DNA of 64,000 nt, from positions 310,001 to 374,000 of the forward strand of contig NZ_FOHI01000003.1 in the NCBI RefSeq assembly GCF_900111585.1, given 5' to 3'. The DNA is from Nitrosospira multiformis. Its GTDB lineage: Bacteria; Pseudomonadota; Gammaproteobacteria; Burkholderiales; Nitrosomonadaceae. Below the pieces are notes generated by a model. The model was not told the DNA's origin and did no database searches. It saw only the letters and a program-made list of their open reading frames with translations. Both the position numbers and the translations under genes were made by a program. Below are positions 1 through 64,000 of this stretch, piece by piece (position 1 is the first letter of the stretch; each line of letters begins with the position of its first letter).

Positions 1-12
1 TTATTCAATAGA

Positions 13-897
13 ATGAGTTCTTCCTTCCAGACAGTAGCACTGATAGGCAAGCACAAGAACCCCGGCATCGTAACACCGTTGTCGAGTTTGGCTCGCTATC
101 TGCAAAGCCGGAACCTCATTGTGCTGCTCGACAACCTCACCGCTGCAAGCCTGGGTGAGGACAGTTATCCAGCTGTAGCCATGGAGGAGATCGGCAGCCG
201 CGCCGATCTCGCAATCGTCTTGGGCGGCGACGGTACCATGCTCAACATCGCGCGGAAGCTTGCGCCCTTCAATGTGCCGCTGGTCGGCATCAATCAGGGA
301 CGCCTCGGCTTTCTTACAGATCTGTCCATTGATACCATGCAGCAAACGCTTGGTGCCATACTCGAAGGTCAATATATTACGGAGCAGCGCATGCTGCTTT
401 ACGCGGAGGTGGCGCGCAGCAATGTCACCACCTTCGGCGGTCTGGCGCTGAACGACGTGGCTGTCAACCGGGGAATCGGCGGCAACATGATCGAATTTGA
501 AGTGCGCATCAACGACGAATATGTTTGTTTGCTGCGTTCCGACGGTCTGATTGTTGCCACGCCAACCGGTTCGACGGCGTATGCATTGTCAGCAGGAGGC
601 CCTATACTGCATCCGAGCCTCGATCTGGTTGCGCTGGTGCCGGTCAGTCCGCATACATTGAGCAATCGTCCGATCGTTGTCGGACCGGATGCGGTGGTGG
701 AAATCCTGATGCAGCGTACAGCGGTTGCACGTGTTCATTTCGACAGTCATTCTCATTTCGACCTGGAGGAAAACGACAAGGTGATGGTTCGGCGCTCGCC
801 CCATAGGGTAACGTTACTGCATCCTTCCGACCACAGCTACTACCGCATGTTGCGGGAGAAACTGGGTTGGAGCGGTCTTCCCAGAAACCCGACCTGA
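13..897 (+). CDS. nadK: NAD kinase
   Basis: The product phosphorylates NAD to NADP with ATP in the cytoplasm and so sets the NADP(H) pool. The 294-residue protein has the usual family length. It shows the diagnostic GGDGT motif at residues 71-75, whose Asp is the catalytic residue. The later segment LNDVAVNRG corresponds to the conserved NE/ND adenine-binding motif, and a Gly-rich stretch with TPTGSTAY follows. The ATG at 13 gives a full-length N-terminus, so the gene is complete although it starts near the window edge. It is followed after 16 bp by recN on the same strand, the nadK-recN order common in proteobacteria. Its own promoter would lie outside the window. Confidence 0.95.
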   Translation: MSSSFQTVALIGKHKNPGIVTPLSSLARYLQSRNLIVLLDNLTAASLGEDSYPAVAMEEIGSRADLAIVLGGDGTMLNIARKLAPFNVPLVGINQGRLGFLTDLSIDTMQQTLGAILEGQYITEQRMLLYAEVARSNVTTFGGLALNDVAVNRGIGGNMIEFEVRINDEYVCLLRSDGLIVATPTGSTAYALSAGGPILHPSLDLVALVPVSPHTLSNRPIVVGPDAVVEILMQRTAVARVHFDSHSHFDLEENDKVMVRRSPHRVTLLHPSDHSYYRMLREKLGWSGLPRNPT

Positions 898-913
898 ACG
901 CTGTGGAGTTTCT

Positions 914-2605
914 ATGTTGAAGTTTCTTGATATTCGCGATTTTGTCATCGTTGATCGGATAGACCTGGAATTTGCTCCCGGCTTTACCGTCCTTACCGGG
1001 GAAACCGGCGCCGGCAAATCCATTCTGATTGATGCACTCTCACTCGTGCTGGGAGAGCGGAGTGATGCGAGTGCGGTCCGTAACGGCTGCGAGCGGGCGG
1101 AAATCAGCGCGGAATTCGAAGTGGCGGACCTGCCCGACGTGATTGCCTGGCTGCATGAAAACGGATTCGAAAACCAGGAAGAAGAGGGTGTCTGCCTGTT
1201 GCGCAGATTGGTGGATGCAGGTGGCCGCTCGCGCAGTTTCATCAATGGAAACTCCGCTACTTTGCAGCAATTGCGGGCGATTGGGGAAAATCTCGTAGAC
1301 ATTCAGGGGCAGCACGTTCATCAGTCCATGTTGCGGAGTGAAGTGCAGCGTGAACTGCTCGATTCTTATGCCGGGAGCAAGCCGTTGGCCAGGCAAGTGG
1401 CGGAAGCGTACCGTCGGTGGCAGACAGCGCGGCAGCAGCGCGAGGCATGGGAGCAGAATGCAGCCGCTTTCGCCCGTGAGCGGGAAGAACTGGAGTGGCA
1501 GGTCAACGAGCTTTCTACCCTGAATTTCTCGAATGATGAATGGGAAAGCCTGCAGGCCGAACACAGCCGCTTGTCCAATGCCGCCAGTCTGCTGGCGACG
1601 GCGCAGGCAGGACTCGAAGCGCTGTCCGAGGGTGAGTTCGCAGTCCTCTCGCAGATCAACTCGGTGATTTCCCGGTTGCATCAAATGGTGGATTACGACC
1701 AGAGCCTGAAAGCGGTTCTCGATCTACTTGAACCGGGCCAGATCCAGTTGCAGGAAGCCGTGTATGAGCTGGGCCGCTACCAGCAGCGGCTGGAACTGGA
1801 TCCGCAGCGCTTGTCGGAGGTCGAGGAACGGTTGGCGGAGATTCATACCGCGGCGCGGAAGTATCGCGTGACGCCGGAAGAACTGCCTGAACTGTTGAAA
1901 GGCTTTACCGAACGCCTACAAGCATTGGGGCACAAGGGAGATGGGGAATCCCTGGCAAGGGAAGAAGCCGTTGCGAGCAGTGAATATAATTCACTTGCAA
2001 AAAAATTGACTATCGAGAGGTCAACCGCTGCCAGTACCTTAAGTCAACAGGTTACCGCTGCAATGCAAACGCTGGCGATGGCCGGGGGTGAATTTTCGGT
2101 GGCGTTGCTGCCTCTCGAGCAGGGAACGGTACACGGCCTGGAACAGATCGAGTTTCAGGTTGCGGCCCACAAGACCCTGCCATTGCGTCCGCTCGCAAAG
2201 GTCGCATCGGGGGGAGAATTGTCGCGCATCGGTCTGGCGATCAGCGTGATTACTGCCAAGCTCGGTACGGTTCCCACCTTGATCTTTGACGAGGTGGACG
2301 TGGGGATTGGCGGGCGGGTGGCGGAAATCGTGGGCACCCTGCTGAAAAGGCTGGGCCGGGAGCGGCAGGTATTGTGCATCACCCACCTGGCGCAAGTCGC
2401 ATCGGCCGGAGATAATCAATGGCGGGTGAGCAAGTCAGCTGATTCTGCAAGTGGAGGAAAAGTGACAAGCCGTATAGTTGCGCTCGACAGCCAGGAGCGG
2501 GTCGAGGAAATTGCGCGCATGCTCGGCGGGACGAAAATTACAGATACGACTCGTAGCCATGCTGCGGAGATGCTGCTTTCCGCCGGGGAAGCAGACGGTC
2601 ACTGA
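914..2605 (+). CDS. recN: DNA repair protein RecN
   Basis: This is an SMC-like ATPase that acts at double-strand breaks and helps recombinational repair. The 563-residue protein has the Walker A motif GETGAGKS near residue 30. A long central charged segment is predicted to form the coiled-coil arms. The C-terminal head holds the ABC-type signature region VASGGELSRI and the Walker B segment TLIFDEVDVGIGG. Length and domain order are normal for the family. It sits 16 bp behind nadK and is probably cotranscribed with it. I see no LexA-type operator in the 16 bp gap, so any SOS control would have to act upstream of nadK. Confidence 0.95.
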   Translation: MLKFLDIRDFVIVDRIDLEFAPGFTVLTGETGAGKSILIDALSLVLGERSDASAVRNGCERAEISAEFEVADLPDVIAWLHENGFENQEEEGVCLLRRLVDAGGRSRSFINGNSATLQQLRAIGENLVDIQGQHVHQSMLRSEVQRELLDSYAGSKPLARQVAEAYRRWQTARQQREAWEQNAAAFAREREELEWQVNELSTLNFSNDEWESLQAEHSRLSNAASLLATAQAGLEALSEGEFAVLSQINSVISRLHQMVDYDQSLKAVLDLLEPGQIQLQEAVYELGRYQQRLELDPQRLSEVEERLAEIHTAARKYRVTPEELPELLKGFTERLQALGHKGDGESLAREEAVASSEYNSLAKKLTIERSTAASTLSQQVTAAMQTLAMAGGEFSVALLPLEQGTVHGLEQIEFQVAAHKTLPLRPLAKVASGGELSRIGLAISVITAKLGTVPTLIFDEVDVGIGGRVAEIVGTLLKRLGRERQVLCITHLAQVASAGDNQWRVSKSADSASGGKVTSRIVALDSQERVEEIARMLGGTKITDTTRSHAAEMLLSAGEADGH

Positions 2606-2748
2606 TCAACCACCGCTGCCTCCAACTACATAACAGAACCCCATTTCATCGTGTCTCGTGCCTGAATAATGTGAGGGTTTGCGGTCGCGATGTGTGGGAG
2701 GCCGATGGTGCTGGGCAGAATACCCGGCTCATCTTGCCACTCCTGTTT

Positions 2749-3642
2749 TCAGGCTTTGCAGTATGAGGGAACCCAGCTGCGCTGGATTATATGTGCGGGC
2801 AATTGATTAAAATCAAAGGTAATACCATCCTTGATCATCCGGTTCACATTGAGCAGCTGTCTGATTTCAGGAATATCGTTAAAAAACAATATATAAAACG
2901 GCTTAAGCAGTGCTTTCGATATTTTCATGCCTATCGGCCCGATAAAATTTCTGCGCTGCCCTACATGCGCTACCTCATCAATGGTAATTTCATCCAACAG
3001 TTCTTTTAGCCGCTGACAAACTTCGGGTTCCTCGGCCAGTACCTCATCAAACAGTCGGGACAAATGACAATAAAAAGTTACCCCCATCAATTCAGTCACA
3101 AAAGCGGGAGGGGCCATCAAAAGTTCCGGAAATTTGGGAAACTGCTCGTAAATCTTTTCCTTGATCGGATCTAAAGGCACCCATTCCACTCTATCGAGGC
3201 CGCAGGTACGCAACATCTCGTCAAAAAGCCGTATGTGGCAGAACTCTTCCGCTAAATGTACCCGGCTGATTTTATCTTCCACCGTGTATGAAGATGCCAT
3301 GGCAGGAACAGCATCCCAGGCCGCCTTTATTCCTACCCACTCGTGTCTTGCGAATTTGTAGATACATGTCAACATTAGCGTCATGCGATCCAGGGATGAA
3401 GGATCATCCTGCATCTCGACATAATTACGATAAAAGGCTTCAGGATTGGCAAGCGGTTGGCGCAAGGTAACCGGATGATCCCGAAAATGCTTGAGTCTGG
3501 CGCGCTTTTTTTCCAGGTCTTTGTCATCCTCGAAGAATTGTCCACCATGTTGCTGGGTAAATTCCCAATAGTTATCAAAGTTTTCCCGTCTTTGCTGCTT
3601 TGTTGCGGGAGAAAAAATGGAGAGGTATCTTGCTGATGCCAT
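2749..3642 (-). CDS. ferritin-like diiron protein, possible oxygenase
   Basis: I do not recognise a named family, but the fold can be proposed. The 297-residue protein has two ExxH motifs of diiron four-helix-bundle proteins: EEFCH (E133-H136) and DEVAH (E223-H226). Further candidate ligands are E101 after a His and a Glu/His-rich helix around residues 184-193. The spacing is longer than in bacterioferritin and resembles diiron oxygenases such as the AurF-like N-oxygenases more than storage ferritins. There is no signal peptide, so it should be cytoplasmic. It is convergent with recN and separated by about 190 bp from folE upstream, so it probably has its own promoter. Substrate and reaction are unknown. 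Confidence 0.6.
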   Translation of the reverse strand: MASARYLSIFSPATKQQRRENFDNYWEFTQQHGGQFFEDDKDLEKKRARLKHFRDHPVTLRQPLANPEAFYRNYVEMQDDPSSLDRMTLMLTCIYKFARHEWVGIKAAWDAVPAMASSYTVEDKISRVHLAEEFCHIRLFDEMLRTCGLDRVEWVPLDPIKEKIYEQFPKFPELLMAPPAFVTELMGVTFYCHLSRLFDEVLAEEPEVCQRLKELLDEITIDEVAHVGQRRNFIGPIGMKISKALLKPFYILFFNDIPEIRQLLNVNRMIKDGITFDFNQLPAHIIQRSWVPSYCKA

Positions 3643-3835
3643 AGGCTTCGGGGCTCCGGTTAGTGGGCATGAGAATCATGCAGACTGCTTATAACAAAAT
3701 AAAATGAAGGGAATGTGACTGGTTGGAATGCCCCGATAGGGCAGTGGAGGTGCTTCCTGGGAATCCCAGTATGTCAATCAGCACCTGGGAAGCGGAGTGT
3801 TTTTTGCGGGAAAAGTTGTTCAGCGGTTCCTTAGG

Positions 3836-4411
3836 TTACTCGTGCGACTCGGCTAATGCCAGAAACTCGGCCCGCTGCGCCGCATTCGTTTTCAGGTCGC
3901 CCAGCATGGCCGACGTTACCGTTTCTTCCCCGGCAACGGCAATTCCCCTTGATTCCATGCACATGTGGCGGCAGCGGAGAATGACGCCGACCGCCTTCGG
4001 TTGCAGGTGCTCCAGCAGGGATTGTGCAACCTGCTGAGTCAGGCGTTCCTGTACCTGCAGGCGAGCGGCAAAACAGTTAACCAGTCGCGTCAATTTGGAC
4101 AACCCGACGATATGACCGCTCGGTAGATATCCGATGGTTGCATGGCCAAAAAAGGGGGCTAGGTGGTGTTCGCAGTGCGAGTAAACGGGTATCTGTCTCA
4201 CCACGATCAATTCGTCGTAGCTTTCGCCGCCGTCTGCGAACGTCTTGAGGATCGCTGCCGGATCCTGCTTGTACCCGCGCGTCCAGTGAGCCCATGCGCG
4301 TGCCACGCGCCCCGGCGTTTCGCGCAGGCCCTGGCGACTCGGGTCTTCGCCGAGAGAGCGCAGCAGTCGCTGCCAATCGCCGATCCCGAATTCTGAATCA
4401 CTTGAATCCAT
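3836..4411 (-). CDS. folE: GTP cyclohydrolase I
   Basis: The enzyme converts GTP to 7,8-dihydroneopterin triphosphate, the first step towards tetrahydrofolate and related pterins. The zinc site is visible: SHCEHHLAPF supplies the first Cys and His, and the later RCRHMCMESRG supplies the second Cys. The segment GLSKLTRLV is also typical of type I enzymes. The protein is about 191 residues, close to the short bacterial form. The start is taken as the ATG at 4411. Two in-frame GTG codons just upstream (at 4420 and 4417) are alternatives, and an AAAGG lies a few bases before them. The gene is divergent from xthA. Confidence 0.92.
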   Translation of the reverse strand: MDSSDSEFGIGDWQRLLRSLGEDPSRQGLRETPGRVARAWAHWTRGYKQDPAAILKTFADGGESYDELIVVRQIPVYSHCEHHLAPFFGHATIGYLPSGHIVGLSKLTRLVNCFAARLQVQERLTQQVAQSLLEHLQPKAVGVILRCRHMCMESRGIAVAGEETVTSAMLGDLKTNAAQRAEFLALAESHE

Positions 4412-4674
4412 GTTCACCACGCCTTTATTCTATCGAGAGGAGATATGTATAACCCACATATCAGCTCCATATCACTGTCAGCAAACCTCAGCTGAAGTGC
4501 GCTGCGAGTGCCGGAAGATCCGGATACAGTGTCTGGATTCACGTCAGAAATCGATACCGAAACGTTGAACCCGCGTTGCAACACGTTTTCATGATAGCAC
4601 AAGGCGAATTGATAACTGTTCAGTATTTTGAATAATGGATATACTTTAGCCCAAGCAGCAGCAGAGCAAAGAAC

Positions 4675-5508
4675 ATGAAGATAGCCACCTGGAACGTAAA
4701 TTCTCTTAAAGTTCGCCTTCCGCAGGTTCTGGAATGGCTGACATTGAATCAGCCGGACGTGCTGTGCCTCCAGGAAACCAAGCTGCAGGATGAGCATTTC
4801 CCTGTAAGCGAGATTGCGGCTGCGGGCTATCAGACGATCTATTCCGGCCAGAAAACATACAATGGCGTCGCGCTGCTCAGCAGGCAGCCGGTGAGCGAGG
4901 TCATTACCGGCATGCCCGGCTTTGAGGATCCGCAAAAGCGTCTTCTCGGTGGAGTTCACGACGACGTTTGCATCGTTTGCATTTATGTTCCCAATGGGGA
5001 GCACGTTACATCCGAGAAGTATCAATACAAGTTGAGGTGGCTTGCAGCACTGCGGGAATGGCTGCGCGAGATGTTGAGCAGGCACCGGAAGCTAGTGGTA
5101 CTGGGAGACTTCAATATCGCTCCGGAAGACTGCGATGTACACGACAGCAAGTTATGGGAAGGAAAAGTCCTGTTCAGCGAGCTGGAGCGCGCGGCCTTCC
5201 GAGAAGTGCTCGATCTCGGCTTTATTGACAGCTTTCGTCTGTTCGATCAGCCTGAGAGATCGTTTACCTGGTGGGATTATCGAATGATGGCTTTTCGCCG
5301 CAACATGGGCTTGCGGATAGACCACATTCTGCTGAGCCACGAGCTTGTGAGCATGTGCACGGCTTGTGTCATAGATAAGGCTACCCGCAGGCTGGAGCGG
5401 CCGTCCGATCATGCGCCCGTGATAGTGGAGCTTGGTGGGATCGCGCAGGAAAAGGAAAGAAGGCCGGGGTCAGAAGCTCCCATCCGCGTCTCGGCAAACG
5501 AGCCATGA
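4675..5508 (+). CDS. xthA: exodeoxyribonuclease III (AP endonuclease)
   Basis: This is an Mg-dependent 3'-5' exonuclease and apurinic endonuclease of base-excision repair. The 277-residue protein contains every signature of the exonuclease III/EEP family. These are ATWNVNS at the start, CLQETK with the metal-binding Glu near residue 34, YVPNG, GDFNIAP, DHILLS and the terminal SDHAPV with the catalytic His. A plausible sigma70-like promoter precedes it: TTCAGT at 4619 and TATACT at 4640, 15 bp apart. The ribosome binding site is weak. The gene is divergent from folE and convergent with the luxR gene. Confidence 0.93.
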   Translation: MKIATWNVNSLKVRLPQVLEWLTLNQPDVLCLQETKLQDEHFPVSEIAAAGYQTIYSGQKTYNGVALLSRQPVSEVITGMPGFEDPQKRLLGGVHDDVCIVCIYVPNGEHVTSEKYQYKLRWLAALREWLREMLSRHRKLVVLGDFNIAPEDCDVHDSKLWEGKVLFSELERAAFREVLDLGFIDSFRLFDQPERSFTWWDYRMMAFRRNMGLRIDHILLSHELVSMCTACVIDKATRRLERPSDHAPVIVELGGIAQEKERRPGSEAPIRVSANEP

Positions 5509-5593
5509 GAAGCACCAGTTCCGGCTCTTCGCGGATCATCTTCGATAAGAACGGGAAGGCTGACTGATAAGGCAGTGTCAGGCAGAACGCGCG

Positions 5594-6328
5594 CTAGCGA
5601 ATTGTACGGGGCTCGATCAGACCCATGGAAAGCGCACGCGATATGGCTTGCTGCCGATTGACAACCCCCAGTTTCTGAATCGCGTTCTGCAGGTGAAAAG
5701 TTACTGTCCGCTCCGAAATCTTGACGATGTTGGCGATTTCCCACCCGGTTTTACCCTCGGCCGCCCATAGCAGACATTCCTGTTCCCTTTCCGTCAGGTT
5801 GGCCTTCTTTACGGGTAGCGGGCCTTTACTGAGAACAATGCGTTGCACCGCCTCATGCAGATAGCAGGTTAATAGCTGGGCTTTAGCCATTGTCTCGAAA
5901 ATGTCATTCTGCGCCTCACGCGACTCCCTGGAGGTAGCCAGGCTCAACATGGCGGCTTCGCCGCGTCCGCCATGAACCGAAAAACTCGCTCCGCTGACCA
6001 GCCCGCAATCCTTGGCCTCGTTTCTTACGCGCGTCTCCCTGCGCCCCTTGAAAATTTCTTTCTTCCATACGATCGGAATAGACGTTCTGGCGCAATGCGA
6101 AACCGTAGGATCGAAATTGGCATAACCTTCCTTGTCGTAATGTTTACGCCATTCCTCCGGATAGCAACTGAGGATGAAGCGATAAGGACGGGTAAGAGAA
6201 GTGTTCACCTGAACACCATACAGAAAATGCTCGAATCCCATTGCGCGAGCAATGGTTGTGGTGGCGCTGTGCAATTCGTCCACCGAATCGCAACTCAGCA
6301 ATGATTCGAATAAGGTCAAATTATCCAT
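5594..6328 (-). CDS. LuxR-family AHL-responsive transcriptional regulator
   Basis: The 244-residue protein has the two-domain layout of quorum-sensing LuxR proteins. The N-terminal autoinducer-binding domain keeps all the ligand-pocket signature residues: W60, Y64, D73, P74, W88, and a Gly in GLVSGASFSVHG. The C-terminal GerE-type helix-turn-helix starts at LTEREQECL and keeps the conserved Glu, Leu and Gly. It should therefore bind an acyl-homoserine lactone and then DNA. No luxI gene is next to it; the only synthase in the window is about 30 kb away (36624), with a lux box in front. Pairing of the two is inference. The gene is convergent with xthA. Confidence 0.88.
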   Translation of the reverse strand: MDNLTLFESLLSCDSVDELHSATTTIARAMGFEHFLYGVQVNTSLTRPYRFILSCYPEEWRKHYDKEGYANFDPTVSHCARTSIPIVWKKEIFKGRRETRVRNEAKDCGLVSGASFSVHGGRGEAAMLSLATSRESREAQNDIFETMAKAQLLTCYLHEAVQRIVLSKGPLPVKKANLTEREQECLLWAAEGKTGWEIANIVKISERTVTFHLQNAIQKLGVVNRQQAISRALSMGLIEPRTIR

Positions 6329-6789
6329 GATTTCCCTCTCATAATGCTCCGCGTTACCGGCTGAGATATTGTATGTGAAGCCTTTACCAACCGTTCCCGC
6401 GGATTTCTGCCCCTGGCATTCCCGCTACCGGAAATGTCAACGCTTCCATCCGCCGTTATTCCTGCTCTTTCCCGTTTAATGGCAAATGGAACCGGGCCGG
6501 AGGAAATGCTTCCCTATAGCATAAATTATCTTAACGTATTCTGACTTGGCAATAATAGTAATAGTATAGAGTGACTTTCGTTTCCGAACTATGACAGTTA
6601 TCTATGCTGAACGCTTGCCGCGTTGAATCTCCGCCGGCAGGGCGAGGACTCTTTCAGAAATCTTCAGGAATATTGTGGCAGAAAATCGGTATTTTATTTT
6701 ACAGGCAGGTTAAGACATTATGCGTAATATCGGCTTTTTCGAAAGGAGGAAAAGACGGCAGAAAGAGGCACATTTCGGCGCATTCCCTG
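6329..6789. other. intergenic region upstream of luxR
   Basis: This 461 bp stretch lies between the start of the luxR-type gene and the stop of the next minus-strand gene. It must hold the luxR promoter. I find no lux-box-like palindrome here, so LuxR autoregulation of the kind proposed for luxI is not visible. An AT-rich patch at about 6520-6600 contains short repeats of the type AATAGTAATAGTATAG. A plus-strand frame runs through part of the stretch but continues into the opposite-strand gene, and I do not regard it as coding. Confidence 0.5.
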
Positions 6790-7836
6790 TCACTTTCCAT
6801 AAGCCAGGATGGGCTTGGGCCTGCGCCAGAATTTCCGCGAATCGCTGCGCGTCGCGGTGAAGCTTTTGCTGCTGCTCTCATCAGGCGCCGTGAACATTAT
6901 CTCATCGAATTGTCCGCCCCTGAACATCCTCCATAGCGGATCAAACCAGCGTCGCTCCATTTCTTTGATGCTTTCGCGCCAGCCGTATGCGTCCCGATAT
7001 TGGGCTCTTCCCTGCAATTCATCCAGCACCACCAGATGCCTGCCGGTCCTGACAGAGGCCTCCCACACCGTTGCGTCGACAGGAAGCGGGGCGTGATCGA
7101 TATTACACGCCGAGGCCAGCGAAACTGCAAGAACATCATTGCTCCAGACATTCGTATAGGGCGAAACAAGCGATTCAGGCAGCGTTCCCCCTCCCCAGAA
7201 CCAGACGCTGTTGATCGCAAGCTCTCCCCGCGCCTCGCGAGTCTGATTCAGAGGATGCTCATGCAGCAACATCTGAATTTCATTGATGAGGCTGCGCCAG
7301 AAGGTATTGTTCGCGCCGAAGGGCAACTTGTTCCGAATATCCCGATTTACAACTTCACTGAGTAAATGGGTATGGGGCAAGGGCGGTTCCAGCAGGCGAA
7401 GATACCAGCGGTCCGGTCTTAGCGGGAAGAGGCTTATCCCCTGATTTCCGGCGAAATGGCGGTTCAGCAGTTCGGTGAACTGCTTGGCTTCTTCCGAGGA
7501 AATGCGAAAAACATGGCTGTCGGCCAAAAGGATATGGTCGCGCTCAAGGCGTAAATGTACCGGATCGGCACGGATCCAGCGACTGTTTTCTGCTGTTGTC
7601 ACCTCTCCTTCCTCTCCGCTATCGGTTTGCAGGGTAATGGGCGCAACCGGCCAATCCTGCTGCTTTGCCGCGCCGAAAGCGCGGCAAAGCCACGCCTCTA
7701 TCCCCTCCGACTTATCTTCCGTGACGGAACATTTTGCCAGCAGATTCTCCAGGCCGGGCAGGGGTAGATCGCGGTAGATTTCAGGAAGCGCTGGGTCTGG
7801 CCAGAAGAGCGCCGGTACCAGCAAGTGCAGATTCAT
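6790..7836 (-). CDS. RpfE-like conserved protein (COG4255-type)
   Basis: The 348-residue protein begins MNLHLLVPALFWPD, has a central ADPVHLRLERDHILLAD segment and ends with WFWGGG- and FDPLWR-containing regions. From memory this matches the family annotated as regulator RpfE, or as a cofactor-independent phosphoglycerate-mutase-like protein, in beta- and gammaproteobacteria; the assignment could not be checked here. There is no signal peptide or membrane segment. In Xanthomonas rpfE lies in the DSF-signalling locus, but a signalling role has not been clearly established for the family. It is a monocistronic-looking minus-strand gene between luxR and pmbA, with a 176 bp gap on the pmbA side. 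Confidence 0.55.
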   Translation of the reverse strand: MNLHLLVPALFWPDPALPEIYRDLPLPGLENLLAKCSVTEDKSEGIEAWLCRAFGAAKQQDWPVAPITLQTDSGEEGEVTTAENSRWIRADPVHLRLERDHILLADSHVFRISSEEAKQFTELLNRHFAGNQGISLFPLRPDRWYLRLLEPPLPHTHLLSEVVNRDIRNKLPFGANNTFWRSLINEIQMLLHEHPLNQTREARGELAINSVWFWGGGTLPESLVSPYTNVWSNDVLAVSLASACNIDHAPLPVDATVWEASVRTGRHLVVLDELQGRAQYRDAYGWRESIKEMERRWFDPLWRMFRGGQFDEIMFTAPDESSSKSFTATRSDSRKFWRRPKPILAYGK

Positions 7837-8012
7837 TATTCAGGCAATTCAGGGTAACTTGGGCGGATAATATTAACGCGGAAAGTATGGCAAAAACAGA
7901 ACCAAAACAGTACAGAAACAGCAAATAGAAAGGCGAGAAAGAGACGCAGCGGTATCCGATCGAGATCAGGGAGGAAAGGCGAAATCAGGAAACTCCACGT
8001 TCAATTGAACGC

Positions 8013-9371
8013 CTAGCCGCCAGCAATCATCATCCGATCTATGAGCAATGAACCACATTGCTTGGAACCGCGCACGATTACATCGTTCCCTGCTGCAGAG
8101 ATGCCAGGCAACATGTCTTTCAGATTTCCCGCAATCGTTATTTCCTCAACCGGATAACGGATTTCTCCGTCTTCGACCCAGTATCCCGCCGCCCCCCTGG
8201 AGTAATCACCGGTAACGTTGTTTACGCCGTGGCCGAGCAACTCGGTCACAAGTACGCCTTTATCCATTTTCCTGAGGAGTTCGGCAAAAGTCAGTCCGAC
8301 GCCATTGTCCAGGACCAGGTTATGATTGCCACCGGCATTCCCGGTTGTGACAAGTCCCAGTTTGCGGGCGGAGTAACTGCCGAGAAAGTAGCCTTGTACC
8401 ACCCCATTTTCCACTATGTTACGGTCGCGGGTCGCTACCCCTTCATTATCGAAAGGCCCGCTGCCCAAGCCTTTTTTCAGATGCGGCCGTTCGCGTATCT
8501 GGATGTCCGGCGCAAATACTTGCTTGCCGATACTATCGAGGAGAAATGAGGATTTGCGGTAAAGACTGCCTCCGCTCACTGCCCCGACGAAATGCCCGAT
8601 CAGGCTGGATGCAATGGGCGCCTCGAACAGAACGGGAACTTCGCAGGTAGCGATTTTTCTCGCGCCCAGACGCCCGACACTTCGGGTTCCGGCTTTCTTC
8701 CCGACCACATCGGCATGCTCCAGGTCGGAGGCATCACGCGCCACGCTGTACCAGTAGTCACGCTGCATGCTGTCATCGTGGCTCGCAATCATTGCACAAC
8801 TGATACTGTGGCGGGAGGAAGGATAGCCCCCCATGAATCCCAGGCTGTTTGCGTAGACAAACTGCGATTCGCCCAGGGAGACGCTGGCTCCTTCGGAATT
8901 GGTAAGGCGCTTATCGACTGCAAATGCGGCCGCTTCGCAGGTTTGCGCCAATTCTATTGCCTGCTCGACCGGCAAGTCCCAGGGAAAATACAATTCGAGA
9001 TCGGGAAATTCGCGTGCCAGCAAGTCGGGATCGGCCAGACCCGCACAATCGTCGGCGGCGGTATGTCGGGCAATCGAAAGCGCCGCCGTAACCGTATCGC
9101 TTATCGCCTGCGGAGAAAAATCCGAGGTGCTGGCATGTCCGCGCTTCTGCCCCACATAAACTGTTACTGACAATCCCTTGTCGCGGTTGTACTCTATCGT
9201 TTCCACCTGCCCCCGCCGCACCGTGACATTCTGGCCAAAACCATCTGAAACATCGGTTTCGCAGGCGCTGGCACCCCCTTTGCGCGCATGGTTCAGGACA
9301 TCCTGCGCGATTTGCTGAAGCACTGAAAACGAATAGGAAAAACGTTGTGAAGGCATGGCGTTATCATTCAT
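8013..9371 (-). CDS. pmbA: metalloprotease PmbA/TldE
   Basis: This is one subunit of the TldD/TldE peptidase, which trims peptides such as microcin precursors and unfolded CcdA. The 452-residue protein has the typical family features. These include the N-terminal VRRGQVETIEYNRDKGLSVTVYVG strand region, the LTNSEGASVS segment, and a C-terminal half with GVATRDRNIVENGVVQGYFLGSYSARKLG and TGNAGGNHNLVL. TldE lacks the HExxxH zinc site of TldD, and none is seen here, so this is the non-catalytic partner. It is divergent from darP across 140-150 bp, an arrangement common in proteobacteria. TldD itself is not in the window. Confidence 0.93.
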   Translation of the reverse strand: MNDNAMPSQRFSYSFSVLQQIAQDVLNHARKGGASACETDVSDGFGQNVTVRRGQVETIEYNRDKGLSVTVYVGQKRGHASTSDFSPQAISDTVTAALSIARHTAADDCAGLADPDLLAREFPDLELYFPWDLPVEQAIELAQTCEAAAFAVDKRLTNSEGASVSLGESQFVYANSLGFMGGYPSSRHSISCAMIASHDDSMQRDYWYSVARDASDLEHADVVGKKAGTRSVGRLGARKIATCEVPVLFEAPIASSLIGHFVGAVSGGSLYRKSSFLLDSIGKQVFAPDIQIRERPHLKKGLGSGPFDNEGVATRDRNIVENGVVQGYFLGSYSARKLGLVTTGNAGGNHNLVLDNGVGLTFAELLRKMDKGVLVTELLGHGVNNVTGDYSRGAAGYWVEDGEIRYPVEEITIAGNLKDMLPGISAAGNDVIVRGSKQCGSLLIDRMMIAGG

Positions 9372-9524
9372 AGGCGGCGACTTCAGGGAATTCAGGGATT
9401 GTAGGATTATATTGAGTAGCTATGCGGCACTGCAACTTGCCCACAGGAGCCGGAGGGCAGCCCGTGACGAGTCAGATGGTGTGTCAGTGACGTATGATAG
9501 CAGTTTATTAATTTGGGAAGCGCC

Positions 9525-10073
9525 TTGAAAGAGAATCTGACAGATAATTCCGAACGGGAAGCGCGGCAGAGCAAGACCAAACGCAAGAAGGAAATGCACG
9601 CGCTCCAGAATATAGGAGAGTCGCTCGTTCAACTCGATTCAAGGCGTCTGATCGAACTCGGCCTGTCGGACACCTTGATGGAAGCTGTACTGGAAGCGAA
9701 GCGCATAAGCAAGCATGGCGCATTGCGCCGACAGATGCAGCTTATCGGCAAACTGATGCGCGATGTCGATGCAGAACCTATTCGGAAGAAACTCGATTTA
9801 TGGGGAAATTTAGGCGCCGAAAGTACGGCGCGCCTGCATCAGTTGGAACGCTGGCGCGAGCGCTTGATGGCGGACGAGCAGATGCAAGTCCTCAGTGAAC
9901 TGGGGCAGAAATACCCCGATGCAGACCTGCAGCGGTTGCGCGCACTCGCGCGCAATGCCGTGAAGGAGAGGCTCGCAAATAAGCCCCCAAAAAGCTTTCG
10001 CGCATTATTTCAGGAATTGCAGAAGATCATTCCTGCTGCTACAGACGAAAGACCTAGCGAAGGAATCGACTGA
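9525..10073 (+). CDS. darP: ribosome biogenesis factor DarP (YjgA, DUF615)
   Basis: The product belongs to the DUF615 family, which associates with late 50S ribosomal subunit precursors. The sequence shows the typical Lys/Arg-rich N-terminus, KKEMHALQNIGESLVQL and the conserved RISKHGALRRQMQLIGKLMRDVD core. No ATG fits. A TTG at 9525 with GGGAAG just before it gives a 182-residue protein, and a TTG at 9513 gives 186. The gene is divergent from pmbA, the usual family context, and ends about 50 bp before the convergent transglutaminase gene. Confidence 0.9.
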   Translation: MKENLTDNSEREARQSKTKRKKEMHALQNIGESLVQLDSRRLIELGLSDTLMEAVLEAKRISKHGALRRQMQLIGKLMRDVDAEPIRKKLDLWGNLGAESTARLHQLERWRERLMADEQMQVLSELGQKYPDADLQRLRALARNAVKERLANKPPKSFRALFQELQKIIPAATDERPSEGID

Positions 10074-10124
10074 TCGCAGGGGCAACTTTCGAGGAGGCGC
10101 GACAGATATTTTTGGAACCAGGGC

Positions 10125-11234
10125 CTAAAACTTGATCCCCGTACCCACCAGCCGGGCTGAGGTTATCTTGTAAGCAAACTCCGCCGGTTCAAGGCTGTCC
10201 CGCTCGTGTCCCGCTACTTCAGCCTGAGGGTACATGAAAAATGGCAGTTCGCCCAGGACGCTGTCTCGTGCCAGCCTGATATCCCTGCCGTGGTTGAACG
10301 CCACCCAGTTCATTTCCCATGAACCAAAAAGTTTTTCGCGTAGCTCGACCACTCGCGGGTGTTCAATGGGTAGTTCTTCATCCAGCGCCAGTTGCCGCAC
10401 ATCCGCGGGATCCACAGGCACCCAGCCAAGGCCGGTCAGGTAAAATTCAGGGCGGCAGTGTTGGGCAGTGGTGATATCGTCGGCCTGACCAAGCGTTTTA
10501 TGCGCGACGGATTCGTCGATGCGGATTCCATAATTGTCCCTGGCGGGAATGCCCGCCGCGCGCGCCAACCCTACAAACAACGCGTTCAGGTCAGCGCATT
10601 TACCGCCAAGATGACCGGTTTCCAGCATGGCTTTGATGTTACCCCGTCCACAGCCGCGTGTGGCCGGGTCGCGATAGGAATTTTCGACTACCCAGTCATA
10701 TATCGCACGCGCTTTCTGCAACTGTGATTGGGCTTTGGCCTCCTTGGTAATGGATAGCGCAGTTTTGCGGACGATGCCATCCAGCGGAATAAATTTGGTG
10801 GGCTGCAGATAACGCTTCACGTCCGCGGGAAGCGCGCTCGAATTACCCTCCCTATAGCGCCCCAGGTTGACAGCGCGGTCCGATGTTTTGATCACGCTGC
10901 TCACCGTTACGCTGCGAGGACCACTACGGTTCCATTCAGCGTAAAACATAGGTGAGGTTGTTCCAGGAACGTTCTCGAATCTGGCGGTGCTTGCGGTCCC
11001 GCTCCAGACACTTCCCTGGGAAAACTGGTGGGGAGAATCCTCCGTATCCGGCAGTGGTAGCCACAAACGTGCTTTTTTTCCATCCCCCGGAAGATCAATT
11101 TTATAAGTTACACGATAAGTGTAGCGTCGCGGCGGAATAACCGGTTGACCAACTTGCTGGCCGAATACTGATGGAGCCACGGGAAATAATGCGGCGCTTA
11201 CCCCCGCCAGTTTGATAAAATCCCTGCGTTTCAT
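10125..11234 (-). CDS. Tat-exported transglutaminase-like protein
   Basis: The protein starts with a twin-arginine signal, MKRRDFIKLAGVSAALFPVAP, so it should be folded in the cytoplasm and exported by Tat. The start at 11234 is preferred because GGAGAGGAC lies just upstream; a longer frame reaches 11324. The mature part has the transglutaminase-like fold segment AIYDWVVENSYRDP, followed by GGKCADLNALFVGLARAAGIPAR with the catalytic Cys. A His lies in AQHCRPEFYL and an Asp in GWVPVDPADV. That Cys-His-Asp order is the transglutaminase-core triad. Bacterial members are mostly proteases or amidases of unknown substrate. Another protein-modifying role is possible. Confidence 0.8.
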   Translation of the reverse strand: MKRRDFIKLAGVSAALFPVAPSVFGQQVGQPVIPPRRYTYRVTYKIDLPGDGKKARLWLPLPDTEDSPHQFSQGSVWSGTASTARFENVPGTTSPMFYAEWNRSGPRSVTVSSVIKTSDRAVNLGRYREGNSSALPADVKRYLQPTKFIPLDGIVRKTALSITKEAKAQSQLQKARAIYDWVVENSYRDPATRGCGRGNIKAMLETGHLGGKCADLNALFVGLARAAGIPARDNYGIRIDESVAHKTLGQADDITTAQHCRPEFYLTGLGWVPVDPADVRQLALDEELPIEHPRVVELREKLFGSWEMNWVAFNHGRDIRLARDSVLGELPFFMYPQAEVAGHERDSLEPAEFAYKITSARLVGTGIKF

Positions 11235-11332
11235 AGTCCTCTCCCTGCCATGACCTTGCATATCAGAATCGAAAAGTACCAATCTAATCCCGTGTTCCAT
11301 CCAAGTCAACGGGTCGATCTTCATTTTCTCTC

Positions 11333-12019
11333 ATGATTTCCGGTTCCCCCGATCTGCTTCCTTCCATCGAGCTGGAAACGGCCGCTCATCCCACTCGTAC
11401 GATCATCTGGATGCATGGCCTGGGGGCCGATGGCAGTGATTTTGTACCCATTGTGGATGAGCTTGCGCTGCCTTCCATTCCAGCCGTCCGTTTCGTGTTT
11501 CCCCATGCACCCATGAGACCGGTCAGCATCAACCGGGGAATGGTCATGCGCGCATGGTACGACTACGATATTGCCGATGGAAGCGCGAAGCTTCAGGAGA
11601 ATATGGCAAGCCTGCGAGAGTCGGAGCGGGCCGTCGAAGCCCTGGTGAGCCACGAAGCGCAGCGAGGGGTCAAGCCGGAGAATATCGTTCTGGCAGGCTT
11701 TTCTCAGGGGGGTGCCCTTGCGCTGTTCGCCGGTTTGCGCTATCCGGAAAAACTGGCGGGAATCATGGCGCTTTCATGTTATCTGCCAGCACCGCAGACC
11801 CTTGCGAAAGAGGCACACTCCGCCAATTTCGCCATGCCAATCTTCATGGCGCACGGTGCAGCCGACAATGTCATTCCGATAACCCTGGCTGCTGCATCGC
11901 GCGAGCAATTGCTTGGATCGGGTTATCCGGTGGAATGGCGCGAGTACGGAATGGCGCATACTGTCTGCAGGGAAGAGATACACGATATCCGTAACTGGCT
12001 GCAGCGCGTGCTGGTCTGA
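11333..12019 (+). CDS. carboxylesterase / acyl-protein-thioesterase-like hydrolase
   Basis: This is an alpha/beta hydrolase of the phospholipase/carboxylesterase family (Abhydrolase_2). The 228-residue protein has the oxyanion segment WMHGLGADG near residue 26, the nucleophile elbow GFSQGG with its Ser, an Asp in AHGAADNVIP and the final His in GMAHTV, which complete the triad. It has no signal peptide and should be cytoplasmic. Related enzymes hydrolyse short-chain esters. The true substrate cannot be read from the sequence. It is divergent from the transglutaminase-like gene with about 100 bp between the starts. Confidence 0.85.
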   Translation: MISGSPDLLPSIELETAAHPTRTIIWMHGLGADGSDFVPIVDELALPSIPAVRFVFPHAPMRPVSINRGMVMRAWYDYDIADGSAKLQENMASLRESERAVEALVSHEAQRGVKPENIVLAGFSQGGALALFAGLRYPEKLAGIMALSCYLPAPQTLAKEAHSANFAMPIFMAHGAADNVIPITLAAASREQLLGSGYPVEWREYGMAHTVCREEIHDIRNWLQRVLV

Positions 12020-12227
12020 GCGGGATTGCTTTTCATAATCCATTCGGGTACAGCAGGTGCAATTGCAGGCGGCGTCTCCTCGCTTTATCCTCCTGATGCT
12101 TCGACGGCTAGGTGACCGCCTTCACAAAATTTCAACACATCCCTGAAACATTCTTCACACAGTCTTACTCTATACTGAGTAGTGTGGGGCATCTGCAAGT
12201 ATTTTAATCGTGATTGGAGGAAGTGCC

Positions 12228-12692
12228 ATGCATGCGTCTATCCAACAACAGGACGCCGAAAAGCTCCCGGGCCAGGTACCGGGATCGGCATCAGATCAAG
12301 AAAGCACAGTGGCGCAACGAATTGCACATATCGATGATGATCCGGATATTCGGGATACTGTCAGGCGTATTCTGGAAGCAAGCGGGTATGCAGTCGAAAG
12401 TTATCAGACCATGAATGATTTCATGGTGTCGCTATGGAATTCAACCAATCCCCCCGATCTGGCAATTCTCGACGTGATGGTTGAAACAATGGATATAGGT
12501 CTGGAAGCCTATGTGGAAATACACAAACGTTTCCCCGAGCTTCACCTGATATTCATGACTTCGCTCGGCGAGGAAATTCGACCTTATTTCACTGGCCTCT
12601 CTGATGAGTGGATTCTGATCATGGAAAAACCGGTCGAGCCGATCAGTTTTTTATCGATCATTCATAACCGGCTGGAGAATAACGAACCCTGA
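12228..12692 (+). CDS. single-domain response regulator
   Basis: The 154-residue protein consists of a poorly conserved N-terminal tail of about 30 residues and one receiver domain. The acidic pocket is DDD at 36-38, the phosphorylation site is D82 in LAILDVM, and the switch residues T111 and K134 are present. No DNA-binding output domain follows. The ATG at 12228 was chosen because GGAGG lies 7 bases upstream; a GTG at 12210 in the same frame is less likely. The histidine kinase gene starts 25 bp after the stop, so the pair is probably one operon and a cognate two-component system. The output must act through protein contact or through another protein. Confidence 0.82.
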   Translation: MHASIQQQDAEKLPGQVPGSASDQESTVAQRIAHIDDDPDIRDTVRRILEASGYAVESYQTMNDFMVSLWNSTNPPDLAILDVMVETMDIGLEAYVEIHKRFPELHLIFMTSLGEEIRPYFTGLSDEWILIMEKPVEPISFLSIIHNRLENNEP

Positions 12693-12717
12693 AGCAGAAT
12701 TTCCGGAGACTTTAACC

Positions 12718-14253
12718 ATGGCGGTTGTCGAGTTTTCCTGGAATCTGTCCGACAGAAATCGCTTCGCGCTTCCCGGAGTGGGGACAAACGGCGCCAAGCT
12801 CAGCGATGAAGTATTAATCAATAATGCCCGATGGTTTATTATCTTTCGATGGGGCGTTATCGGGGTTCTTCTGCTTTTTCAGGTATTCGCGCTCATTGCC
12901 TCGGATGAGCTTACGAAAATCGGTATTACCCACCAGCAAGGATGGCCGCTTGCGGTAACGTTGGTATTATTCATTGCAAACGTCATTTACATTCAAGCTC
13001 TGGATTTTCAGCGGCACACAAAATATAACTCGCCCGCTATAAATATCTGGGCCCAGATCATTGTCGATCTTCTGTGTCTGTCGGTAGTAGTGCATTTTAT
13101 CGGCAGCATCGCGACTCCGGCTCCCTTCTTTTACGTGCTGCATATAGCGCTGGCGTGCATCTTTTTCTCGACCCTGGAAAGCCTGGTGGTGACTGCTCTG
13201 GTATGCGTCATGTATGCCACCGTTTTGCTGGATGAGCATCCGCTTCTTTTTATGGCGCCGCAAGCGCTGGCAATCGATCCTGGTATATCCGTTCTGAGTC
13301 CGCTCAAGATCAATATTTTCCTGTGGATGTTTACGCTCGATGTGCTCTTTATCACTGTCTGGTATGTCGTCTCAAGGCTGGCGATTGTAGTGCGCATTCA
13401 TGAGCACAACCTTGTCGATGCCTACGAGGAAATCAGGCGGGCGCAAGTGGAGAAAGATCGGTATGCGGTGCTGATGACACATCAACTCAAGGCCCCGCTC
13501 GATGCTATCCGCAGTAAGATAAACCTCATAAAAGGAGAATATTGCGGGGAGGTATCGCCCGAAATAAGAGAAGTGATATCGAAGATCGATCATCGCGCTT
13601 CCGGCATGGCCAGCCTTATTCTGGATGTCCTCAAGCTGGAACGGTTGAAAGCCGCCGCGCGTGACAACAATGCAAGAGAGCAGATCAGCATTGAAATAGT
13701 GATCCGCAAATGCATCGATAAATTAAAGCCGATCGCCAGTTCCCGCCATATCGACGTAAAAGTATCGCTCCAGGACTTCGCCGTTGAAGGTATTCCCAAT
13801 CAGCTTGAAATACTGCTTGAAAATGTCATTTCAAACGCTATCGCTTATTCATATGACAACACAACGGTAGAAATTGTAGCTGCCGTTGAAGGCGCAGGTT
13901 CATACGGTACCGTAACCGTTATCGATCATGGGATAGGGATCGGCGAAAAAGATTTGCCACATATTTTCGATGAATACTTTTACACTCCGCGAGCGGCACT
14001 GCATAACAGGACTTCGAGCGGAATAGGCTTATCGATCGTCAAGACTGTGGCCGAAAACAATAAACTACAGATCAGGATTTCCAGCGAACAGAATGTCGGG
14101 ACAACTTTTTCCGTTATTTTTCCTACGATAACATCGGTATCCATTCCTGAAACGGAGATGCACCCGGGAGTACCAAGTTCGCGTCTTGTAAACTCACAAG
14201 ACCGTCCACTCGACTCCGAGAAAGAAGGAAACGAACTCGCTTCCACTCATTAA
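12718..14253 (+). CDS. membrane sensor histidine kinase
   Basis: The 511-residue protein has about six hydrophobic segments between residues 38 and 230. A HisKA dimerisation domain follows, with H255 in the motif MTHQLKAPL, and then a HATPase domain. Its N box is in LLENVISNAIAYS, the G1 box in IDHGIGIGEKDLPHIFDEYF and the G2 box in SSGIGLSIVKTV. It should autophosphorylate at H255 and pass phosphate to the receiver encoded just upstream. No PAS, HAMP or large periplasmic loop is evident, so sensing is probably within the membrane. The signal is unknown. Confidence 0.85.
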   Translation: MAVVEFSWNLSDRNRFALPGVGTNGAKLSDEVLINNARWFIIFRWGVIGVLLLFQVFALIASDELTKIGITHQQGWPLAVTLVLFIANVIYIQALDFQRHTKYNSPAINIWAQIIVDLLCLSVVVHFIGSIATPAPFFYVLHIALACIFFSTLESLVVTALVCVMYATVLLDEHPLLFMAPQALAIDPGISVLSPLKINIFLWMFTLDVLFITVWYVVSRLAIVVRIHEHNLVDAYEEIRRAQVEKDRYAVLMTHQLKAPLDAIRSKINLIKGEYCGEVSPEIREVISKIDHRASGMASLILDVLKLERLKAAARDNNAREQISIEIVIRKCIDKLKPIASSRHIDVKVSLQDFAVEGIPNQLEILLENVISNAIAYSYDNTTVEIVAAVEGAGSYGTVTVIDHGIGIGEKDLPHIFDEYFYTPRAALHNRTSSGIGLSIVKTVAENNKLQIRISSEQNVGTTFSVIFPTITSVSIPETEMHPGVPSSRLVNSQDRPLDSEKEGNELASTH

Positions 14254-14259
14254 ATAAAA

Positions 14260-14328
14260 TGCGCCCTCCCCCATTTGGCGGAGAGAGGACAGGGGAGAGG
14301 GAAGGCAAGGAAAAGGTTGGGGGCGCAT
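14260..14328. repeat. G/C-rich imperfect palindrome, terminator or repeat element
   Basis: The stretch between the convergent stops of the histidine kinase and arfB begins with GCGCCCTCCCCCA and ends with TTGGGGGCGC. These form an imperfect inverted repeat. The middle is purine-rich, with CAGGGGAGAGGG. The composition resembles the dispersed C-rich/G-rich extragenic repeats of many proteobacteria. It could act as a two-way terminator. Copy number in the genome cannot be seen from one window. Confidence 0.45.
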
Positions 14329-14750
14329 CACGACATCGGTTCCGACACCCATTTCTTTCTCATGATCTTGATCTGGCCCTTGTGTGTCTTGCTATCCAGT
14401 CGCTTTTTCTGGGACTTCACCGTCGGTCTGGTCGGCTTGCGTTTTCGCGGCAACTCAACGATGCTGTCGACAAGTTCGTGCAGGCGTCTTAAGGCCTCCT
14501 CGCGGTTTTTCTCCTGGCTGCGATACTGCTGAGCCTTGATAACGATCACGCCTTCGCGGGTTATACGCTGATCGTGGAGCTTCAGCAAACGCTCCTTATG
14601 GATATTGGATAGCGACGAAGCGGTAATATCGAAGCGTAGATGAACGGCGCTCGATACCTTGTTTACATTCTGCCCGCCGGCACCTTGCGCGCGAATTGCC
14701 TTTATTTCGACCTCATGATCGGGAATATCTATTTTTCCGAAAGCTGCCAT
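14328..14750 (-). CDS. arfB: ribosome rescue hydrolase ArfB (YaeJ)
   Basis: ArfB releases peptides from ribosomes stalled on truncated mRNA without a stop codon. The protein (about 140 residues) has the catalytic GGQ motif within RAQGAGGQNVNKV and the expected basic C-terminal tail, rich in Lys and Arg (KRKPTRPTVKSQKKRLDSK), which enters the empty mRNA channel. The start is the ATG at 14750. It overlaps the stop of the upstream dehydrogenase-like gene in an ATGA, so translation is probably coupled. A longer in-frame start at 14774 would extend into that gene. Confidence 0.92.
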   Translation of the reverse strand: MAAFGKIDIPDHEVEIKAIRAQGAGGQNVNKVSSAVHLRFDITASSLSNIHKERLLKLHDQRITREGVIVIKAQQYRSQEKNREEALRRLHELVDSIVELPRKRKPTRPTVKSQKKRLDSKTHKGQIKIMRKKWVSEPMS

Positions 14751-15682
14751 CACTTTTCCTGTCCGCTGCCCCATTCAGGTGAGAACGCTCTTGGCGCAAA
14801 ACCGAAATCGCTGGTCGCTTCCGTATGGTCAAAACACAGATCGACATTCATTCGTGTTGCCATCCCGGTTGTGATCTCTTGCTTGCCGGGGAGCAGCATG
14901 GCTGAACGTATCGCCAGCCGGTAGAGCCACAGGGGAGCAATCATGAAATGTGCAGGCTTGCCGAGTGAACTGAAAATTTTCTCCACCATCTGGCGGTAGC
15001 TTAAAGTCTCGCCGCCGCTCAGGTTGTAGGCCTTATTGAAAGTCGGAGGCTGGAAGAGCGCGGTCATGCATGTTTGCGCGAGATCGGCCGCATGGATCGG
15101 TTGACGCAGTCCGGCAGCTTGTCCGATCAATGGAAAAAAACCGTAACGACGGATAAAGCTTGCAATTCTCGTAATATTCTTGTCGCGAACACAATCATAA
15201 ACCAGTGTTGGACGAAATATCGTCCAATCCATTCTGGACGCGCTGCAAAAGCGGCGAACAGCCTCTTCCGCTTCCGCCAGCCGGGTTGCCACCTTTCTTT
15301 CTGCCGGATGGGCTGAATGCGATTTACTAAACACGCTGGTGGAACCGAAGGCGATCACGCGTTTCAGTTGAAGCGTATTCAGTACCGGCAGCAACGGTGG
15401 AAGGAGCCAGAGCGGGGCGAGATGAATGAGAATTTGCGCGTTGACGTCAGGTATCTGTCCCGGCTCGCTCATGTCTGCCTGATGCCAGATCAATTTTCCA
15501 GTGGAAGGCAGTGCTTCCGCCGCCCGCCGGCTGATCGCATGAACCTCATAGCCGGCATCCAGCAGGTTTGGCAGCAGGAATTCTCCGATAATACTGGTAG
15601 CGCCTGTGACCATGATTTTATGATTGGAGCCCGGATCAGCCATTTGATTTGTTAGCGCGGGAAGCAGTGCGGTGGATTCCAC
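14750..15682 (-). CDS. NAD(P)-dependent epimerase/dehydratase (atypical SDR)
   Basis: This is a Rossmann-fold extended-SDR protein of about 300 residues. The dinucleotide-binding motif is MVTGATSIIGEFLLP near residue 25. An FGSTSVF strand and a substrate-binding FRPTLVYD segment follow. The usual YxxxK catalytic pair is not obvious; the matching region reads RKVATRLAEAE, so catalysis may differ. It lies at the end of the polysaccharide cluster and may modify a nucleotide sugar or undecaprenyl-linked sugar. This is inference from context. The start is unsure: GTG at 15682, or ATG at 15643 (13 codons later). arfB overlaps its stop by ATGA. Confidence 0.72.
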   Translation of the reverse strand: MESTALLPALTNQMADPGSNHKIMVTGATSIIGEFLLPNLLDAGYEVHAISRRAAEALPSTGKLIWHQADMSEPGQIPDVNAQILIHLAPLWLLPPLLPVLNTLQLKRVIAFGSTSVFSKSHSAHPAERKVATRLAEAEEAVRRFCSASRMDWTIFRPTLVYDCVRDKNITRIASFIRRYGFFPLIGQAAGLRQPIHAADLAQTCMTALFQPPTFNKAYNLSGGETLSYRQMVEKIFSSLGKPAHFMIAPLWLYRLAIRSAMLLPGKQEITTGMATRMNVDLCFDHTEATSDFGFAPRAFSPEWGSGQEK

Positions 15683-15730
15683 AGAATTGAACCGGGGATC
15701 GGAAAAGGTCCCGGAAACAGTCTGCAGATC

Positions 15731-16666
15731 TCACCTTGATTGCGCCAGTCTCCCCATATACTGCATGCAATAAATTGCGGCTATCGCCCCGAAACGCAAC
15801 CATATTCCCGCTGCCACCAGCCACATCAAAGCGCCGGGATATTCCTGCCGGAAGAACTTGCGATAGAAGCGCATCATTCCCCTGTGTTTGTGCCATTCCA
15901 CGAATATAGGCCGGGATCTGCTGCATGTTCCCTTATGGTGCACTACCGGCGCATCAGGCACGAAAAGTATCTTCCAGCCTTTTTCCCGGAAGCGCATGCA
16001 CCAATCGAGGTCCTCGCAGTGAAGAAAATAGCCTTCGTCCCATGGCCCAACATCCTGGATTGCCTCTTGCCGCACCAGCATGAGTGCGCCGGAAATAGCC
16101 TCCACTTCTAGCGGTCCCCGCGGTAAAGACTGCTTGTGCAGGTGAAAATCAAAAAACAGCCGGGGCCAGTAACGCTCGAGGCGGTACAAGCCAAAGGCGC
16201 GCACAAGGGAGCGCCAGGGCGTTGGCACGGCACGGCGCCCTCCTGCCTGCTCGGTCCCATCCTGATTGGTTAAAAGCCCCCCCGCCATGCCGGCCTGGGG
16301 GCTCATTTCCAATACATGGAGCAGACGCGGCAACGAATTTTTACTTAGGATGCAATCGGGATTGAGAAACAGAACATGAGGCTCGCAAGCAGCCTTGGCG
16401 CCGATGTTGCAGGCTGCGGCAAAACCGAGATTAGCTGTATTGCGGATAATCCTGAGTTTCGGTTCGGCGGGAAATTGCCCCGTGCAGAGCTCGAGGCTTC
16501 GATCCGAGGAGGCATTGTCCACTATCAGCACTTCAGTCACCTGTGGCAGTGCCGATTCAACACAGTCCACCAGGGTTTGCCCGGCATTGTAATTGACAAT
16601 TACGACCGAGATGCAAAGGGGATTCGAATTATCATCCATCTCGCCTGCTAAGGGGGTAATAGTCAA
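15731..16666 (-). CDS. family 2 glycosyltransferase (rhamnosyltransferase-like)
   Basis: The 311-residue protein has the GT-A fold start ISVVIVNYNAGQTL, the nucleotide-binding LIVDNASSD, a DxD-type NPDCIL and the acceptor-side HCEDLDWCMRFREKGW motif, in the order found in WbbL-type rhamnosyltransferases. A hydrophobic segment near the C-terminus (residues about 275-300) could anchor it to the inner membrane. It should add one sugar to a lipid-linked glycan in the cytoplasm. Donor and linkage cannot be read from the sequence. It is part of the minus-strand cluster, about 50-90 bp ahead of the SDR gene and 70 bp behind the next glycosyltransferase. Confidence 0.85.
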   Translation of the reverse strand: MTITPLAGEMDDNSNPLCISVVIVNYNAGQTLVDCVESALPQVTEVLIVDNASSDRSLELCTGQFPAEPKLRIIRNTANLGFAAACNIGAKAACEPHVLFLNPDCILSKNSLPRLLHVLEMSPQAGMAGGLLTNQDGTEQAGGRRAVPTPWRSLVRAFGLYRLERYWPRLFFDFHLHKQSLPRGPLEVEAISGALMLVRQEAIQDVGPWDEGYFLHCEDLDWCMRFREKGWKILFVPDAPVVHHKGTCSRSRPIFVEWHKHRGMMRFYRKFFRQEYPGALMWLVAAGIWLRFGAIAAIYCMQYMGRLAQSR

Positions 16667-16735
16667 GGACAGCAGCGTGACTGATTACTGCTCGCATTTG
16701 TTCCAGTTCCATTCGGGGAATGTTGGATTGCCCAT

Positions 16736-18157
16736 CTACAACTCCTGATCCCGGTGTTGAGGTGTTGTATTGGCGTCACATAGGGAGGCCCTGACATTCG
16801 TGCGTGAGTTTGGAACGCCGGTAATTTTCTTGTAGGTGAGAATCTTTTCCTTCAATAATTGATTACTGGCTTTGATGAGAGGAGTGTAGTGGGTGTTTTC
16901 AACGCCCCAGATGGTGGATTGATGAGACTCCTTGTGCCCGACCAGAAACGGGTTGACGGTGAGTATGCTCAAGGAATCATGTCTTTCAAGATAGCGATCT
17001 ATCGTGTTCGTAGTCACATCGTGGTTATTTTCATCCCACCGCGCGATCGTATCGTAGACGCGTTCACTGTAAACATTGAAAACCATGCTCATCACCTTAT
17101 TGACGGCTACGAACTGCTCATCCCGGAATTGGTATAGGCCACGCACATCGGCCTCTTTATCGAGATCGGCTATCAGGCCGGAAAATATATGCCAGTTAAT
17201 GTCAGAATCATTCAGGTATTCTCGGATGTCTCGCCACCGCATCTCGAAATCGGGAGAAAACTCGACATCGTCTTCACAGATCATGATCTGCCGCAATCCT
17301 TGCTGGCGCGCGAGCATGATGAGGTACTTGTAGCTCATCGCGCAACCAATCCAGCTTTGCGTATGGCGCAGGCCGGGGAAAGCCGAAAAACCGAATCTGT
17401 TATCCCTGGCGAACCCTTCCGTACGCTCGACATATTCTGGCAGGCTAAGACAGATGGTGTCGCTTGGCAGTTCGGTTTTGTGGCCCGTCAGATGCCAAAA
17501 TTCCCCGAACGAAATACTGTCCGTTGCCAACAGGAATCGGTAGAAGAAATAATCAGCATTGTCCGGGCAGCCATCCAGGGGAAGATAGAAAATTCGGCGT
17601 GGATCGAGGCCCTTGCGCGAGAGAAAGGCAATATTTGCGGTTGAGTAGTCAAGAATGGCAGACGCATTTTCCAGGATTTGCAGATAGGCTTCAGTAAACA
17701 GGTCCGCCTTGCTTGAATCCTCCACCTGGACGGCAATATAAAAAGCCGGAAGATGCACAAACGCTGGAGGGTTGATGACAAAATGGGTGCGCTCATCATA
17801 CCTCTCTAGGGAGGGTCCTTGGATGATCCTCGAAGCGATACCAGCGCGGGATAATGCATTCGCGATAAGGTTTGCTGCACTGAGTTGGCATGGCATGGCC
17901 AGGATAATGACGGGATCACCGGAACTTGGCCGCAACCGCAATTGCGTAGTTCCAACCTGGGGCGCAAGTATACGGCGAGCTCCACCTTGCCTGAAGCTCT
18001 TGCTAAAGCGTGATAAGGCGTTTAGCAGGCCCAGTTTTCGCGCGAACAAGAAGTATCCCTTTAGAACTTCCGGATGCTGCCAAAAATATCCTGCTACTGC
18101 CGTGATACGAGCGTAGCTATCCGCTAATTTTCGAATTTTAGTGCTTGGGGCGCCCAA
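16736..18157 (-). CDS. family 25-like glycosyltransferase
   Basis: The central-to-C-terminal half shows features of LPS glycosyltransferase family 25: a LPEYVERTE strand, GCAMSYKYLIMLARQQG, and the catalytic ICEDDVEF. About 200 residues in front have no recognised domain. No ATG fits, and the frame opens at a TTG (18157) just after an in-frame stop, so either TTG is used or the N-terminus has been altered. It has no signal peptide. The role is probably addition of galactose or a related sugar to a surface glycan, by family analogy only. Confidence 0.68.
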   Translation of the reverse strand: MGAPSTKIRKLADSYARITAVAGYFWQHPEVLKGYFLFARKLGLLNALSRFSKSFRQGGARRILAPQVGTTQLRLRPSSGDPVIILAMPCQLSAANLIANALSRAGIASRIIQGPSLERYDERTHFVINPPAFVHLPAFYIAVQVEDSSKADLFTEAYLQILENASAILDYSTANIAFLSRKGLDPRRIFYLPLDGCPDNADYFFYRFLLATDSISFGEFWHLTGHKTELPSDTICLSLPEYVERTEGFARDNRFGFSAFPGLRHTQSWIGCAMSYKYLIMLARQQGLRQIMICEDDVEFSPDFEMRWRDIREYLNDSDINWHIFSGLIADLDKEADVRGLYQFRDEQFVAVNKVMSMVFNVYSERVYDTIARWDENNHDVTTNTIDRYLERHDSLSILTVNPFLVGHKESHQSTIWGVENTHYTPLIKASNQLLKEKILTYKKITGVPNSRTNVRASLCDANTTPQHRDQEL

Positions 18158-18263
18158 AAGTTCTGCTTATCCTGGGAATACAGTGACATCGAAAGTATTT
18201 TCAGAAATTGTAAAGGAATATTCCTTATGCCTCACTGCGTCACGAGGCCTTCCGCGCTATTCA

Positions 18264-19262
18264 TCACGCAAGGTTTCTCTTTTTCACAATTCCTTTCAGC
18301 TTGCACGCCTTAAAGGCTGCCCAGTATCCTCGATAGGCGAGATTGCGGGTTTCATCATCGAGATCGAAGCCCGCAGCAAGTTTCAGGTTGGCAATCGAAT
18401 CCAGATCACGGGCTGATTTGACGATGACATCATAGTGCCCGTTTATCATTGGCCAATTTTTATCCAGATCGACGATTTCTGCCCATCGCTGAATTTCCGG
18501 TTCAGGGTGAAGCCTACTCATGACGTAATTGGAAGATCCCTGGCGTTCCAGCCGATGGCAGAAAGCATCGAAATCTATCTTCCTGACCATGATGGACACA
18601 GCGTTCTTGTTGTAAATTACCCGCAATCCATGCTTCGAGAGCCGATAGCCTAGTTCGATATCCTCTGCGCCAAAGCGGAAAACGGGATTGAATACGCCAT
18701 GCTCCAGCAAGAAGGAGCGCTTGCAGGAGGAACGCCCACCCCAGAAATAAGAGTAATCGAGAATATCCCCATCCTTCAGAGAGGGGTAGGAGAACAAAAA
18801 AGAACCTACTTCGGTGACGAAATGCATGAGCGGATTCTGCCTGATCTCCGGGTCGAGAGCGGTGTAGCCCAGTACTGCGTAATGTTGAGCCGGAAATTTC
18901 AGGTGCGTTTTGACATGTTCTTCCAGGAGGGTTTCGGTGGCAATGTCGTCGTCATCCATAAAAAAAACGAGATTACCCCGGCTGGCAAAAAGGCCGTGAT
19001 TCTTCGCACTGGCTAATCCGGCATTGCGCTGATAGAAGTAGCGCAGGGGAAGTTTTTTAGCGTAGCTAGCCGCTACAGCCTCTGTATCATCGGTTGATCC
19101 GTCGTTTATTATTACGACTTCGAAACGCTCTGCAGGCAGCGTTTGTCCGCACAGGCTCTCCAGCACCTGAGTCAATAGCGGTGCGCGGTTGTAGGTACAG
19201 ATTACTACGCTCAGTAACGGTACTGCCACACTATGTTCTGTGGAAAGGGAGCGGTCAGGCAT
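18264..19262 (-). CDS. family 2 glycosyltransferase
   Basis: The protein (about 332 residues) opens with LSVVICTYNRAPLLTQVLESL and has VIINDGSTDDTEAVAA for the nucleotide and the DxD-type metal site FFMDDDD. The later WGGRSSCKRSFLLEHGVF and FGAEDIELGYRLSKHG segments are typical GT2 acceptor-site motifs. The ATG at 19262 overlaps the stop of the preceding gene by 8 bp, which supports this start and translational coupling; a longer frame to 19286 is less likely. It is cytoplasmic and acts on the cluster's glycan. Its sugar specificity is unknown. Confidence 0.85.
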   Translation of the reverse strand: MPDRSLSTEHSVAVPLLSVVICTYNRAPLLTQVLESLCGQTLPAERFEVVIINDGSTDDTEAVAASYAKKLPLRYFYQRNAGLASAKNHGLFASRGNLVFFMDDDDIATETLLEEHVKTHLKFPAQHYAVLGYTALDPEIRQNPLMHFVTEVGSFLFSYPSLKDGDILDYSYFWGGRSSCKRSFLLEHGVFNPVFRFGAEDIELGYRLSKHGLRVIYNKNAVSIMVRKIDFDAFCHRLERQGSSNYVMSRLHPEPEIQRWAEIVDLDKNWPMINGHYDVIVKSARDLDSIANLKLAAGFDLDDETRNLAYRGYWAAFKACKLKGIVKKRNLA

Positions 19263-19995
19263 AGGATTCGAGTATGAAGAACGCATCCTTTTTGGGTAGA
19301 TGCGGTCTCCTCGATAGGTAATCGCTCATGGTCTTTGCAGCCGACGCATGATCGTAATACGCCACCGGTTTGCGCAAACTGTGGGCAACCGGCACGGCAT
19401 CGACGATTCCCATTTTAAGACTGTGTTTCTCAGCCAAAACCGGCCATACAAAATCATTGCCCCAGCCCATGGGACTTGCCTCATCAAAAGGCAGAATGTA
19501 GTCAAAGGCGCTGCGATGTAAGGAGAATAAAGGCCCGATTTCGACAAAACGAGTCCAGCGGGCATCGATTCCATCGAGTTGCTCCACAAATGGATGATCG
19601 ATATAGCTGTCATGAGTCCTTGCGGGTTGCGCAATCGCGAAATCATGGTGCGACACCCGCGCAAGATAGGAATCGAGGAAACCCGGCGGTAGAACGATGT
19701 CGTCATCACTGATAATGACGTATTCGAAATCGTACAGATTGACTGTCTTTAATAGCTGATTCAGCAACAGGAATTTGGGTACATGCATCTCGAATCTTTG
19801 CACGGTGAGAGGCGCCATTTCCGGTTTTGGCTGGTTTTTTCCCAGTGATATCCATTGCTGCTCGACTTCCCAGTCCTTGCTGCCGGAAAATTCCCGGCTG
19901 ATGTCGACAGCGAGGTTCTCCTTGTCGGCAAGATATATTCCGGCTATCAGAACTCTGAGTACCTTTTGTAGTGGTTGCAAGTTGGAATCTTTCAT
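19255..19995 (-). CDS. probable GT-A-fold glycosyltransferase, family unassigned
   Basis: The 246-residue protein carries the segment YVIISDDDIVLPPGFL, a DxD-like metal site after a beta strand as in GT-A glycosyltransferases. A later GWGNDFVWPVL and VAHSLRKPVAYYDH suggest an acceptor-binding half. It resembles DUF707-type proteins, but I cannot confirm the family. There is no signal peptide. It overlaps the next gene by 8 bp and follows the family 4 glycosyltransferase by 19 bp, so it is embedded in the operon. A role in the same glycan is inferred from context. Confidence 0.6.
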   Translation of the reverse strand: MKDSNLQPLQKVLRVLIAGIYLADKENLAVDISREFSGSKDWEVEQQWISLGKNQPKPEMAPLTVQRFEMHVPKFLLLNQLLKTVNLYDFEYVIISDDDIVLPPGFLDSYLARVSHHDFAIAQPARTHDSYIDHPFVEQLDGIDARWTRFVEIGPLFSLHRSAFDYILPFDEASPMGWGNDFVWPVLAEKHSLKMGIVDAVPVAHSLRKPVAYYDHASAAKTMSDYLSRRPHLPKKDAFFILESYA

Positions 19996-20014
19996 ACCAC
20001 TGCCTTCTGGGCTG

Positions 20015-21367
20015 TTAGGAAGCTAGTGAGACGCTTGCAGAAGGGGTGTTGTCCAATTCTTGAACTCCCGCAAAAATGCTTGACATCCGCTTTCTGGCTG
20101 AATTATATGAATAACTTTCCTCTACGTGGGAAAGTGCTCCACTAGATAGCTTTCGCCACAGAAGTTCGTCCTCGTAAAGACGAACTACAGCGTCGGCAAA
20201 GGCCTCGGCCTCATCAGCAATCAACAGATGCTTTTCATGTAGGAGTCCCATGCCTTCCGCGCCAATTGTTGAGGTTACGACGGGCAACCCATATGACATG
20301 CTTTGACCCACCTTGCCTTTCATTCCTGCACCATAGCGCAATGGTGCCACGAATATCCGACAAGATTCAAAGTAGGGTGCAACGTCGGCAACGAATCCCA
20401 GCGGTTGAACATTGATGGACCTGAGCGCTTTGATGGAGGGAGGCGTATTGCTTCCAATGATGTAAAAAACGAGGCTCGGGATCCTTTCGACTATCAACGG
20501 AAGGATTCTTTTAACAAAGAATATAACGGCATCCTCATTCGGTTGGTGCCAAAAGCCGCCTACAAAGAGTACGCCTGATCGCTGTGCAAAGAGCGTCTTG
20601 GGAGGATGAATTTCATGTATGTTGGGGAGGACAGCGACTTCAGCATTAGGTTCTTGCAGCAACAACCGGTTCTTTTCCTCATGTGTGATTGCAAGCGTCA
20701 AATCAGCGCAAGCGGTATTAAAGAGTTCAAGACGCCGAAAATTTGTGATGACTTCAAGCAATGCCTGATTCTCCGTAATCTGCATCTCGCGCTCAAATCT
20801 TACCCAATGAAGATCGACCGTGTCATATATGACTTTCGAATATAACGCGTAAGCTCTCACATAGGGCAGGTAGCGGAAGGCAATTTCTGGTCGGGATAGG
20901 AACGCAAAATGATATTTGCCGCCCGCTGTTGCAAGATGAGAGCGAGCTGCATCAAATCCTTGTAGAACCTGAATATCCTGCTTTTCCAGTGCCTTTCGGT
21001 AGCCAGGTAGGTAATGCTGAGAATCGGAGACAAAAGTGATCTTGAACTCCATTTCCTGCAATAAACGAAGGATAGCTGACATGCGTACGGAACCGGAATC
21101 CTGATCCGGGGTAGGTATTCGTTCGTCGATTACCAATACGCTATGACTATGGGCGTCATACTGTTGTGCACTTGCTGCCACTGCTGCTAAGGGCTCTCGA
21201 TTTATATCTAGTTTGAAGACAGTTTTATCAAACCCCTTCCAAATCGGTGTCCACCCTAAATAAATCTCCTTCAACCGCTGTTTGACCGGGGACGACAGGG
21301 GGAGATTGCGGTAGATATAGCGTAAAAAACTCTCAAAAACCATCTGCTTAAATCGGCCTACTTCCAT
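20015..21367 (-). CDS. GT-B glycosyltransferase (GT4/group 1-like)
   Basis: The 450-residue protein has a GT-B layout. The N-terminal half contains VLVIDERIPTPDQDSGSVR, seen in many bacterial proteins of this type. The C-terminal nucleotide-sugar half contains LFVGGFWHQPNEDAV, the PLGFVADV strand, VAPLRYGAGMKGKV and the Glu-rich loop GLPVVTSTIGAEGM. A basic N-terminal stretch of about 50 residues with QMVFESFLRYIYRNLP is not part of the core. It is cytoplasmic or peripheral. The donor sugar is unknown. It is followed by a 64-codon orphan coiled-coil fragment upstream of its start. Confidence 0.83.
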   Translation of the reverse strand: MEVGRFKQMVFESFLRYIYRNLPLSSPVKQRLKEIYLGWTPIWKGFDKTVFKLDINREPLAAVAASAQQYDAHSHSVLVIDERIPTPDQDSGSVRMSAILRLLQEMEFKITFVSDSQHYLPGYRKALEKQDIQVLQGFDAARSHLATAGGKYHFAFLSRPEIAFRYLPYVRAYALYSKVIYDTVDLHWVRFEREMQITENQALLEVITNFRRLELFNTACADLTLAITHEEKNRLLLQEPNAEVAVLPNIHEIHPPKTLFAQRSGVLFVGGFWHQPNEDAVIFFVKRILPLIVERIPSLVFYIIGSNTPPSIKALRSINVQPLGFVADVAPYFESCRIFVAPLRYGAGMKGKVGQSMSYGLPVVTSTIGAEGMGLLHEKHLLIADEAEAFADAVVRLYEDELLWRKLSSGALSHVEESYSYNSARKRMSSIFAGVQELDNTPSASVSLAS

Positions 21368-21405
21368 AGATGCTCGCTGTTCGCTGAAATATAAATTAGT
21401 TTCAA

Positions 21406-21600
21406 TTACATGGCGCGAATTGAACGGGAAAGATGCCAGGAAGTAGCGTATATACCTGCAATTTCAGATTTCAGCTTCTCAATCCCTGCAATTCGCTCAT
21501 TGATTTGCTTACTGAGGTTGATGGTTTTTGTTTTCTGGAGGGCAAGTTGCTGTCTGAAGTTTGAAGCTTGCTCAAGTGATTGTTCCAACCACTGCTCCAA
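21406..21600 (-). pseudogene. orphan coiled-coil tail fragment
   Basis: This 64-codon frame opens with TTG at 21600 after an in-frame TAA a few codons upstream. It encodes a heptad-like coiled coil (EQWLEQSLEQASNFRQQLAL, then NLSKQINERIAGIEKLKSEI) that ends ATSWHLSRSIRAM. The ending resembles the SWRITHPLR motif after the coiled coil of the sulfotransferase at 24794-26023, a tail common in glycan-synthesis proteins. No upstream domain is attached, so it looks like the decayed 3' end of a lost cluster gene. It could also be a small real protein. Confidence 0.4.
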
Positions 21601-21657
21601 AAACTCGTGTATCGACCGGTTCGTTAACGTAGTATTTTATTGCATGCGGTTGAGCAG

Positions 21658-23826
21658 TTAAATTCGCACGCGAAGGGTTCGCGCCGTCCTAACGAAGGGG
21701 AGCAAAAGAAAGCGTAACCACGGCCGCCGATTGACGATCAGCTTCAGGTCATCGATCTTTAACCGCAGATGGTATTTGATAGTGGACGATATCTCCTGCC
21801 AAAAAGGCGGGCGAAGCGGCTTTTGTTCTTCTGTTTCTGTGCTGGCCACGTGTATTTTTATTTTATCAGGTATGCCGAGGTGAGGAAATGCAGCAAATCT
21901 GCGCATGCCTGTTTTTGCATTTAAAGTAGCTTGGAGAAATCGATGTCCGAACCAGCGATCCGGCTCCAGATGACACCCCTCCGCCCACTCATTCCACGCA
22001 TTGATAAATACAAGTTCATCGGACTTGCCTGTTTGCTTTACTTGGTCAATGGTAGACGCAAGCCAGTATTCGTAATTTTCCGGCGTACCATTTAGCACTA
22101 CCAGCGCGCGTTCCTTTGTTCGTGCCGTGTTATCCCACGATGGGAACACCGTTTTGAAAACACGGACATTGTCATACACTTTATCAAGATGGAATTGGGC
22201 GATTGACGCAAACTGCATGAGGTTGCCTATAAACATCTCATGAAATTCTACTTGATCGTTAATATTCGCTATCCGGAGATTGTGTGGCGGAAATTCCACC
22301 CCGCTATCAAATCCGAATTGCCTGTAATCCTCGTTACCATGGGTTAGTGCTGCAGATATATGTATCTCGCCCAGGCCAATGGAACGGCAGTATTCCCGCC
22401 AGATTGTCGCTGTCTTGGCAGGCTCGGGGAGGTGTTGAGGCCTATATACGATAAAGTACGGCTTTCCGTTTACGCGGATATAACGTTTATCCTGGAAAAA
22501 CGGGACTAGCGATTTAATGAAATTCAAGTCGTCATCAGGCAAGTACTCCTGCGCAATAAGAACTTCCTGATCAGCCCCATCCCAGCGGCGGGTCCAGTTT
22601 TCATTTGCCCAGCACAGGCAAAACGGCATATCACTTTCAGGATCAGCCAGCATATCGTCCACCGGCAAGTTTAGAATCCTTTTACCCGAGAACCAATAAT
22701 AGTGGTAACAGAAGCCGTCTACACCATATTGTTTGGCAACTTTGATCTGTTCACGTCGCGTTTGGCGAAGCCGCAGGTCATAAAATCCGAAGTCCGTAGG
22801 CAGATGTGGTTGGAGATGGCCTTCAAACAGCGGTTCAGCCTTTGTCACATTAGTCCATTCGGTGAAGCCTTTGCCCCACCAGCGATCGTTTTCAGCTGTA
22901 GGATGAAATTGTGGGAGATAGAAGGCAATCAGGCGCGGATCGGTTGGGAGGTTCCGCGACGGCTGGATAGATTGGGTAACCGCTGCATTTTGAGGGTTGT
23001 CGCCTAATCTCTTGTCGTCTGCTTGGCTCGACGCTTCCTCCAGGCGGATAGCCAATACATTGGGATTAGATGTAGAAGAACGCTTTCTAATAAATCTCGG
23101 CACTGGAGGTACAAGAGGAACTGCGTCAGCTGGATGATGTAAGGGAGCCGCTTTAACTACTACCTGATAGATTCGTGAGTAAGCACTATGCATGATCACA
23201 TCTCGCGTGGGAAAGGAAAGCTGCGACCAACTGGACGCAAGCTCGGTTTCCTCAGGGGATTTGATTACGTAACGTGCCTCGATAATTTTCAGATCTGCCT
23301 GTGCAAACAGGCTTTCGATGTTCTTGAGTCCGAAAAATCGGATGTGCGTTCGATCCAGAAGCCCGTACTCCCGGTACTCAAGATCCCCATTGATCAGGGA
23401 CGACATTATCCCCGCATGTCCGGCATGAGGAAGTGAGATGACGAGGTAGCCCTGCGGATTTAAAAAGGCGACCATTTTTTGCAAGACCATCCATGGATCA
23501 TAAAGATGTTCCAGTACATCAGCTGCCACAACTACCTCAAAGCGTCCGATTTCAGTTAGGAGTTGCGCCCAGTCAATTGTGTTAAGGTCAGCCTGTATGA
23601 TCTTGCTGCAGTATGGTTTGAGCTTTCTAATTGCTTCCTCATCAAGCTCTACTCCTGTCACGCGGCACTTGCCGACTGATTGAAGGATTCTTGTGATTGC
23701 TCCGGGTCCTGGCCCAATTTCCAGGACATTTTTATTCCTCCCTACCATTTCCATCACAAAAGCGGATGCTGTTTCTGAGTCCAGATCCACCTCATACTCG
23801 TACTTATGCCGGGTGTCTTCAACCAT
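21658..23826 (-). CDS. fused methyltransferase / WbsX-type glycan protein
   Basis: The 722-residue protein has two parts. Residues about 1-220 form a class I SAM methyltransferase, with NVLEIGPGPGAITRIL as motif I and ADVLEHLYDPWMVL further on. Residues about 295-640 match the WbsX glycan-biosynthesis family, with IAFYLPQFHPTAENDRWWG, GFTEWTNV, GVDGFCYHYYWFSGKRIL, CWANENWTRRWDG and FINAWNEWAEGCHLEPD. WbsX domains occur in O-antigen clusters and resemble GH99-like (beta/alpha) barrels. The C-terminal 80 residues are basic. The fusion suggests methylation of the glycan it helps to make, perhaps as a chain-length signal. It is in the minus-strand operon. Confidence 0.8.
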   Translation of the reverse strand: MVEDTRHKYEYEVDLDSETASAFVMEMVGRNKNVLEIGPGPGAITRILQSVGKCRVTGVELDEEAIRKLKPYCSKIIQADLNTIDWAQLLTEIGRFEVVVAADVLEHLYDPWMVLQKMVAFLNPQGYLVISLPHAGHAGIMSSLINGDLEYREYGLLDRTHIRFFGLKNIESLFAQADLKIIEARYVIKSPEETELASSWSQLSFPTRDVIMHSAYSRIYQVVVKAAPLHHPADAVPLVPPVPRFIRKRSSTSNPNVLAIRLEEASSQADDKRLGDNPQNAAVTQSIQPSRNLPTDPRLIAFYLPQFHPTAENDRWWGKGFTEWTNVTKAEPLFEGHLQPHLPTDFGFYDLRLRQTRREQIKVAKQYGVDGFCYHYYWFSGKRILNLPVDDMLADPESDMPFCLCWANENWTRRWDGADQEVLIAQEYLPDDDLNFIKSLVPFFQDKRYIRVNGKPYFIVYRPQHLPEPAKTATIWREYCRSIGLGEIHISAALTHGNEDYRQFGFDSGVEFPPHNLRIANINDQVEFHEMFIGNLMQFASIAQFHLDKVYDNVRVFKTVFPSWDNTARTKERALVVLNGTPENYEYWLASTIDQVKQTGKSDELVFINAWNEWAEGCHLEPDRWFGHRFLQATLNAKTGMRRFAAFPHLGIPDKIKIHVASTETEEQKPLRPPFWQEISSTIKYHLRLKIDDLKLIVNRRPWLRFLLLPFVRTARTLRVRI

Positions 23827-23880
23827 TGCTTTTCAGGCCCACGGAAAACAGGTTTATATATTTTTAGCCAAACGTTATAA

Positions 23881-24750
23881 CTACATGACAGGCAAAAAAG
23901 TTTTGCCGCGATTAAGGCAAGCTACGTCGAGTTTGAACGTGTCATCTTTATATATTGCAGATCCACGGCGTACTTTTATAACAGATGGCTCGATTTGGAC
24001 ATTCGCGACCAGATCAGGCCGCGCGGCACAAAGCATCGAAATTTCAATAAGGAGGTTTGTCAGGGATGGCATCTCAGCTGGAAAGATTTGTGATTTTTGC
24101 CACAAATCTCCTTGCCAGTGGGCCCACCCCCAGTCCTCAATAATGTATGTTCCACCGGGTCTCAAGAGAGGAAACAACATCTCAAATGACGCGCGTGTTT
24201 CCCTATAAAAGTGCGAGGCGTCATCAACGACGAGGTCGAGTGTTTCATCGGGGAACTCGCTTTTTATAATTTCGCGAATACGTTCGCCATCGGCTTGGTT
24301 TGTTCCATAATAGCTTCGCACCCGCTCTCGTAGACCTCGGTGGGTAATAAATCTTTCCAGGGACTCTTGAGGTGTTGTTGAATATTCGATTCCCACTAAT
24401 TTTTCAGGCGCAAATACCAGAGCATATAAAGCCATGCTGCCACCCTTGAAAATACCGATATCAACGATACGCTTGATATCTTCTCGATCTTTCAGGGCAA
24501 AAATATCGTCCACCATTAAGCGGTGCTTCCCGAGAAGGAATTTATCTTGAGCAGATTGAGAACTGTGGAGGGTATCTATATCCGTCGATAGTACAAACTC
24601 AACCCCATCTATAACGCATCGCTCATCATCTATCCAAATAGGTGTCTTGTTAGATACCTTGTCGCTGCTTTCAAAACTTTCAAGTTTGGCAAGATCTTGC
24701 AATTCTTGTGTTTTCATGTGTTGTCTCGTCGATATCTTAATCGTGTTCAA
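23881..24750 (-). CDS. SAM-dependent methyltransferase (cephalosporin hydroxylase/CmcI-like)
   Basis: The 289-residue protein has the motif IVDIGIFKGGSMALYALVFAPEKLVGIEY (motif I and post-I), and DETLDLVVDDASHFYRETRASFEMLFPLLRPGGTYIIEDWGW. The acidic VVDDASH and IEDWGW segments are typical of the CmcI/Methyltransf_24 family in natural-product and glycan clusters. The start could also be the ATG 11 codons downstream (24717). Together with the sulfotransferase and the methyltransferase-WbsX fusion it suggests a glycan carrying O-methyl and sulfate groups. The acceptor is unknown. This stretch is visibly more AT-rich than the flanking housekeeping genes. Confidence 0.78.
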   Translation of the reverse strand: MNTIKISTRQHMKTQELQDLAKLESFESSDKVSNKTPIWIDDERCVIDGVEFVLSTDIDTLHSSQSAQDKFLLGKHRLMVDDIFALKDREDIKRIVDIGIFKGGSMALYALVFAPEKLVGIEYSTTPQESLERFITHRGLRERVRSYYGTNQADGERIREIIKSEFPDETLDLVVDDASHFYRETRASFEMLFPLLRPGGTYIIEDWGWAHWQGDLWQKSQIFPAEMPSLTNLLIEISMLCAARPDLVANVQIEPSVIKVRRGSAIYKDDTFKLDVACLNRGKTFLPVM

Positions 24751-24793
24751 TGATAGGTTGCTCGTCTGCTAACAGTATTAGCTTGCCGTGGAA

Positions 24794-26023
24794 TCAGGGG
24801 ACAGATGGAGAGGATTTTAACCATTTTTTAAATGTTCGTAGGGGGTGGGTGATGCGCCAAGATTTGCTGTTAAGCACAATATTGACACGTGCCAGTGCTG
24901 CATCTCTCTCCGCTATCGCTGCATCTCTCTCCGCTATCGCTGCATCTCTCTCCGCTATCGCCGCACCTTTCTCCGCTATCGCTGCATCTTTCTCCGTTAT
25001 CGCTGCATCTTTTTCGATTACTGCCGCTTCCCGTTCAGCCACAGCTTGATTAATATGCTTAATTTGCTCGCTGTATTCACCGATAATCTGGTTGTTAACC
25101 AAATTCTTCGAAAAATATCTGTCAACTAGAGTGAGCACTGGTTTGAGGCGTTGAAATTCTTCAACCCATTGTTCAATCAGACGACATAGTACTGGATCAT
25201 CAAGGTTTATCTTGCCTGAAGCTACCTCGAGTAGTTTTGTATAGATCTCGTGGACGAGCAGGGGGCAAGCCTCATCTAATGACAATTCACTCAAATCATG
25301 AATTGTATGCTGCAGTCCCTTGTCCAGAAACTGAACGGCATAGTTATGCAGTTCATCGTAATCAACTTTGAAATCAAATTGTCTTGAAATCCGGTCTATC
25401 TCAAGTTCTGGAGATTTCATCAATTTGTCATAATCAACCAGCACGCGTTGTAGGCCCATGCTACCTGACAAACTTTCAATAACGTGACCTAACCATAAAA
25501 GATAGCTTTTCTCTGCCTCAAAACTGTCGCGTTTATTTAAGGATTTTGTAACGCTAAGGGGATGGCGTATTACCAAAATGCAGCGAGTATCAAATTGACA
25601 ATAGGTGAATACCTCTTTCCAAAAAGGCAGCAACTTGGTCACACGCGGATCTTTAAATCCAAAAATAGTGTGCTTATCAATCTTCTGATGGAGCAATTCG
25701 ACGGCTCGAGTGAAATAGCAACTTTTCAGCAAGGTCTCTATATCAGATGATTTGATTGGCGCAACATGATGCCAATCGCTTCCCAAGGAGTTCAACAATT
25801 CACGGTTAAAAGCATTAATATCTGAGTCTTCCCAAAAACCTTTGTCATTTACCCCTTCCATCGCCGGTATCAAATTATTACCCAGATCTATACCCATCAC
25901 TTGCAGGCCGCGGGTGATGGCACTGGTACCACTGCGATGCATTCCCAGTACAACAATGAGCCGCTTCTTTCCAGTGCTCTCCATCGTATCAAGTTTGGCT
26001 TCTAATACGTTATTTCGGACCAT
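24794..26023 (-). CDS. sulfotransferase with heptad-repeat tail
   Basis: The first 290 residues form a sulfotransferase. KKRLIVVLGMHRSGTSAITRGL is the 5'-phosphosulfate loop of PAPS binding, and CILVIRHPLSVTKSLNKRDS is the 3'-phosphate loop. The remaining 110 residues are a coiled coil built from seven-residue units of the ERDAAIA/EKDAAIA type, ending with SWRITHPLRTFKKWL. The repeat is also visible in the DNA as 21 bp units. The protein should transfer sulfate from PAPS to a sugar or lipid hydroxyl at the inner face of the membrane. The tail may assemble a complex. It lies in the polysaccharide operon, 43 bp after the methyltransferase stop. Confidence 0.78.
   Translation of the reverse strand: MVRNNVLEAKLDTMESTGKKRLIVVLGMHRSGTSAITRGLQVMGIDLGNNLIPAMEGVNDKGFWEDSDINAFNRELLNSLGSDWHHVAPIKSSDIETLLKSCYFTRAVELLHQKIDKHTIFGFKDPRVTKLLPFWKEVFTYCQFDTRCILVIRHPLSVTKSLNKRDSFEAEKSYLLWLGHVIESLSGSMGLQRVLVDYDKLMKSPELEIDRISRQFDFKVDYDELHNYAVQFLDKGLQHTIHDLSELSLDEACPLLVHEIYTKLLEVASGKINLDDPVLCRLIEQWVEEFQRLKPVLTLVDRYFSKNLVNNQIIGEYSEQIKHINQAVAEREAAVIEKDAAITEKDAAIAEKGAAIAERDAAIAERDAAIAERDAALARVNIVLNSKSWRITHPLRTFKKWLKSSPSVP
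24897..25043 (-). repeat. 21 bp tandem repeats in sulfotransferase gene
   Basis: Seven head-to-tail 21 bp units lie here. The first three (24897-24917, 24918-24938, 24939-24959) are identical (GCTGCATCTCTCTCCGCTAT plus C), and the others differ by a few bases. On the coding strand each unit encodes one coiled-coil heptad. The in-frame length of 21 bp means that copy-number changes would lengthen or shorten the coil without a frameshift. Confidence 0.9.
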
Positions 26024-26171
26024 ACCTTAAACACATATTCCAAGTTGGCGGCGATCTACTAGCCATGACATATCGAATCCCGGTTTGGCAAATAGCGCCC
26101 AGCTTTGCGGTAGCGAAGCCTGTCTCGGGAGGAGCTCAATTCCTAAATTTTCATCCATTTCTTTTCACGCC

Positions 26172-27686
26172 CTACTTTTTCAAGATAGGGTTATACAATT
26201 GTTCAAACCCGGAATGGCAACCGAAGTCGACAATACCTGTTGCCAGGTTTCCGGTGTCCGGCAAAACCCGAAATACGACGATATCAAGCAAGCGGTGTAA
26301 ATATGTTTCTTCACTAGTATGAACTCCCATTACACCTGCATTTAAATAATAGGTGCCCGGGTTTAAGGAACAGCGAAAGTGGAACTCGACTTGATAAGCT
26401 GAATCTGCCTCAGCATAAGGCAGGCTTTCCTCAGGCGTGACTGCCGATGCACCTCCTCCCAGTTCCACTCCAGAGACGGTTTTGATGAGCATGCCGAAGC
26501 GTACGTTTGGTATCCCTTGAGTAAAATACACTTCGTATTTGAAGCAATAGACATTTCCTCGTTTCAGGCAATTTAGCGGATCGCCTGCCAGGTTGAGAAT
26601 CTTGGCTGATCTAATTATGGCTCCCCGAGGCTCATAACTGATCGTGCTTTGCGATTTGAGATGCGGGTCGAAGAATTCTTCAGAGTTGAAGGGTTCCGCC
26701 AGTCCAGCATCCGCACTTTTTCCCCCATGGTGACTGCTGATCGGTGATGAGGGGAGTGAGGTTGGAATGGAAGGAGTCCTGATTTCACTGCGGATCTGAT
26801 CGTGCTTGGATTCAGGGGCATAGAGAAGTTTTTGGTATTTCGCGACGATTGTTTTCGGTGCTCCGGAAATTAGTATCTCACCCTTATCAACGAGAATTGC
26901 CTGATCACACAATTCCACAACTGTGGCGCCGGCATGGGAAACAAAGAGGATCGTCGCGCCACTTTTTTTAATTGCTTCGATGCGCGAGAAGCACTTGCGC
27001 TGAAAGAGTTCATCCCCAACGGAAAGTGCCTCATCGACGACGAGGATATCGGGAGCGACGTTGATAGCGACGGCAAAGGCCAGTCTCACGACCATGCCGC
27101 TTGAATAACTCTTTACGGGTTGATCAATGAAATCGCCAATATCTGCAAAGACTTGGATGTCGCTATAGCGCGCCTCGATTTCTTCTTTAGTAAGACCCAG
27201 CACAGCGGCATTCATATATACGTTTTCTCGCCCGGTAAATTCCGGATTGAAACCAGAGCCCAGTTCCAGCAAGGCAGCTATGCGACCATTGGTTTCTATC
27301 AATCCATTCGTGGGCGACAATGTGCCGCAAATGATCTGAAGCAACGTAGATTTGCCGGAGCCGTTGCGGCCAATGATGCCAACCGTCTGGCCCTTTTTTA
27401 TTTCAAAGGAAACATCCTTCAGGGCCCAGAATTCCCGAAAATAGTGTTTGGGTGTTTTGCCCAGCAGCCGTTGCAGGCGAGGGAAGACAAACTGCTTCAG
27501 GCGGTCGCGCGGCGCGTCATAAATCTGGTAGCACTTTGAAATGTTTTGAACACGAACGGCAAAATTGCCGGAATTCGACATTGCACTTTCACTTTTATCA
27601 CTTCCTGCCTGATTCCCACATTCTGTTTCGGATAAGGGAAGGTTGACAGCATTTGCGATATCTTCCGTGTCAGAGAACATCGGCAA
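26172..27686 (-). CDS. polysaccharide ABC transporter ATPase with carbohydrate-binding domain
   Basis: This is the nucleotide-binding subunit (Wzt type) of an exporter that moves lipid-linked polysaccharide across the inner membrane. Walker A is GIIGRNGSGKSTLLQ, the signature is YSSGMVVRLAFAVAI and Walker B is PDILVVDEALSVGD. A C-terminal region of about 150 residues (NVYCFKYEVYF, then the SLNPGTYYLNAGVMG beta strands) matches the Wzt substrate-binding domain, which checks the glycan's end modification. The 504-residue length fits the fused form. The start overlaps the permease stop by 17 bp, so the two are coupled. Its downstream partner genes carry the methyl and sulfate activities that could make the recognised end group. 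Confidence 0.9.
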   Translation of the reverse strand: MPMFSDTEDIANAVNLPLSETECGNQAGSDKSESAMSNSGNFAVRVQNISKCYQIYDAPRDRLKQFVFPRLQRLLGKTPKHYFREFWALKDVSFEIKKGQTVGIIGRNGSGKSTLLQIICGTLSPTNGLIETNGRIAALLELGSGFNPEFTGRENVYMNAAVLGLTKEEIEARYSDIQVFADIGDFIDQPVKSYSSGMVVRLAFAVAINVAPDILVVDEALSVGDELFQRKCFSRIEAIKKSGATILFVSHAGATVVELCDQAILVDKGEILISGAPKTIVAKYQKLLYAPESKHDQIRSEIRTPSIPTSLPSSPISSHHGGKSADAGLAEPFNSEEFFDPHLKSQSTISYEPRGAIIRSAKILNLAGDPLNCLKRGNVYCFKYEVYFTQGIPNVRFGMLIKTVSGVELGGGASAVTPEESLPYAEADSAYQVEFHFRCSLNPGTYYLNAGVMGVHTSEETYLHRLLDIVVFRVLPDTGNLATGIVDFGCHSGFEQLYNPILKK

Positions 27687-28491
27687 ATCCCTTGCGGGTT
27701 TTCTGAAACCAGGCGAATCCTGCCCACGCCATCAGCAAGGAGGCAATCGTCATGATGCTCCAGTGCCCCAGGTCTGGCAGTTGTCCGAAGACGAGCACCT
27801 TTCTTCCTTCCTCGATGATGAACGCAAGCGGGTTAAGCTGTAATAAACCCTGGTATTTTTCAGGCAGGATGCTCAAAGGATAAAACACGGGGGAAAGAAA
27901 CAATAGCACGGTGGTAAACATTCCCGTGAGTTGCCCGATATCGCGCACAAATACGCCAAAGGCTGCCAGAAACCAGGCGAAGCCCATCGAAATAAAAATG
28001 AGCGGAAGCAGGACCAAGGGGAAAAGGATCACAGTCCAGGGCAGTTGATGGCTGATAAGGAGCTGCGCAAGCAACAGCACGCCAACGCTGATAACCGTGT
28101 GAAACAGCGCCGAGCCGAATGCTACCCAGGGGAGTATTTCCAGCGGGAAAATGACTTTTTTCACGTAATTGACGTTCGACAAGATCAAGGCGGGTGCGCG
28201 GTTGATGCACTCAGCGAACAGGCCATGCACAATCATGCCGACAAAAAGAATAATCGCGAAATCCGTTTTGCTTTCTTCTCCCCCCACTCCCCAGCGCGCC
28301 TTGAATACTACTGAAAATACGAACGTATAAATCACGAGCATGAGCAATGGGTTGAAGAAGGACCACGCCATGCCCATGATAGAGCCGCGGTAGCGTCCGA
28401 TGACTTCACGTTTGGTAAGCGCGATAATCAAATCTCTGTTGCGCCAGAGACTTGCGGCCATTTCATGTGGAAGAACAGAAAAATTTTGCAT
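27670..28491 (-). CDS. polysaccharide ABC transporter permease
   Basis: This is the membrane subunit (Wzm type, ABC2 family) of the exporter. The 273-residue protein has a cytoplasmic start with LIIALTKREVIGRYRGSIMGMAWSF, followed by about six hydrophobic segments including LLMLVIYTFVFSVVF and TVLLFLSPVFYPLSILPEKY, which are typical of the family. It is the first gene of the minus-strand cluster, so the operon promoter should lie in the 480 bp upstream region shared with hemP. It partners the ATPase that overlaps it. Confidence 0.9.
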   Translation of the reverse strand: MQNFSVLPHEMAASLWRNRDLIIALTKREVIGRYRGSIMGMAWSFFNPLLMLVIYTFVFSVVFKARWGVGGEESKTDFAIILFVGMIVHGLFAECINRAPALILSNVNYVKKVIFPLEILPWVAFGSALFHTVISVGVLLLAQLLISHQLPWTVILFPLVLLPLIFISMGFAWFLAAFGVFVRDIGQLTGMFTTVLLFLSPVFYPLSILPEKYQGLLQLNPLAFIIEEGRKVLVFGQLPDLGHWSIMTIASLLMAWAGFAWFQKTRKGFADVL

Positions 28492-28969
28492 TTAGCGCAT
28501 GGGATAGCTTTGCGCGATATTGGCTGTAGCGAAGCAAGCTGACTTGACCCGGTAAAAGCGTTTTCTGCGGCTTCAGTGGCGCAGCAAATGCCGGGCTATC
28601 TTTATTTTCCTAAAGGTATTTCGTCCGATCTGTATTATTGCCCCCAGTTGGGAGTTCACGTCAATCTCATGCGTACGACAATGAGCTTCGCTGTACGCAA
28701 GCTCCGTTGATCTGTCCGGAACCGTTTCCCTCATCTAGCAGGGTTCATCATAGCATAACGCTATTCTTCGCTGCCCCCGGCGCCCCGAAACATATGAGCC
28801 GCTTTTTACTCAAAAAAGGGGGCTGGCCTGAGGAAGCTCAAACAGATGTTAAACATCTCTAATCAATTCACGAATGGACATTGAAATAATTTTTTATTCA
28901 CTTCTTGCATTTCCCCCAAAGTTGCCTATAATACGAATCATTCTCATTAATAACTGCGGAAACGGCGCC
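28492..28969. other. divergent intergenic region between polysaccharide cluster and hemP
   Basis: This 478 bp stretch must carry the promoter for the minus-strand polysaccharide operon and, on the plus strand, the iron-controlled promoter of hemP (see the Fur-box entry near 28930). A plus-strand frame of 74 codons at 28638-28862 has no ribosome binding site and no recognisable product. I see no tRNA or repeat. Confidence 0.5.
28929..28949 (+). promoter_or_regulatory. Fur-box-like operator upstream of hemP
   Basis: The bases AATACGAATCATTCTCATTA, about 20 bp upstream of hemP, match the dyad of the ferric uptake regulator site. Read on the other strand they give TGAGAATGATTCGTATT, a common natural Fur-box form. 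A TATAAT-like element (CCTATAAT) directly adjoins or overlaps it, so Fur bound with Fe2+ would block the promoter. This is a motif match by eye. Confidence 0.65.
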
Positions 28970-29155
28970 ATGGATAAGTTACTCACAGTTCCGGAAACCA
29001 ACGCGGATAAACAAAAGTTCGTCATGCTGGATCGGACTCGACGCATCTATAGCGATGCGCTGTTTTCCCACGGTGATGAGGTGTTTATTCAGCATCAGGG
29101 CGAACAATATCGCTTGCGGCGTACCCGTAACGGTAAGCTCATTTTAACCAAATAA
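28970..29155 (+). CDS. hemP: hemin uptake protein HemP
   Basis: The 61-residue protein ends with the family hallmark EVFIQHQGEQYRLRRTRNGKLILTK, and before that has RRIYSDALF. HemP is a small cytoplasmic protein of iron and heme uptake loci; in Burkholderia it acts as an activator of heme-uptake genes. The ATG at 28970 was chosen because the longer frame from 28874 runs across the Fur box and promoter. It is followed by bfd after 49 bp and bfr after that, probably as one iron-regulated unit. Confidence 0.88.
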   Translation: MDKLLTVPETNADKQKFVMLDRTRRIYSDALFSHGDEVFIQHQGEQYRLRRTRNGKLILTK

Positions 29156-29204
29156 CAGAAATACTGGACGAATAGCAGGGAATAGTAGACTTAGGGCGCT
29201 CATC

Positions 29205-29402
29205 ATGTATATTTGTGTCTGCAAAGGTGTAACCGATACCGCCATCCGGGAAGCCGTCATTCATCGAGGTGCCGACCGGATGCGGGATTTAAAGACTTGT
29301 CTGGGTGTGAGCGAGCAGTGCGGAATATGCGCATGCCACGCGAAGGAGGTCCTGGAAAAGGCACTGATGCAGAAAAACGTGGTTCAACACCATCCTACAT
29401 AA
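29205..29402 (+). CDS. bfd: bacterioferritin-associated ferredoxin
   Basis: This is a 65-residue [2Fe-2S] protein that reduces and mobilises iron from bacterioferritin. The four Cys ligands appear as CVC near the start (MYICVCKG) and CGIC near residue 40 (SEQCGICACHA), the CxC and CxxC spacing of the Bfd family. It is immediately upstream of bfr (40 bp), the classic pair. The start ATG at 29205 leaves the conserved N-terminus intact. Regulation is probably shared with hemP. Confidence 0.93.
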   Translation: MYICVCKGVTDTAIREAVIHRGADRMRDLKTCLGVSEQCGICACHAKEVLEKALMQKNVVQHHPT

Positions 29403-29442
29403 ACCCACTCGTTAATTCGAGATCTCGCCTGAGGAGGCATAC

Positions 29443-29907
29443 ATGAAGAGCAACGCAGACATTATCCAGTGGCTTAACCGCCAATTGCAGCATGAATTGA
29501 CGGCCATCAATCAGTATTTCCTTCATGCCCGCATGTACGAAAACTGGGGTTTCGACAGGCTTGGCAAGCTGGAATATGAGGAATCCATAGAAGAGATGAA
29601 GCATGCCGATGCGCTCATCAAGCGCATCCTGTTTCTGGAGGGATTACCCAACCTGCAGGAACTGGGCAAGCTCTTGATTGGTGAGAAAGCGGAGGAATGC
29701 GTTGACTGCGACCTCAGGCTTGAAATGATTTCACGCGAGACGCTGCTCGGTGGAATCGCCGTGTGTGAAGCAGCAAAGGATTACGTTTCGCGGGAGCTTC
29801 TGAAAGAAATCCTGGAAGATACTGAAGAGCATATCGACTGGCTGGAAACGCAGTTGGATGTGATGCAGAAGGTGGGTATCCAGAACTGGCTGCAGAGCCA
29901 GATGTAG
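29443..29907 (+). CDS. bfr: bacterioferritin
   Basis: This heme-containing iron-storage protein assembles into a 24-mer. The 154-residue sequence has every canonical ligand at the classical numbering. The ferroxidase site is E18, E51, H54, E94, E127 and H130, and the heme-coordinating Met is M52. It oxidises Fe2+ and stores it as a ferric core, which the Bfd protein encoded just upstream can release. A GGAGG ribosome binding site precedes the ATG, and a strong hairpin terminator follows at 29920. This indicates that the hemP-bfd-bfr unit ends here. Confidence 0.97.
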   Translation: MKSNADIIQWLNRQLQHELTAINQYFLHARMYENWGFDRLGKLEYEESIEEMKHADALIKRILFLEGLPNLQELGKLLIGEKAEECVDCDLRLEMISRETLLGGIAVCEAAKDYVSRELLKEILEDTEEHIDWLETQLDVMQKVGIQNWLQSQM

Positions 29908-29919
29908 ACTTGTTTATGT

Positions 29920-29945
29920 GCCGCTGGATTTCTTTTTCCAGCGGC
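29920..29945 (+). terminator. hairpin terminator after bfr
   Basis: A perfect 9 bp stem GCCGCTGGA / TCCAGCGGC encloses an 8-base T-rich loop, 13 bp after the bfr stop. A U-rich run (CCTTTATTTTA) follows. It is a good factor-independent terminator. It lies inside the longest frame of the next ORF, so that frame's first codons are not a likely start. Confidence 0.75.
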
Positions 29946-30011
29946 AACCTTTATTTTAGCCAGCCAGCCCCGACAGGGCAAGCCAGCTTTCTGACCTGTC
30001 CGGAGTGGGCT

Positions 30012-30905
30012 GTGCAACAGCTTAAGGCAACATCGCTGGCTAATCTCTGTGTTCCCGCCTCTGCCCTGCTTAAACCGGAGCACCGCGATTCCGCAGCCTC
30101 CAGACAGGATAAATCCTCTCCTTCTTCGAATTTATTCATCCACCGCAAGCAGACGCCGCAGATATTGCAATCGCTGCTCGGAAAAAATCTGGTTGAGATT
30201 GTCAGGCAATTTTTCAGGGCGCAGGGCAGCAATCCCTTTTTTACCCCTGAAAGGCTGACGCGGATAGCGCGACTGGGTCGATCATCGGCTTTGATCGAGA
30301 AATCGAAACCCGTACCTGCCGACAAGCGACCGACTGGTAGCAAGCCTGTTCATTCACTCCCACCCGATCGAGTCGATCCCGAAAATCATGTCGGACAGGA
30401 AGTCACTGAAACGGATAGATTTCCACTGATCAAGGAATCCGCTCCGCCAGCGCCGTTTTCTTTTGAGCATTCACCCTCCGTCGCTTCCGGTGAAAAAGGA
30501 GACGGCACGTGCGAGGGATCCGGTATCGGAGGGCGTTGCGTTCTGTGCGTAGGGGGGCGCGCCGCTCTGTATCCGGAATATCGCCGTGTAGTGGAGGCTT
30601 CGGGCGGTAAGCTGGTGATCTACAGGAACATGCCTCAGGGCCCGGGACATCACTTGCCCGTATTGTTGGACAATGCCGACATGGTTGTCTGCCCCCTGGA
30701 TTGCGTAAACCATACTGCTTTTTTCACCGTCAAGCGTTACTGCGGGCGTTCCGGCAAGCCCTGCGTCTTGTTGGATCGCTCAAACCTTTCCACCTTTCGT
30801 AAAGGTATCGCTACTCTGGCGGTATTGTATACCTCACCCGCACCGGGTAAATCCGATCAATCAAGGAGACGTTCGCCAGCTTCCCCCGAAGAGGGGCCAG
30901 TTTAA
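30012..30905 (+). CDS. DUF2325 domain protein
   Basis: The C-terminal 110 residues match the DUF2325 family: CVLCVGGRAALYPEYRRVVEASGG, then HHLPVLLDNADMVVCPLDCVNHTAFFTVKRYCGRSGKP. DUF2325 proteins are small Rossmann-like proteins of unknown function. The first 180 residues are low in hydrophobicity and look disordered. The frame opens at 29910, but the bfr terminator hairpin lies in its first codons. The GTG at 30012 with GGAG 6 bases upstream is a better start and gives about 297 residues. Its place between bfr and the copper oxidase suggests a metal-related role, which is inference only. Confidence 0.65.
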   Translation: MQQLKATSLANLCVPASALLKPEHRDSAASRQDKSSPSSNLFIHRKQTPQILQSLLGKNLVEIVRQFFRAQGSNPFFTPERLTRIARLGRSSALIEKSKPVPADKRPTGSKPVHSLPPDRVDPENHVGQEVTETDRFPLIKESAPPAPFSFEHSPSVASGEKGDGTCEGSGIGGRCVLCVGGRAALYPEYRRVVEASGGKLVIYRNMPQGPGHHLPVLLDNADMVVCPLDCVNHTAFFTVKRYCGRSGKPCVLLDRSNLSTFRKGIATLAVLYTSPAPGKSDQSRRRSPASPEEGPV

Positions 30906-30997
30906 GGATTATTAAGATTAAGGACATTCAGACCTGACGGTGTAGAAATCGGTAGGGGTTAGTAGGGGTCGGGTCAGGATTTTTATGATATCTTGCA

Positions 30998-31017
30998 GTG
31001 ATTATCATTCGTATTAT
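30998..31017 (+). promoter_or_regulatory. Fur-box-like operator upstream of multicopper oxidase
   Basis: The stretch GTGATTATCATTCGTATTAT resembles a Fur dyad and shares ATTCGTATTATA with the hemP site read on the other strand. TATTAT inside it could be the -10 element, so bound Fur would block transcription. It lies only 6 bp before the ATG at 31024. This rules out the longer frame from 30985 and leaves a very short leader. This is a match by eye. Confidence 0.6.
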
Positions 31018-31023
31018 AAAAAC

Positions 31024-32022
31024 ATGAATATTTGCAATGCAGGCCGGGTTATGGCGCTGCTTGGTCTTCTTGTACTTTTCGACGTGGGGCAGGCAATGGC
31101 CGCGGAAAGGGAGTACTGGGTTGCGGCGGAAAAAGTTACCTGGAACTATGCGCCGTCCGGGAAGAATCTGATCAAGCCCGATGATGGATTGGGAGTGTGG
31201 GGCAAAACGCTGACATATCCCAAGTATCGTTATTTTGGCTACAAGGATGGGCGCTACAAGGAGCGATTGGTGCAGCCGGAGTGGGCAGGAATTCTGGGCC
31301 CCCAGCTTCGGGCAGAGGTGGGCGACACCCTCAAGGTTCATTTTCTGAACAAGACCGACCGGCCGCTTTCCATGCACCCGCATGGCGTATTTTATGACAA
31401 GAAAAACGAGGGCGCGGATGCCGCCAGCGCAGGAGCAGGTATCGGGGCTGCAGTGCCCCCGGGGAAATCCTTCACTTATACCTGGGTTGTGGATGAGGCT
31501 TCCGGTCCCGGACCAACTGATCCTTCCTCGATCGTCTGGCTGTATCACTCGCATGTAATGGAAGAGGAAGAGGCGAATCTCGGCCTGGTCGGTACCATCA
31601 TTGTGACCCGGCAGGGCATGGCAAGATCGACGCGCGATCCGTCGCCGAATGATGTGGATCAGGAATTCACCACCTTGTTCATGATCTTCAATGAGGAGAA
31701 CGGGGAAGAAAGCGGGATGAAGCATACCATCAACGGTCGCATTTTCGGCAACCTCAAGGGTTACGATACAGGTATTGGAAAGCGCGTGCGCTGGCACGTC
31801 GTGGCACTCGGTAACGAGACGGATAACCATACCGTGCACTGGCATGCGCAGACAGTACTCGATCATGGACGCCGCACGGATGTGGTGGAAGTGCTTCCTG
31901 CAAGCATGACCTCAGTCGACATGATTCCGCGTTCACCCGGTAACTGGCTACTGCACTGCCACGTCGACGATCACATGATGGCCGGAATGTCTACCCGGTG
32001 GAACGTGGCGCCGGCAAAATGA
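31024..32022 (+). CDS. two-domain multicopper oxidase
   Basis: This is an exported copper enzyme of about 332 residues, with a signal peptide ending AMA|AE near residue 27. Four copper-ligand motifs are present: HPHG (first His about 118), LYHSHV, HTVHWHA and LLHCHVDDHMMAGM with H311-C312-H313. The last carries the type 1 copper Cys and the axial Met, so type 1 copper is only in the second domain. Length and motifs fit the two-domain family whose member from Nitrosomonas europaea was crystallised. Likely periplasmic roles are cuprous or ferrous ion oxidation. It heads a group with DUF4198, PepSY_TM and TonB-receptor genes. Confidence 0.87.
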   Translation: MNICNAGRVMALLGLLVLFDVGQAMAAEREYWVAAEKVTWNYAPSGKNLIKPDDGLGVWGKTLTYPKYRYFGYKDGRYKERLVQPEWAGILGPQLRAEVGDTLKVHFLNKTDRPLSMHPHGVFYDKKNEGADAASAGAGIGAAVPPGKSFTYTWVVDEASGPGPTDPSSIVWLYHSHVMEEEEANLGLVGTIIVTRQGMARSTRDPSPNDVDQEFTTLFMIFNEENGEESGMKHTINGRIFGNLKGYDTGIGKRVRWHVVALGNETDNHTVHWHAQTVLDHGRRTDVVEVLPASMTSVDMIPRSPGNWLLHCHVDDHMMAGMSTRWNVAPAK

Positions 32023-32092
32023 TGAAAGATAAATACTTATAACAACTCAATCATTTCCAATCCCTGATAAATAATAGAAAAGGAAAAGCCCG

Positions 32093-32755
32093 ATGAAACT
32101 CCCGCAATTTATCCATTTTACAAGTATGGGTATTATCGGCTGTGTGCTCAGCCTGGATGTTGCAGCTCATGCGCTGTGGCTTGAGAAAGAAGCCGGAGCA
32201 ATCCGGCTTTATTTCGGTGAATACGCGGAAAATCTGCGTGAGCCTTCGCCGGGCAGGCTCGATAGCATTATCGAACCGAAGGTGACGGTGGTAAACGCAA
32301 AAGGCGTTGAAAAGCCCATCGAAGTCAGGCGCGAGAATAATTATTTTGCGATACCGGCAGGTAAGGAGGCTCAGGACGGCGCTGTACTGGTGCAGGCGCT
32401 CAAGCAATCCATACGCGAGCCGCAAGGGCAAATTCCGTCTCCTACCTACAGACGATTTCTCTACACGCGTCTCGGTAGCGGAGGCAACCTGCCGCTCGAT
32501 ATCCAGGAATCCGGCAACACACTGCGCCTGACCTACTTGGGAAAGCCTGTCCCCAAGGTCGAAATCGTGGTCATCGCCCCCAATGGCTGGGAGAAACATC
32601 TGCAAACGGATGAGAAGGGGGAGGTGACCTACTCGTTGCTCGAGCCGGGCCTGTATGTGATCGAAGCGAAATACGAGATGCACAAACCCGGCGAGTTCGA
32701 AGGCAAGGCATACGCGGTCGAGAGCCACAAGATTACACGCAGCCTGTACAAATAA
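32093..32755 (+). CDS. DUF4198-like periplasmic protein
   Basis: The 220-residue protein has an N-terminal signal peptide (hydrophobic segment MGIIGCVLSLDVAAHA) and then the ALWLEKE start typical of DUF4198-family proteins. These are beta-rich and are often found beside metal transporters and TonB receptors. The C-terminal half (KVEIVVIAPNGWEKHLQTDEKGEVTYSLLEPGLYVIEAKYE) has a carboxypeptidase-regulatory-like beta-sandwich pattern. AGGAAAA precedes the ATG. It abuts the next gene directly (TAA then ATG). A role in metal binding or presentation is inferred from context. Confidence 0.7.
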   Translation: MKLPQFIHFTSMGIIGCVLSLDVAAHALWLEKEAGAIRLYFGEYAENLREPSPGRLDSIIEPKVTVVNAKGVEKPIEVRRENNYFAIPAGKEAQDGAVLVQALKQSIREPQGQIPSPTYRRFLYTRLGSGGNLPLDIQESGNTLRLTYLGKPVPKVEIVVIAPNGWEKHLQTDEKGEVTYSLLEPGLYVIEAKYEMHKPGEFEGKAYAVESHKITRSLYK

Positions 32756-33529
32756 ATGAGTACTGTTCAATCCGGGGCGCAAGCAGCTCCCAAAGCTTCT
32801 GCAACTTCTGCAACTGCGCAGAGCATGGAGTCTCACGTTGCAGGGCAGGGGGCGCGTCCCGTGGTGACGGAGCCACGCGGTTACCTCTTTTTATCACAGG
32901 GAATGAAGCGCGGCCGCTTTCTGGTCTGGCTACGCCGCACTCATGCCTGGATGGGATTGTGGGGCGCAGCGCTTGGCCTGCTATTCGGGATATCCGGGAT
33001 TCTGCTGAATCACCGCAGCGAAATGAAAATTCCCCTTGCGGCGCAGCATGAAACCCGCGAAATACTTACTCCACCTGCCAACAGCGTTGAGTCACCGGAG
33101 GCGCTGGAATCATGGCTACGCGAAAAATTCAAAATGCCCGATGCAAAATCGCGCACCCAGAAAAAACCGGCGGGGCCGGTGCCATGGGGAGGGGGGCAGG
33201 TCATACAGCCGGAAAACTGGCGTATTACGCTCCTTGCACCCAATCACAGCGTGACCGCCGAATACTGGAAAGGAGATGCCGAGACGCATATCGAGCGGAA
33301 AGAGGCCAATGCCTGGGCGACTCTGGCAAACTTCCACAAGGGAAGCGGAATGTCCAATGTCTGGATATTGCTCACCGATACACTGGCAGGCGGTCTTCTG
33401 GTGCTGGCAATCACGGGCACGCTGTTGTGGAGTCGCCTGCATGGCCCCCGCTTGATGGCAGCCGGGTTGATTGGGACAACCCTGACGACTGCTGCGATCC
33501 TCATGCTGACGACGCTATCGCTGGCATGA
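32756..33529 (+). CDS. PepSY-type membrane protein
   Basis: The 257-residue protein has a long cytoplasmic N-terminus and a first transmembrane segment at LRRTHAWMGLWGAALGLLFGISGILLNHR, which contains the conserved H of the PepSY-associated family. A periplasmic part and two further hydrophobic segments near the C-terminus (TDTLAGGLLVLAITGTLLW; GLIGTTLTTAAILMLTTLSLA) follow. PepSY_TM proteins are often coded next to TonB-dependent siderophore receptors and are thought to reduce or process imported ferric siderophores. Its ATG follows the DUF4198 stop with no gap, so the two are likely coupled. The TonB receptor starts 157 bp downstream. Confidence 0.72.
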   Translation: MSTVQSGAQAAPKASATSATAQSMESHVAGQGARPVVTEPRGYLFLSQGMKRGRFLVWLRRTHAWMGLWGAALGLLFGISGILLNHRSEMKIPLAAQHETREILTPPANSVESPEALESWLREKFKMPDAKSRTQKKPAGPVPWGGGQVIQPENWRITLLAPNHSVTAEYWKGDAETHIERKEANAWATLANFHKGSGMSNVWILLTDTLAGGLLVLAITGTLLWSRLHGPRLMAAGLIGTTLTTAAILMLTTLSLA

Positions 33530-33685
33530 TCGTTATTTTTTAGAACGGGGTCCCTGAATTGCGATAAAAAAATGTCCAATTGATTATAATTTCCCGCCCA
33601 GTTTCATGGGAAAAAGAATCCACAGCCAGCCAACGCCTTCGTGCTTGTAGCCAGCCAGCAGTAAGAAAATTAAAAGAGGCTATAA

Positions 33686-35932
33686 GTGAAACAGTTATCC
33701 AGATTCAAGCCCGCATCCCGTTTTTTGGTCCCTATAACCATGTTTTGTTCATGGTTATTGATGCCGTTGCCCGTGAGGGCTCAAGATGCGACGGCCCAAA
33801 ATTCAGTGACGTCTCAAGAGGCAGTGACCACTCAAGACGCAGAGAAAGAAAAGGAAAAAAATGCGACCCTGCCGGAGATCAAAGTGACTACCGGGCGGGT
33901 CCGCCCAGGAACGATCGAGGACGTCGCCCGCACCGGCAGCAAGACAGATACACCCTTGCGTGACATCCCTGCGACAGTCAACGTCGTGCCAGCGTCCGTC
34001 CTTAAGGAGCAGGGTGTCATCGAGATGAATGACGCCATGCGCAATGTCAGCAGCGTGCAGCCACTCATGGGCGGTGGTTACGGATTTGCCAACAGCTTTA
34101 CGTCGCGTGGCCTGGCGCTCAGTTTTTTCCGTGACTATATTCCGGACGGGAACCTTCAGAACAACTATTTCCGCACGATGTACGACATCGAGCGTATCGA
34201 AGTGCTGAAAGGCCCGGGCTCCGCGCTGTTCGGAGTCGCCGGTCCCGGGGGCAGCCTCAACCTGGTGACGAAGCAGCCGCGGTATAACTTCGGGCTGTCC
34301 GCAGGCACCATGCTGGGCAGTTTCGGTACACGCAACGGCTATATGGACGTGACAGGCGCTATCCCTTATCTGCCGAATGTAGCGGGACGTCTCATCGCGG
34401 ATATGGAGCACACGGATGGGTTCCGTGGTCTGGAACGCAATATCGTCGAGGCTTCTCCCAGCTTCACCTGGAGACTGGCGGATGATAAAACGCTACATAT
34501 CGACTACGATCATCGCGAGCTCAAAATCAAGCCCGATAATTATGGGATACTCTTTGACGTCAATTCCAATATCGCCAATGTATCCCGCGACACGCGTTAT
34601 TACAGCCGCTTCAACAAGACAGACCATACCATCAACCGGCTTGGCTTGACGCATCATTGGACCATATCGGACACTTTGAGTATGCGTACCGCGTTCGTCT
34701 ACGATGCCAGAACACTCGCGTTGGTGCGCAATGCCGGCGGCAATCAGGGTGATGGGAATGGGCTGAGCACGGCGCGTACCGCGTACCAGCAGTTCGATAA
34801 TGCTGGGTATACCACACTGCAGAATGAGTTCATATGGAAAACGAGCACAGGCCCTGTCAAGCATACTTTTCTGGGAGGTTTCGAATACAAGAATGTTGAC
34901 ATCAATGCGGCTCGCTCGACCTACGTCTTGCGTGACATAAACATTTTTAATCCGGTGGTGGAAACGTCACTCAACGAAGCAGTCAGGGGTGCACCTACTT
35001 TCGATCGACGTATCAACAGCGACCAGGTCTCGTTTTATGCCCAGGACCAGATCGACCTGAGCGAGCAGTTCAAGATTCGCCTCGGGATCCGCAACGACCT
35101 GGTGCATTACAGCGATAAAGGCTTGCAAAGGGCAAACCCGACAGCGGCTATATCACCCACTCGGTATCGCGAAATAGTGCAAACGAGGTCCATGACTACC
35201 TACTCTACGGGTGGTGTGTATCAGCCCACCCAGAATCTCGCGTTTTACGCAGGTTACAGCACCGGTGCCTTCATCAATCTGTCGACCGAACCGCAAGCGC
35301 TCTCCACGGCACCCGAAACCTCGGATCAGATCGAAGTGGGTACAAAAATGATGCTTTTCGACGGAAAGGCTGATCTCAACGTGGCCCTGTTTCAATCCAG
35401 CCGCAATAATTATTTCGTCACCTTGCCCGGTTCCGGCAACATCCCGACTCCGGATGGGAAGGATCGCACGCGGGGAGTAGAGGTATCGCTTGGCTTTCGC
35501 CCAATTGCCGGATGGAGCATCATCGGTAACGGCGTGGTGATGGATCCGGAAACACGGGCAGGCAATGTTGCCACCAACTCCGTACTTGGCATTACGAGAA
35601 GTGTCTTTGGAACTCGGCCTGTAGGAGTCGCGACCACCATGGGCAATCTGTGGACGACGTACGAGATACAGAGCGGCCTTGCCCGCGGATTGATGTTCGG
35701 GTTCGGGGTCACCTATAAAGGAAATTCGTATGCCGACTCGCTGAATCTTCTCAAGGTGCCGTCTTATGTCGTGTTTGACGCGGCGGCATCTTATCGCATC
35801 AAAAAAGTTGATCTCGCAGTCAACATAAAGAACCTCACGGATAAAACCTACTATACCAATCCGACATTTGCAGGGGCATTGCCTGGAAATCCTCTCAGCG
35901 CCTTCGGTTCCATCCGATTCAATTTCAACTGA
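33686..35932 (+). CDS. TonB-dependent siderophore receptor
   Basis: The 748-residue outer-membrane protein takes up a ferric siderophore with energy from TonB-ExbBD. The start is GTG at 33686 with AGAGG just upstream. A signal peptide (ending about VRAQD) precedes the plug domain, with the usual PEIKVTTGR-like TonB-box region, LRDIPATVNVVPASVLKEQG, and RIEVLKGPGSALFGVAGPGGSLNLVTKQP. A barrel of about 550 residues ends in the Phe-rich FGSIRFNFN, as required for outer-membrane insertion. Its own promoter may lie in the 157 bp gap, where TATAAT stands at 33585. It is followed by a hairpin terminator. Confidence 0.92.
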   Translation: MKQLSRFKPASRFLVPITMFCSWLLMPLPVRAQDATAQNSVTSQEAVTTQDAEKEKEKNATLPEIKVTTGRVRPGTIEDVARTGSKTDTPLRDIPATVNVVPASVLKEQGVIEMNDAMRNVSSVQPLMGGGYGFANSFTSRGLALSFFRDYIPDGNLQNNYFRTMYDIERIEVLKGPGSALFGVAGPGGSLNLVTKQPRYNFGLSAGTMLGSFGTRNGYMDVTGAIPYLPNVAGRLIADMEHTDGFRGLERNIVEASPSFTWRLADDKTLHIDYDHRELKIKPDNYGILFDVNSNIANVSRDTRYYSRFNKTDHTINRLGLTHHWTISDTLSMRTAFVYDARTLALVRNAGGNQGDGNGLSTARTAYQQFDNAGYTTLQNEFIWKTSTGPVKHTFLGGFEYKNVDINAARSTYVLRDINIFNPVVETSLNEAVRGAPTFDRRINSDQVSFYAQDQIDLSEQFKIRLGIRNDLVHYSDKGLQRANPTAAISPTRYREIVQTRSMTTYSTGGVYQPTQNLAFYAGYSTGAFINLSTEPQALSTAPETSDQIEVGTKMMLFDGKADLNVALFQSSRNNYFVTLPGSGNIPTPDGKDRTRGVEVSLGFRPIAGWSIIGNGVVMDPETRAGNVATNSVLGITRSVFGTRPVGVATTMGNLWTTYEIQSGLARGLMFGFGVTYKGNSYADSLNLLKVPSYVVFDAAASYRIKKVDLAVNIKNLTDKTYYTNPTFAGALPGNPLSAFGSIRFNFN

Positions 35933-35950
35933 TTTCAACTGATGGTAGGA

Positions 35951-36003
35951 GAGGTTCAGCTCCCCTGCAGGGAATCATCCTTGCTGGGGAGAAAACCTCT
36001 TTT
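35951..36003 (+). terminator. hairpin terminator after siderophore receptor
   Basis: Two stems, GAGGTT/AACCTC and inside it CTCCCC/GGGGAG, enclose a short loop, and TTTT follows. The structure starts 18 bp after the receptor stop. It fits a factor-independent terminator. Confidence 0.65.
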
Positions 36004-36543
36004 CGCTTGGACATGCTTCTATAAAAACCCGTTCAGTCAGCCCTTCCCTTACTTCTGGTGAGGGCTCGCCAGCACGGCCGCATTCTCACTCCAGAGCCTG
36101 AGATCACCTCGTCTCATCCTGTTTACCACAACGTGCCGAGGATGTGAGCGGACATGTGGTCCGAGGTTCTGAGAGACCTCGCTGTACCCAGCGGCTTGAG
36201 CGTTCGCGCGTGCCATCGGCATGGGTCTCCTAGTACTCCTGTAACAGCTAATCCAGTCTCCGGACCGATGGAAAGATGGGAGAACCATCCTCTGTCGTCC
36301 TCCCTATACCCATTTTTCTTGCTTCCCTGCTGAGGAACAGTCTTTGCGACTGCGCAAAGTTTCGTTTTATGATTTCGTCATTGTGCGGCCCCGTCATCAG
36401 GTTGTAGTGGGTTCGAACGGCCACCTCGACAGAATGCTGCATTTCCCGCTCGTTTTTCCGTAAAAAAACCACCTTGCACGCATCCTCTCCTATCCGCCGA
36501 AACCCGCATCAGGAAAGGATTACAGCCAGTATACCTCGTTCGG
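36004..36543. other. gene-poor region with adjacent small hairpins
   Basis: This 540 bp stretch lies between the receptor terminator and the lux box. Two minus-strand frames (36049-36288, 79 codons; 36248-36472, 74 codons) overlap and carry no recognised domain. At 36162-36181 a perfect CGAGGT/ACCTCG stem is followed at once by CGCTG/CAGCG (36180-36193), which suggests a structured RNA. No group II intron domain V, tRNA or insertion-sequence end was found. I cannot say what it does. Confidence 0.4.
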
Positions 36544-36563
36544 TCCTGTAAGATTTTACAGCT
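36544..36563 (+). promoter_or_regulatory. lux box upstream of luxI
   Basis: This 20 bp site contains the perfect palindrome CTGTAA-GATT-TTACAG (36546-36561) within TCCTGTA...ACAGCT. It matches the classical Vibrio fischeri lux box (ACCTGTAGGATCGTACAGGT) at 15 of 20 positions by my alignment. It ends 60 bp before the luxI ATG. A weak -10 candidate, CATAAC at 36589-36594, stands about 40 bp after the centre of the box. It predicts activation of luxI by a LuxR-AHL complex, a positive feedback loop. Confidence 0.82.
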
Positions 36564-36623
36564 ATTCGGAGGTCCGGTTCCGTTGTTTCATAACGTCGTC
36601 ATCAACCAACGACGAGTGAAAAA

Positions 36624-37247
36624 ATGGGACAGATTATGCTTGCACAACATGGCAATGGTTCTCTCGATAAACGGGCCGCAATGGGAATGTATCGGCTGAG
36701 GCACGAAGTTTTTCACGACAGGCTCGGCTGGGAAGTAACCACGGATAACGGGATGGAGCATGACGAGTTCGATCTTGCAGATCCCGTATATGTTCTGGCA
36801 AAAGGGGATGAGGGAGATGAAGACGAGGTGCTCGGTTGCTGGCGATTGCTTCCCACCCAAGGACCCTACATGTTGAAGGATACTTTTCCGCAACTTCTGC
36901 ACGGGCAGCCTGCGCCGCAGCAATCGGATGTCTGGGAATTGAGCCGTTTTGCCGTCATGGTCCCCAAATATGAGAGTGCCGGTTTCGGTTTTAGCGAGAT
37001 TCCGGTAAAAATGATGCAGACCTTGTTTCTCTTCGCACGCCATAACAAGATAAAGCGCTATGTAACCGTTACCACCGTCGCTGTGGAGAGACTGATACGC
37101 AAGCTTGGCGTGAACGTTTCCAGGTTGGGCGCACCGATCAAAATCGGTCGGGTTTTGACGGTCGCATGCTATATCGAAATCGATGCAATCACCGAATTCG
37201 CCCTTTTTGGGATGCTCCCGGAAAACGCACAAAGGAAGGCCGCATGA
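36624..37247 (+). CDS. acyl-homoserine lactone synthase (LuxI family)
   Basis: The enzyme makes an acyl-homoserine lactone from S-adenosylmethionine and an acyl carrier. The 207-residue protein keeps the full LuxI catalytic set: R26, F30, W36, D47, D50, R74, E105 and R108 (segments MYRLRHEVF, GWEV, EHDEFD, CWRLL, WELSRFAV). It has the usual length. A lux box stands 60 bp upstream. The next gene overlaps its stop by ATGA. No luxR is adjacent; the LuxR-type gene lies near position 6000. Nitrosospira species are reported to make AHLs with homologues of this enzyme. The acyl chain cannot be read here. Confidence 0.93.
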   Translation: MGQIMLAQHGNGSLDKRAAMGMYRLRHEVFHDRLGWEVTTDNGMEHDEFDLADPVYVLAKGDEGDEDEVLGCWRLLPTQGPYMLKDTFPQLLHGQPAPQQSDVWELSRFAVMVPKYESAGFGFSEIPVKMMQTLFLFARHNKIKRYVTVTTVAVERLIRKLGVNVSRLGAPIKIGRVLTVACYIEIDAITEFALFGMLPENAQRKAA

Positions 37248-37693
37248 ATATTCTACTGGTTGGAGAGAGACAAGATACGCGGCAGCTCCTGCAGCTGCTG
37301 CTTGAAAAATCCAAGCACAGGCTGGAGCGAAAAACGCTGGACAGCTTCCCGGAGCCGGACCTGGAGGCCTATGACATGGTTCTGGTCGACGGCGCAGTAG
37401 ACGATTGCACCCAGCAGGTGAACCTGGTGCAATGGGTGCGGGAAGCCAGACGGCGCTATCCTCATTTGCCGGTAGCGGTCATGAATAACGTCGGACCAGA
37501 CGAGGCTTCCGAGAATGAATCGGCTTGCAGCACGATGCATACCTGCGGTGTATTCGAGTCGGGTAATGGCGTCCTGAACATGCGCTGTAGATTGCGTGAA
37601 ATCGCCTTGGGAGAAACTGCTGCCTTGGTGCGCGAGGATTGCCAGCGGCCCCCATTCGAGCCGGTTACGTTTGAGTATTCGGGAAGGGGATGA
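37244..37693 (+). CDS. degenerate receiver-domain protein coupled to luxI
   Basis: The 149-residue protein starts MNILLVGERQD and has a receiver-like pattern of alternating strands and helices. The third strand is DMVLVDGAVDD with the putative phospho-acceptor D49, and the fourth is LPVAVMNNVG. The acidic pair after the first strand is replaced by ER, the Ser/Thr after strand four by Asn, and no conserved Lys is seen in strand five, so phosphorylation is unlikely. I call it a pseudo-receiver. The ATG at 37244 overlaps the luxI stop, so translation is coupled. The C-terminus is unrelated to known output domains. Confidence 0.7.
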   Translation: MNILLVGERQDTRQLLQLLLEKSKHRLERKTLDSFPEPDLEAYDMVLVDGAVDDCTQQVNLVQWVREARRRYPHLPVAVMNNVGPDEASENESACSTMHTCGVFESGNGVLNMRCRLREIALGETAALVREDCQRPPFEPVTFEYSGRG

Positions 37694-37793
37694 AATGCGG
37701 CTGGACTATCAATAGAACGAGGAAAGGAGGCGAAGGCTTTCGAGGAATTTAATAGTTCATAAAACTTTCATCGTACTGCCATCAGTCGCAGGT

Positions 37794-37807
37794 AGCCTGT
37801 ACAAGCT
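37794..37807. repeat. 14 bp near-palindrome upstream of the small ORFs
   Basis: AGCCTGTACAAGCT is palindromic at 12 of 14 positions (AGCYTGTACARGCT), 50 bp before the first small ORF. It shares the TGTAC core with lux boxes but lacks the rest. It may be an operator for the small-ORF pair or chance. Confidence 0.35.
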
Positions 37808-37856
37808 GACAAAGGTTTCAAATGATATTGGCTGGATTGCTCAAAGGAGGCAAATC

Positions 37857-38090
37857 ATGAAATCCCGGCTACCTGCATTAGTGAACGCAATCTCACCGCC
37901 AAGCGCGGTCATCATGAATTTTGTTCGGCAGGGAATTGCCCAACCGATCGGTGAAGGTTCTGCTGCTGATATAACTCCCACCGGAGGGGCAGAGTATGCT
38001 GATACCGGTGTTTCGGCTACCTTGCCCAGCTTTGAAGCTCCGGTGCTCCCTGTGTTTACACGTCTATCCGGATCCAGGAGGAGTGTATGA
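37857..38090 (+). CDS. small protein of unknown function (QS locus, first)
   Basis: This is a 77-codon ORF with a very strong ribosome binding site, AAAGGAGG, 7 bp before the ATG. The product has a short hydrophobic stretch (residues 10-24), then a Gly/Thr/Ala-rich middle (GEGSAADITPTGGAEYADTG) and a basic end (LSGSRRSV). No known family is recognised and no Cys is present. Its stop overlaps the start of the second small ORF by ATGA, which strongly supports translation of both. It lies 163 bp after the pseudo-receiver on the same strand, downstream of luxI. Confidence 0.6.
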   Translation: MKSRLPALVNAISPPSAVIMNFVRQGIAQPIGEGSAADITPTGGAEYADTGVSATLPSFEAPVLPVFTRLSGSRRSV

Positions 38091-38287
38091 GTCTGGCTGA
38101 TGTAATATTGCAACCATTCCTTTCCCTGACATCCGCCGATGTGGCGGAGCAAGATCCCCTTTCTTCATTGACCGAATTCTACCAATTCGATCAAGGCGAT
38201 CAGGACCTGGATGAGGACGAAAGTGAAATTGACCTGATGATTCAGCTAAGCGGAATGGTTTACAGCCCTGAGAAAGGCGAGGAGTAA
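38087..38287 (+). CDS. small acidic protein of unknown function (QS locus, second)
   Basis: This is a 66-codon ORF that begins inside the stop of the preceding small ORF (ATGA overlap), with AGGAGG 5-10 bp upstream. The middle is strongly acidic, with FDQGDQDLDEDESEIDLM, and the ends are mildly hydrophobic. No domain, signal peptide or Cys is seen. A stem-loop follows 25 bp after the stop. The pair looks like a coupled two-gene cassette; an adaptor or antitoxin-like role can only be guessed. Confidence 0.62.
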   Translation: MSLADVILQPFLSLTSADVAEQDPLSSLTEFYQFDQGDQDLDEDESEIDLMIQLSGMVYSPEKGEE

Positions 38288-38311
38288 GGCAATCTGCATC
38301 GCTTTTAACCG

Positions 38312-38338
38312 GGAATGATTCCAGGAGGAATCAATTCC
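38312..38338. terminator. hairpin between convergent genes
   Basis: GGAATGATTCC and GGAATCAATTCC, separated by AGGA, form an imperfect stem with one bulged base. It lies between the stop of the small acidic ORF and the stop of the ferritin-like gene, so it can end transcription from both sides. No clear T-run follows on either strand. Confidence 0.4.
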
Positions 38339-38345
38339 TGCGTAC

Positions 38346-38807
38346 CTAACTCTTGGGCGTTTCGTACACGCCTGTTTTTCCCGTTCTCCGCAACATCTTG
38401 TTGACTTCGTCCGCATGCATTTCCTCTTCGACGACAAGGCCACGCGCATAATCCTCCAGCAGCACTGACTTGCCCTGGGTCAGCTCCAGCAGTTCGTAGT
38501 AGGCGGTGAGCGACTGGTTCTCATGCTCCAGCGATTCCCGCAGAATATCGCCGATGTCATGCACGTGCGTTTCCAGCAGAGATCCGATCCCAAGCGAAGG
38601 ATAGCCTCCCAGTAACGTGACGAGTTCTCCGGCTCTATGCGCGTGGAGCAATCCTTCTTCAGCCTGCTTCTTGAGCCATTCCACCACTGGAATCCGGTTG
38701 TAGCCGAAGACCATCAATGAATAATGCGTGTATCGCACTACTCCGGCAAGCTCGAGCTCCATGATTCGGTTCAGCAGCGCGATCGCCTTGTCTTTATCGA
38801 AATCCAT
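38346..38807 (-). CDS. ferritin-like protein (bacterioferritin family)
   Basis: The 153-residue protein is a four-helix bundle with diiron ligands visible: MELELAGVVRYTHY (first Glu), EEGLLHAH (ExxH), EHENQSL and EEEMHADE (ExxH). It is shorter and more divergent than the bfr product at 29443, and no heme Met is evident at the matching place. ATG at 38807 with AAAGG 8 bp upstream is preferred over a GTG at 38816. The peroxiredoxin gene lies directly upstream on the same strand (51 bp gap), so the two may form an oxidative-stress or iron-detoxification unit. Confidence 0.78.
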   Translation of the reverse strand: MDFDKDKAIALLNRIMELELAGVVRYTHYSLMVFGYNRIPVVEWLKKQAEEGLLHAHRAGELVTLLGGYPSLGIGSLLETHVHDIGDILRESLEHENQSLTAYYELLELTQGKSVLLEDYARGLVVEEEMHADEVNKMLRRTGKTGVYETPKS

Positions 38808-38858
38808 GTGTTTCACCTTTATGGTTACAGGAGTTCAAGGAGGTACAGGTTTGTTGCG

Positions 38859-39461
38859 TCAGAGCGCTTCGCCATGGCTTTCCAGATATTCCGCCACACC
38901 CTCGGGGCTGGCTTTCATTCCCGGTTCACCTGCTTTCCACCCAGCCGGACACACCTCTCCATGGCTTTCGTGAAATTGCAGGGCATCGACCATGCGCAGC
39001 ATTTCGTCCACATCACGCCCCAGGGGCAGGTCATTAACGACTTCATGACGCACGATGCCGTTTTTATCTATCAGGAAAGAGGCGCGCAGGGCAACGTGGT
39101 CCGGGTGAGCAATGCCGTAAGCATGCATGATGTCTCCCCCTACGTCGGATACCAGCGTGATTCCCACCGGACCAATGCCGCCTTTGTCGACAGGGGTGTT
39201 GCGCCAGGCGTAGTGGGTGAACTGGGAATCCACCGAGACTCCAATCACTTCCACATTGCGCTTGTGAAACTCCTCTGCGCGATGCGAGTGCGCGATGATT
39301 TCGGAGGGACAGACAAAGGTGAAATCCAGGGGATAAAAGAACAATACGGCATATTTGCCAGCAATTTGCGCATGAAAGTTGAAGTTGTCATTGAAGGTGC
39401 CATCTGCTAGAACAGCAGGTTTGGTGAAGTCGGGTGCAGGGTGTGTAACAAGCACTGCCAT
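38859..39461 (-). CDS. 2-Cys peroxiredoxin (AhpC/TSA family)
   Basis: It reduces hydrogen peroxide and alkyl hydroperoxides in the cytoplasm. The 200-residue protein has the peroxidatic C51 in FYPLDFTFVCPSE and the resolving C171 in GEVCPAGW, so it is a typical 2-Cys enzyme that works as disulfide-linked dimers and decamers. A conserved Arg lies in RASFLIDKNG. It is followed by the ferritin-like gene in the same direction. No AhpF-type reductase gene is nearby, so thioredoxin is the likely reductant. The promoter lies in the 485 bp upstream stretch. Confidence 0.92.
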   Translation of the reverse strand: MAVLVTHPAPDFTKPAVLADGTFNDNFNFHAQIAGKYAVLFFYPLDFTFVCPSEIIAHSHRAEEFHKRNVEVIGVSVDSQFTHYAWRNTPVDKGGIGPVGITLVSDVGGDIMHAYGIAHPDHVALRASFLIDKNGIVRHEVVNDLPLGRDVDEMLRMVDALQFHESHGEVCPAGWKAGEPGMKASPEGVAEYLESHGEAL

Positions 39462-39946
39462 CTTGAATCTCCTTATTCATCATGAATCATGAAAACTGCC
39501 ACATCTTCCGCCACATTTCGTTGCACCCTGGACATGCCACCTTCCTGCTGTTGCTTCTGCTTTTGAGGAGGGAAACAGAACAGCAGTAGTAGATAGGAAG
39601 AACGATGAGGCGCTGCGGCAAAAAAGAAAGACCCGAAATTGAAAGACAGAGGCCAATCCGGCTAACGAGACAGTGTTGCCTATAAATTCCATTTCTATCC
39701 AGGCACTGATCTGATCGCCTCTATCCCCTTATCGATCGGGATCAACACGACCTTTATAGCTCTGTTTCAATTTTCTTTCTGTGCGGCAGCCCGCATACAT
39801 GGCAAATTCTCCCTCTTATGGCAGATTGTGATGGCTGGGATTGGGTGATTCATTACACCAGGGCAGGAAGACAGACTTGCATCCATTAAACTTTCAATTT
39901 CTGTTGAAATGTACAGAGCGGAACCAGTCAAATATGGGGGGTGATA
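39462..39946. other. intergenic region upstream of peroxiredoxin
   Basis: This 485 bp stretch lies between the peroxiredoxin start and the stop of the Crp/Fnr gene, and must contain the peroxiredoxin promoter. An inverted pair GATCG...CGATC occurs near 39714-39740. I looked for the OxyR pattern of ATAG/CTAT at ten-base spacing and found only partial matches. No gene or RNA is evident. Confidence 0.45.
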
Positions 39947-40720
39947 CTACAGAAGTGGCAGTGTCTTTCTGGGTGACCGATTGCCTTGACTTGATTCCGG
40001 CTTCCGCATGTCATCAAGCGCCTGGTCAAATTCCTTCTTTATTGTTTCATAGCATTCGCATGCCCCTGTTTCCAGCCCGGCCCGGTTAAGTACCGTAATA
40101 TGGCCCCGATGGTAGCGAATAATTCCCCTTCGTTGTAATTTTCCCGCAACTCCTGCAACGCTTTTCCGGCTTACCCCAAGAGCATTGGCGATCAATTCCT
40201 GAGTCATGCTCATTTCGCTGGAGTCAAGGCGATCCAACGTTAACAGGAACCACCGGCATAGCTGCTGCTGGATTGTATGATATCGATTACACACCCCGAT
40301 CTGGGCGATCTGTGTAATAAGCGCCTGACTGTAACGCAGCAATATCCATTGTAGCAATCCTCCCCTGTTGAGTTCCTGTAGCAGAAATGCGGCCTTCAGG
40401 CGGTAGGCAAAGCCTGGGATTTGAACTGTTGCCCGGCTGCTGGTGGTTTCGCCTCCCATGAACAACGAGACTCCAAGCATGCCTTCCCTTCCTACGTTTG
40501 CGATTTCCAACGAGGCGCCATTTTCCAGAATGTAATGGAGGGAAATAATGGCTGAAGCGGGAAAGTAGACGTAAGGAAGCTGATCTCCTGCTTCGCAGAG
40601 AGTCTCTCCAGGCAGCATATGGATCAGCTCCAGATACGGTATTAGATCGCCAAGTTCCCTTGCCGGCAAAGCGGCGAGGAGATGGTTCTGGCTGGGGTGG
40701 TGCAGGGGAGAAATGAGCAT
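39947..40720 (-). CDS. Crp/Fnr-family transcriptional regulator
   Basis: The protein has a cyclic-nucleotide-binding-like beta roll (LPGETLCEAGDQLPYVYFPASAIISL, GREGMLGVSLFMGG) and a C-terminal winged helix (MTQELIANALGVSRKSVAGVAGKLQRRGIIRYHRG). No N-terminal Cys cluster for FNR-type oxygen sensing is seen and the cAMP phosphate-binding motif is not intact, so the effector is unknown. Starts are ambiguous: the ATG at 40720 gives about 257 residues and begins at the domain. The frame stays open to 40876, with another ATG at 40756. No ribosome binding site is clear for any of them. Confidence 0.78.
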   Translation of the reverse strand: MLISPLHHPSQNHLLAALPARELGDLIPYLELIHMLPGETLCEAGDQLPYVYFPASAIISLHYILENGASLEIANVGREGMLGVSLFMGGETTSSRATVQIPGFAYRLKAAFLLQELNRGGLLQWILLRYSQALITQIAQIGVCNRYHTIQQQLCRWFLLTLDRLDSSEMSMTQELIANALGVSRKSVAGVAGKLQRRGIIRYHRGHITVLNRAGLETGACECYETIKKEFDQALDDMRKPESSQGNRSPRKTLPLL

Positions 40721-40876
40721 GGGGCATATTATTTCTTTTTTCGCACTTTTCTCCATTGGACTGAAGTACACTCCGAAGCCCCGTCCCGGTGCACAAGGGC
40801 GAGGCCCTGATTTCTGTTGCTCAAGCTCATTAATTATGCAAGCGTCCGAAAAGTTCAGGGAAAAGCCGGGGGACAA

Positions 40877-41242
40877 TAGGAAGTGAAGAGCCAGAGGCTA
40901 AGTGCTGGGGCAAGCAAGTTTCCGACAAAATCCAAAAGGAATATGGAATATGGGGAATATGAGAAATATGGAGACGCCGGGAAAGCTGTAAGGGATCGGT
41001 AGATAAGCTTTAAGTCAATTTTCCAGGCAGCGGCCTCTCAAACCTGCTTTGGGTTTTTGTTTATTACCCCAGCCTTTAACTTTCATTCTTACCCTGCTTT
41101 GACTGCTTCAGGGTGCCTATGTGGGAAAACGAACAGAACGGAACGGGGAATGAGTAATAAATCATACCCAAGTGGCTCAGTTTCCATTAACTGAGAGAAG
41201 ATCTCATGGATAAAACCAGGGGATAAAACCAGGAAAACTGTC
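40877..41242. other. intergenic region with short direct repeats and a hairpin
   Basis: This 366 bp stretch lies between the divergent Crp/Fnr gene and the response regulator. It has four loose copies of GGAATATG-like words at 40937-40972. A 7 bp hairpin CTCAGTT/AACTGAG stands at 41176-41195, and GGATAAAACCAG occurs twice just before the regulator start. No gene is visible. Confidence 0.5.
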
Positions 41243-41656
41243 ATGAAGGTAACCAACAAGCCAATTCTCCTGGTCGAAGATGACCAGGTGGACATGATGT
41301 CCGTAACCCGCGCTCTCAAGCAGATTCACGTTAGCAATAAGATCGTGTACCGGGAGAACGGCGAGGATGGATTGAACTACCTCGAGGACGAAACCAATGA
41401 TAAACCTTGCATCATTCTGCTGGATTTGAACATGCCCATCATGAACGGCATCGAATTCCTAGAAGCGGTAAAGAGCGATGACAGGTTTAGGCGTATTCCG
41501 GTAGTGGTTCTGACGACATCGGATGAACAGCAGGACAAGGTAAACAGTTTCGATTTCGGCGTAGCTGGATATATGGCAAAGCCGGTTGACTACTGGCAAT
41601 TCGTCGAGGTCATAAGATCAATCGATGCATATTGGACCATCAGCGAAATGCCATAG
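41243..41656 (+). CDS. single-domain response regulator (Rcp1-like)
   Basis: The 137-residue protein is a stand-alone receiver with E12-D13-D14, phospho-acceptor D61 in LLDLNMP, T91 and K113. The stretch VLTTSDEQQDKVNSFDFGVAGYMAKPVD is typical of the Rcp1-type regulators that pair with hybrid or phytochrome-like kinases. No DNA-binding domain and no kinase gene is adjacent, so its partner is elsewhere. It is divergent from the Crp/Fnr gene and convergent with nnrDE. Confidence 0.85.
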   Translation: MKVTNKPILLVEDDQVDMMSVTRALKQIHVSNKIVYRENGEDGLNYLEDETNDKPCIILLDLNMPIMNGIEFLEAVKSDDRFRRIPVVVLTTSDEQQDKVNSFDFGVAGYMAKPVDYWQFVEVIRSIDAYWTISEMP

Positions 41657-41721
41657 CGCATTTGCGCCAGGTACTACGCCTGAGACCGTGGCGAATAGCA
41701 CTGACAACTGAAGAGTCGGCA

Positions 41722-41753
41722 GGCCGAGGCATTGCGGCTTTCGCAATGTGGCC
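41722..41753. terminator. hairpin between convergent genes
   Basis: A 7 bp stem CATTGCG/CGCAATG with loop GCTTT lies inside flanking GGCC repeats that can pair. It sits between the stops of the response regulator and nnrDE. No U-run follows closely, so terminator function is only plausible. Confidence 0.35.
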
Positions 41754-41810
41754 GGAAAGGCACCTTGAATCGGGGGCGTTTTGGGATTTTTTGGTGATTC
41801 TTTGGTGCAT

Positions 41811-43379
41811 TCAGCCCTCTTCCTGGTGAAGCGTCGGAACAGAAGTAACGGCAATCCATTGGTTCAACAGGTTCCGGGCGGCGTTGGGAATTTCGGACGC
41901 GGTCATTCCAATGCAGCCGCCATACTGCTTCTGCAATACGTCGGCAGCCGCTCCGTGCAGATATACAGCAGCGAGCAGCGCATTTTCCGGGCTCGATTGC
42001 TGTGCCAGAAAGGCGCCAATCATCCCGGAGAGGATGTCGCCCGTTCCTGCACTGCTTAAGCCGGGATTTCCACTTGTGTTGATGAAGCGTCTGCCGTCCG
42101 GCATCGCGCACACGCTGCCTGCGCCTTTCAACACGATCCAGCAGTTAAAACGCTGCGCCAGCTCCGCAGCGGCTGCCATCCGGTCCTGTTGCACGGAAGT
42201 CGTGGTGCTTTGCAGCAGGCGCGCAGCTTCGGCCGGATGAGGAGTGAGAATGGAAGGCGCATTGCGTTCGCGCAACCGTTCCCGCAGCAATTCCGCTATT
42301 TCGGAATGCGAGGCAACAAGATTCAAGCCATCTGCATCGAGAACCAGTGGCAGAGTCGTTTGCAGCGCGCACTTGAGCCAGAAGCATGCAGCGGTTTCTG
42401 TTCCCAAACCCGGACCAACCACCAGACAGTTCAGCTGCTTGAGCTTGAACAGATCCTGGATAGGGCGCAGCATCAGTTCCGGCTGGAAGGTGTCGACCCC
42501 TGGCGCGTCCGGCGCCATCAATCCCAGGTAAACGCGACCGGCACCCAGTTTCAGCGCCGCGGTACCAGCCAGAAGCGCGGCCCCGACCATGCCGGCTGAC
42601 CCCCCGATTACCCCGATACTGCCGAACATGCCCTTATGACTGTTGGCACGCCGGGGAGGTGGCAGGAGCCGCCGGATGTGAACCTGGTCCATCAGCCACG
42701 AATCGGGCTTCCTCAGGGATGAGACGTTGAGATCGAGGTCATGCAAAAAAACTTCCCCGCAATAATCGGGGCCGTCATTCGTGAAGAGGCCAGGTTTCAG
42801 GCCAATGAACGTTGCCGTCATGGTCGCGATGACAGCCGCGCCGCACACAGCACCTGCATCGCTGCCCAGACCGCTGGGAATATCAATGGACAGCACCGGC
42901 AACTTCATGGCGTTAACGGTATTCACCATAGCCAGATATTTGCCGCCCAGTTCCCGTCCGCCTTGCTGGTCCAGGCCAATACCGAACAAGCCGTCGATCA
43001 CGGCATCCCATGTTTCATTTTCCGGAATTTCGGAGAGCATCTCAGCACCGGTGGCAACCCAGGCATCCAGCGCCCGCCGCGCATCCTCCGATAACTTTGT
43101 CTGCTCGCCGGTAAACACCAGTGTCACTTTGAACCGCCACTCCCGCAGGTGGCGCGCCGCGACAAAGGCATCCCCCCCGTTGTTTCCGGGGCCGGCCAGT
43201 ACCAGCACGCGGGGTTTATGGGTGGAGAGCAGCCGGTCACGGGCAGTTTCAGCGGCAGCCAGACCGGCTGCTTCCATCAATTGAGGACGATCCGGCAGGG
43301 CAGCCGCCAGGTGCTCGATTTCTCTGATCTCAGCCGTGGAGTAAATGGCGGTGGACAGATTGTTCCTGAGCGTGCTCAT
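41811..43379 (-). CDS. nnrDE: bifunctional NAD(P)H-hydrate epimerase / ADP-dependent dehydratase
   Basis: This enzyme repairs damaged NADHX and NADPHX. The 522-residue protein has the epimerase domain (YjeF_N) first, with [19 protein letters not shown]. The carbohydrate-kinase-like dehydratase domain comes second, with [27 protein letters not shown] and the nucleotide-site [20 protein letters not shown]. The fused form is common in bacteria. It is divergent from purL across 91 bp. Confidence 0.92.
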
Positions 43380-43470
43380 GCAATCCGCCTATACCGTCTT
43401 GCCGGGCTGGGGGCAGCGGGGCTTCTCGTGTAAAATCACGTTCTTTCCCATCATCATCTTTATCTTCCGG

Positions 43471-46400
43471 ATGTTTAGACTTCGTGGCGGCAGTGCGCTT
43501 TCTTCTTTCCGGCAGAAAAAACTGACCGCCGCTCTTAAGGTTTCAGTTCCTCAAGTTTCCCATATTTGCGCCGAGTATTGGTATTTTTGCTCGGCGGTGC
43601 GCGCGTTGCAGGAAAACGAAATCTCCATTCTGGCTAGGCTGCTCAAGGCGGTACCCGAAGATATCTCATTGAGTGGTACAAGTATCGGTTCGAGCCGGAT
43701 GCGTGCGGCCTCATCGCAAGGCGAATTGTTTCTGGTCGTGCCAAGACCGGGCACCATCTCCCCATGGTCCACAAAGGCGACCGATATCGCTCATAACTGC
43801 GGACTGGATGCCGTGGCGCGACTGGAACGAGGAGTGGTTTATTACGTCGAAACCAGAGAAAAGGTTTCCGACACCGCTAGGCAGTCATTGCTTGGGCTGA
43901 TACACGACCGCATGACCGAGGCGGTATTCAATTCACTCGACGACGCGGACCGGTTGTTCAGGCATTTCGAACCCCTGCCATTCAATATAGTGGATGTGCT
44001 GGAAGGGGGGCGGGACGCGTTGCTGAAGGCGAACAATGAAATGGGGCTTGCACTGTCGCCGGAGGAAATCGACTATTTTGCGGACTACTTCCTGCGGATG
44101 GGGCGTAACCCGACAGATGTCGAACTGATGATGTTTGCGCAGGCAAATTCGGAGCATTGCCGTCACAAGATTTTCAACGCGGACTGGGTCATTGATGGTG
44201 TGCCCCGGGAAGCTTCCCTGTTTTCGATGATACGTAATACCCATTGGCAGCATCCGGGCGGAACTGTGGTCGCTTACGCTGATAATTCCGCCATCATCGA
44301 GGGCGCTGAAATTGCCCGCTTCTATCCCGGTAAAGACAATCGGTACGATTACGCGCAGGAGCAGACCCATATCCTGATGAAAGTGGAGACCCATAATCAT
44401 CCGACTGCGATCTCACCCTATCCGGGCGCAGCGACCGGTGTGGGGGGCGAAATTCGGGATGAGGGAGCTACTGGCCGGGGGGCTAAACCGAGAGCGGGCC
44501 TTAGCGGTTTCTCCGTTTCCAATCTGAATATTCCGGAATTTATTCAACCTTGGGAATTGCAAGGGCCTGCATCGGAGGAACAAACCTACGGTAAACCGGA
44601 GCGCATCGCATCCGCCCTGCAGATCATGCTGGAAGGACCCATCGGCGGCGCTGCATTCAACAATGAATTCGGGCGTCCAAACCTGGCCGGCTATTTCCGC
44701 ACCTTTGAAGAACGTGTGGCAGGTGAAATGCGTGGCTACCACAAGCCCATCATGCTGGCGGGGGGGATAGGCCACATCAGCGGCCGGCATGCGTTCAAGC
44801 AGGAATTTGCATCGGACACCCTGCTGGTTCAACTGGGCGGACCGGGAATGCTGATCGGGCTTGGGGGAGGCGCCGCCTCCAGCATGGATACGGGAATAAA
44901 CGCGGAGGCGCTCGATTTTGATTCCGTCCAGCGCGGCAACCCCGAAATGGAGCGGCGCGCGCAGGAGGTCATCGATTGTTGCTGGCAGATGGAAAGGCGC
45001 GGCGAACCCAACCCGATCCTCTCGATTCACGACGTCGGCGCAGGTGGCTTATCGAACGCCCTGCCTGAACTGTTGCATGGTTCCGGTCGCGGTGGACGTA
45101 TCGATCTGCGGGCGATTCCGTCGGAGGAGCCGGGCATGTCGCCCATGCAGATCTGGAGCAATGAGGCGCAGGAGCGCTATGTTCTTGCGATCAGGCCGGA
45201 TTCGCTAGAGTTGTTCCGCGCCATTTGCGAGCGTGAGCGCTGCCCCTTCGCCGTAGTCGGCACGGCGACCGTGGAAGAACAGCTTGTTGTCGCCGATCCG
45301 TTGTTCGGCAATCAGCCGGTCGCCATGGATCTTTCGGTACTGCTGGGCAAGCCGCCGAAGATGACGCGCGATGTTACGCATATCAGGAAAGCGCTGCCGT
45401 CGTTCGATACGGCGGAAGTGAATCTCCGGGAAGCGGCATACCGCGTGCTGCGGCTGCCTGCGGTGGCGGACAAGACTTTTCTGATCAGTATCGGAGACCG
45501 TACCGTCGGCGGCATGACTGCACGTGACCAGATGGCGGGACCCTGGCAGGTGCCGGTAGCGGATGTGGCAGTTACCGTGATGGGTTACCACACCTATCTG
45601 GGCGAAGCTTTCGCGGTGGGCGAACGTACACCCCTGGCATTGATCGACTCGGCCGCTTCAGCACGCATGGCAGTGGGCGAAGCCATTACCAACATTGCCG
45701 CGGCGCAGATCGAGCACCTAGGAGAAATCAAGCTTTCCGCCAACTGGATGGCAGCAGCAGGACATCCTGGGGAGGATGCTGCTCTTTATGATGCAGTGCA
45801 AGCCGTGGGAATGGAATTCTGCCCTCAACTGGGAATCAGCATCCCCGTGGGGAAGGATTCGATGTCGATGAAGACTGTCTGGGAAGGCGAGGCCGGGCTT
45901 GGCCGATCGATACGAAAAGAAGTGATTGCGCCCCTCTCCTTGATTGTCTCCGCGTTTGCGAGAGTAACGGACGTGCGCAGGACGCTGACGCCTCAGCTGC
46001 GCACAGACTGGGGCGAGACAGAACTCATCCTGATCGATCTGGGAGAGGGACGCAATCGTCTGGGCGGTTCTGCCCTTGCTCAGGTTTACAAGCAGGTAGG
46101 GGATGCCGCACCCGATATAGCAGGCGTTGAGGGTTCGGTGCGGCTCAAGGGTTTCTTTGCCGCCATACAGCGCCTGAACCGCGAAGGCAGGATCATTGCC
46201 TACCACGATCGCTCCGACGGGGGAATGTTTGCCACGCTGTGCGAAATGGCCTTTGCCGGGCATGCCGGCATGACCATCAACCTGGATCAGTTGTGCTTTG
46301 ATTCGATTGCTAACGATATCGATGGCAGCGAGATGCAGCCTGAAGCGCTGGGTGGAAGGTTCACGGCCAGCCTCATGTCAGTCCTGTTCAATGAAGAGCT

Positions 46401-47505
46401 GGGGGCTGTCATTCAGACAAGAACAGGGCACCGCCGGGAAGTGCTGAATGTTTTAGCGGATGCGGGCCTGGGCGAGGCGAGTTTTGTCATCGGCAGCGTC
46501 AATGACGGGGATGAGATCCGGTTTCTGCGCAATAATAAGGCGGTATTCGCGGAAAAGCGTGTCGACCTGCATCGCGCCTGGTCGGAGACCACCTATCAGA
46601 TGCAGAAGCTCCGCGACAATCCGGAATGCGCGCAGCAGGAGTATGACCGCATTCTCGATCTGCATGATCCGGGACTGCATGCGGAGCTCACCTTCGATGT
46701 GGATAAGGACATCTGCGCACCTTACATTCAGGCAGGGGCGAAACCAAAAATAGCGGTGCTGCGCGAACAGGGCGTGAATGGTCACGTGGAAATGGCAGCC
46801 GCTTTCGATCGCGCAGGATTTGCCGTGGTTGACGTGCATATGAGCGATATCATCGAGGGGGGTGTCACCCTCAGGGATTACAAAGGCTTCACCGCGTGTG
46901 GAGGGTTTTCTTATGGGGATGTGCTCGGAGCAGGGGAAGGATGGGCCAATTCGATCCTGTTCAATGCGCGCGCCCGCGATGAGTTTGAGGCTTTTTTTGC
47001 GCGTGCTGATACCTTTGCCCTTGGTGTATGCAATGGCTGCCAGATGATGAGCAACCTGCGTCAGATTATTCCGGGCGCCGAGCATTGGCCCAGATTTGTG
47101 AGAAACAAATCGGAGCAATTCGAGGCACGGTTTGTCATGGTCGAAGCGCAGCACAGTCCATCGCTGTTTTTCGATGGCATGGCGGGCAGCCGCATGCCCA
47201 TCGCTGTTGCACATGGAGAAGGCTATGCAGAATTTGCGGATGAGAATACTGCCTCAATAGTTTCATCCCTGGTCGCATTGCGTTATGTGGATCATCGGGG
47301 TAAGCCGACCGAGCTCTATCCCTTGAATCCCAATGGCTCTCCACAAGGTATCGCTGGCATGACAACTGCCGATGGAAGATTCAGCGTTCTCATGCCGCAT
47401 CCGGAGCGCGGGTTTCGGGCAGTGCAGCAGTCATGGCATCCCGGCTGGCGCGAGGATGCGCCGTGGATGAGAATGTTCCGCAATGCGCGCAAATGGGTAG
47501 ATTAA
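43471..47505 (+). CDS. purL: phosphoribosylformylglycinamidine synthase
   Basis: The enzyme makes FGAM from FGAR, glutamine and ATP in purine synthesis. This is the large single-chain form of 1344 residues. The N-terminal domain starts [18 protein letters not shown], the catalytic PurM-like halves include [33 protein letters not shown] and [17 protein letters not shown], and the C-terminal glutaminase has the nucleophile Cys in GVCNGCQMM and its partner His-Glu in MPHPERGF. The ATG at 43471 is chosen by comparison with the Escherichia coli start (ILRGSPALSAFR). The longer frame would add 42 non-conserved residues and overlap the nnrDE start region. Confidence 0.96.
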
Positions 47506-47622
47506 CCCGTAGGATTCCCGGTTCTTAATCCGGATTCCTTTGCCCGGATGGGCAGTGCCTGTAGCGCAGCCACGGCGGCACACGTGGGGGCTGCGGGATC
47601 GATATCTGATAAGGAGTATCTG

Positions 47623-48921
47623 TTGAAAATTTTTAAGGCTGTACCGGTTGCGCCTATTTTCGTGTTTCTCGTTTCCACGTTATTCATGGGGGTTTTCCCG
47701 GATACTGCCTTCGCGCAGACCAAACCCGCCGCGGAAAAGTACAAGGAGGATGGAGGAGCCAACAAGGAGACGAGCAAGGAAGCAAACAAGGAAGTGAAAG
47801 GCGGTGAATGCGCCCCGGTCGCAGTATGGACTGTTCCCGGCTCAGGGAAAATATCCATTACCGATGTTATCGGCCGAGCTGTCCGGCAGGGGGTGGTGTT
47901 GCTGGGAGAAGCGCACGATAATCCTGAGCACCACCGCTGGCAGTTGCAGACGCTGGCCGCGTTGCATGCAGAGCGGCCGGACATGGTGATCGGCTTCGAG
48001 ATGTTTCCACGCAGGGTGCAAAAGGTGCTCGATCAGTGGGTTGCAGGCGAGCTCACCGAGGCCCAGTTTCTCGCTGCTTCCGAGTGGAATACGGTCTGGA
48101 GCACCGATGCAGCCATGTACATGCCCCTGTTCCACTTCGCGCGCATGAATCGCGTGCCGATGGTGGCATTGAACATCGATACACGTTTGAGGCGATCGGT
48201 TGCGACAAAGGGATTCGCGGGAGTGCCGGAGAATGAACGAGAAGGTGTAACGGCGCCCGCTGAACCGAGCAACGCATACCTCGACTATCTGCTCCCGATC
48301 TACGGTGAGCACGATCGCGCAGGCAAGAAAAAGGCGGGCGCCAGTGCGGGTCGTGACGATCCGGATTTTCGACGCTTCGTGGAAGGCCAGCAACTGTGGG
48401 ATCGGGCGATGGCGCAAGGCATTCATTCCGCATTGGACCGGTCCCAGCGTCCCCTGGTTGTGGGGATCATGGGTTCGGGGCATATCAAATATGGCTACGG
48501 TGTTCCACACCAGTTGAAGCATCTGGGAGTGACGGATGTGGGAATGCTGCTTCCCTGGAACAGTGGTACTTCATGTGATCTCCTTACAGCGGACATAGCA
48601 GATGCCATATTCGGAACGGCGTTGCCGCCACTGGCGGCGGATGAGCATCCCCGGCAGCGCCTGGGGATCCGCTTCGAGATGGCACAGGACGGGGGCGGCG
48701 CGCGCGTGCTGCAAGTGGAGAAGGGCAGCATCGCCGAGAAAGCGGATATACGTGAAAGTGATTTGATCATCGAGGCCGCGGGCTTGCCTGTCAAGCAGCT
48801 CAACGATATCGTGGAAATCGTCAAACGGCAGGCGCCGGGAACATGGCTCCCGCTGAAACTCAAGCGCGGCAGTGATACGATGGAGGCTGTCGCAAAGTTT
48901 TCTCCGATGTCCAAACGGTGA
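47623..48921 (+). CDS. ChaN-like protein with PDZ domain
   Basis: The exported protein (about 432 residues) has a signal peptide (hydrophobic VAPIFVFLVSTLFMGVFPDTAFA) and then the ChaN heme-binding-like fold, with VVLLGEAHDNPEHHRWQLQTL and VIGFEMFPRRVQ. A C-terminal PDZ domain follows, with QVEKGSIAEKADIRESDLIIEAAGLPVKQLNDIVEIVKRQ. ChaN family members bind two hemes, but here the role is unknown. The start is TTG at 47623 with AAGGAG 6 bases upstream; the frame reaches back to 47548. The M1-like peptidase gene follows, overlapping or nearly so, so the two probably work together in the periplasm. Confidence 0.8.
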   Translation: MKIFKAVPVAPIFVFLVSTLFMGVFPDTAFAQTKPAAEKYKEDGGANKETSKEANKEVKGGECAPVAVWTVPGSGKISITDVIGRAVRQGVVLLGEAHDNPEHHRWQLQTLAALHAERPDMVIGFEMFPRRVQKVLDQWVAGELTEAQFLAASEWNTVWSTDAAMYMPLFHFARMNRVPMVALNIDTRLRRSVATKGFAGVPENEREGVTAPAEPSNAYLDYLLPIYGEHDRAGKKKAGASAGRDDPDFRRFVEGQQLWDRAMAQGIHSALDRSQRPLVVGIMGSGHIKYGYGVPHQLKHLGVTDVGMLLPWNSGTSCDLLTADIADAIFGTALPPLAADEHPRQRLGIRFEMAQDGGGARVLQVEKGSIAEKADIRESDLIIEAAGLPVKQLNDIVEIVKRQAPGTWLPLKLKRGSDTMEAVAKFSPMSKR

Positions 48922-48959
48922 ACATGATGCAAATAATAATGTCTGCAACGAGGCCGATA

Positions 48960-51083
48960 ATGAAAGGGATGCGAAACAGTTGCATCCCCGATTCCGGAAA
49001 AGCTGCCAGGACTGTTTCGTATGTGTCGCTCCTGTATGGCTCGCTCCTGATTGTTTGCATAACAGCAATTTTGTTTTTTCCTGCTGCATTTGCCGCGGAA
49101 GCGGCGGAATCAGGTTCCGCTCAGGAGGTCTCTCGCATCGATTCTCCGGTCCATTATGACATCCGCGTTCACATCGATCCGCTGGAGCGCACTCTCAAGG
49201 GTCGCAGTGTGATCACCGCGAATACCCGAGAGGAACTGACACTTGTGATAGGCCGCCGTTTCGAAGTGCTGAAGGCGCGGGTGGATGACGAGCCGATCGG
49301 CCCGTCTGCGACCGTGGGAGCGATGCGGGCCTGGCGTATTCCGGGGGAAGAGAAGCTTCCCCGCCGTATAGAAATAGAGTGGCGAGGGGAACTGTCTCCG
49401 CTGGATACCTCGCTCGATCACCGCCAGACACTGGGGCAGAACGAGCCGGTCAGTGGCGAATCGGGTACGTTCCTGCCCGATTCTAGCGGCTGGTACCCGT
49501 ATCTTGCAGGCGAACTCGCCAGCTATGATTTGAGCATGGAGTTCCCGGCCGGCCAGCGGGGGGTGGTCGCCGGGCGACTTGCGGAGGAATCGGAATCGCC
49601 GCAGGGATTTCGCGCACGTTTTGAATTTCCCGCTCCCACCGGCGGGATCGATCTCATGGGCGGCCCCTACATTGTCGAAACCCGGACAAGCCGCAGTGCG
49701 GGGGGCAAGCCGATCGTGTTGAGAACCTATTTCCATCGGGAAGTCGCGGACCTTGCAGGAGAGTACCTCGATTCGGTCAAGGAATATATCGATCTTTATG
49801 AATCCTGGATCGGCGCCTATCCATTCACGGAGTTCAGCATCGTCTCAAGTCCGACACCGACGGGTTTTGGCATGCCCACGCTCACCTACCTCGGTTTGGA
49901 GGTGCTGCGGCTGCCTTTCATTCGCGCAACCTCCCTGGGTCACGAGGTATTGCACAACTGGTGGGGAAACGGCGTGTATCCCGATTATGCAAAAGGCAAC
50001 TGGTCGGAAGGATTGACCACCTTTATGGCCGATTATGCGTATAAAGAGCGGGAGAGCGATGCAGCGGCGCGGGAAATGCGACAGGGCTGGCTACGCGATT
50101 TTGCCGCCCTATCGCCCAGTCAGTATGCGCCACTGAGGAGCTTTACCTCGCGCACGCACGGAGCTTCGCAAATCGTCGGCTACAACAAGGCTGCCATGGT
50201 GTTTTTGATGCTGCGCGACCTGCTCGGGCGGGAAACTTTCGATCGCGCACTCCAGACATTCTGGCGCGAACAGCGCTTCCGCGTTGCCTCGTGGGAAGAT
50301 CTGCAGCGTGCCTTTGAGACTGCTTCCGGCAGGAATCTGCACGTATTCTTCGATCAATGGCTCACTCGCCCCGGTGCGCCAGTCGTGCGATTGACGAAAG
50401 CGGTGCGGATGAAGGCAGAGGGGGGAAGCCATCATGTTTCGGTCACGCTCGAACAACCGGCGCCTGCGTATCGGCTGCGGGTACCGATTGCCGTCCGCAT
50501 CCAGCAAGGCGAAAAAATTCACACCGTCGATTTTGAGAACACGCAGCAAGTGTTTTCCATCGAGACTGACGTCACTCCGCTGGAAGTGATACTTGATCCC
50601 GATCTCCGTTTGTTCCGGCATTTGATGCCGCAGGAGGCGACTCCGATCCTGCGTCAGGTGATGGTGAACAAGACAACAGTAACCGTTTTACTGCCCGAAA
50701 GCGGACCTGCCCGCGATGCCGCGGAGATTCTGGCGACCAAGCTTCAACATCGCGCGCCAAAACTGATCCCGGGTACGGACAATATGCCGGCCACGCCGAC
50801 CCTGGTGATAGGCCTCCAGGACCAGGTGGATGCGTGGCTCGCGCGGCACGAGTTGCACAGGCCGGAGGATATGAAGGGTAAAGGCTCGGCCCAGGCCTGG
50901 ACTACGCGCCTTTCCGACGGTACCACGCTTGCGGTCGTTTCCGCACGCGACATCGAATCACTGACTGCGTTGACCCGGCCATTGCCGCACTATGGCCGCC
51001 AGAGCTACGTCGTGTTCGAGGGCGCGAAAGCGGTCAACCGCGGCACATGGCCTACTCGTCCACAGGCGGTGAAACTCGATTGA
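48960..51083 (+). CDS. exported M1-like zinc peptidase, noncanonical motif
   Basis: The 707-residue protein has a signal peptide or anchor (LLIVCITAILFFPAAFA). It carries a gluzincin zinc site HEVLHNWWGN at residues 328-337 and a third Glu in NWSEGLTTFM (E350), so 17 residues lie between the second His and the Glu where classical M1 enzymes have 18. The GxMEN exopeptidase motif is not present; the matching position reads TGFGMPTLTY. It may be an endopeptidase or a chaperone-like member. GAGG 6 bases before the ATG at 48960 selects this start over GTG 48918. The ChaN-PDZ gene upstream is probably in the same operon. Confidence 0.75.
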   Translation: MKGMRNSCIPDSGKAARTVSYVSLLYGSLLIVCITAILFFPAAFAAEAAESGSAQEVSRIDSPVHYDIRVHIDPLERTLKGRSVITANTREELTLVIGRRFEVLKARVDDEPIGPSATVGAMRAWRIPGEEKLPRRIEIEWRGELSPLDTSLDHRQTLGQNEPVSGESGTFLPDSSGWYPYLAGELASYDLSMEFPAGQRGVVAGRLAEESESPQGFRARFEFPAPTGGIDLMGGPYIVETRTSRSAGGKPIVLRTYFHREVADLAGEYLDSVKEYIDLYESWIGAYPFTEFSIVSSPTPTGFGMPTLTYLGLEVLRLPFIRATSLGHEVLHNWWGNGVYPDYAKGNWSEGLTTFMADYAYKERESDAAAREMRQGWLRDFAALSPSQYAPLRSFTSRTHGASQIVGYNKAAMVFLMLRDLLGRETFDRALQTFWREQRFRVASWEDLQRAFETASGRNLHVFFDQWLTRPGAPVVRLTKAVRMKAEGGSHHVSVTLEQPAPAYRLRVPIAVRIQQGEKIHTVDFENTQQVFSIETDVTPLEVILDPDLRLFRHLMPQEATPILRQVMVNKTTVTVLLPESGPARDAAEILATKLQHRAPKLIPGTDNMPATPTLVIGLQDQVDAWLARHELHRPEDMKGKGSAQAWTTRLSDGTTLAVVSARDIESLTALTRPLPHYGRQSYVVFEGAKAVNRGTWPTRPQAVKLD

Positions 51084-51250
51084 GAGAGTGGACGAATTCC
51101 TCTTTGGCAGGCTTTTTTTCGTTTTACCTTGGTATCTCCAAATGAACCAGGATCGCGTCCTCCACCGCCAGCATATCGGTCCAATTTAGGGACTTTAAGG
51201 CTGGTTCTTGTTAGAATAATAAAGATTTACATAATTACTTGGAGTATTTG

Positions 51251-51676
51251 ATGGCTGTCGAGCGAACCCTGTCTATCATCAAGCCGGATGCAGTGGCAAA
51301 AAATATAATAGGAGAAATTTACTCCCGCTTTGAACGGAACGGACTGAAAATAGTCGCATCAAGGATGCTGCGTCTATCCCAGGCTGATGCTGAGGGTTTT
51401 TATGCAGTCCACCGGGAACGGCCGTTCTTCAATGATCTGGTGAAATTCATGATTTCCGGTCCCGTCATGGTGCAGGTACTGGAAGGTGAGGATGCCATCA
51501 GAAAAAACCGGGATCTGATGGGGGCGACCGATCCGAGGAAGGCCGAAAAGGGGACGATTCGGGCAGATTTTGCCGAGAGTATCGATGCGAACGCTGTGCA
51601 TGGCTCGGATGCGTCCGAAACCGCGGCGGCTGAGATCGCCTATTTTTTTCCGGAACTCAATATTTATTCGCGATAA
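51251..51676 (+). CDS. ndk: nucleoside diphosphate kinase
   Basis: The enzyme balances nucleoside triphosphate pools by a phospho-His intermediate. The 141-residue protein has [18 protein letters not shown] at the start and the active-site His in [23 protein letters not shown], the family signature. The ATG at 51251 follows GGAG by 6 bases. A possible promoter is TTGTTA (51208) and CATAAT (51230). It starts the conserved ndk-rlmN-rodZ-ispG-hisS-yfgM-bamB-der block. Confidence 0.97.
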
Positions 51677-51695
51677 GGGGGATCACGGCTCAGGT

Positions 51696-52793
51696 ATGAG
51701 CATCAATCTTCTGGATTTCGATGCGAAAGGGCTTACCAGTTTCTGTGCGGAAATCGGTGAGAAGCCGTTCCGCGCCCGCCAACTGCTGCGCTGGATACAT
51801 CGGGCCGGTGAAGCCGATTTCGATGCCATGAGCGACCTCGCGAAAGGATTGCGGGAAAAGCTGTCTGCTGCCGCGGTGATAGAACCACCGAAAGTCATCA
51901 GCGATCATACCGCTCCCGATGGTACTCGCAAATGGCTGCTGTCGGTCGGCGCGGGTAATGGAATCGAAACAGTTTACATACCGGAAACGAGCCGGGGGAC
52001 GCTGTGTATTTCCAGTCAGGTAGGGTGTGCGCTCGCGTGCGCATTTTGTTCCACCGGGAGGCAGGGATTCAACCGTAATCTGACGGTGGCGGAAATCATC
52101 GGCCAATTGTGGTGGGCGAATAAAGCGCTGACGGAAACGTTCACGAGTGAGGCGGGACGCGAACGTCCCATCACCAATATAGTCATGATGGGGATGGGGG
52201 AGCCGCTGACAAATTTCGAGAATGTAGTGACATCGCTCGACCTGATGCTGGACGACAATGCTTATGGCTTATCACGGCGCCGGGTGACCGTGAGCACGTC
52301 GGGAATAATTCCAGCCATGGACCGTCTCCGCGAGCGTTGCCCAGTGGCGCTGGCGGTATCCCTGCATGCTCCCAACGACGCGTTGCGCGATCAATTGGTG
52401 CCGATCAACAGGAAATACCCCATCAGGGAACTGCTGGGCGCATGCGAGCGCTATCTTCAATCCGCGCCACGAGATTTCATCACTTTTGAATATGTCATGC
52501 TGGATGGCGTGAATGACAGCGTGGCGCAAGCGCGTGAATTGGTGCAACTGGTAAGGGACATTCCCTGCAAGTTAAACCTGATTCCGTTCAATCCTTTTCC
52601 TGATTCAGGTTTCAGGCGTTCTTCCGCAAACGCCGTATCCCGCTTTCGCGATGTGTTGATGGAGGCAGGATTGGTGACTACGGTACGCAAGACGCGGGGG
52701 GATGATATTGCCGCGGCCTGCGGCCAGCTCGCAGGAAAAGTCCTCGACAAGACACGCCGCGCGCCCCGCAGCATTGCGGAAGCGGCTGGATGA
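51696..52793 (+). CDS. rlmN: dual-specificity rRNA/tRNA methyltransferase RlmN
   Basis: This radical-SAM enzyme adds methyl to C2 of A2503 in 23S rRNA and A37 in some tRNAs. The 365-residue protein has the cluster motif [19 protein letters not shown] (CxxxCxxC), SQVGC just before it, and [11 protein letters not shown], all typical of RlmN. The conserved late Cys lies in AACGQL. The ATG at 51696 gives the usual start [13 protein letters not shown]. It is 19 bp after ndk in the conserved order. Confidence 0.96.
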
Positions 52794-52883
52794 GGCAGGT
52801 TCGGGCGTATTTTTCCGGTTGGCAACTGCACCTGGAGATGTGAAGGCGCAAAAGCGATTACCGGATATGAAGCGTCAGGTAAC

Positions 52884-54140
52884 ATGAGATGGGGTGAGGG
52901 AATGGAAGCTCCTGAAAGTAGCGACATCGAGCAGCATGAGGAACCAAAACAAACCGGAGAGCAGGTTGGCCAAGTGCTGCGCGCTGCGCGGCTGGAGCGC
53001 GGTCTGGATATTGAGGACGTTGCGCGGCAGTTACGCTTTGCAGCGCGGCAGGTGACGGCACTCGAAGAGGATGAATACGATAAGCTTGCCGGCGGCCCTT
53101 TCCTGCGCGGATTCGTGCGCAATTATGCCAAATTGCTGCAACTGGATGAGGCGCCGTTATTGAAGTTGCTTGAACAGTCGGTTCCTCCTCCGACTGCGCA
53201 GGTGGGGCGACCTCCAAGTGAGGAGATCCCTTTCCCCTCCGGGCAGGAGTATCTGAAACGCAACGCGGTCATCGGCGGAGGAATTGTCCTGGCGATCACT
53301 CTGCTGGGTTACGTGATCTATAGCGGTGACAAGGCTCCAGTTGCCGAGCAGCCCGACATGGCACTGGAATCGGAGAAAGACACCGAGCAGCCGACTCTTT
53401 CATTCCCGTTTGCGCCGCAGGCGCCCACCGCAGAAGCGCCGGAATCCCAAGCTCCCGCACCTTCCGCGCTTGCTCCCGATATGGCTTCCCAGTCAGAGCG
53501 GGGTATTGCCGCCATTCAGGAGACAGCACCTTCTGCGGATACGGGCAGAGAGCAGGACACCGTGGCGTCCGCGCATAAAGACGAGGCCGCTGGGAGCGGT
53601 ACCGAAGCTTCCGCTGGAGAGCCTTTCACTCTGCCTCTTGCGCCGCCACCGGCACCGCACACCGGTCCCACAGCATCGGCAGTTCCAGGGGGGGAGTCCG
53701 CCAATGTCGCAGTGACTCCGAAGCCCTCTCAGGGCGCAGTTGCTTCGAAGCCCCCTCAGGGCGCAGTGGCCCCGAGGCCACCTGAGGTCGCAGTTGTTCC
53801 GAAGCCGCCTCAAGTCGCGGTTGCTCCGAAGCCACCTGAGGCCGCAGTTGCTCCAAAATCACCTCAGGTCGCAGTGGCTCCGAAGCCACCTCCTGCAAAA
53901 GCTGGAATTCGTCTGACGTTTGCCGGGGAGTCATGGGTGCAAGTCAAGGATGGCAGCGGTAAATTGCTTCTCTCAAGAGTCAATCCTCCTGGGAGCGAGC
54001 AGGTGCTGCGTGGTAAGCCGCCCTATTCCCTCATGATCGGAAACCCGGGTCAGGTCAAGCTTGTCTATAATAACAGCCCGGTCGATCTCTCGACTTTCGC
54101 CAAACTTCCCGGTGGAATGGCACATCTCGTGCTCCAATAG
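52884..54140 (+). CDS. rodZ: RodZ-like cell-shape protein
   Basis: RodZ links the MreB cytoskeleton to the cell wall machinery. The 418-residue protein has a cytoplasmic helix-turn-helix domain (LRAARLERGLDIEDVARQLRFAARQVTALEEDEYDKLAGGPFLRGFVRNYAKLLQ). One transmembrane segment (GGGIVLAITLLGYVIYSG, about residues 130-150) follows, then a long low-complexity linker, and a C-terminal DUF4115 domain (GIRLTFAGESWVQVKDGSGKLLLS to the end). The linker contains seven repeats of the VAPKPPQVA type. The start may be the ATG at 52884 or six codons later. The pilF gene that often sits between rlmN and rodZ is missing. Confidence 0.9.
   Translation: MRWGEGMEAPESSDIEQHEEPKQTGEQVGQVLRAARLERGLDIEDVARQLRFAARQVTALEEDEYDKLAGGPFLRGFVRNYAKLLQLDEAPLLKLLEQSVPPPTAQVGRPPSEEIPFPSGQEYLKRNAVIGGGIVLAITLLGYVIYSGDKAPVAEQPDMALESEKDTEQPTLSFPFAPQAPTAEAPESQAPAPSALAPDMASQSERGIAAIQETAPSADTGREQDTVASAHKDEAAGSGTEASAGEPFTLPLAPPPAPHTGPTASAVPGGESANVAVTPKPSQGAVASKPPQGAVAPRPPEVAVVPKPPQVAVAPKPPEAAVAPKSPQVAVAPKPPPAKAGIRLTFAGESWVQVKDGSGKLLLSRVNPPGSEQVLRGKPPYSLMIGNPGQVKLVYNNSPVDLSTFAKLPGGMAHLVLQ
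53709..53897 (+). repeat. 27 bp tandem repeats in rodZ linker
   Basis: Seven in-frame units of 27 bp encode nine-residue periods of the form VAPKPPQ/EVA. The last copies (from 53790) are closest in sequence. Because the unit is a multiple of three, repeat loss or gain would only change the length of the periplasmic linker. Confidence 0.9.
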
Positions 54141-54173
54141 ATTTCAATTTCAACGCAGCATCTCATATTCATC

Positions 54174-55424
54174 ATGTCTATGGTTCAAAGTGCTTTTCCC
54201 CCACGCAGGAACAGCGTGGGCGTTCAGGTAGGTTCGATCCGGATCGGCGGGGGCGCGCCCATCGTAGTGCAGTCCATGACCAATACCGATACGGAAGATG
54301 AAATCGCTACCACCGTGCAAGTGGCTCAGCTTGCGCGTGCCGGATCCGAACTCGTGCGCATCACCGTCAATACGGCCGAAGCTGCCAAGGCTGTGCCGGG
54401 TATCAGGGCTCGACTCGATGATATGGGTTGCCACGTTCCCCTGATAGGCGATTTTCACTTCAATGGCCATAAACTGGTGACAGAGTATCCCGGTTGCGCA
54501 CGTGCGCTGGCGAAATACCGTATCAATCCTGGTAATGTCGGGCATGGAAAGAAACGTGACGAACAGTTTTCCATTCTGATCGAAGCGGCCTGCAAGTATG
54601 AAAAACCGGTGCGCATCGGGGTCAACTGGGGAAGCCTCGATCCCGAGCTGCTGGCGCGCATGATGGACGAGAATGCCCGCTCCGGGGACCCGAAGGATGC
54701 CTCCGCGGTAATGTACGAAGCCTTGATTACCTCTGCGCTTCAAAGCGCTGAGCGCGCGGAGGAGATCGGGCTGGGTCGTGACAGAATCATATTGTCATGC
54801 AAGATGAGCGGGGTGAGAGATCTCATTACCGTTTATCGCGCTCTTGCGTCCCGCTGCGACTATGCGCTGCACCTTGGGCTCACCGAGGCGGGCATGGGTT
54901 CGAAGGGGATTGTTGCTTCCACGGCAGCACTGTCGGTACTGCTTCTCGAAGGTATCGGCGATACGATACGAATATCGTTGACGCCCGAGCCAGGGGGAGA
55001 CCGCGCGCGCGAAGTGATTGTGGCTCAGGAGATACTGCAAACCACCGGTTTGCGCGCTTTTGTGCCTCTGGTTGCCGCCTGTCCCGGTTGCGGCCGTACC
55101 ACCAGCACCTATTTTCAGGAACTGGCGGAAAGCATCCAGGGCTACGTGCGCGAGCAGATGCTGGTATGGCGCGAGGAATACGAGGGTGTGGAAAATATGA
55201 CCCTCGCTGTGATGGGGTGCGTGGTCAATGGCCCCGGCGAAAGCAAGCATGCCAATATCGGCATCAGCCTGCCAGGCTCAGGGGAACGGCCGGTGGCGCC
55301 GGTATTTGTGGATGGCCAGAAGTCTGTAACGCTGAAAGGCGACAATATCGCAGGAGAGTTTCGCCAGATAGTCGATGAATATGTGCAGATGAAATACCCC
55401 AAGAAAGCAGTCGATGCCCACTAG
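54174..55424 (+). CDS. ispG: 4-hydroxy-3-methylbut-2-enyl diphosphate synthase (GcpE)
   Basis: The enzyme makes HMBPP from MEcPP in the MEP isoprenoid pathway. The 416-residue protein has the start [27 protein letters not shown]. The iron-sulfur ligands are at [11 protein letters not shown] and [16 protein letters not shown], which carry the three Cys of the [4Fe-4S] site. This is the single-chain, flavodoxin- or ferredoxin-dependent type. It overlaps hisS by 11 bp. Confidence 0.96.
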
Positions 55425-56673
55425 GGGGATTCAGGCTGTACGCGGGATGAACGACATCCTGCCTGATCAGATCGACCGGTGGGAGTTCTTCGAGCAAAGT
55501 GTCCGCGACTGGATGGCGGCTTATGGCTACCGCAATATCCGCATGCCGATAGTCGAGCAGACCGACCTGTTTGTGCGTTCCATCGGGGCGGTCACAGACA
55601 TCGTCGAGAAAGAGATGTACACCTTCGTGGATCATCTAAACGGCGAGAGCCTGACACTGCGGCCGGAAGGAACCGCGTCCTGCGTGCGTGCGGTTCTTGA
55701 GCATAATCTGCTCTATTCCGGCCCGCAACGGCTATATTATTCGGGTGCGATGTTCCGCCACGAGCGTCCGCAAAAAGGACGTTACCGGCAATTCCATCAG
55801 GTCGGCGCCGAAGCTCTGGGATATGCCGGCCCCGATATCGATGCCGAGCTTATCATCATGGGTGCCGACTTGTGGAAACGGCTCGGCGTTTCCGGGGTAC
55901 GACTCGAAATCGGGACGCTTGGCAGCGCGGAGTCACGCTCTGTGCATCGTACCCGCCTAATCGGCTACCTGCAGCGGCATCTATGCAAGCTGGATGAGGA
56001 TGCATCCAGGCGCCTGCACAGCAATCCCTTGCGCATACTCGACAGCAAGAATGCCGGGATGAGAGAGATTATCGAGGGCGCTCCGCGGTTACTGGATGAC
56101 CTGGACGAAGACTCCCTCATTCATTTTGAAGGTTTGCAGCAAATCCTGCGCGAGCAGGGGATCGACTTCGAGATCAACCCGCGACTGGTACGGGGGTTGG
56201 ATTATTATAATCGCACCGTATTCGAGTGGGTCACCGACAAGCTGGGGGCGCAGGGAACCGTCTGCGCAGGTGGACGCTATGACGGACTGGTAGAACAGGT
56301 CGGCGGCAAGGCTACTCCCGCGTGCGGATTCGCCCTGGGAGTGGAACGAGTACTGGCACTGGTGATGGACAGTGCCATCCCTCAGACTCCTCCTGATGTC
56401 TACGTGGTTCACAAGGGCGATGTCGCGGCCGGGTTTGCCTGGAAAACGGTAAGACACTTGCGGGATCGTGGGTTCCAGGCAATTCTGCATTGCGGAGAGG
56501 GCAACTTCAAAGCGCAGATGAGAAAAGCCGATGCCAGTGGAGCGCGTTTTGCGATCATCATCGGAGATGATGAAGCGCAAGCCGGCGAAATAAGTATCAA
56601 GCCGCTGCGGGAAGCAGCGGAGCAGGTCCGGGTGGAGCTTGCGGAAGTTGCCGACCTGTTGAAAAAGGCTTGA
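55414..56673 (+). CDS. hisS: histidyl-tRNA synthetase
   Basis: This is a class II aminoacyl-tRNA synthetase. The 419-residue protein has [12 protein letters not shown], motif 2 in [17 protein letters not shown], the histidine-binding [20 protein letters not shown] and motif 3 [12 protein letters not shown], with a C-terminal anticodon-binding domain of about 100 residues. The ATG at 55414 overlaps the ispG stop by 11 bp, so the two are coupled. Confidence 0.97.
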
Positions 56674-56709
56674 ATCAGAAGAATTCCAATTCCAAACTTG
56701 GGAAGGTAA

Positions 56710-57348
56710 ATGGCAGCATATAATCCGGAAGAACAGGAAAATATAGACGAGCTGAAATCCTGGTGGAACACGTACGGCACGCTGGTGGTTGTGATTGTCG
56801 CAGTTTTCATCGCGGGTATCGCCGGCGCACAGGCATGGAACTACTACAAGAAGCAGAAAACCGAGCAGGCCCTGGAATTGTATGATTCCGTGCTACAGGT
56901 TCAGGGGAGTGGCGATGCAAAAAAAATCAGCGACGCTGCCGGTCTGGTGATGGAAAGCTTTCCGAGTAGCGGTTACGCGTCGCGTGCGGCATTGATATCG
57001 GCTCAGACCAGCTTCAACGCCGGAGATTTGCAGAACACGAAAAACCGCCTGCAATGGGTACTCGACAATTCCGGGGAAGAAGAGCTGAAAGACATGGCGC
57101 GATTACGTTTGACGGGCGTATTGCTGGATGAGAAAAAATACGACGAGGCGCTGCGCCTGCTTGAGGTCAAGCATGGGGAATCCTTCGACGGACTCTATGC
57201 CGATCGCCGGGGCGATGTGCTGGCGGCCATCGGGAAAGCTGGGGAAGCCCGGGCGGCTTATCAAATGGCGCTTGCCAGGATAAGTTCCGGCAGCACTTAC
57301 CATGATATCGTGCAGATGAAGCTGGATGCGCTGCCAAGCGCCAAATAG
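56710..57348 (+). CDS. YfgM family tetratricopeptide membrane protein
   Basis: The 212-residue protein has a short cytoplasmic N-terminus (MAAYNPEEQENIDELKSWWNTYG), a single transmembrane segment (TLVVVIVAVFIAGIAGAQAW) and a periplasmic TPR domain with repeats such as ALELYDSVLQ, RAALISAQTSFNAGDL and KYDEALRLLEVKHG. YfgM interacts with the SecYEG-PpiD translocon region and helps periplasmic proteins fold. The position between hisS and bamB is as in other proteobacteria. Confidence 0.88.
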   Translation: MAAYNPEEQENIDELKSWWNTYGTLVVVIVAVFIAGIAGAQAWNYYKKQKTEQALELYDSVLQVQGSGDAKKISDAAGLVMESFPSSGYASRAALISAQTSFNAGDLQNTKNRLQWVLDNSGEEELKDMARLRLTGVLLDEKKYDEALRLLEVKHGESFDGLYADRRGDVLAAIGKAGEARAAYQMALARISSGSTYHDIVQMKLDALPSAK

Positions 57349-57580
57349 TTACAGTTTCGATATAAACCGGATAAACTTCAGCGCGAGCCCGCTACCCTTG
57401 GCGGCTTGCTGCAGCCGGTCCACTCTGGAAGCCGCTCCCTTAACCTGATATGCCTTGATCGGCTCGTTGATTTTTTCGCAACTACTCCTTCTCATAAACA
57501 GGAAAATGCGCGCAAGCAAAGCTTCAGCCGATGAGTTGCTGAATGTGTTTCCCGTGCCTGCGGATGTGCCGGGAAGCGCT

Positions 57581-58858
57581 ATGGCCGACGTCAGGGGCGT
57601 GCACAAGGAAGTATCACTCCGGGGAGAATCGCGTCCGTTTCACCTGGCGAATAGTGCATTCTGGCGCTATGTTCTGCTGTTCGTATCGTCCTTCACGCTT
57701 TCCGGATGTGCGGGCATGGTAGATATGGTGCGCGATGTGAGCCGCAGCCTTGCCGATATCGATGTATCCGGTATTACGGATCTTTTCGGACCAGGTGAGG
57801 TTCAAATGAGCCCGGAGCAGATCGCACAGCTGGAGGTGATACCCAGCACCCGTCCCGGTTGGGAGGCGGGTGTCGAGGAAAGTCCGGCGACTGTATTTCT
57901 GCCGGTTTTCGGCGATGGCGCGGTCTATGCGGGGGGACCGGATGGTCGTCTTGTACGTTTCGACGCAGTTTCAGGCAAGGCTTCAGGCGTCATCGATACC
58001 AAGCATCCTCTCGCGGGTGGAATCGGCGCGGGAGATGGTATGCTGCTGGTGGGCACTTTCAAGGGCGAAGTTCTGGCTTTTGACGAGAAAAGCGGCAAAC
58101 CGAAGTGGACTGCGAATCTTTCAACGGAAGTGCTGAGCCCGCCGCATGCCGGAATGGGTGTGGTAGTCGTTCGTACGGGAGACGGTCGTATATACGGGTT
58201 GGATAGCGAGAGCGGCAAGCGCAAGTGGGTTTATCAGGGCGCTACTCCATCACTGACGGTACGGAGTTTCGCTGGCGCGCTGATTGCCGATGATAGAGTA
58301 TATGCTGGTTTTGCCGGAGGCAGGCTCGTGGCGCTGAATCTTTCGAACGGCAGTCTGGTTTGGGAGGCAATGGTATCACGACCGAGAGGCGCCACCGAAC
58401 TTGAGCGAATTTCGGATGTTACCAGCTTGCCCGTTCTGGATGAGCAGCAGGTGTGCGCTGTTGCCTACCAGGGGCGTATCGCCTGCTTCGATATTACAGC
58501 CGGTAACCAGATCTGGGCCCGGGATGTATCCAGCAATGCCGGTCTGGCCATGGATGACAATTACGTTTATGTGAGCGAGAACAGGGGCGGAATAGTGGCT
58601 TACGACAAAAGGGATGGCACCAGCGTATGGGCGCAGGATCTGCTCAACGGACTCAAGTTATCCGCTCCGCTGGCGCACGGCGCTCGCATCGTGGTAGGAG
58701 ATTCTCAAGGTTATGTAAATTTCATCAGGAAGGATAATGGCGCCATTATTGCGCGCTCCGGAACCGACGAAAGTGCTATTACCGCCCGTCCCATATCCTT
58801 GCCCAATGGTATTGCGGTACAAACCCGGAAAGGCGGAGTTTTTGCCTTTGGTGCCTAG
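57581..58858 (+). CDS. bamB: outer-membrane assembly lipoprotein BamB
   Basis: BamB is a beta-propeller lipoprotein of the BAM complex. It has an unusually long basic N-terminus, then a lipobox in FVSSFTLSGCAG, where the Cys is lipidated. Seven or eight propeller blades of PQQ-like repeats follow (VYAGGPDGRLVRFDAVSGKASGV; GGRLVALNLSNGSLVWE; YVSENRGGIVAYDKRDGTSVWAQ). The true start is not certain: ATG at 57581 is used here, and ATG at 57509 and the frame opening at 57455 are alternatives. Der follows after about 140 bp. Confidence 0.88.
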   Translation: MADVRGVHKEVSLRGESRPFHLANSAFWRYVLLFVSSFTLSGCAGMVDMVRDVSRSLADIDVSGITDLFGPGEVQMSPEQIAQLEVIPSTRPGWEAGVEESPATVFLPVFGDGAVYAGGPDGRLVRFDAVSGKASGVIDTKHPLAGGIGAGDGMLLVGTFKGEVLAFDEKSGKPKWTANLSTEVLSPPHAGMGVVVVRTGDGRIYGLDSESGKRKWVYQGATPSLTVRSFAGALIADDRVYAGFAGGRLVALNLSNGSLVWEAMVSRPRGATELERISDVTSLPVLDEQQVCAVAYQGRIACFDITAGNQIWARDVSSNAGLAMDDNYVYVSENRGGIVAYDKRDGTSVWAQDLLNGLKLSAPLAHGARIVVGDSQGYVNFIRKDNGAIIARSGTDESAITARPISLPNGIAVQTRKGGVFAFGA

Positions 58859-59001
58859 TCGTGGGCCTAGTCATGTGCTTGGGTGCGTGTTTGAAAATTC
58901 ACCTTCTGAGGAACATCTCGGTAATCCGGGAATTCGCTGTTCAGCGCTTCAATTCCGTGCCATATGCCGCAGCCGAGCCCTGTTAGACGAAAACTGAAAT
59001 C

Positions 59002-60402
59002 ATGAAACCCACCCTCGTACTGGTAGGGCGATCCAACGTCGGCAAGTCCACGCTTTTTAACCGTTTGACACGCAGTCGCGACGCGCTGGTGGCTGACATG
59101 CCGGGGTTGACCCGCGACCGTCATTACGGACACGGCAAGCTGGGCGACAGGCCGTATCTCGTGGTCGATACAGGAGGCTTCGAGCCGATGGCGACGGAAG
59201 GCATCCTGCACGAGATGGCGAAGCAGACGCTGCAAGCAATTGACGAGGCTGATGTCGTGCTCTTCATCGTGGACGGTCGAAGCGGTTTGACGGCGCAGGA
59301 CAAAATTGTCGCCGAGCAACTTCGCAGATCAGGTCGCCGAATCCTGCTGGCGGTAAACAAGACCGAAGGCATGGCTGTTTCCGTCGTTACTGCGGAATTT
59401 CACGAACTGGGATTGGGCGAGCCTTGTGCAATTTCCGCCGCCCATGGCGACAACGTGAATGAACTGGTGGTGCTGGCGCTTCAGGATCTTCCCGACGAAC
59501 CGGAGCAGGAAAGAAAAGACGAGCATCCGAAAATCGCTATCGTAGGTCGTCCGAACGTGGGGAAATCAACGCTCGTGAACACTCTGCTGGGAGAAGAGCG
59601 TGTCATCGCGTTTGATCAGCCTGGTACCACGCGTGACAGCATTTATATCGACTTTGAGCGGAATGGACGTAACTATACCCTGATCGATACAGCCGGCTTG
59701 CGCCGCCGCGGCAAGGTGCAAGAGACCGTGGAAAAGTTTTCCGTGGTGAAAACACTGCAAGCGATAGAAGATGCCAACGTGGTGATACTGGTGCTGGATG
59801 CTGGCAGCGAGATTTCGGATCAGGATGCGCATATTGCCGGATTCATCCTGGAAGCAGGACGGGCACTGGTGCTGGCCGTGAACAAGTGGGACAGTCTGGA
59901 TGAGTACCAGCGTGACATAATCAAGCGCGATATCAACCGTAAATTGCCGTTTCTGCAGAATTTCGCCCGGTTTCACTACATCTCGGCGCTACATGGCACT
60001 GGCACGAAAGGACTGCTGCCCTCTGTCGATGCCGCTTATGGGGCGGCAATGGCTCATCTGCCCACTCCCAGGCTTACCCGCACGTTATTGGCCGCGGTGG
60101 AGAAGCAGCCTCCCCCGCGTGCGGGTACATCGCGTCCCAAGCTGCGCTACGCCCATCAGGGTGGTTCGAATCCACCCTTGATTATAATCCATGGCAACGC
60201 CCTCAATGCCGTGCCCCAGACCTATCAGCGCTATCTGGAAAATACATTTCGCGATACCTTCGAGTTGGAGGGAACGCCGTTACGGATAGAATTCAGGACA
60301 GGCCGCAATCCCTACGCGGGAAAAAGTCCCGCTCCGCTCACCGAAGCCGAGGCAAAACGGGCTCATCGTCGTCGACGATACGGGCGGAAGAAGTATGGGT
60401 AA
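59002..60402 (+). CDS. der: ribosome-associated GTPase Der (EngA)
   Basis: Der has two tandem GTPase domains and is needed for 50S ribosome assembly. The 466-residue protein has G1 motifs GRSNVGKST (about residue 9) and GRPNVGKST (about residue 181), G3 motifs DTGGFEP and DTAGLRRRG, and G4 motifs NKTEG and NKWDS. The first G4 reads NKTEG instead of the usual NKxD, which is frequent in the first domain of this family. A C-terminal KH-like domain with a basic tail follows. The hfq-hflX genes that often come next are not here. Confidence 0.95.
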
Positions 60403-60422
60403 CGAGGGGGAAGATACTTCTT
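60388..60422. terminator. hairpin at der/apaG convergent ends
   Basis: A 9 bp stem AAGAAGTAT/ATACTTCTT with a 17-base loop overlaps the der 3' end and the apaG stop. It can work in both directions. The loop is long, so the call is moderate. Confidence 0.4.
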
Positions 60423-60804
60423 AATGGAGGATTCGCGGCACGCTCAGAATGAACTCGGGAATGGGTGCGTCGAAGCGCAGACCATCCTCGGCCACCATCT
60501 GGTAGCTGCCTTTCATTGAGCCTACCGGTGTCGAAATGGCCGTACCGCTCGTGTATTCGTAGCTGTCTCCCGGCTTCAGCAGTGGTTGTTCCCCCACCAC
60601 TCCCAGACCTCTTACTTCCTGGACGCCGCCGCTGCCATCGGCGATGACCCAGTGCCGACTGATGAGCTGAGCGGTGACAGTACCGGTGTTGGAAAGAACG
60701 ATCGTATAGGCGAATACATAGCGATCCAGCGCCTCGTCCGATTGTTCCGGAAGATAGGTGGTATGAACCTTTACCGCGATCTCGTATTTTTTTCCTTCAG
60801 TCAT
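60421..60804 (-). CDS. apaG: ApaG protein (DUF525)
   Basis: The 127-residue protein matches the ApaG family: YVFAYTIVLSNTGTVTAQLISRHWVI, GVVGEQPLLKPGDSYEYTSGTAISTPVGSMKGSYQMVAEDG, and a terminal beta strand IPEFILSVPR. It has a fibronectin-type fold and is linked to Co2+ resistance and Mg2+ efflux in Salmonella; the mechanism is unknown. The ATG 19 codons inside the long frame (60804) starts the family's usual N-terminus. It is convergent with der and divergent from rpe. Confidence 0.92.
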   Translation of the reverse strand: MTEGKKYEIAVKVHTTYLPEQSDEALDRYVFAYTIVLSNTGTVTAQLISRHWVIADGSGGVQEVRGLGVVGEQPLLKPGDSYEYTSGTAISTPVGSMKGSYQMVAEDGLRFDAPIPEFILSVPRILH

Positions 60805-60990
60805 ACTGGCATTGCACACTATTTTCCGGCTCAGGGCAAGGGCAGCATGCCGCAAAATCATTGGAACGATTTTTCAAGACTGCAAGAGATCGCAACCAGG
60901 AACAGCAGCTTTAAAGACCGATGCCACTAACGCCGCAAGACAATTTACGGTTAAAATTGAGCTTTTTTGATCATCACAAGGACGCCCTTC

Positions 60991-61674
60991 ATGGCCAATT
61001 ACCGCATTGCTCCAAGCATTTTATCTGCAAACTTTGCCAAGCTGGGCGAGGAAGTTTCCGCAGTTATCAATTCCGGGGCGGATTTTATCCATTTCGATGT
61101 GATGGATAATCATTATGTACCCAACCTGACTATCGGACCCCTTGTGTGCGAAGCCATTCGACCGGTAACCGACGCGATTATCGACGTGCATCTGATGGTC
61201 GAGCCGGTTGACCGTATCGTTCCGGATTTCGCGAAAGCAGGAGCCAATATCATTTCCTTTCATCCGGAGGCAACGCGCCATATCGATCGCACCATCGGGC
61301 TCATCAAGGAACAGGGGTGCATGGCAGGACTTGTTTTCAATCCCGCCACACCGTTGAATTATCTTGATCACGTTCTCGACAAGCTGGACCTGGTACTGAT
61401 CATGTCGGTCAATCCTGGATTCGGGGGACAGAAATTCATTCCGGAAGCGTTGCCGAAGCTAAGGGAAGTGCGAAAACGTATCGATGAGAGCGGCAGAAAC
61501 ATACTGCTGGAAATCGACGGGGGCGTGAAAGTGGACAACATTGCGGAAATTGCGCGTGCTGGAGCGGATACTTTCGTTGCCGGTTCCGCAATTTACAGCG
61601 CAGGGAAGGACAGCGATCCCCACCGTTATGACACCATCTTATCAGCCCTGCGAGCAGAACTGAAGAAGGTTTGA
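60991..61674 (+). CDS. rpe: ribulose-phosphate 3-epimerase
   Basis: This enzyme interconverts ribulose 5-phosphate and xylulose 5-phosphate in the pentose phosphate and Calvin cycles. The 227-residue TIM barrel has [31 protein letters not shown] with the metal His-Asp, [24 protein letters not shown] and DGGVKVDNI. The ATG at 60991 has AAGGA 8 bp before it. In an autotroph it also supports CO2 fixation. gph follows after 117 bp, as in other CO2-fixing proteobacteria. Confidence 0.96.
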
Positions 61675-61791
61675 GCGTGCTCGCGAGTAAACTCCCGAAG
61701 TTTGGAGCGACCCATTTGGAAAACTCTCCGTCGCTTCGTCGCTTATACGAACGAGCCGGTATTATTTTTTAATGAATATGGATAATACGAC

Positions 61792-62520
61792 GTGAACAAA
61801 GGCCTCTCTCCGCTTGTACGTACTTCTGCCCCTGATAGGCATTTTCCCCTGCCGATCAAAGCAGTCATGATCGATCTCGACGGCACCTTGCTGGATACCG
61901 CGCCTGATCTTGCCACCGCTGCCAATATGATGCTGAAGGAACTGGGAAAAGCCGAGCTTCCGCTGGAAACCATCCAATCCTATATTGGCAAAGGGATAGA
62001 AAAGCTGGTGAAACGTTCGCTCACCGGGGATCTCGATGGCGAGCCCGACACAGACCTTTTGCAACGCGCAATGCCGCTGTATGAGCGCAGCTACGAAAAA
62101 ACATTGTATGTCGATACGCGCGCTTACCCCGGCGTGCGCGAGGGATTGAACGCTTTGCGTGCGGGCGGCTTCCGGCTCGCTTGCGTGACCAACAAGGCAG
62201 AGGCTTTTACCTTGCCGCTGCTTCGTGCGGCGGAATTGCTGGACTACTTCGATATCGTGGTTTCGGGCGATAGCCTGCCGAAAAAGAAGCCGGATCCGAT
62301 GCCTTTGCTGCACGCTTGTGAACGTTTCGAAATCGAGCCGCATGAGATGCTGCTGGTCGGGGATTCGCTGAATGATGCCCAGGCTGCGCGCGCAGCGGGT
62401 TCTCATGTATTTTGTGTTCCCTATGGATATAACGAAGGACGGGACGTGTACGAGCTTGATTGCGACGCGATCGTCCCATCGTTATACGAGGCAACAAAGC
62501 TGATCCAGAAATCCTCATGA
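61792..62520 (+). CDS. gph: phosphoglycolate phosphatase
   Basis: This HAD-family enzyme removes phosphoglycolate, made by RuBisCO oxygenation and by DNA repair. The 242-residue protein has VMIDLDGTLLDTAPDLA (motif I), a Thr in CVTNKAEAFT (motif II), KKKPDPMPL (motif III Lys) and VGDSLNDAQAARAAG (motif IV). The start is GTG at 61792, and the first 22 residues are an extension compared with the family core. It lies between rpe and trpE, a well known betaproteobacterial order. Confidence 0.93.
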   Translation: MNKGLSPLVRTSAPDRHFPLPIKAVMIDLDGTLLDTAPDLATAANMMLKELGKAELPLETIQSYIGKGIEKLVKRSLTGDLDGEPDTDLLQRAMPLYERSYEKTLYVDTRAYPGVREGLNALRAGGFRLACVTNKAEAFTLPLLRAAELLDYFDIVVSGDSLPKKKPDPMPLLHACERFEIEPHEMLLVGDSLNDAQAARAAGSHVFCVPYGYNEGRDVYELDCDAIVPSLYEATKLIQKSS

Positions 62521-62547
62521 GTAACGGAAAAACGGGAAAGGAAAGAT

Positions 62548-62664
62548 ATGCAATCCAGGGATGGTGCTACTGGCACTGTCGGGGTTGGCGTTGGCGGCTC
62601 GATAAGCATTGATCCGGTCTGCGGTATTTTTTCATTTTCTGTTTTTTTGGAGTCTGAATCATGA
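62548..62664 (+). CDS. 38-codon ORF overlapping trpE start
   Basis: ATG at 62548 follows AAAGGAAAG closely. The frame runs 38 codons and ends at a TGA that overlaps the trpE ATG (ATGA). The product is Gly/Val/Ser-rich with no Trp, so it is not a classical attenuator peptide. Its translation could couple ribosomes to trpE. The trpE start also has its own GGAG site. No homologue is recognised, so this may be chance. Confidence 0.35.
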   Translation: MQSRDGATGTVGVGVGGSISIDPVCGIFSFSVFLESES

Positions 62665-64000
62665 CGGAAGCAGAATTTCATGCCCTGTCGACAAAGGGCT
62701 ATACGCACATTCCTGTCGTCCTGGAAACCTTTGCCGATCTTGACACACCGCTGTCAGTTTATCTGAAGCTGGCAAACGAGCCTTATTCCTATCTGCTGGA
62801 ATCCGTCCAGGGAGGCGAGCGTTTTGGACGTTATTCAGTTATCGGCTTACCCGCCCGCAGTCGAATCGAAGTGCGCGGCAACGATGTCAGCGTAATCGAC
62901 GGCAGCACCAGCCAAGTATTTCAGTCGGAAGATCCTCTTGCTTTCGTTCAATCCTATCTGACGCGCTTCAAGACGGCACCTTATCCCGGCCTGCCGCGTT
63001 TTTGCGGCGGTCTCGCGGGCTACTTCGCGTACGATACGGTACGTTATATCGAGCGCAGGCTCGCCGGCGCGGGCGCGCGCCTGCTGCCTGACACACTGGA
63101 TACGCCGGACATCCTGCTGCTGGTTTCGGAGGAGCTGGCAGTGGTGGATAATCTTTCCGGCAAGCTCTATCTCATCGTATATGGGGACGCCGCTCTGGAG
63201 GGCGCATACTCCAGCGCCCGGAAACGGTTGAAAGAACTGCTGGGATCTCTCCGAGAACCGTTACGGATTCCATTGGAAACGCCGTGTGAATCGGGTGCGC
63301 CGGTGTCACAGTTCTCGGAGGCGGATTTCATCTCGGCAGTAGAACGGGCCAAGCGCTATATTTTTGATGGCGATATCATGCAGGTGGTGTTATCCCAGCG
63401 CACCAGTAAACCGTACGGCGCCTCGCCGCTCGCGCTGTACCGCGCGTTGCGCAGCCTCAATCCTTCTCCCTACATGTTTTATTACCACTTCGGCAGCTTT
63501 TACGTGGTGGGAGCTTCGCCCGAAATCCTGGTGCGACTCGAAGGTGAAACGGTTACGGTACGCCCGATCGCAGGAACCCGCCCGCGAGGCAAGACTCTGG
63601 GGGAAGACGCGGCGCTGGCCACCGATCTGCTCGCTGACCCGAAAGAGCGGGCGGAACATGTAATGCTGATGGACCTGGGGCGCAATGATGTAGGACGCGT
63701 GGCGCAGATCGGAACGGTAAAGGTGACAGAGAACATGCGTATCGAGCACTACTCGCACGTCATGCACATTGTTTCCAATGTCGAAGGCCGGCTCAAGCCC
63801 GGCCTCAATGCGATGGATGTGCTGCGAGCCACCTTTCCGGCGGGGACCGTGAGTGGCGCGCCGAAGGTGCGGGCAATGGAAATTATCGATGAGCTGGAAG
63901 TCTCGAAGCGTGGAATCTATGCAGGTGCAGTCGGATATCTTGGATTCAACGGGGATATGGATCTGGCTATCGCCATCCGCACCGGAGTGATCAAGGACGG
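62661..64000 (+). CDS. trpE: anthranilate synthase component I (partial, runs off window end)
   Basis: The enzyme makes anthranilate from chorismate with ammonia or TrpG, the first step to tryptophan. The visible 446 residues start MTEAEFHALSTKGYTHIPVV. They include the tryptophan feedback element LLES (in SYLLESVQGGERFGRYSV) and the chorismate-binding segments YIFDGDIMQVVLSQR, YVVGASPEILVRLEG, RPIAGTRPRGKT, DLGRNDVGRV and FPAGTVSGAPKVRAMEIIDELE. About 50 more residues would be expected beyond the window. GGAG 8 bp before the ATG. trpG and trpD probably follow. Confidence 0.96.
   Translation, partial: MTEAEFHALSTKGYTHIPVVLETFADLDTPLSVYLKLANEPYSYLLESVQGGERFGRYSVIGLPARSRIEVRGNDVSVIDGSTSQVFQSEDPLAFVQSYLTRFKTAPYPGLPRFCGGLAGYFAYDTVRYIERRLAGAGARLLPDTLDTPDILLLVSEELAVVDNLSGKLYLIVYGDAALEGAYSSARKRLKELLGSLREPLRIPLETPCESGAPVSQFSEADFISAVERAKRYIFDGDIMQVVLSQRTSKPYGASPLALYRALRSLNPSPYMFYYHFGSFYVVGASPEILVRLEGETVTVRPIAGTRPRGKTLGEDAALATDLLADPKERAEHVMLMDLGRNDVGRVAQIGTVKVTENMRIEHYSHVMHIVSNVEGRLKPGLNAMDVLRATFPAGTVSGAPKVRAMEIIDELEVSKRGIYAGAVGYLGFNGDMDLAIAIRTGVIKD

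Follow-up and report, generated by a model that had tools for sequence, protein, structure and literature searches.

A conserved luxI-rec gene pair and an adjoining pair of small genes in Nitrosospira multiformis

In the soil ammonia oxidizer Nitrosospira multiformis, the gene luxI is followed on the same strand by a receiver-like gene, here called rec, and by two small genes, sA and sB (Table 1). Do these four genes form one operon behind a lux box, as an initial annotation proposed, or do they form separate units? This question was addressed in the window, a stretch of 64,000 nucleotides, and through comparison with related genomes. All four reading frames proved real and lie where the annotation had put them. 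To our knowledge, few quorum-sensing targets are known in this nitrifier group.

Table 1. Features of the luxI region. Positions are those of the window; the last row gives contig and position in the window's genome (G000).
Feature	Position	Strand	Basis or remark
luxR, AHL receptor	5594..6328	-	Autoind_bind 148.5 bits, GerE 69.9 bits
lux box CCTGTAAGATTTTACAGCTA	36545..36564	+	perfect CTG-N10-CAG palindrome, 5' of luxI
luxI, AHL synthase, 207 aa	36624..37247	+	PF00765
rec, stand-alone pseudo-receiver-like protein, 149 aa	37244..37693	+	4-nt overlap with luxI
promoter-like block 5' of sA; Pho-box-like CAT repeats at 11-bp spacing, followed by TAGCCT (37793-37798)	37756..37798	+	conservation
ribosome site AAAGGAGG of sA	37843..37850	+	sequence
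sA, 77 aa; conserved start, variable middle	37857..38090	+	KKRFG tail of other species lost in the window's clade
ribosome site of sB (AGGAGGA), within the last part of sA	38076..38082	+	sequence
sB, 66 aa small acidic protein	38087..38287	+	conservation, motif
extra lux boxes	C13:88936, C14:273036, C10:161162, C21:93251, C14:28201, C14:445746		

The luxI-rec pair

The luxI product is an AHL synthase by membership in the autoinducer synthase family PF00765: its match reaches 120.7 bits against a curated cut-off of 24, in agreement with the initial annotation, and is the only one in the window's genome. The dN/dS of luxI is at most 0.08 (11 pairs). The lux box that had been placed before luxI also is there, and CTG-N10-CAG is found 5' of luxI in 26 of 27 loci (the exception is L052). 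The annotation was wrong, however, in implying that luxR is missing. A gene encoding an autoinducer-binding domain receptor is present in the window, 30.3 kb from luxI and merely not adjacent to it. This luxR likely is the partner of the lux box.

Six more near-perfect lux boxes occur in the window's genome (L111-L116) and point to a candidate quorum-sensing regulon. Near these boxes lie, among others, a tyrosinase-domain gene, a gene for a sigma-54 activator, a CheW gene from which a PAS-GGDEF-EAL gene diverges, and a receiver gene accompanied by a PAS histidine kinase gene.

A search for luxI over 125 genomes of the family gave 30 positives, including all 23 genomes of the genus (Nitrosospira/Nitrosovibrio; G000, G094-G115) and four of the sister genus, g4. 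Matches in g3 (G013, G017, G018) were weak and partial, and were left out of the locus set. The 27 loci compared are the window plus 26 others from Nitrosospira/Nitrosovibrio and the sister genus. In every one of them rec lies directly 3' of luxI, the placement that characterizes CinS. The ATGA overlap between the two genes, already noted in the annotation, spans 4 nt in 25 of the 27 loci; L043 instead has a 1-nt gap, and L057 was left out of the count because luxI is broken there. (In this draft genome, G108, luxI is split into two pieces.) It is likely, from this arrangement, that luxI and rec are co-transcribed.

The pair also extends beyond the family. In a named collection, 22 rec loci come from Nitrosospira, Nitrosovibrio and Nitrosomonadaceae records and from Candidatus Nitrotoga sp. 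M5. An even sample of the order yielded rec in 4 of 399 genomes: two of the genus, along with G425 and G253. Ca. Nitrotoga sp. M5, G425 and G253 all have the luxI-rec pair, which is thereby found in Ca. Nitrotoga and one further family. In g4, luxR lies directly 5' of luxI (tblastn) and a receiver-kinase-like gene comes after luxI-rec (by eye). A LuxI/LuxR-type system is described for the nitrifier Ca. Nitrotoga fabula in sections of PMC6050957 that make no mention of a receiver-like gene behind luxI; the two other Nitrotoga-type loci analysed here (L139 and L153, from Ca. Nitrotoga sp. M5 and G425) read luxR-luxI-rec, and then carry a long PAS/GGDEF-like gene (by eye).

The small genes and the block before them

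The sA-sB genes adjoin luxI-rec in 22 of the 23 genus genomes, but both are absent from G115 (Nitrosovibrio tenuis Nv1), which keeps luxI and rec, and the family genome search did not find sB in the sister genus g4. Neither was seen in the Nitrotoga-type loci, which were inspected by eye, with a profile search in the order sample.

The start of sA is conserved, whereas its middle varies in both sequence and length; 16 of the 22 proteins carry KKRFG at their end. The six without this end are L046 and the five members of the window's clade (W, L032, L033, L034 and L035). In L046 (G094), the sA frame contains an inner stop. An sA profile finds 20 of the 23 genus genomes; those missed are G115 and the two with an sA of just 20 aa, G100 and G101. 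Outside the window's clade, sA dN/dS is 0.21-0.71 in 8 pairs. Inside it, comparisons among the 77-aa members (W, L032, L033) give 0.99, 0.50 and 1.50, and that of the two short ones (L034/L035) gives 0.79, ratios that are rough because few changes separate the sequences. On these small change counts, sA evolves almost neutrally in the window's clade; its tail is lost there. For sB, dN/dS ranges from 0.11 to 0.78 over 12 pairs, and is below 0.25 in 8. Purifying selection on the small reading frames, the lack of which the annotation would have counted against its proposal, is evident for sB in most pairs but not for sA in the window's clade.

The ATGA overlap of sA with sB and the strong ribosome sites, both remarked on in the annotation, are present here, and the sites are of the AGGAGG type. 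The overlap, however, is peculiar to the window's clade: it occurs in W, L033, L034 and L035, and in L032 if an upstream ATG is used, whereas in the 17 other genomes the script-chosen sB start is 41-360 nt past the sA stop (bar L052, whose uncertain start falls at -32). Because it is limited to this clade, the overlap seems to derive from a deletion there rather than from ancestral design.

Might sA in the window's clade have ceased to be a working protein, its remnant serving chiefly as a short translated leader that supplies sB with ribosomes? Its high dN/dS ratios, the absence of the KKRFG tail from all five members, the reduction to 20 aa in two of them, and the coupling of the sA stop to the sB start in this clade only all point in that direction. 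Against this, the MKxRLPA start persists in all five members, as does a strong ribosome site, and the ratios, drawn from few changes, are rough. We consider this idea a close call, falling just short of an even one.

Between rec and sA lies a conserved, promoter-like block. Across 22 genomes its mean major-base frequency is 0.84, compared with 0.54 upstream and 0.65 downstream, and in its consensus, TTCATAAAACTTTCATnGnAACGCCATCT, CAT recurs at 11-bp intervals. The strict form of this three-repeat, 11-bp pattern is present in 11 of 22 sA leaders, the looser form in 19; all 22 contain a TAGCCT-like hexamer, which is TAGCCT itself in 13. (In G100, L034, about 19 nt of the sA leader, ACGAGCTGACAAAGGTTTC, are duplicated in tandem behind TAGCCT.) The leader resembles the pst and phosphate-selective porin promoters of the genus, which likewise show TGTCAT-like direct repeats of 11 bp along with a hexamer similar to TAGCCT. 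It differs from the pst promoters in that the sA repeats are mostly TTTCAT and the third repeat is placed differently. In the same genus, TGTCAC-type repeats are found at 21 of 30 pstC loci scanned; at just 6 of these 21 pst-type sites does TAGCCT itself follow, within 30 nt. The genome encodes PhoB (TIGR02154, 357.3 bits; cut-off, 296.2).

Matrix scans gave a mixed result. When a matrix made from the sA sites was scanned over the window plus 18 further loci, the best score behind that of the window site fell to a phosphate-selective porin promoter (9.8 bits; the one following it reaches -0.4); the gene behind this promoter matches Porin_O_P at 196 bits. The same matrix fails to pick the pst locus L096 (best -14.3) and L094, the holder of the C14 site (best -7.3). 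A second matrix, for which 9 distinct sites (pst, porin and C14) were used, scores the window block at 7.5 bits, a value reached by 10 of 200 shuffles of the window stretch. The 57 controls for this matrix (27 stretches before luxI and 30 beside epsA, some not truly upstream since minus-strand epsA loci were not turned round) reach 8.1 bits, and 9 of the 22 sA sites beat all of them. A scan with a pattern taken from the window site returned 52 matches, versus 16 for the reversed control, and the first rank of the window site in that scan is circular because the pattern was made from it. At sB copies elsewhere (L147-L152), no sA-type promoter was found (best, -7.7 bits). With matrix support thus mixed, the sA-sB promoter is called PhoB-type, and we infer that it is most likely controlled by PhoB.

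The interval from rec to sA holds no terminator-like site in any of 22 genomes (shuffles would give 0.7), so readthrough into sA-sB may occur. Rfam gave 0 matches at E <= 1 over positions 35500-39500, and a consensus sigma-70 scan was uninformative (1 site, 1.8 expected). Of the two elements by which the annotation would have seen the small genes set apart, a promoter and a terminator, the first has a counterpart here and the second does not.

These results bear directly on the original proposal of a single AHL-controlled operon of four genes, with sA and sB as quorum-sensing outputs or modulators. The common strand, the lack of a terminator-like site and the persistence of sA-sB beside luxI-rec throughout most of the genus are consistent with it. 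Nevertheless, a conserved promoter-like block precedes sA; G115 dispenses with both small genes while keeping luxI-rec; and the sister genus is without sB. The single operon therefore is firm only for luxI-rec, given the conserved block between rec and sA, and membership of the small genes in an AHL-controlled operon is not supported, in view of their own Pho-like block and their absences. In its four-gene form the proposal is unlikely.

We lean instead, with moderate confidence, towards two neighbouring units: luxI-rec, which would be induced by quorum sensing and in which rec would be a CinS-like modulator; and beside it sA-sB, with a promoter of the PhoB type.

The receiver-like protein

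The dN/dS of rec is 0.03-0.17 (12 pairs), and rec therefore is under strong purifying selection. Its first 80-90 residues are receiver-like. Its C-terminal half is conserved, and has no family match in Pfam or NCBIfam. In a PDB profile search the best matches are the RpfC, CheY and FleR receivers, at weak E values of 0.004 to 0.04. The structure model has a mean pLDDT of 55 (roughly 60-80 per block across residues 1-80) and, at this low confidence, shows the receiver order in its first six strands and helices; in a fold search with this model the top match is a receiver, again weak (E 2.6e-3, TM 0.51 by target length). Set against three true receivers of the same genome, the rec profile gives E 0.11 and a probability of 0.5 percent. 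The receiver family PF00072 has no match at E <= 1 to rec of the window, and does not appear among the families listed for 19 members.

Nor does rec have the receiver residue set. Asp49 is invariant in 19 of 19 aligned rows, but the acidic-pair position reads Gly-Glu-Arg, the Thr/Ser position is Asn81, and the receiver Lys has no counterpart in the aligned part. The degenerate receiver gene of the annotation thus is a real gene with a receiver-like first half and missing key residues, but it lies outside PF00072. Sequence and model together point weakly to a pseudo-receiver.

Weak matches to receiver-type Pfam families link rec to GlnR_1st (8 of 19 members) and FleQ (3 of 19). The N-terminal domains of GlnR and FleQ are atypical receivers without the full set of phosphorylation residues. 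In contrast to those proteins, rec has no recognised DNA-binding domain, stands alone, and is tied to luxI. Flavodoxin_5, a family whose general fold is similar to that of receivers, matches more rec members than any receiver-type family does (13 of 19; best E 4.9e-5). This might indicate a flavodoxin-like fold member with a different task, rather than a relative of receivers; yet the top fold and PDB profile matches are receivers, and the low-confidence model keeps the receiver order, so that we regard this as quite improbable.

What might a pseudo-receiver do behind luxI? Precedents exist for partner genes coupled to AHL synthase genes. For cinI-cinS of Rhizobium leguminosarum, portions of PMC4149787 describe CinS as acting through binding of the regulator PraR. 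CinS has 67 residues (excerpts of PMC3356288), whereas rec has 149 and is receiver-like; the two are likened by their coupling to luxI, not by sequence. In Burkholderia cenocepacia, the cepI-linked BCAM1871 modulates AHL activity (same excerpts of PMC3356288). Unlike rec, BCAM1871 is not receiver-like: it has 254 aa and a weak likeness to another enzyme family. By analogy, rec may work like CinS, as a partner coupled to luxI, and on this comparison luxI-rec is a conserved quorum-sensing unit akin to cinI-cinS, its partner gene being of a new sort. A literature search found no paper containing both pseudo-receiver and homoserine lactone synthase, and term searches within PMC8553950, PMC4964001 and PMC5960693 gave nothing on rec behind luxI.

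sB and the proposed circuit

Of the 125 family genomes, 22 carry sB; all belong to the genus, where it is missing from one of 23. The family shares a motif around or near ESEIDLMIQLSGMV / DEEESEVDLMIQLSGMV, and is a real protein family. As the annotation had it, the small proteins are unrecognised: NCBIfam gave nothing credible for sA or sB, and neither did Pfam for 15 sB relatives. The sB structure model consists of two short helices (pLDDT 62, pTM 0.24). Wider searches found sB in 4 of 399 genomes of the order sample, two of them outside the family, and in 1 of 369 genomes of the class sample, the window's own.

Six extra sB copies occur in five genomes. One, in G107, lies directly before epsA (TIGR03020, 260 bits) and an undecaprenyl-phosphate glucose transferase gene; another, in G106, directly precedes an epsA fragment at a contig end; a third, in G099, precedes by 2.5 kb a gene that is EpsA-like (153.8 bits, below the cut-off of 170). 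The remaining three have no EpsA nearby among the matches listed. The G106 and G107 copies may share descent. EpsA-type regulators are multiplied in the genus, with 75 over-cut-off hits in 23 genomes among the matches listed; at this number, the location of three of six sB copies near one is unlikely to be due to chance. A regular role for sB as the gene preceding epsA was rejected, as no sB motif occurs in 30 other epsA loci (about 3.7 kb, both strands).

Distant relatives have other neighbours. In G146, of another family, an sB relative directly precedes an MbnB/TglH/ChrH-type gene (373 bits) in a region (L226:5327-10109) that also holds DUF2063 and DUF2282 genes; in G139, outside the family, a weak relative stands beside SMP-30 and DUF2282 genes. 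That sB is a small acidic adaptor is a guess from the genes beside its copies. The G146 neighbourhood would suit a modified-peptide (RiPP) system to which sB, and perhaps sA, contributes a precursor or a helper peptide, but no such enzyme is recognised among the ORFs adjoining sB in the window, the aligned sequences share no conserved cysteine, and the majority of sB copies are located elsewhere, making this very unlikely.

The two-unit reading suggests the following circuit, the biochemistry and protein partners of which we infer. LuxR, encoded 30 kb away, would together with its AHL activate the lux box, and luxI and rec would be made together by way of their 4-nt overlap. The rec protein keeps the aspartate position and not the other phosphorylation residues; by analogy with CinS beside CinI, it would most likely touch a regulator or kinase directly and modulate it in a density-dependent way. 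Under phosphate shortage, sA-sB probably would be switched on by PhoB or a close relative of the OmpR/PhoB family. The sB product would probably be a small acidic adaptor in contact with an EpsA/LuxR-type regulator, and sA would be a flexible protein with conserved ends, now decaying in the window's clade.

A broader reading is that quorum sensing, phosphate starvation and exopolysaccharide control meet in these nitrifiers at a junction not described before, through a LuxI-coupled pseudo-receiver beside a PhoB-driven pair of new small proteins. Here sA would be a tether with conserved ends (MKxxLPAL ... KKRFG) and a hypervariable middle, and sB would serve LuxR-type regulators, EpsA for example, as an acidic adaptor. 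We offer this only tentatively, and think it somewhat doubtful.

Together, these comparisons correct a likely misreading, in which the two small genes are taken as plain quorum-sensing outputs. The receiver-like partner of luxI, found across several nitrifier lineages, provides a concrete protein for study. Moreover, if the proposed control is true, the phosphate-type promoter beside the signal gene would link nutrient state to signalling in bacteria of soil nitrification.
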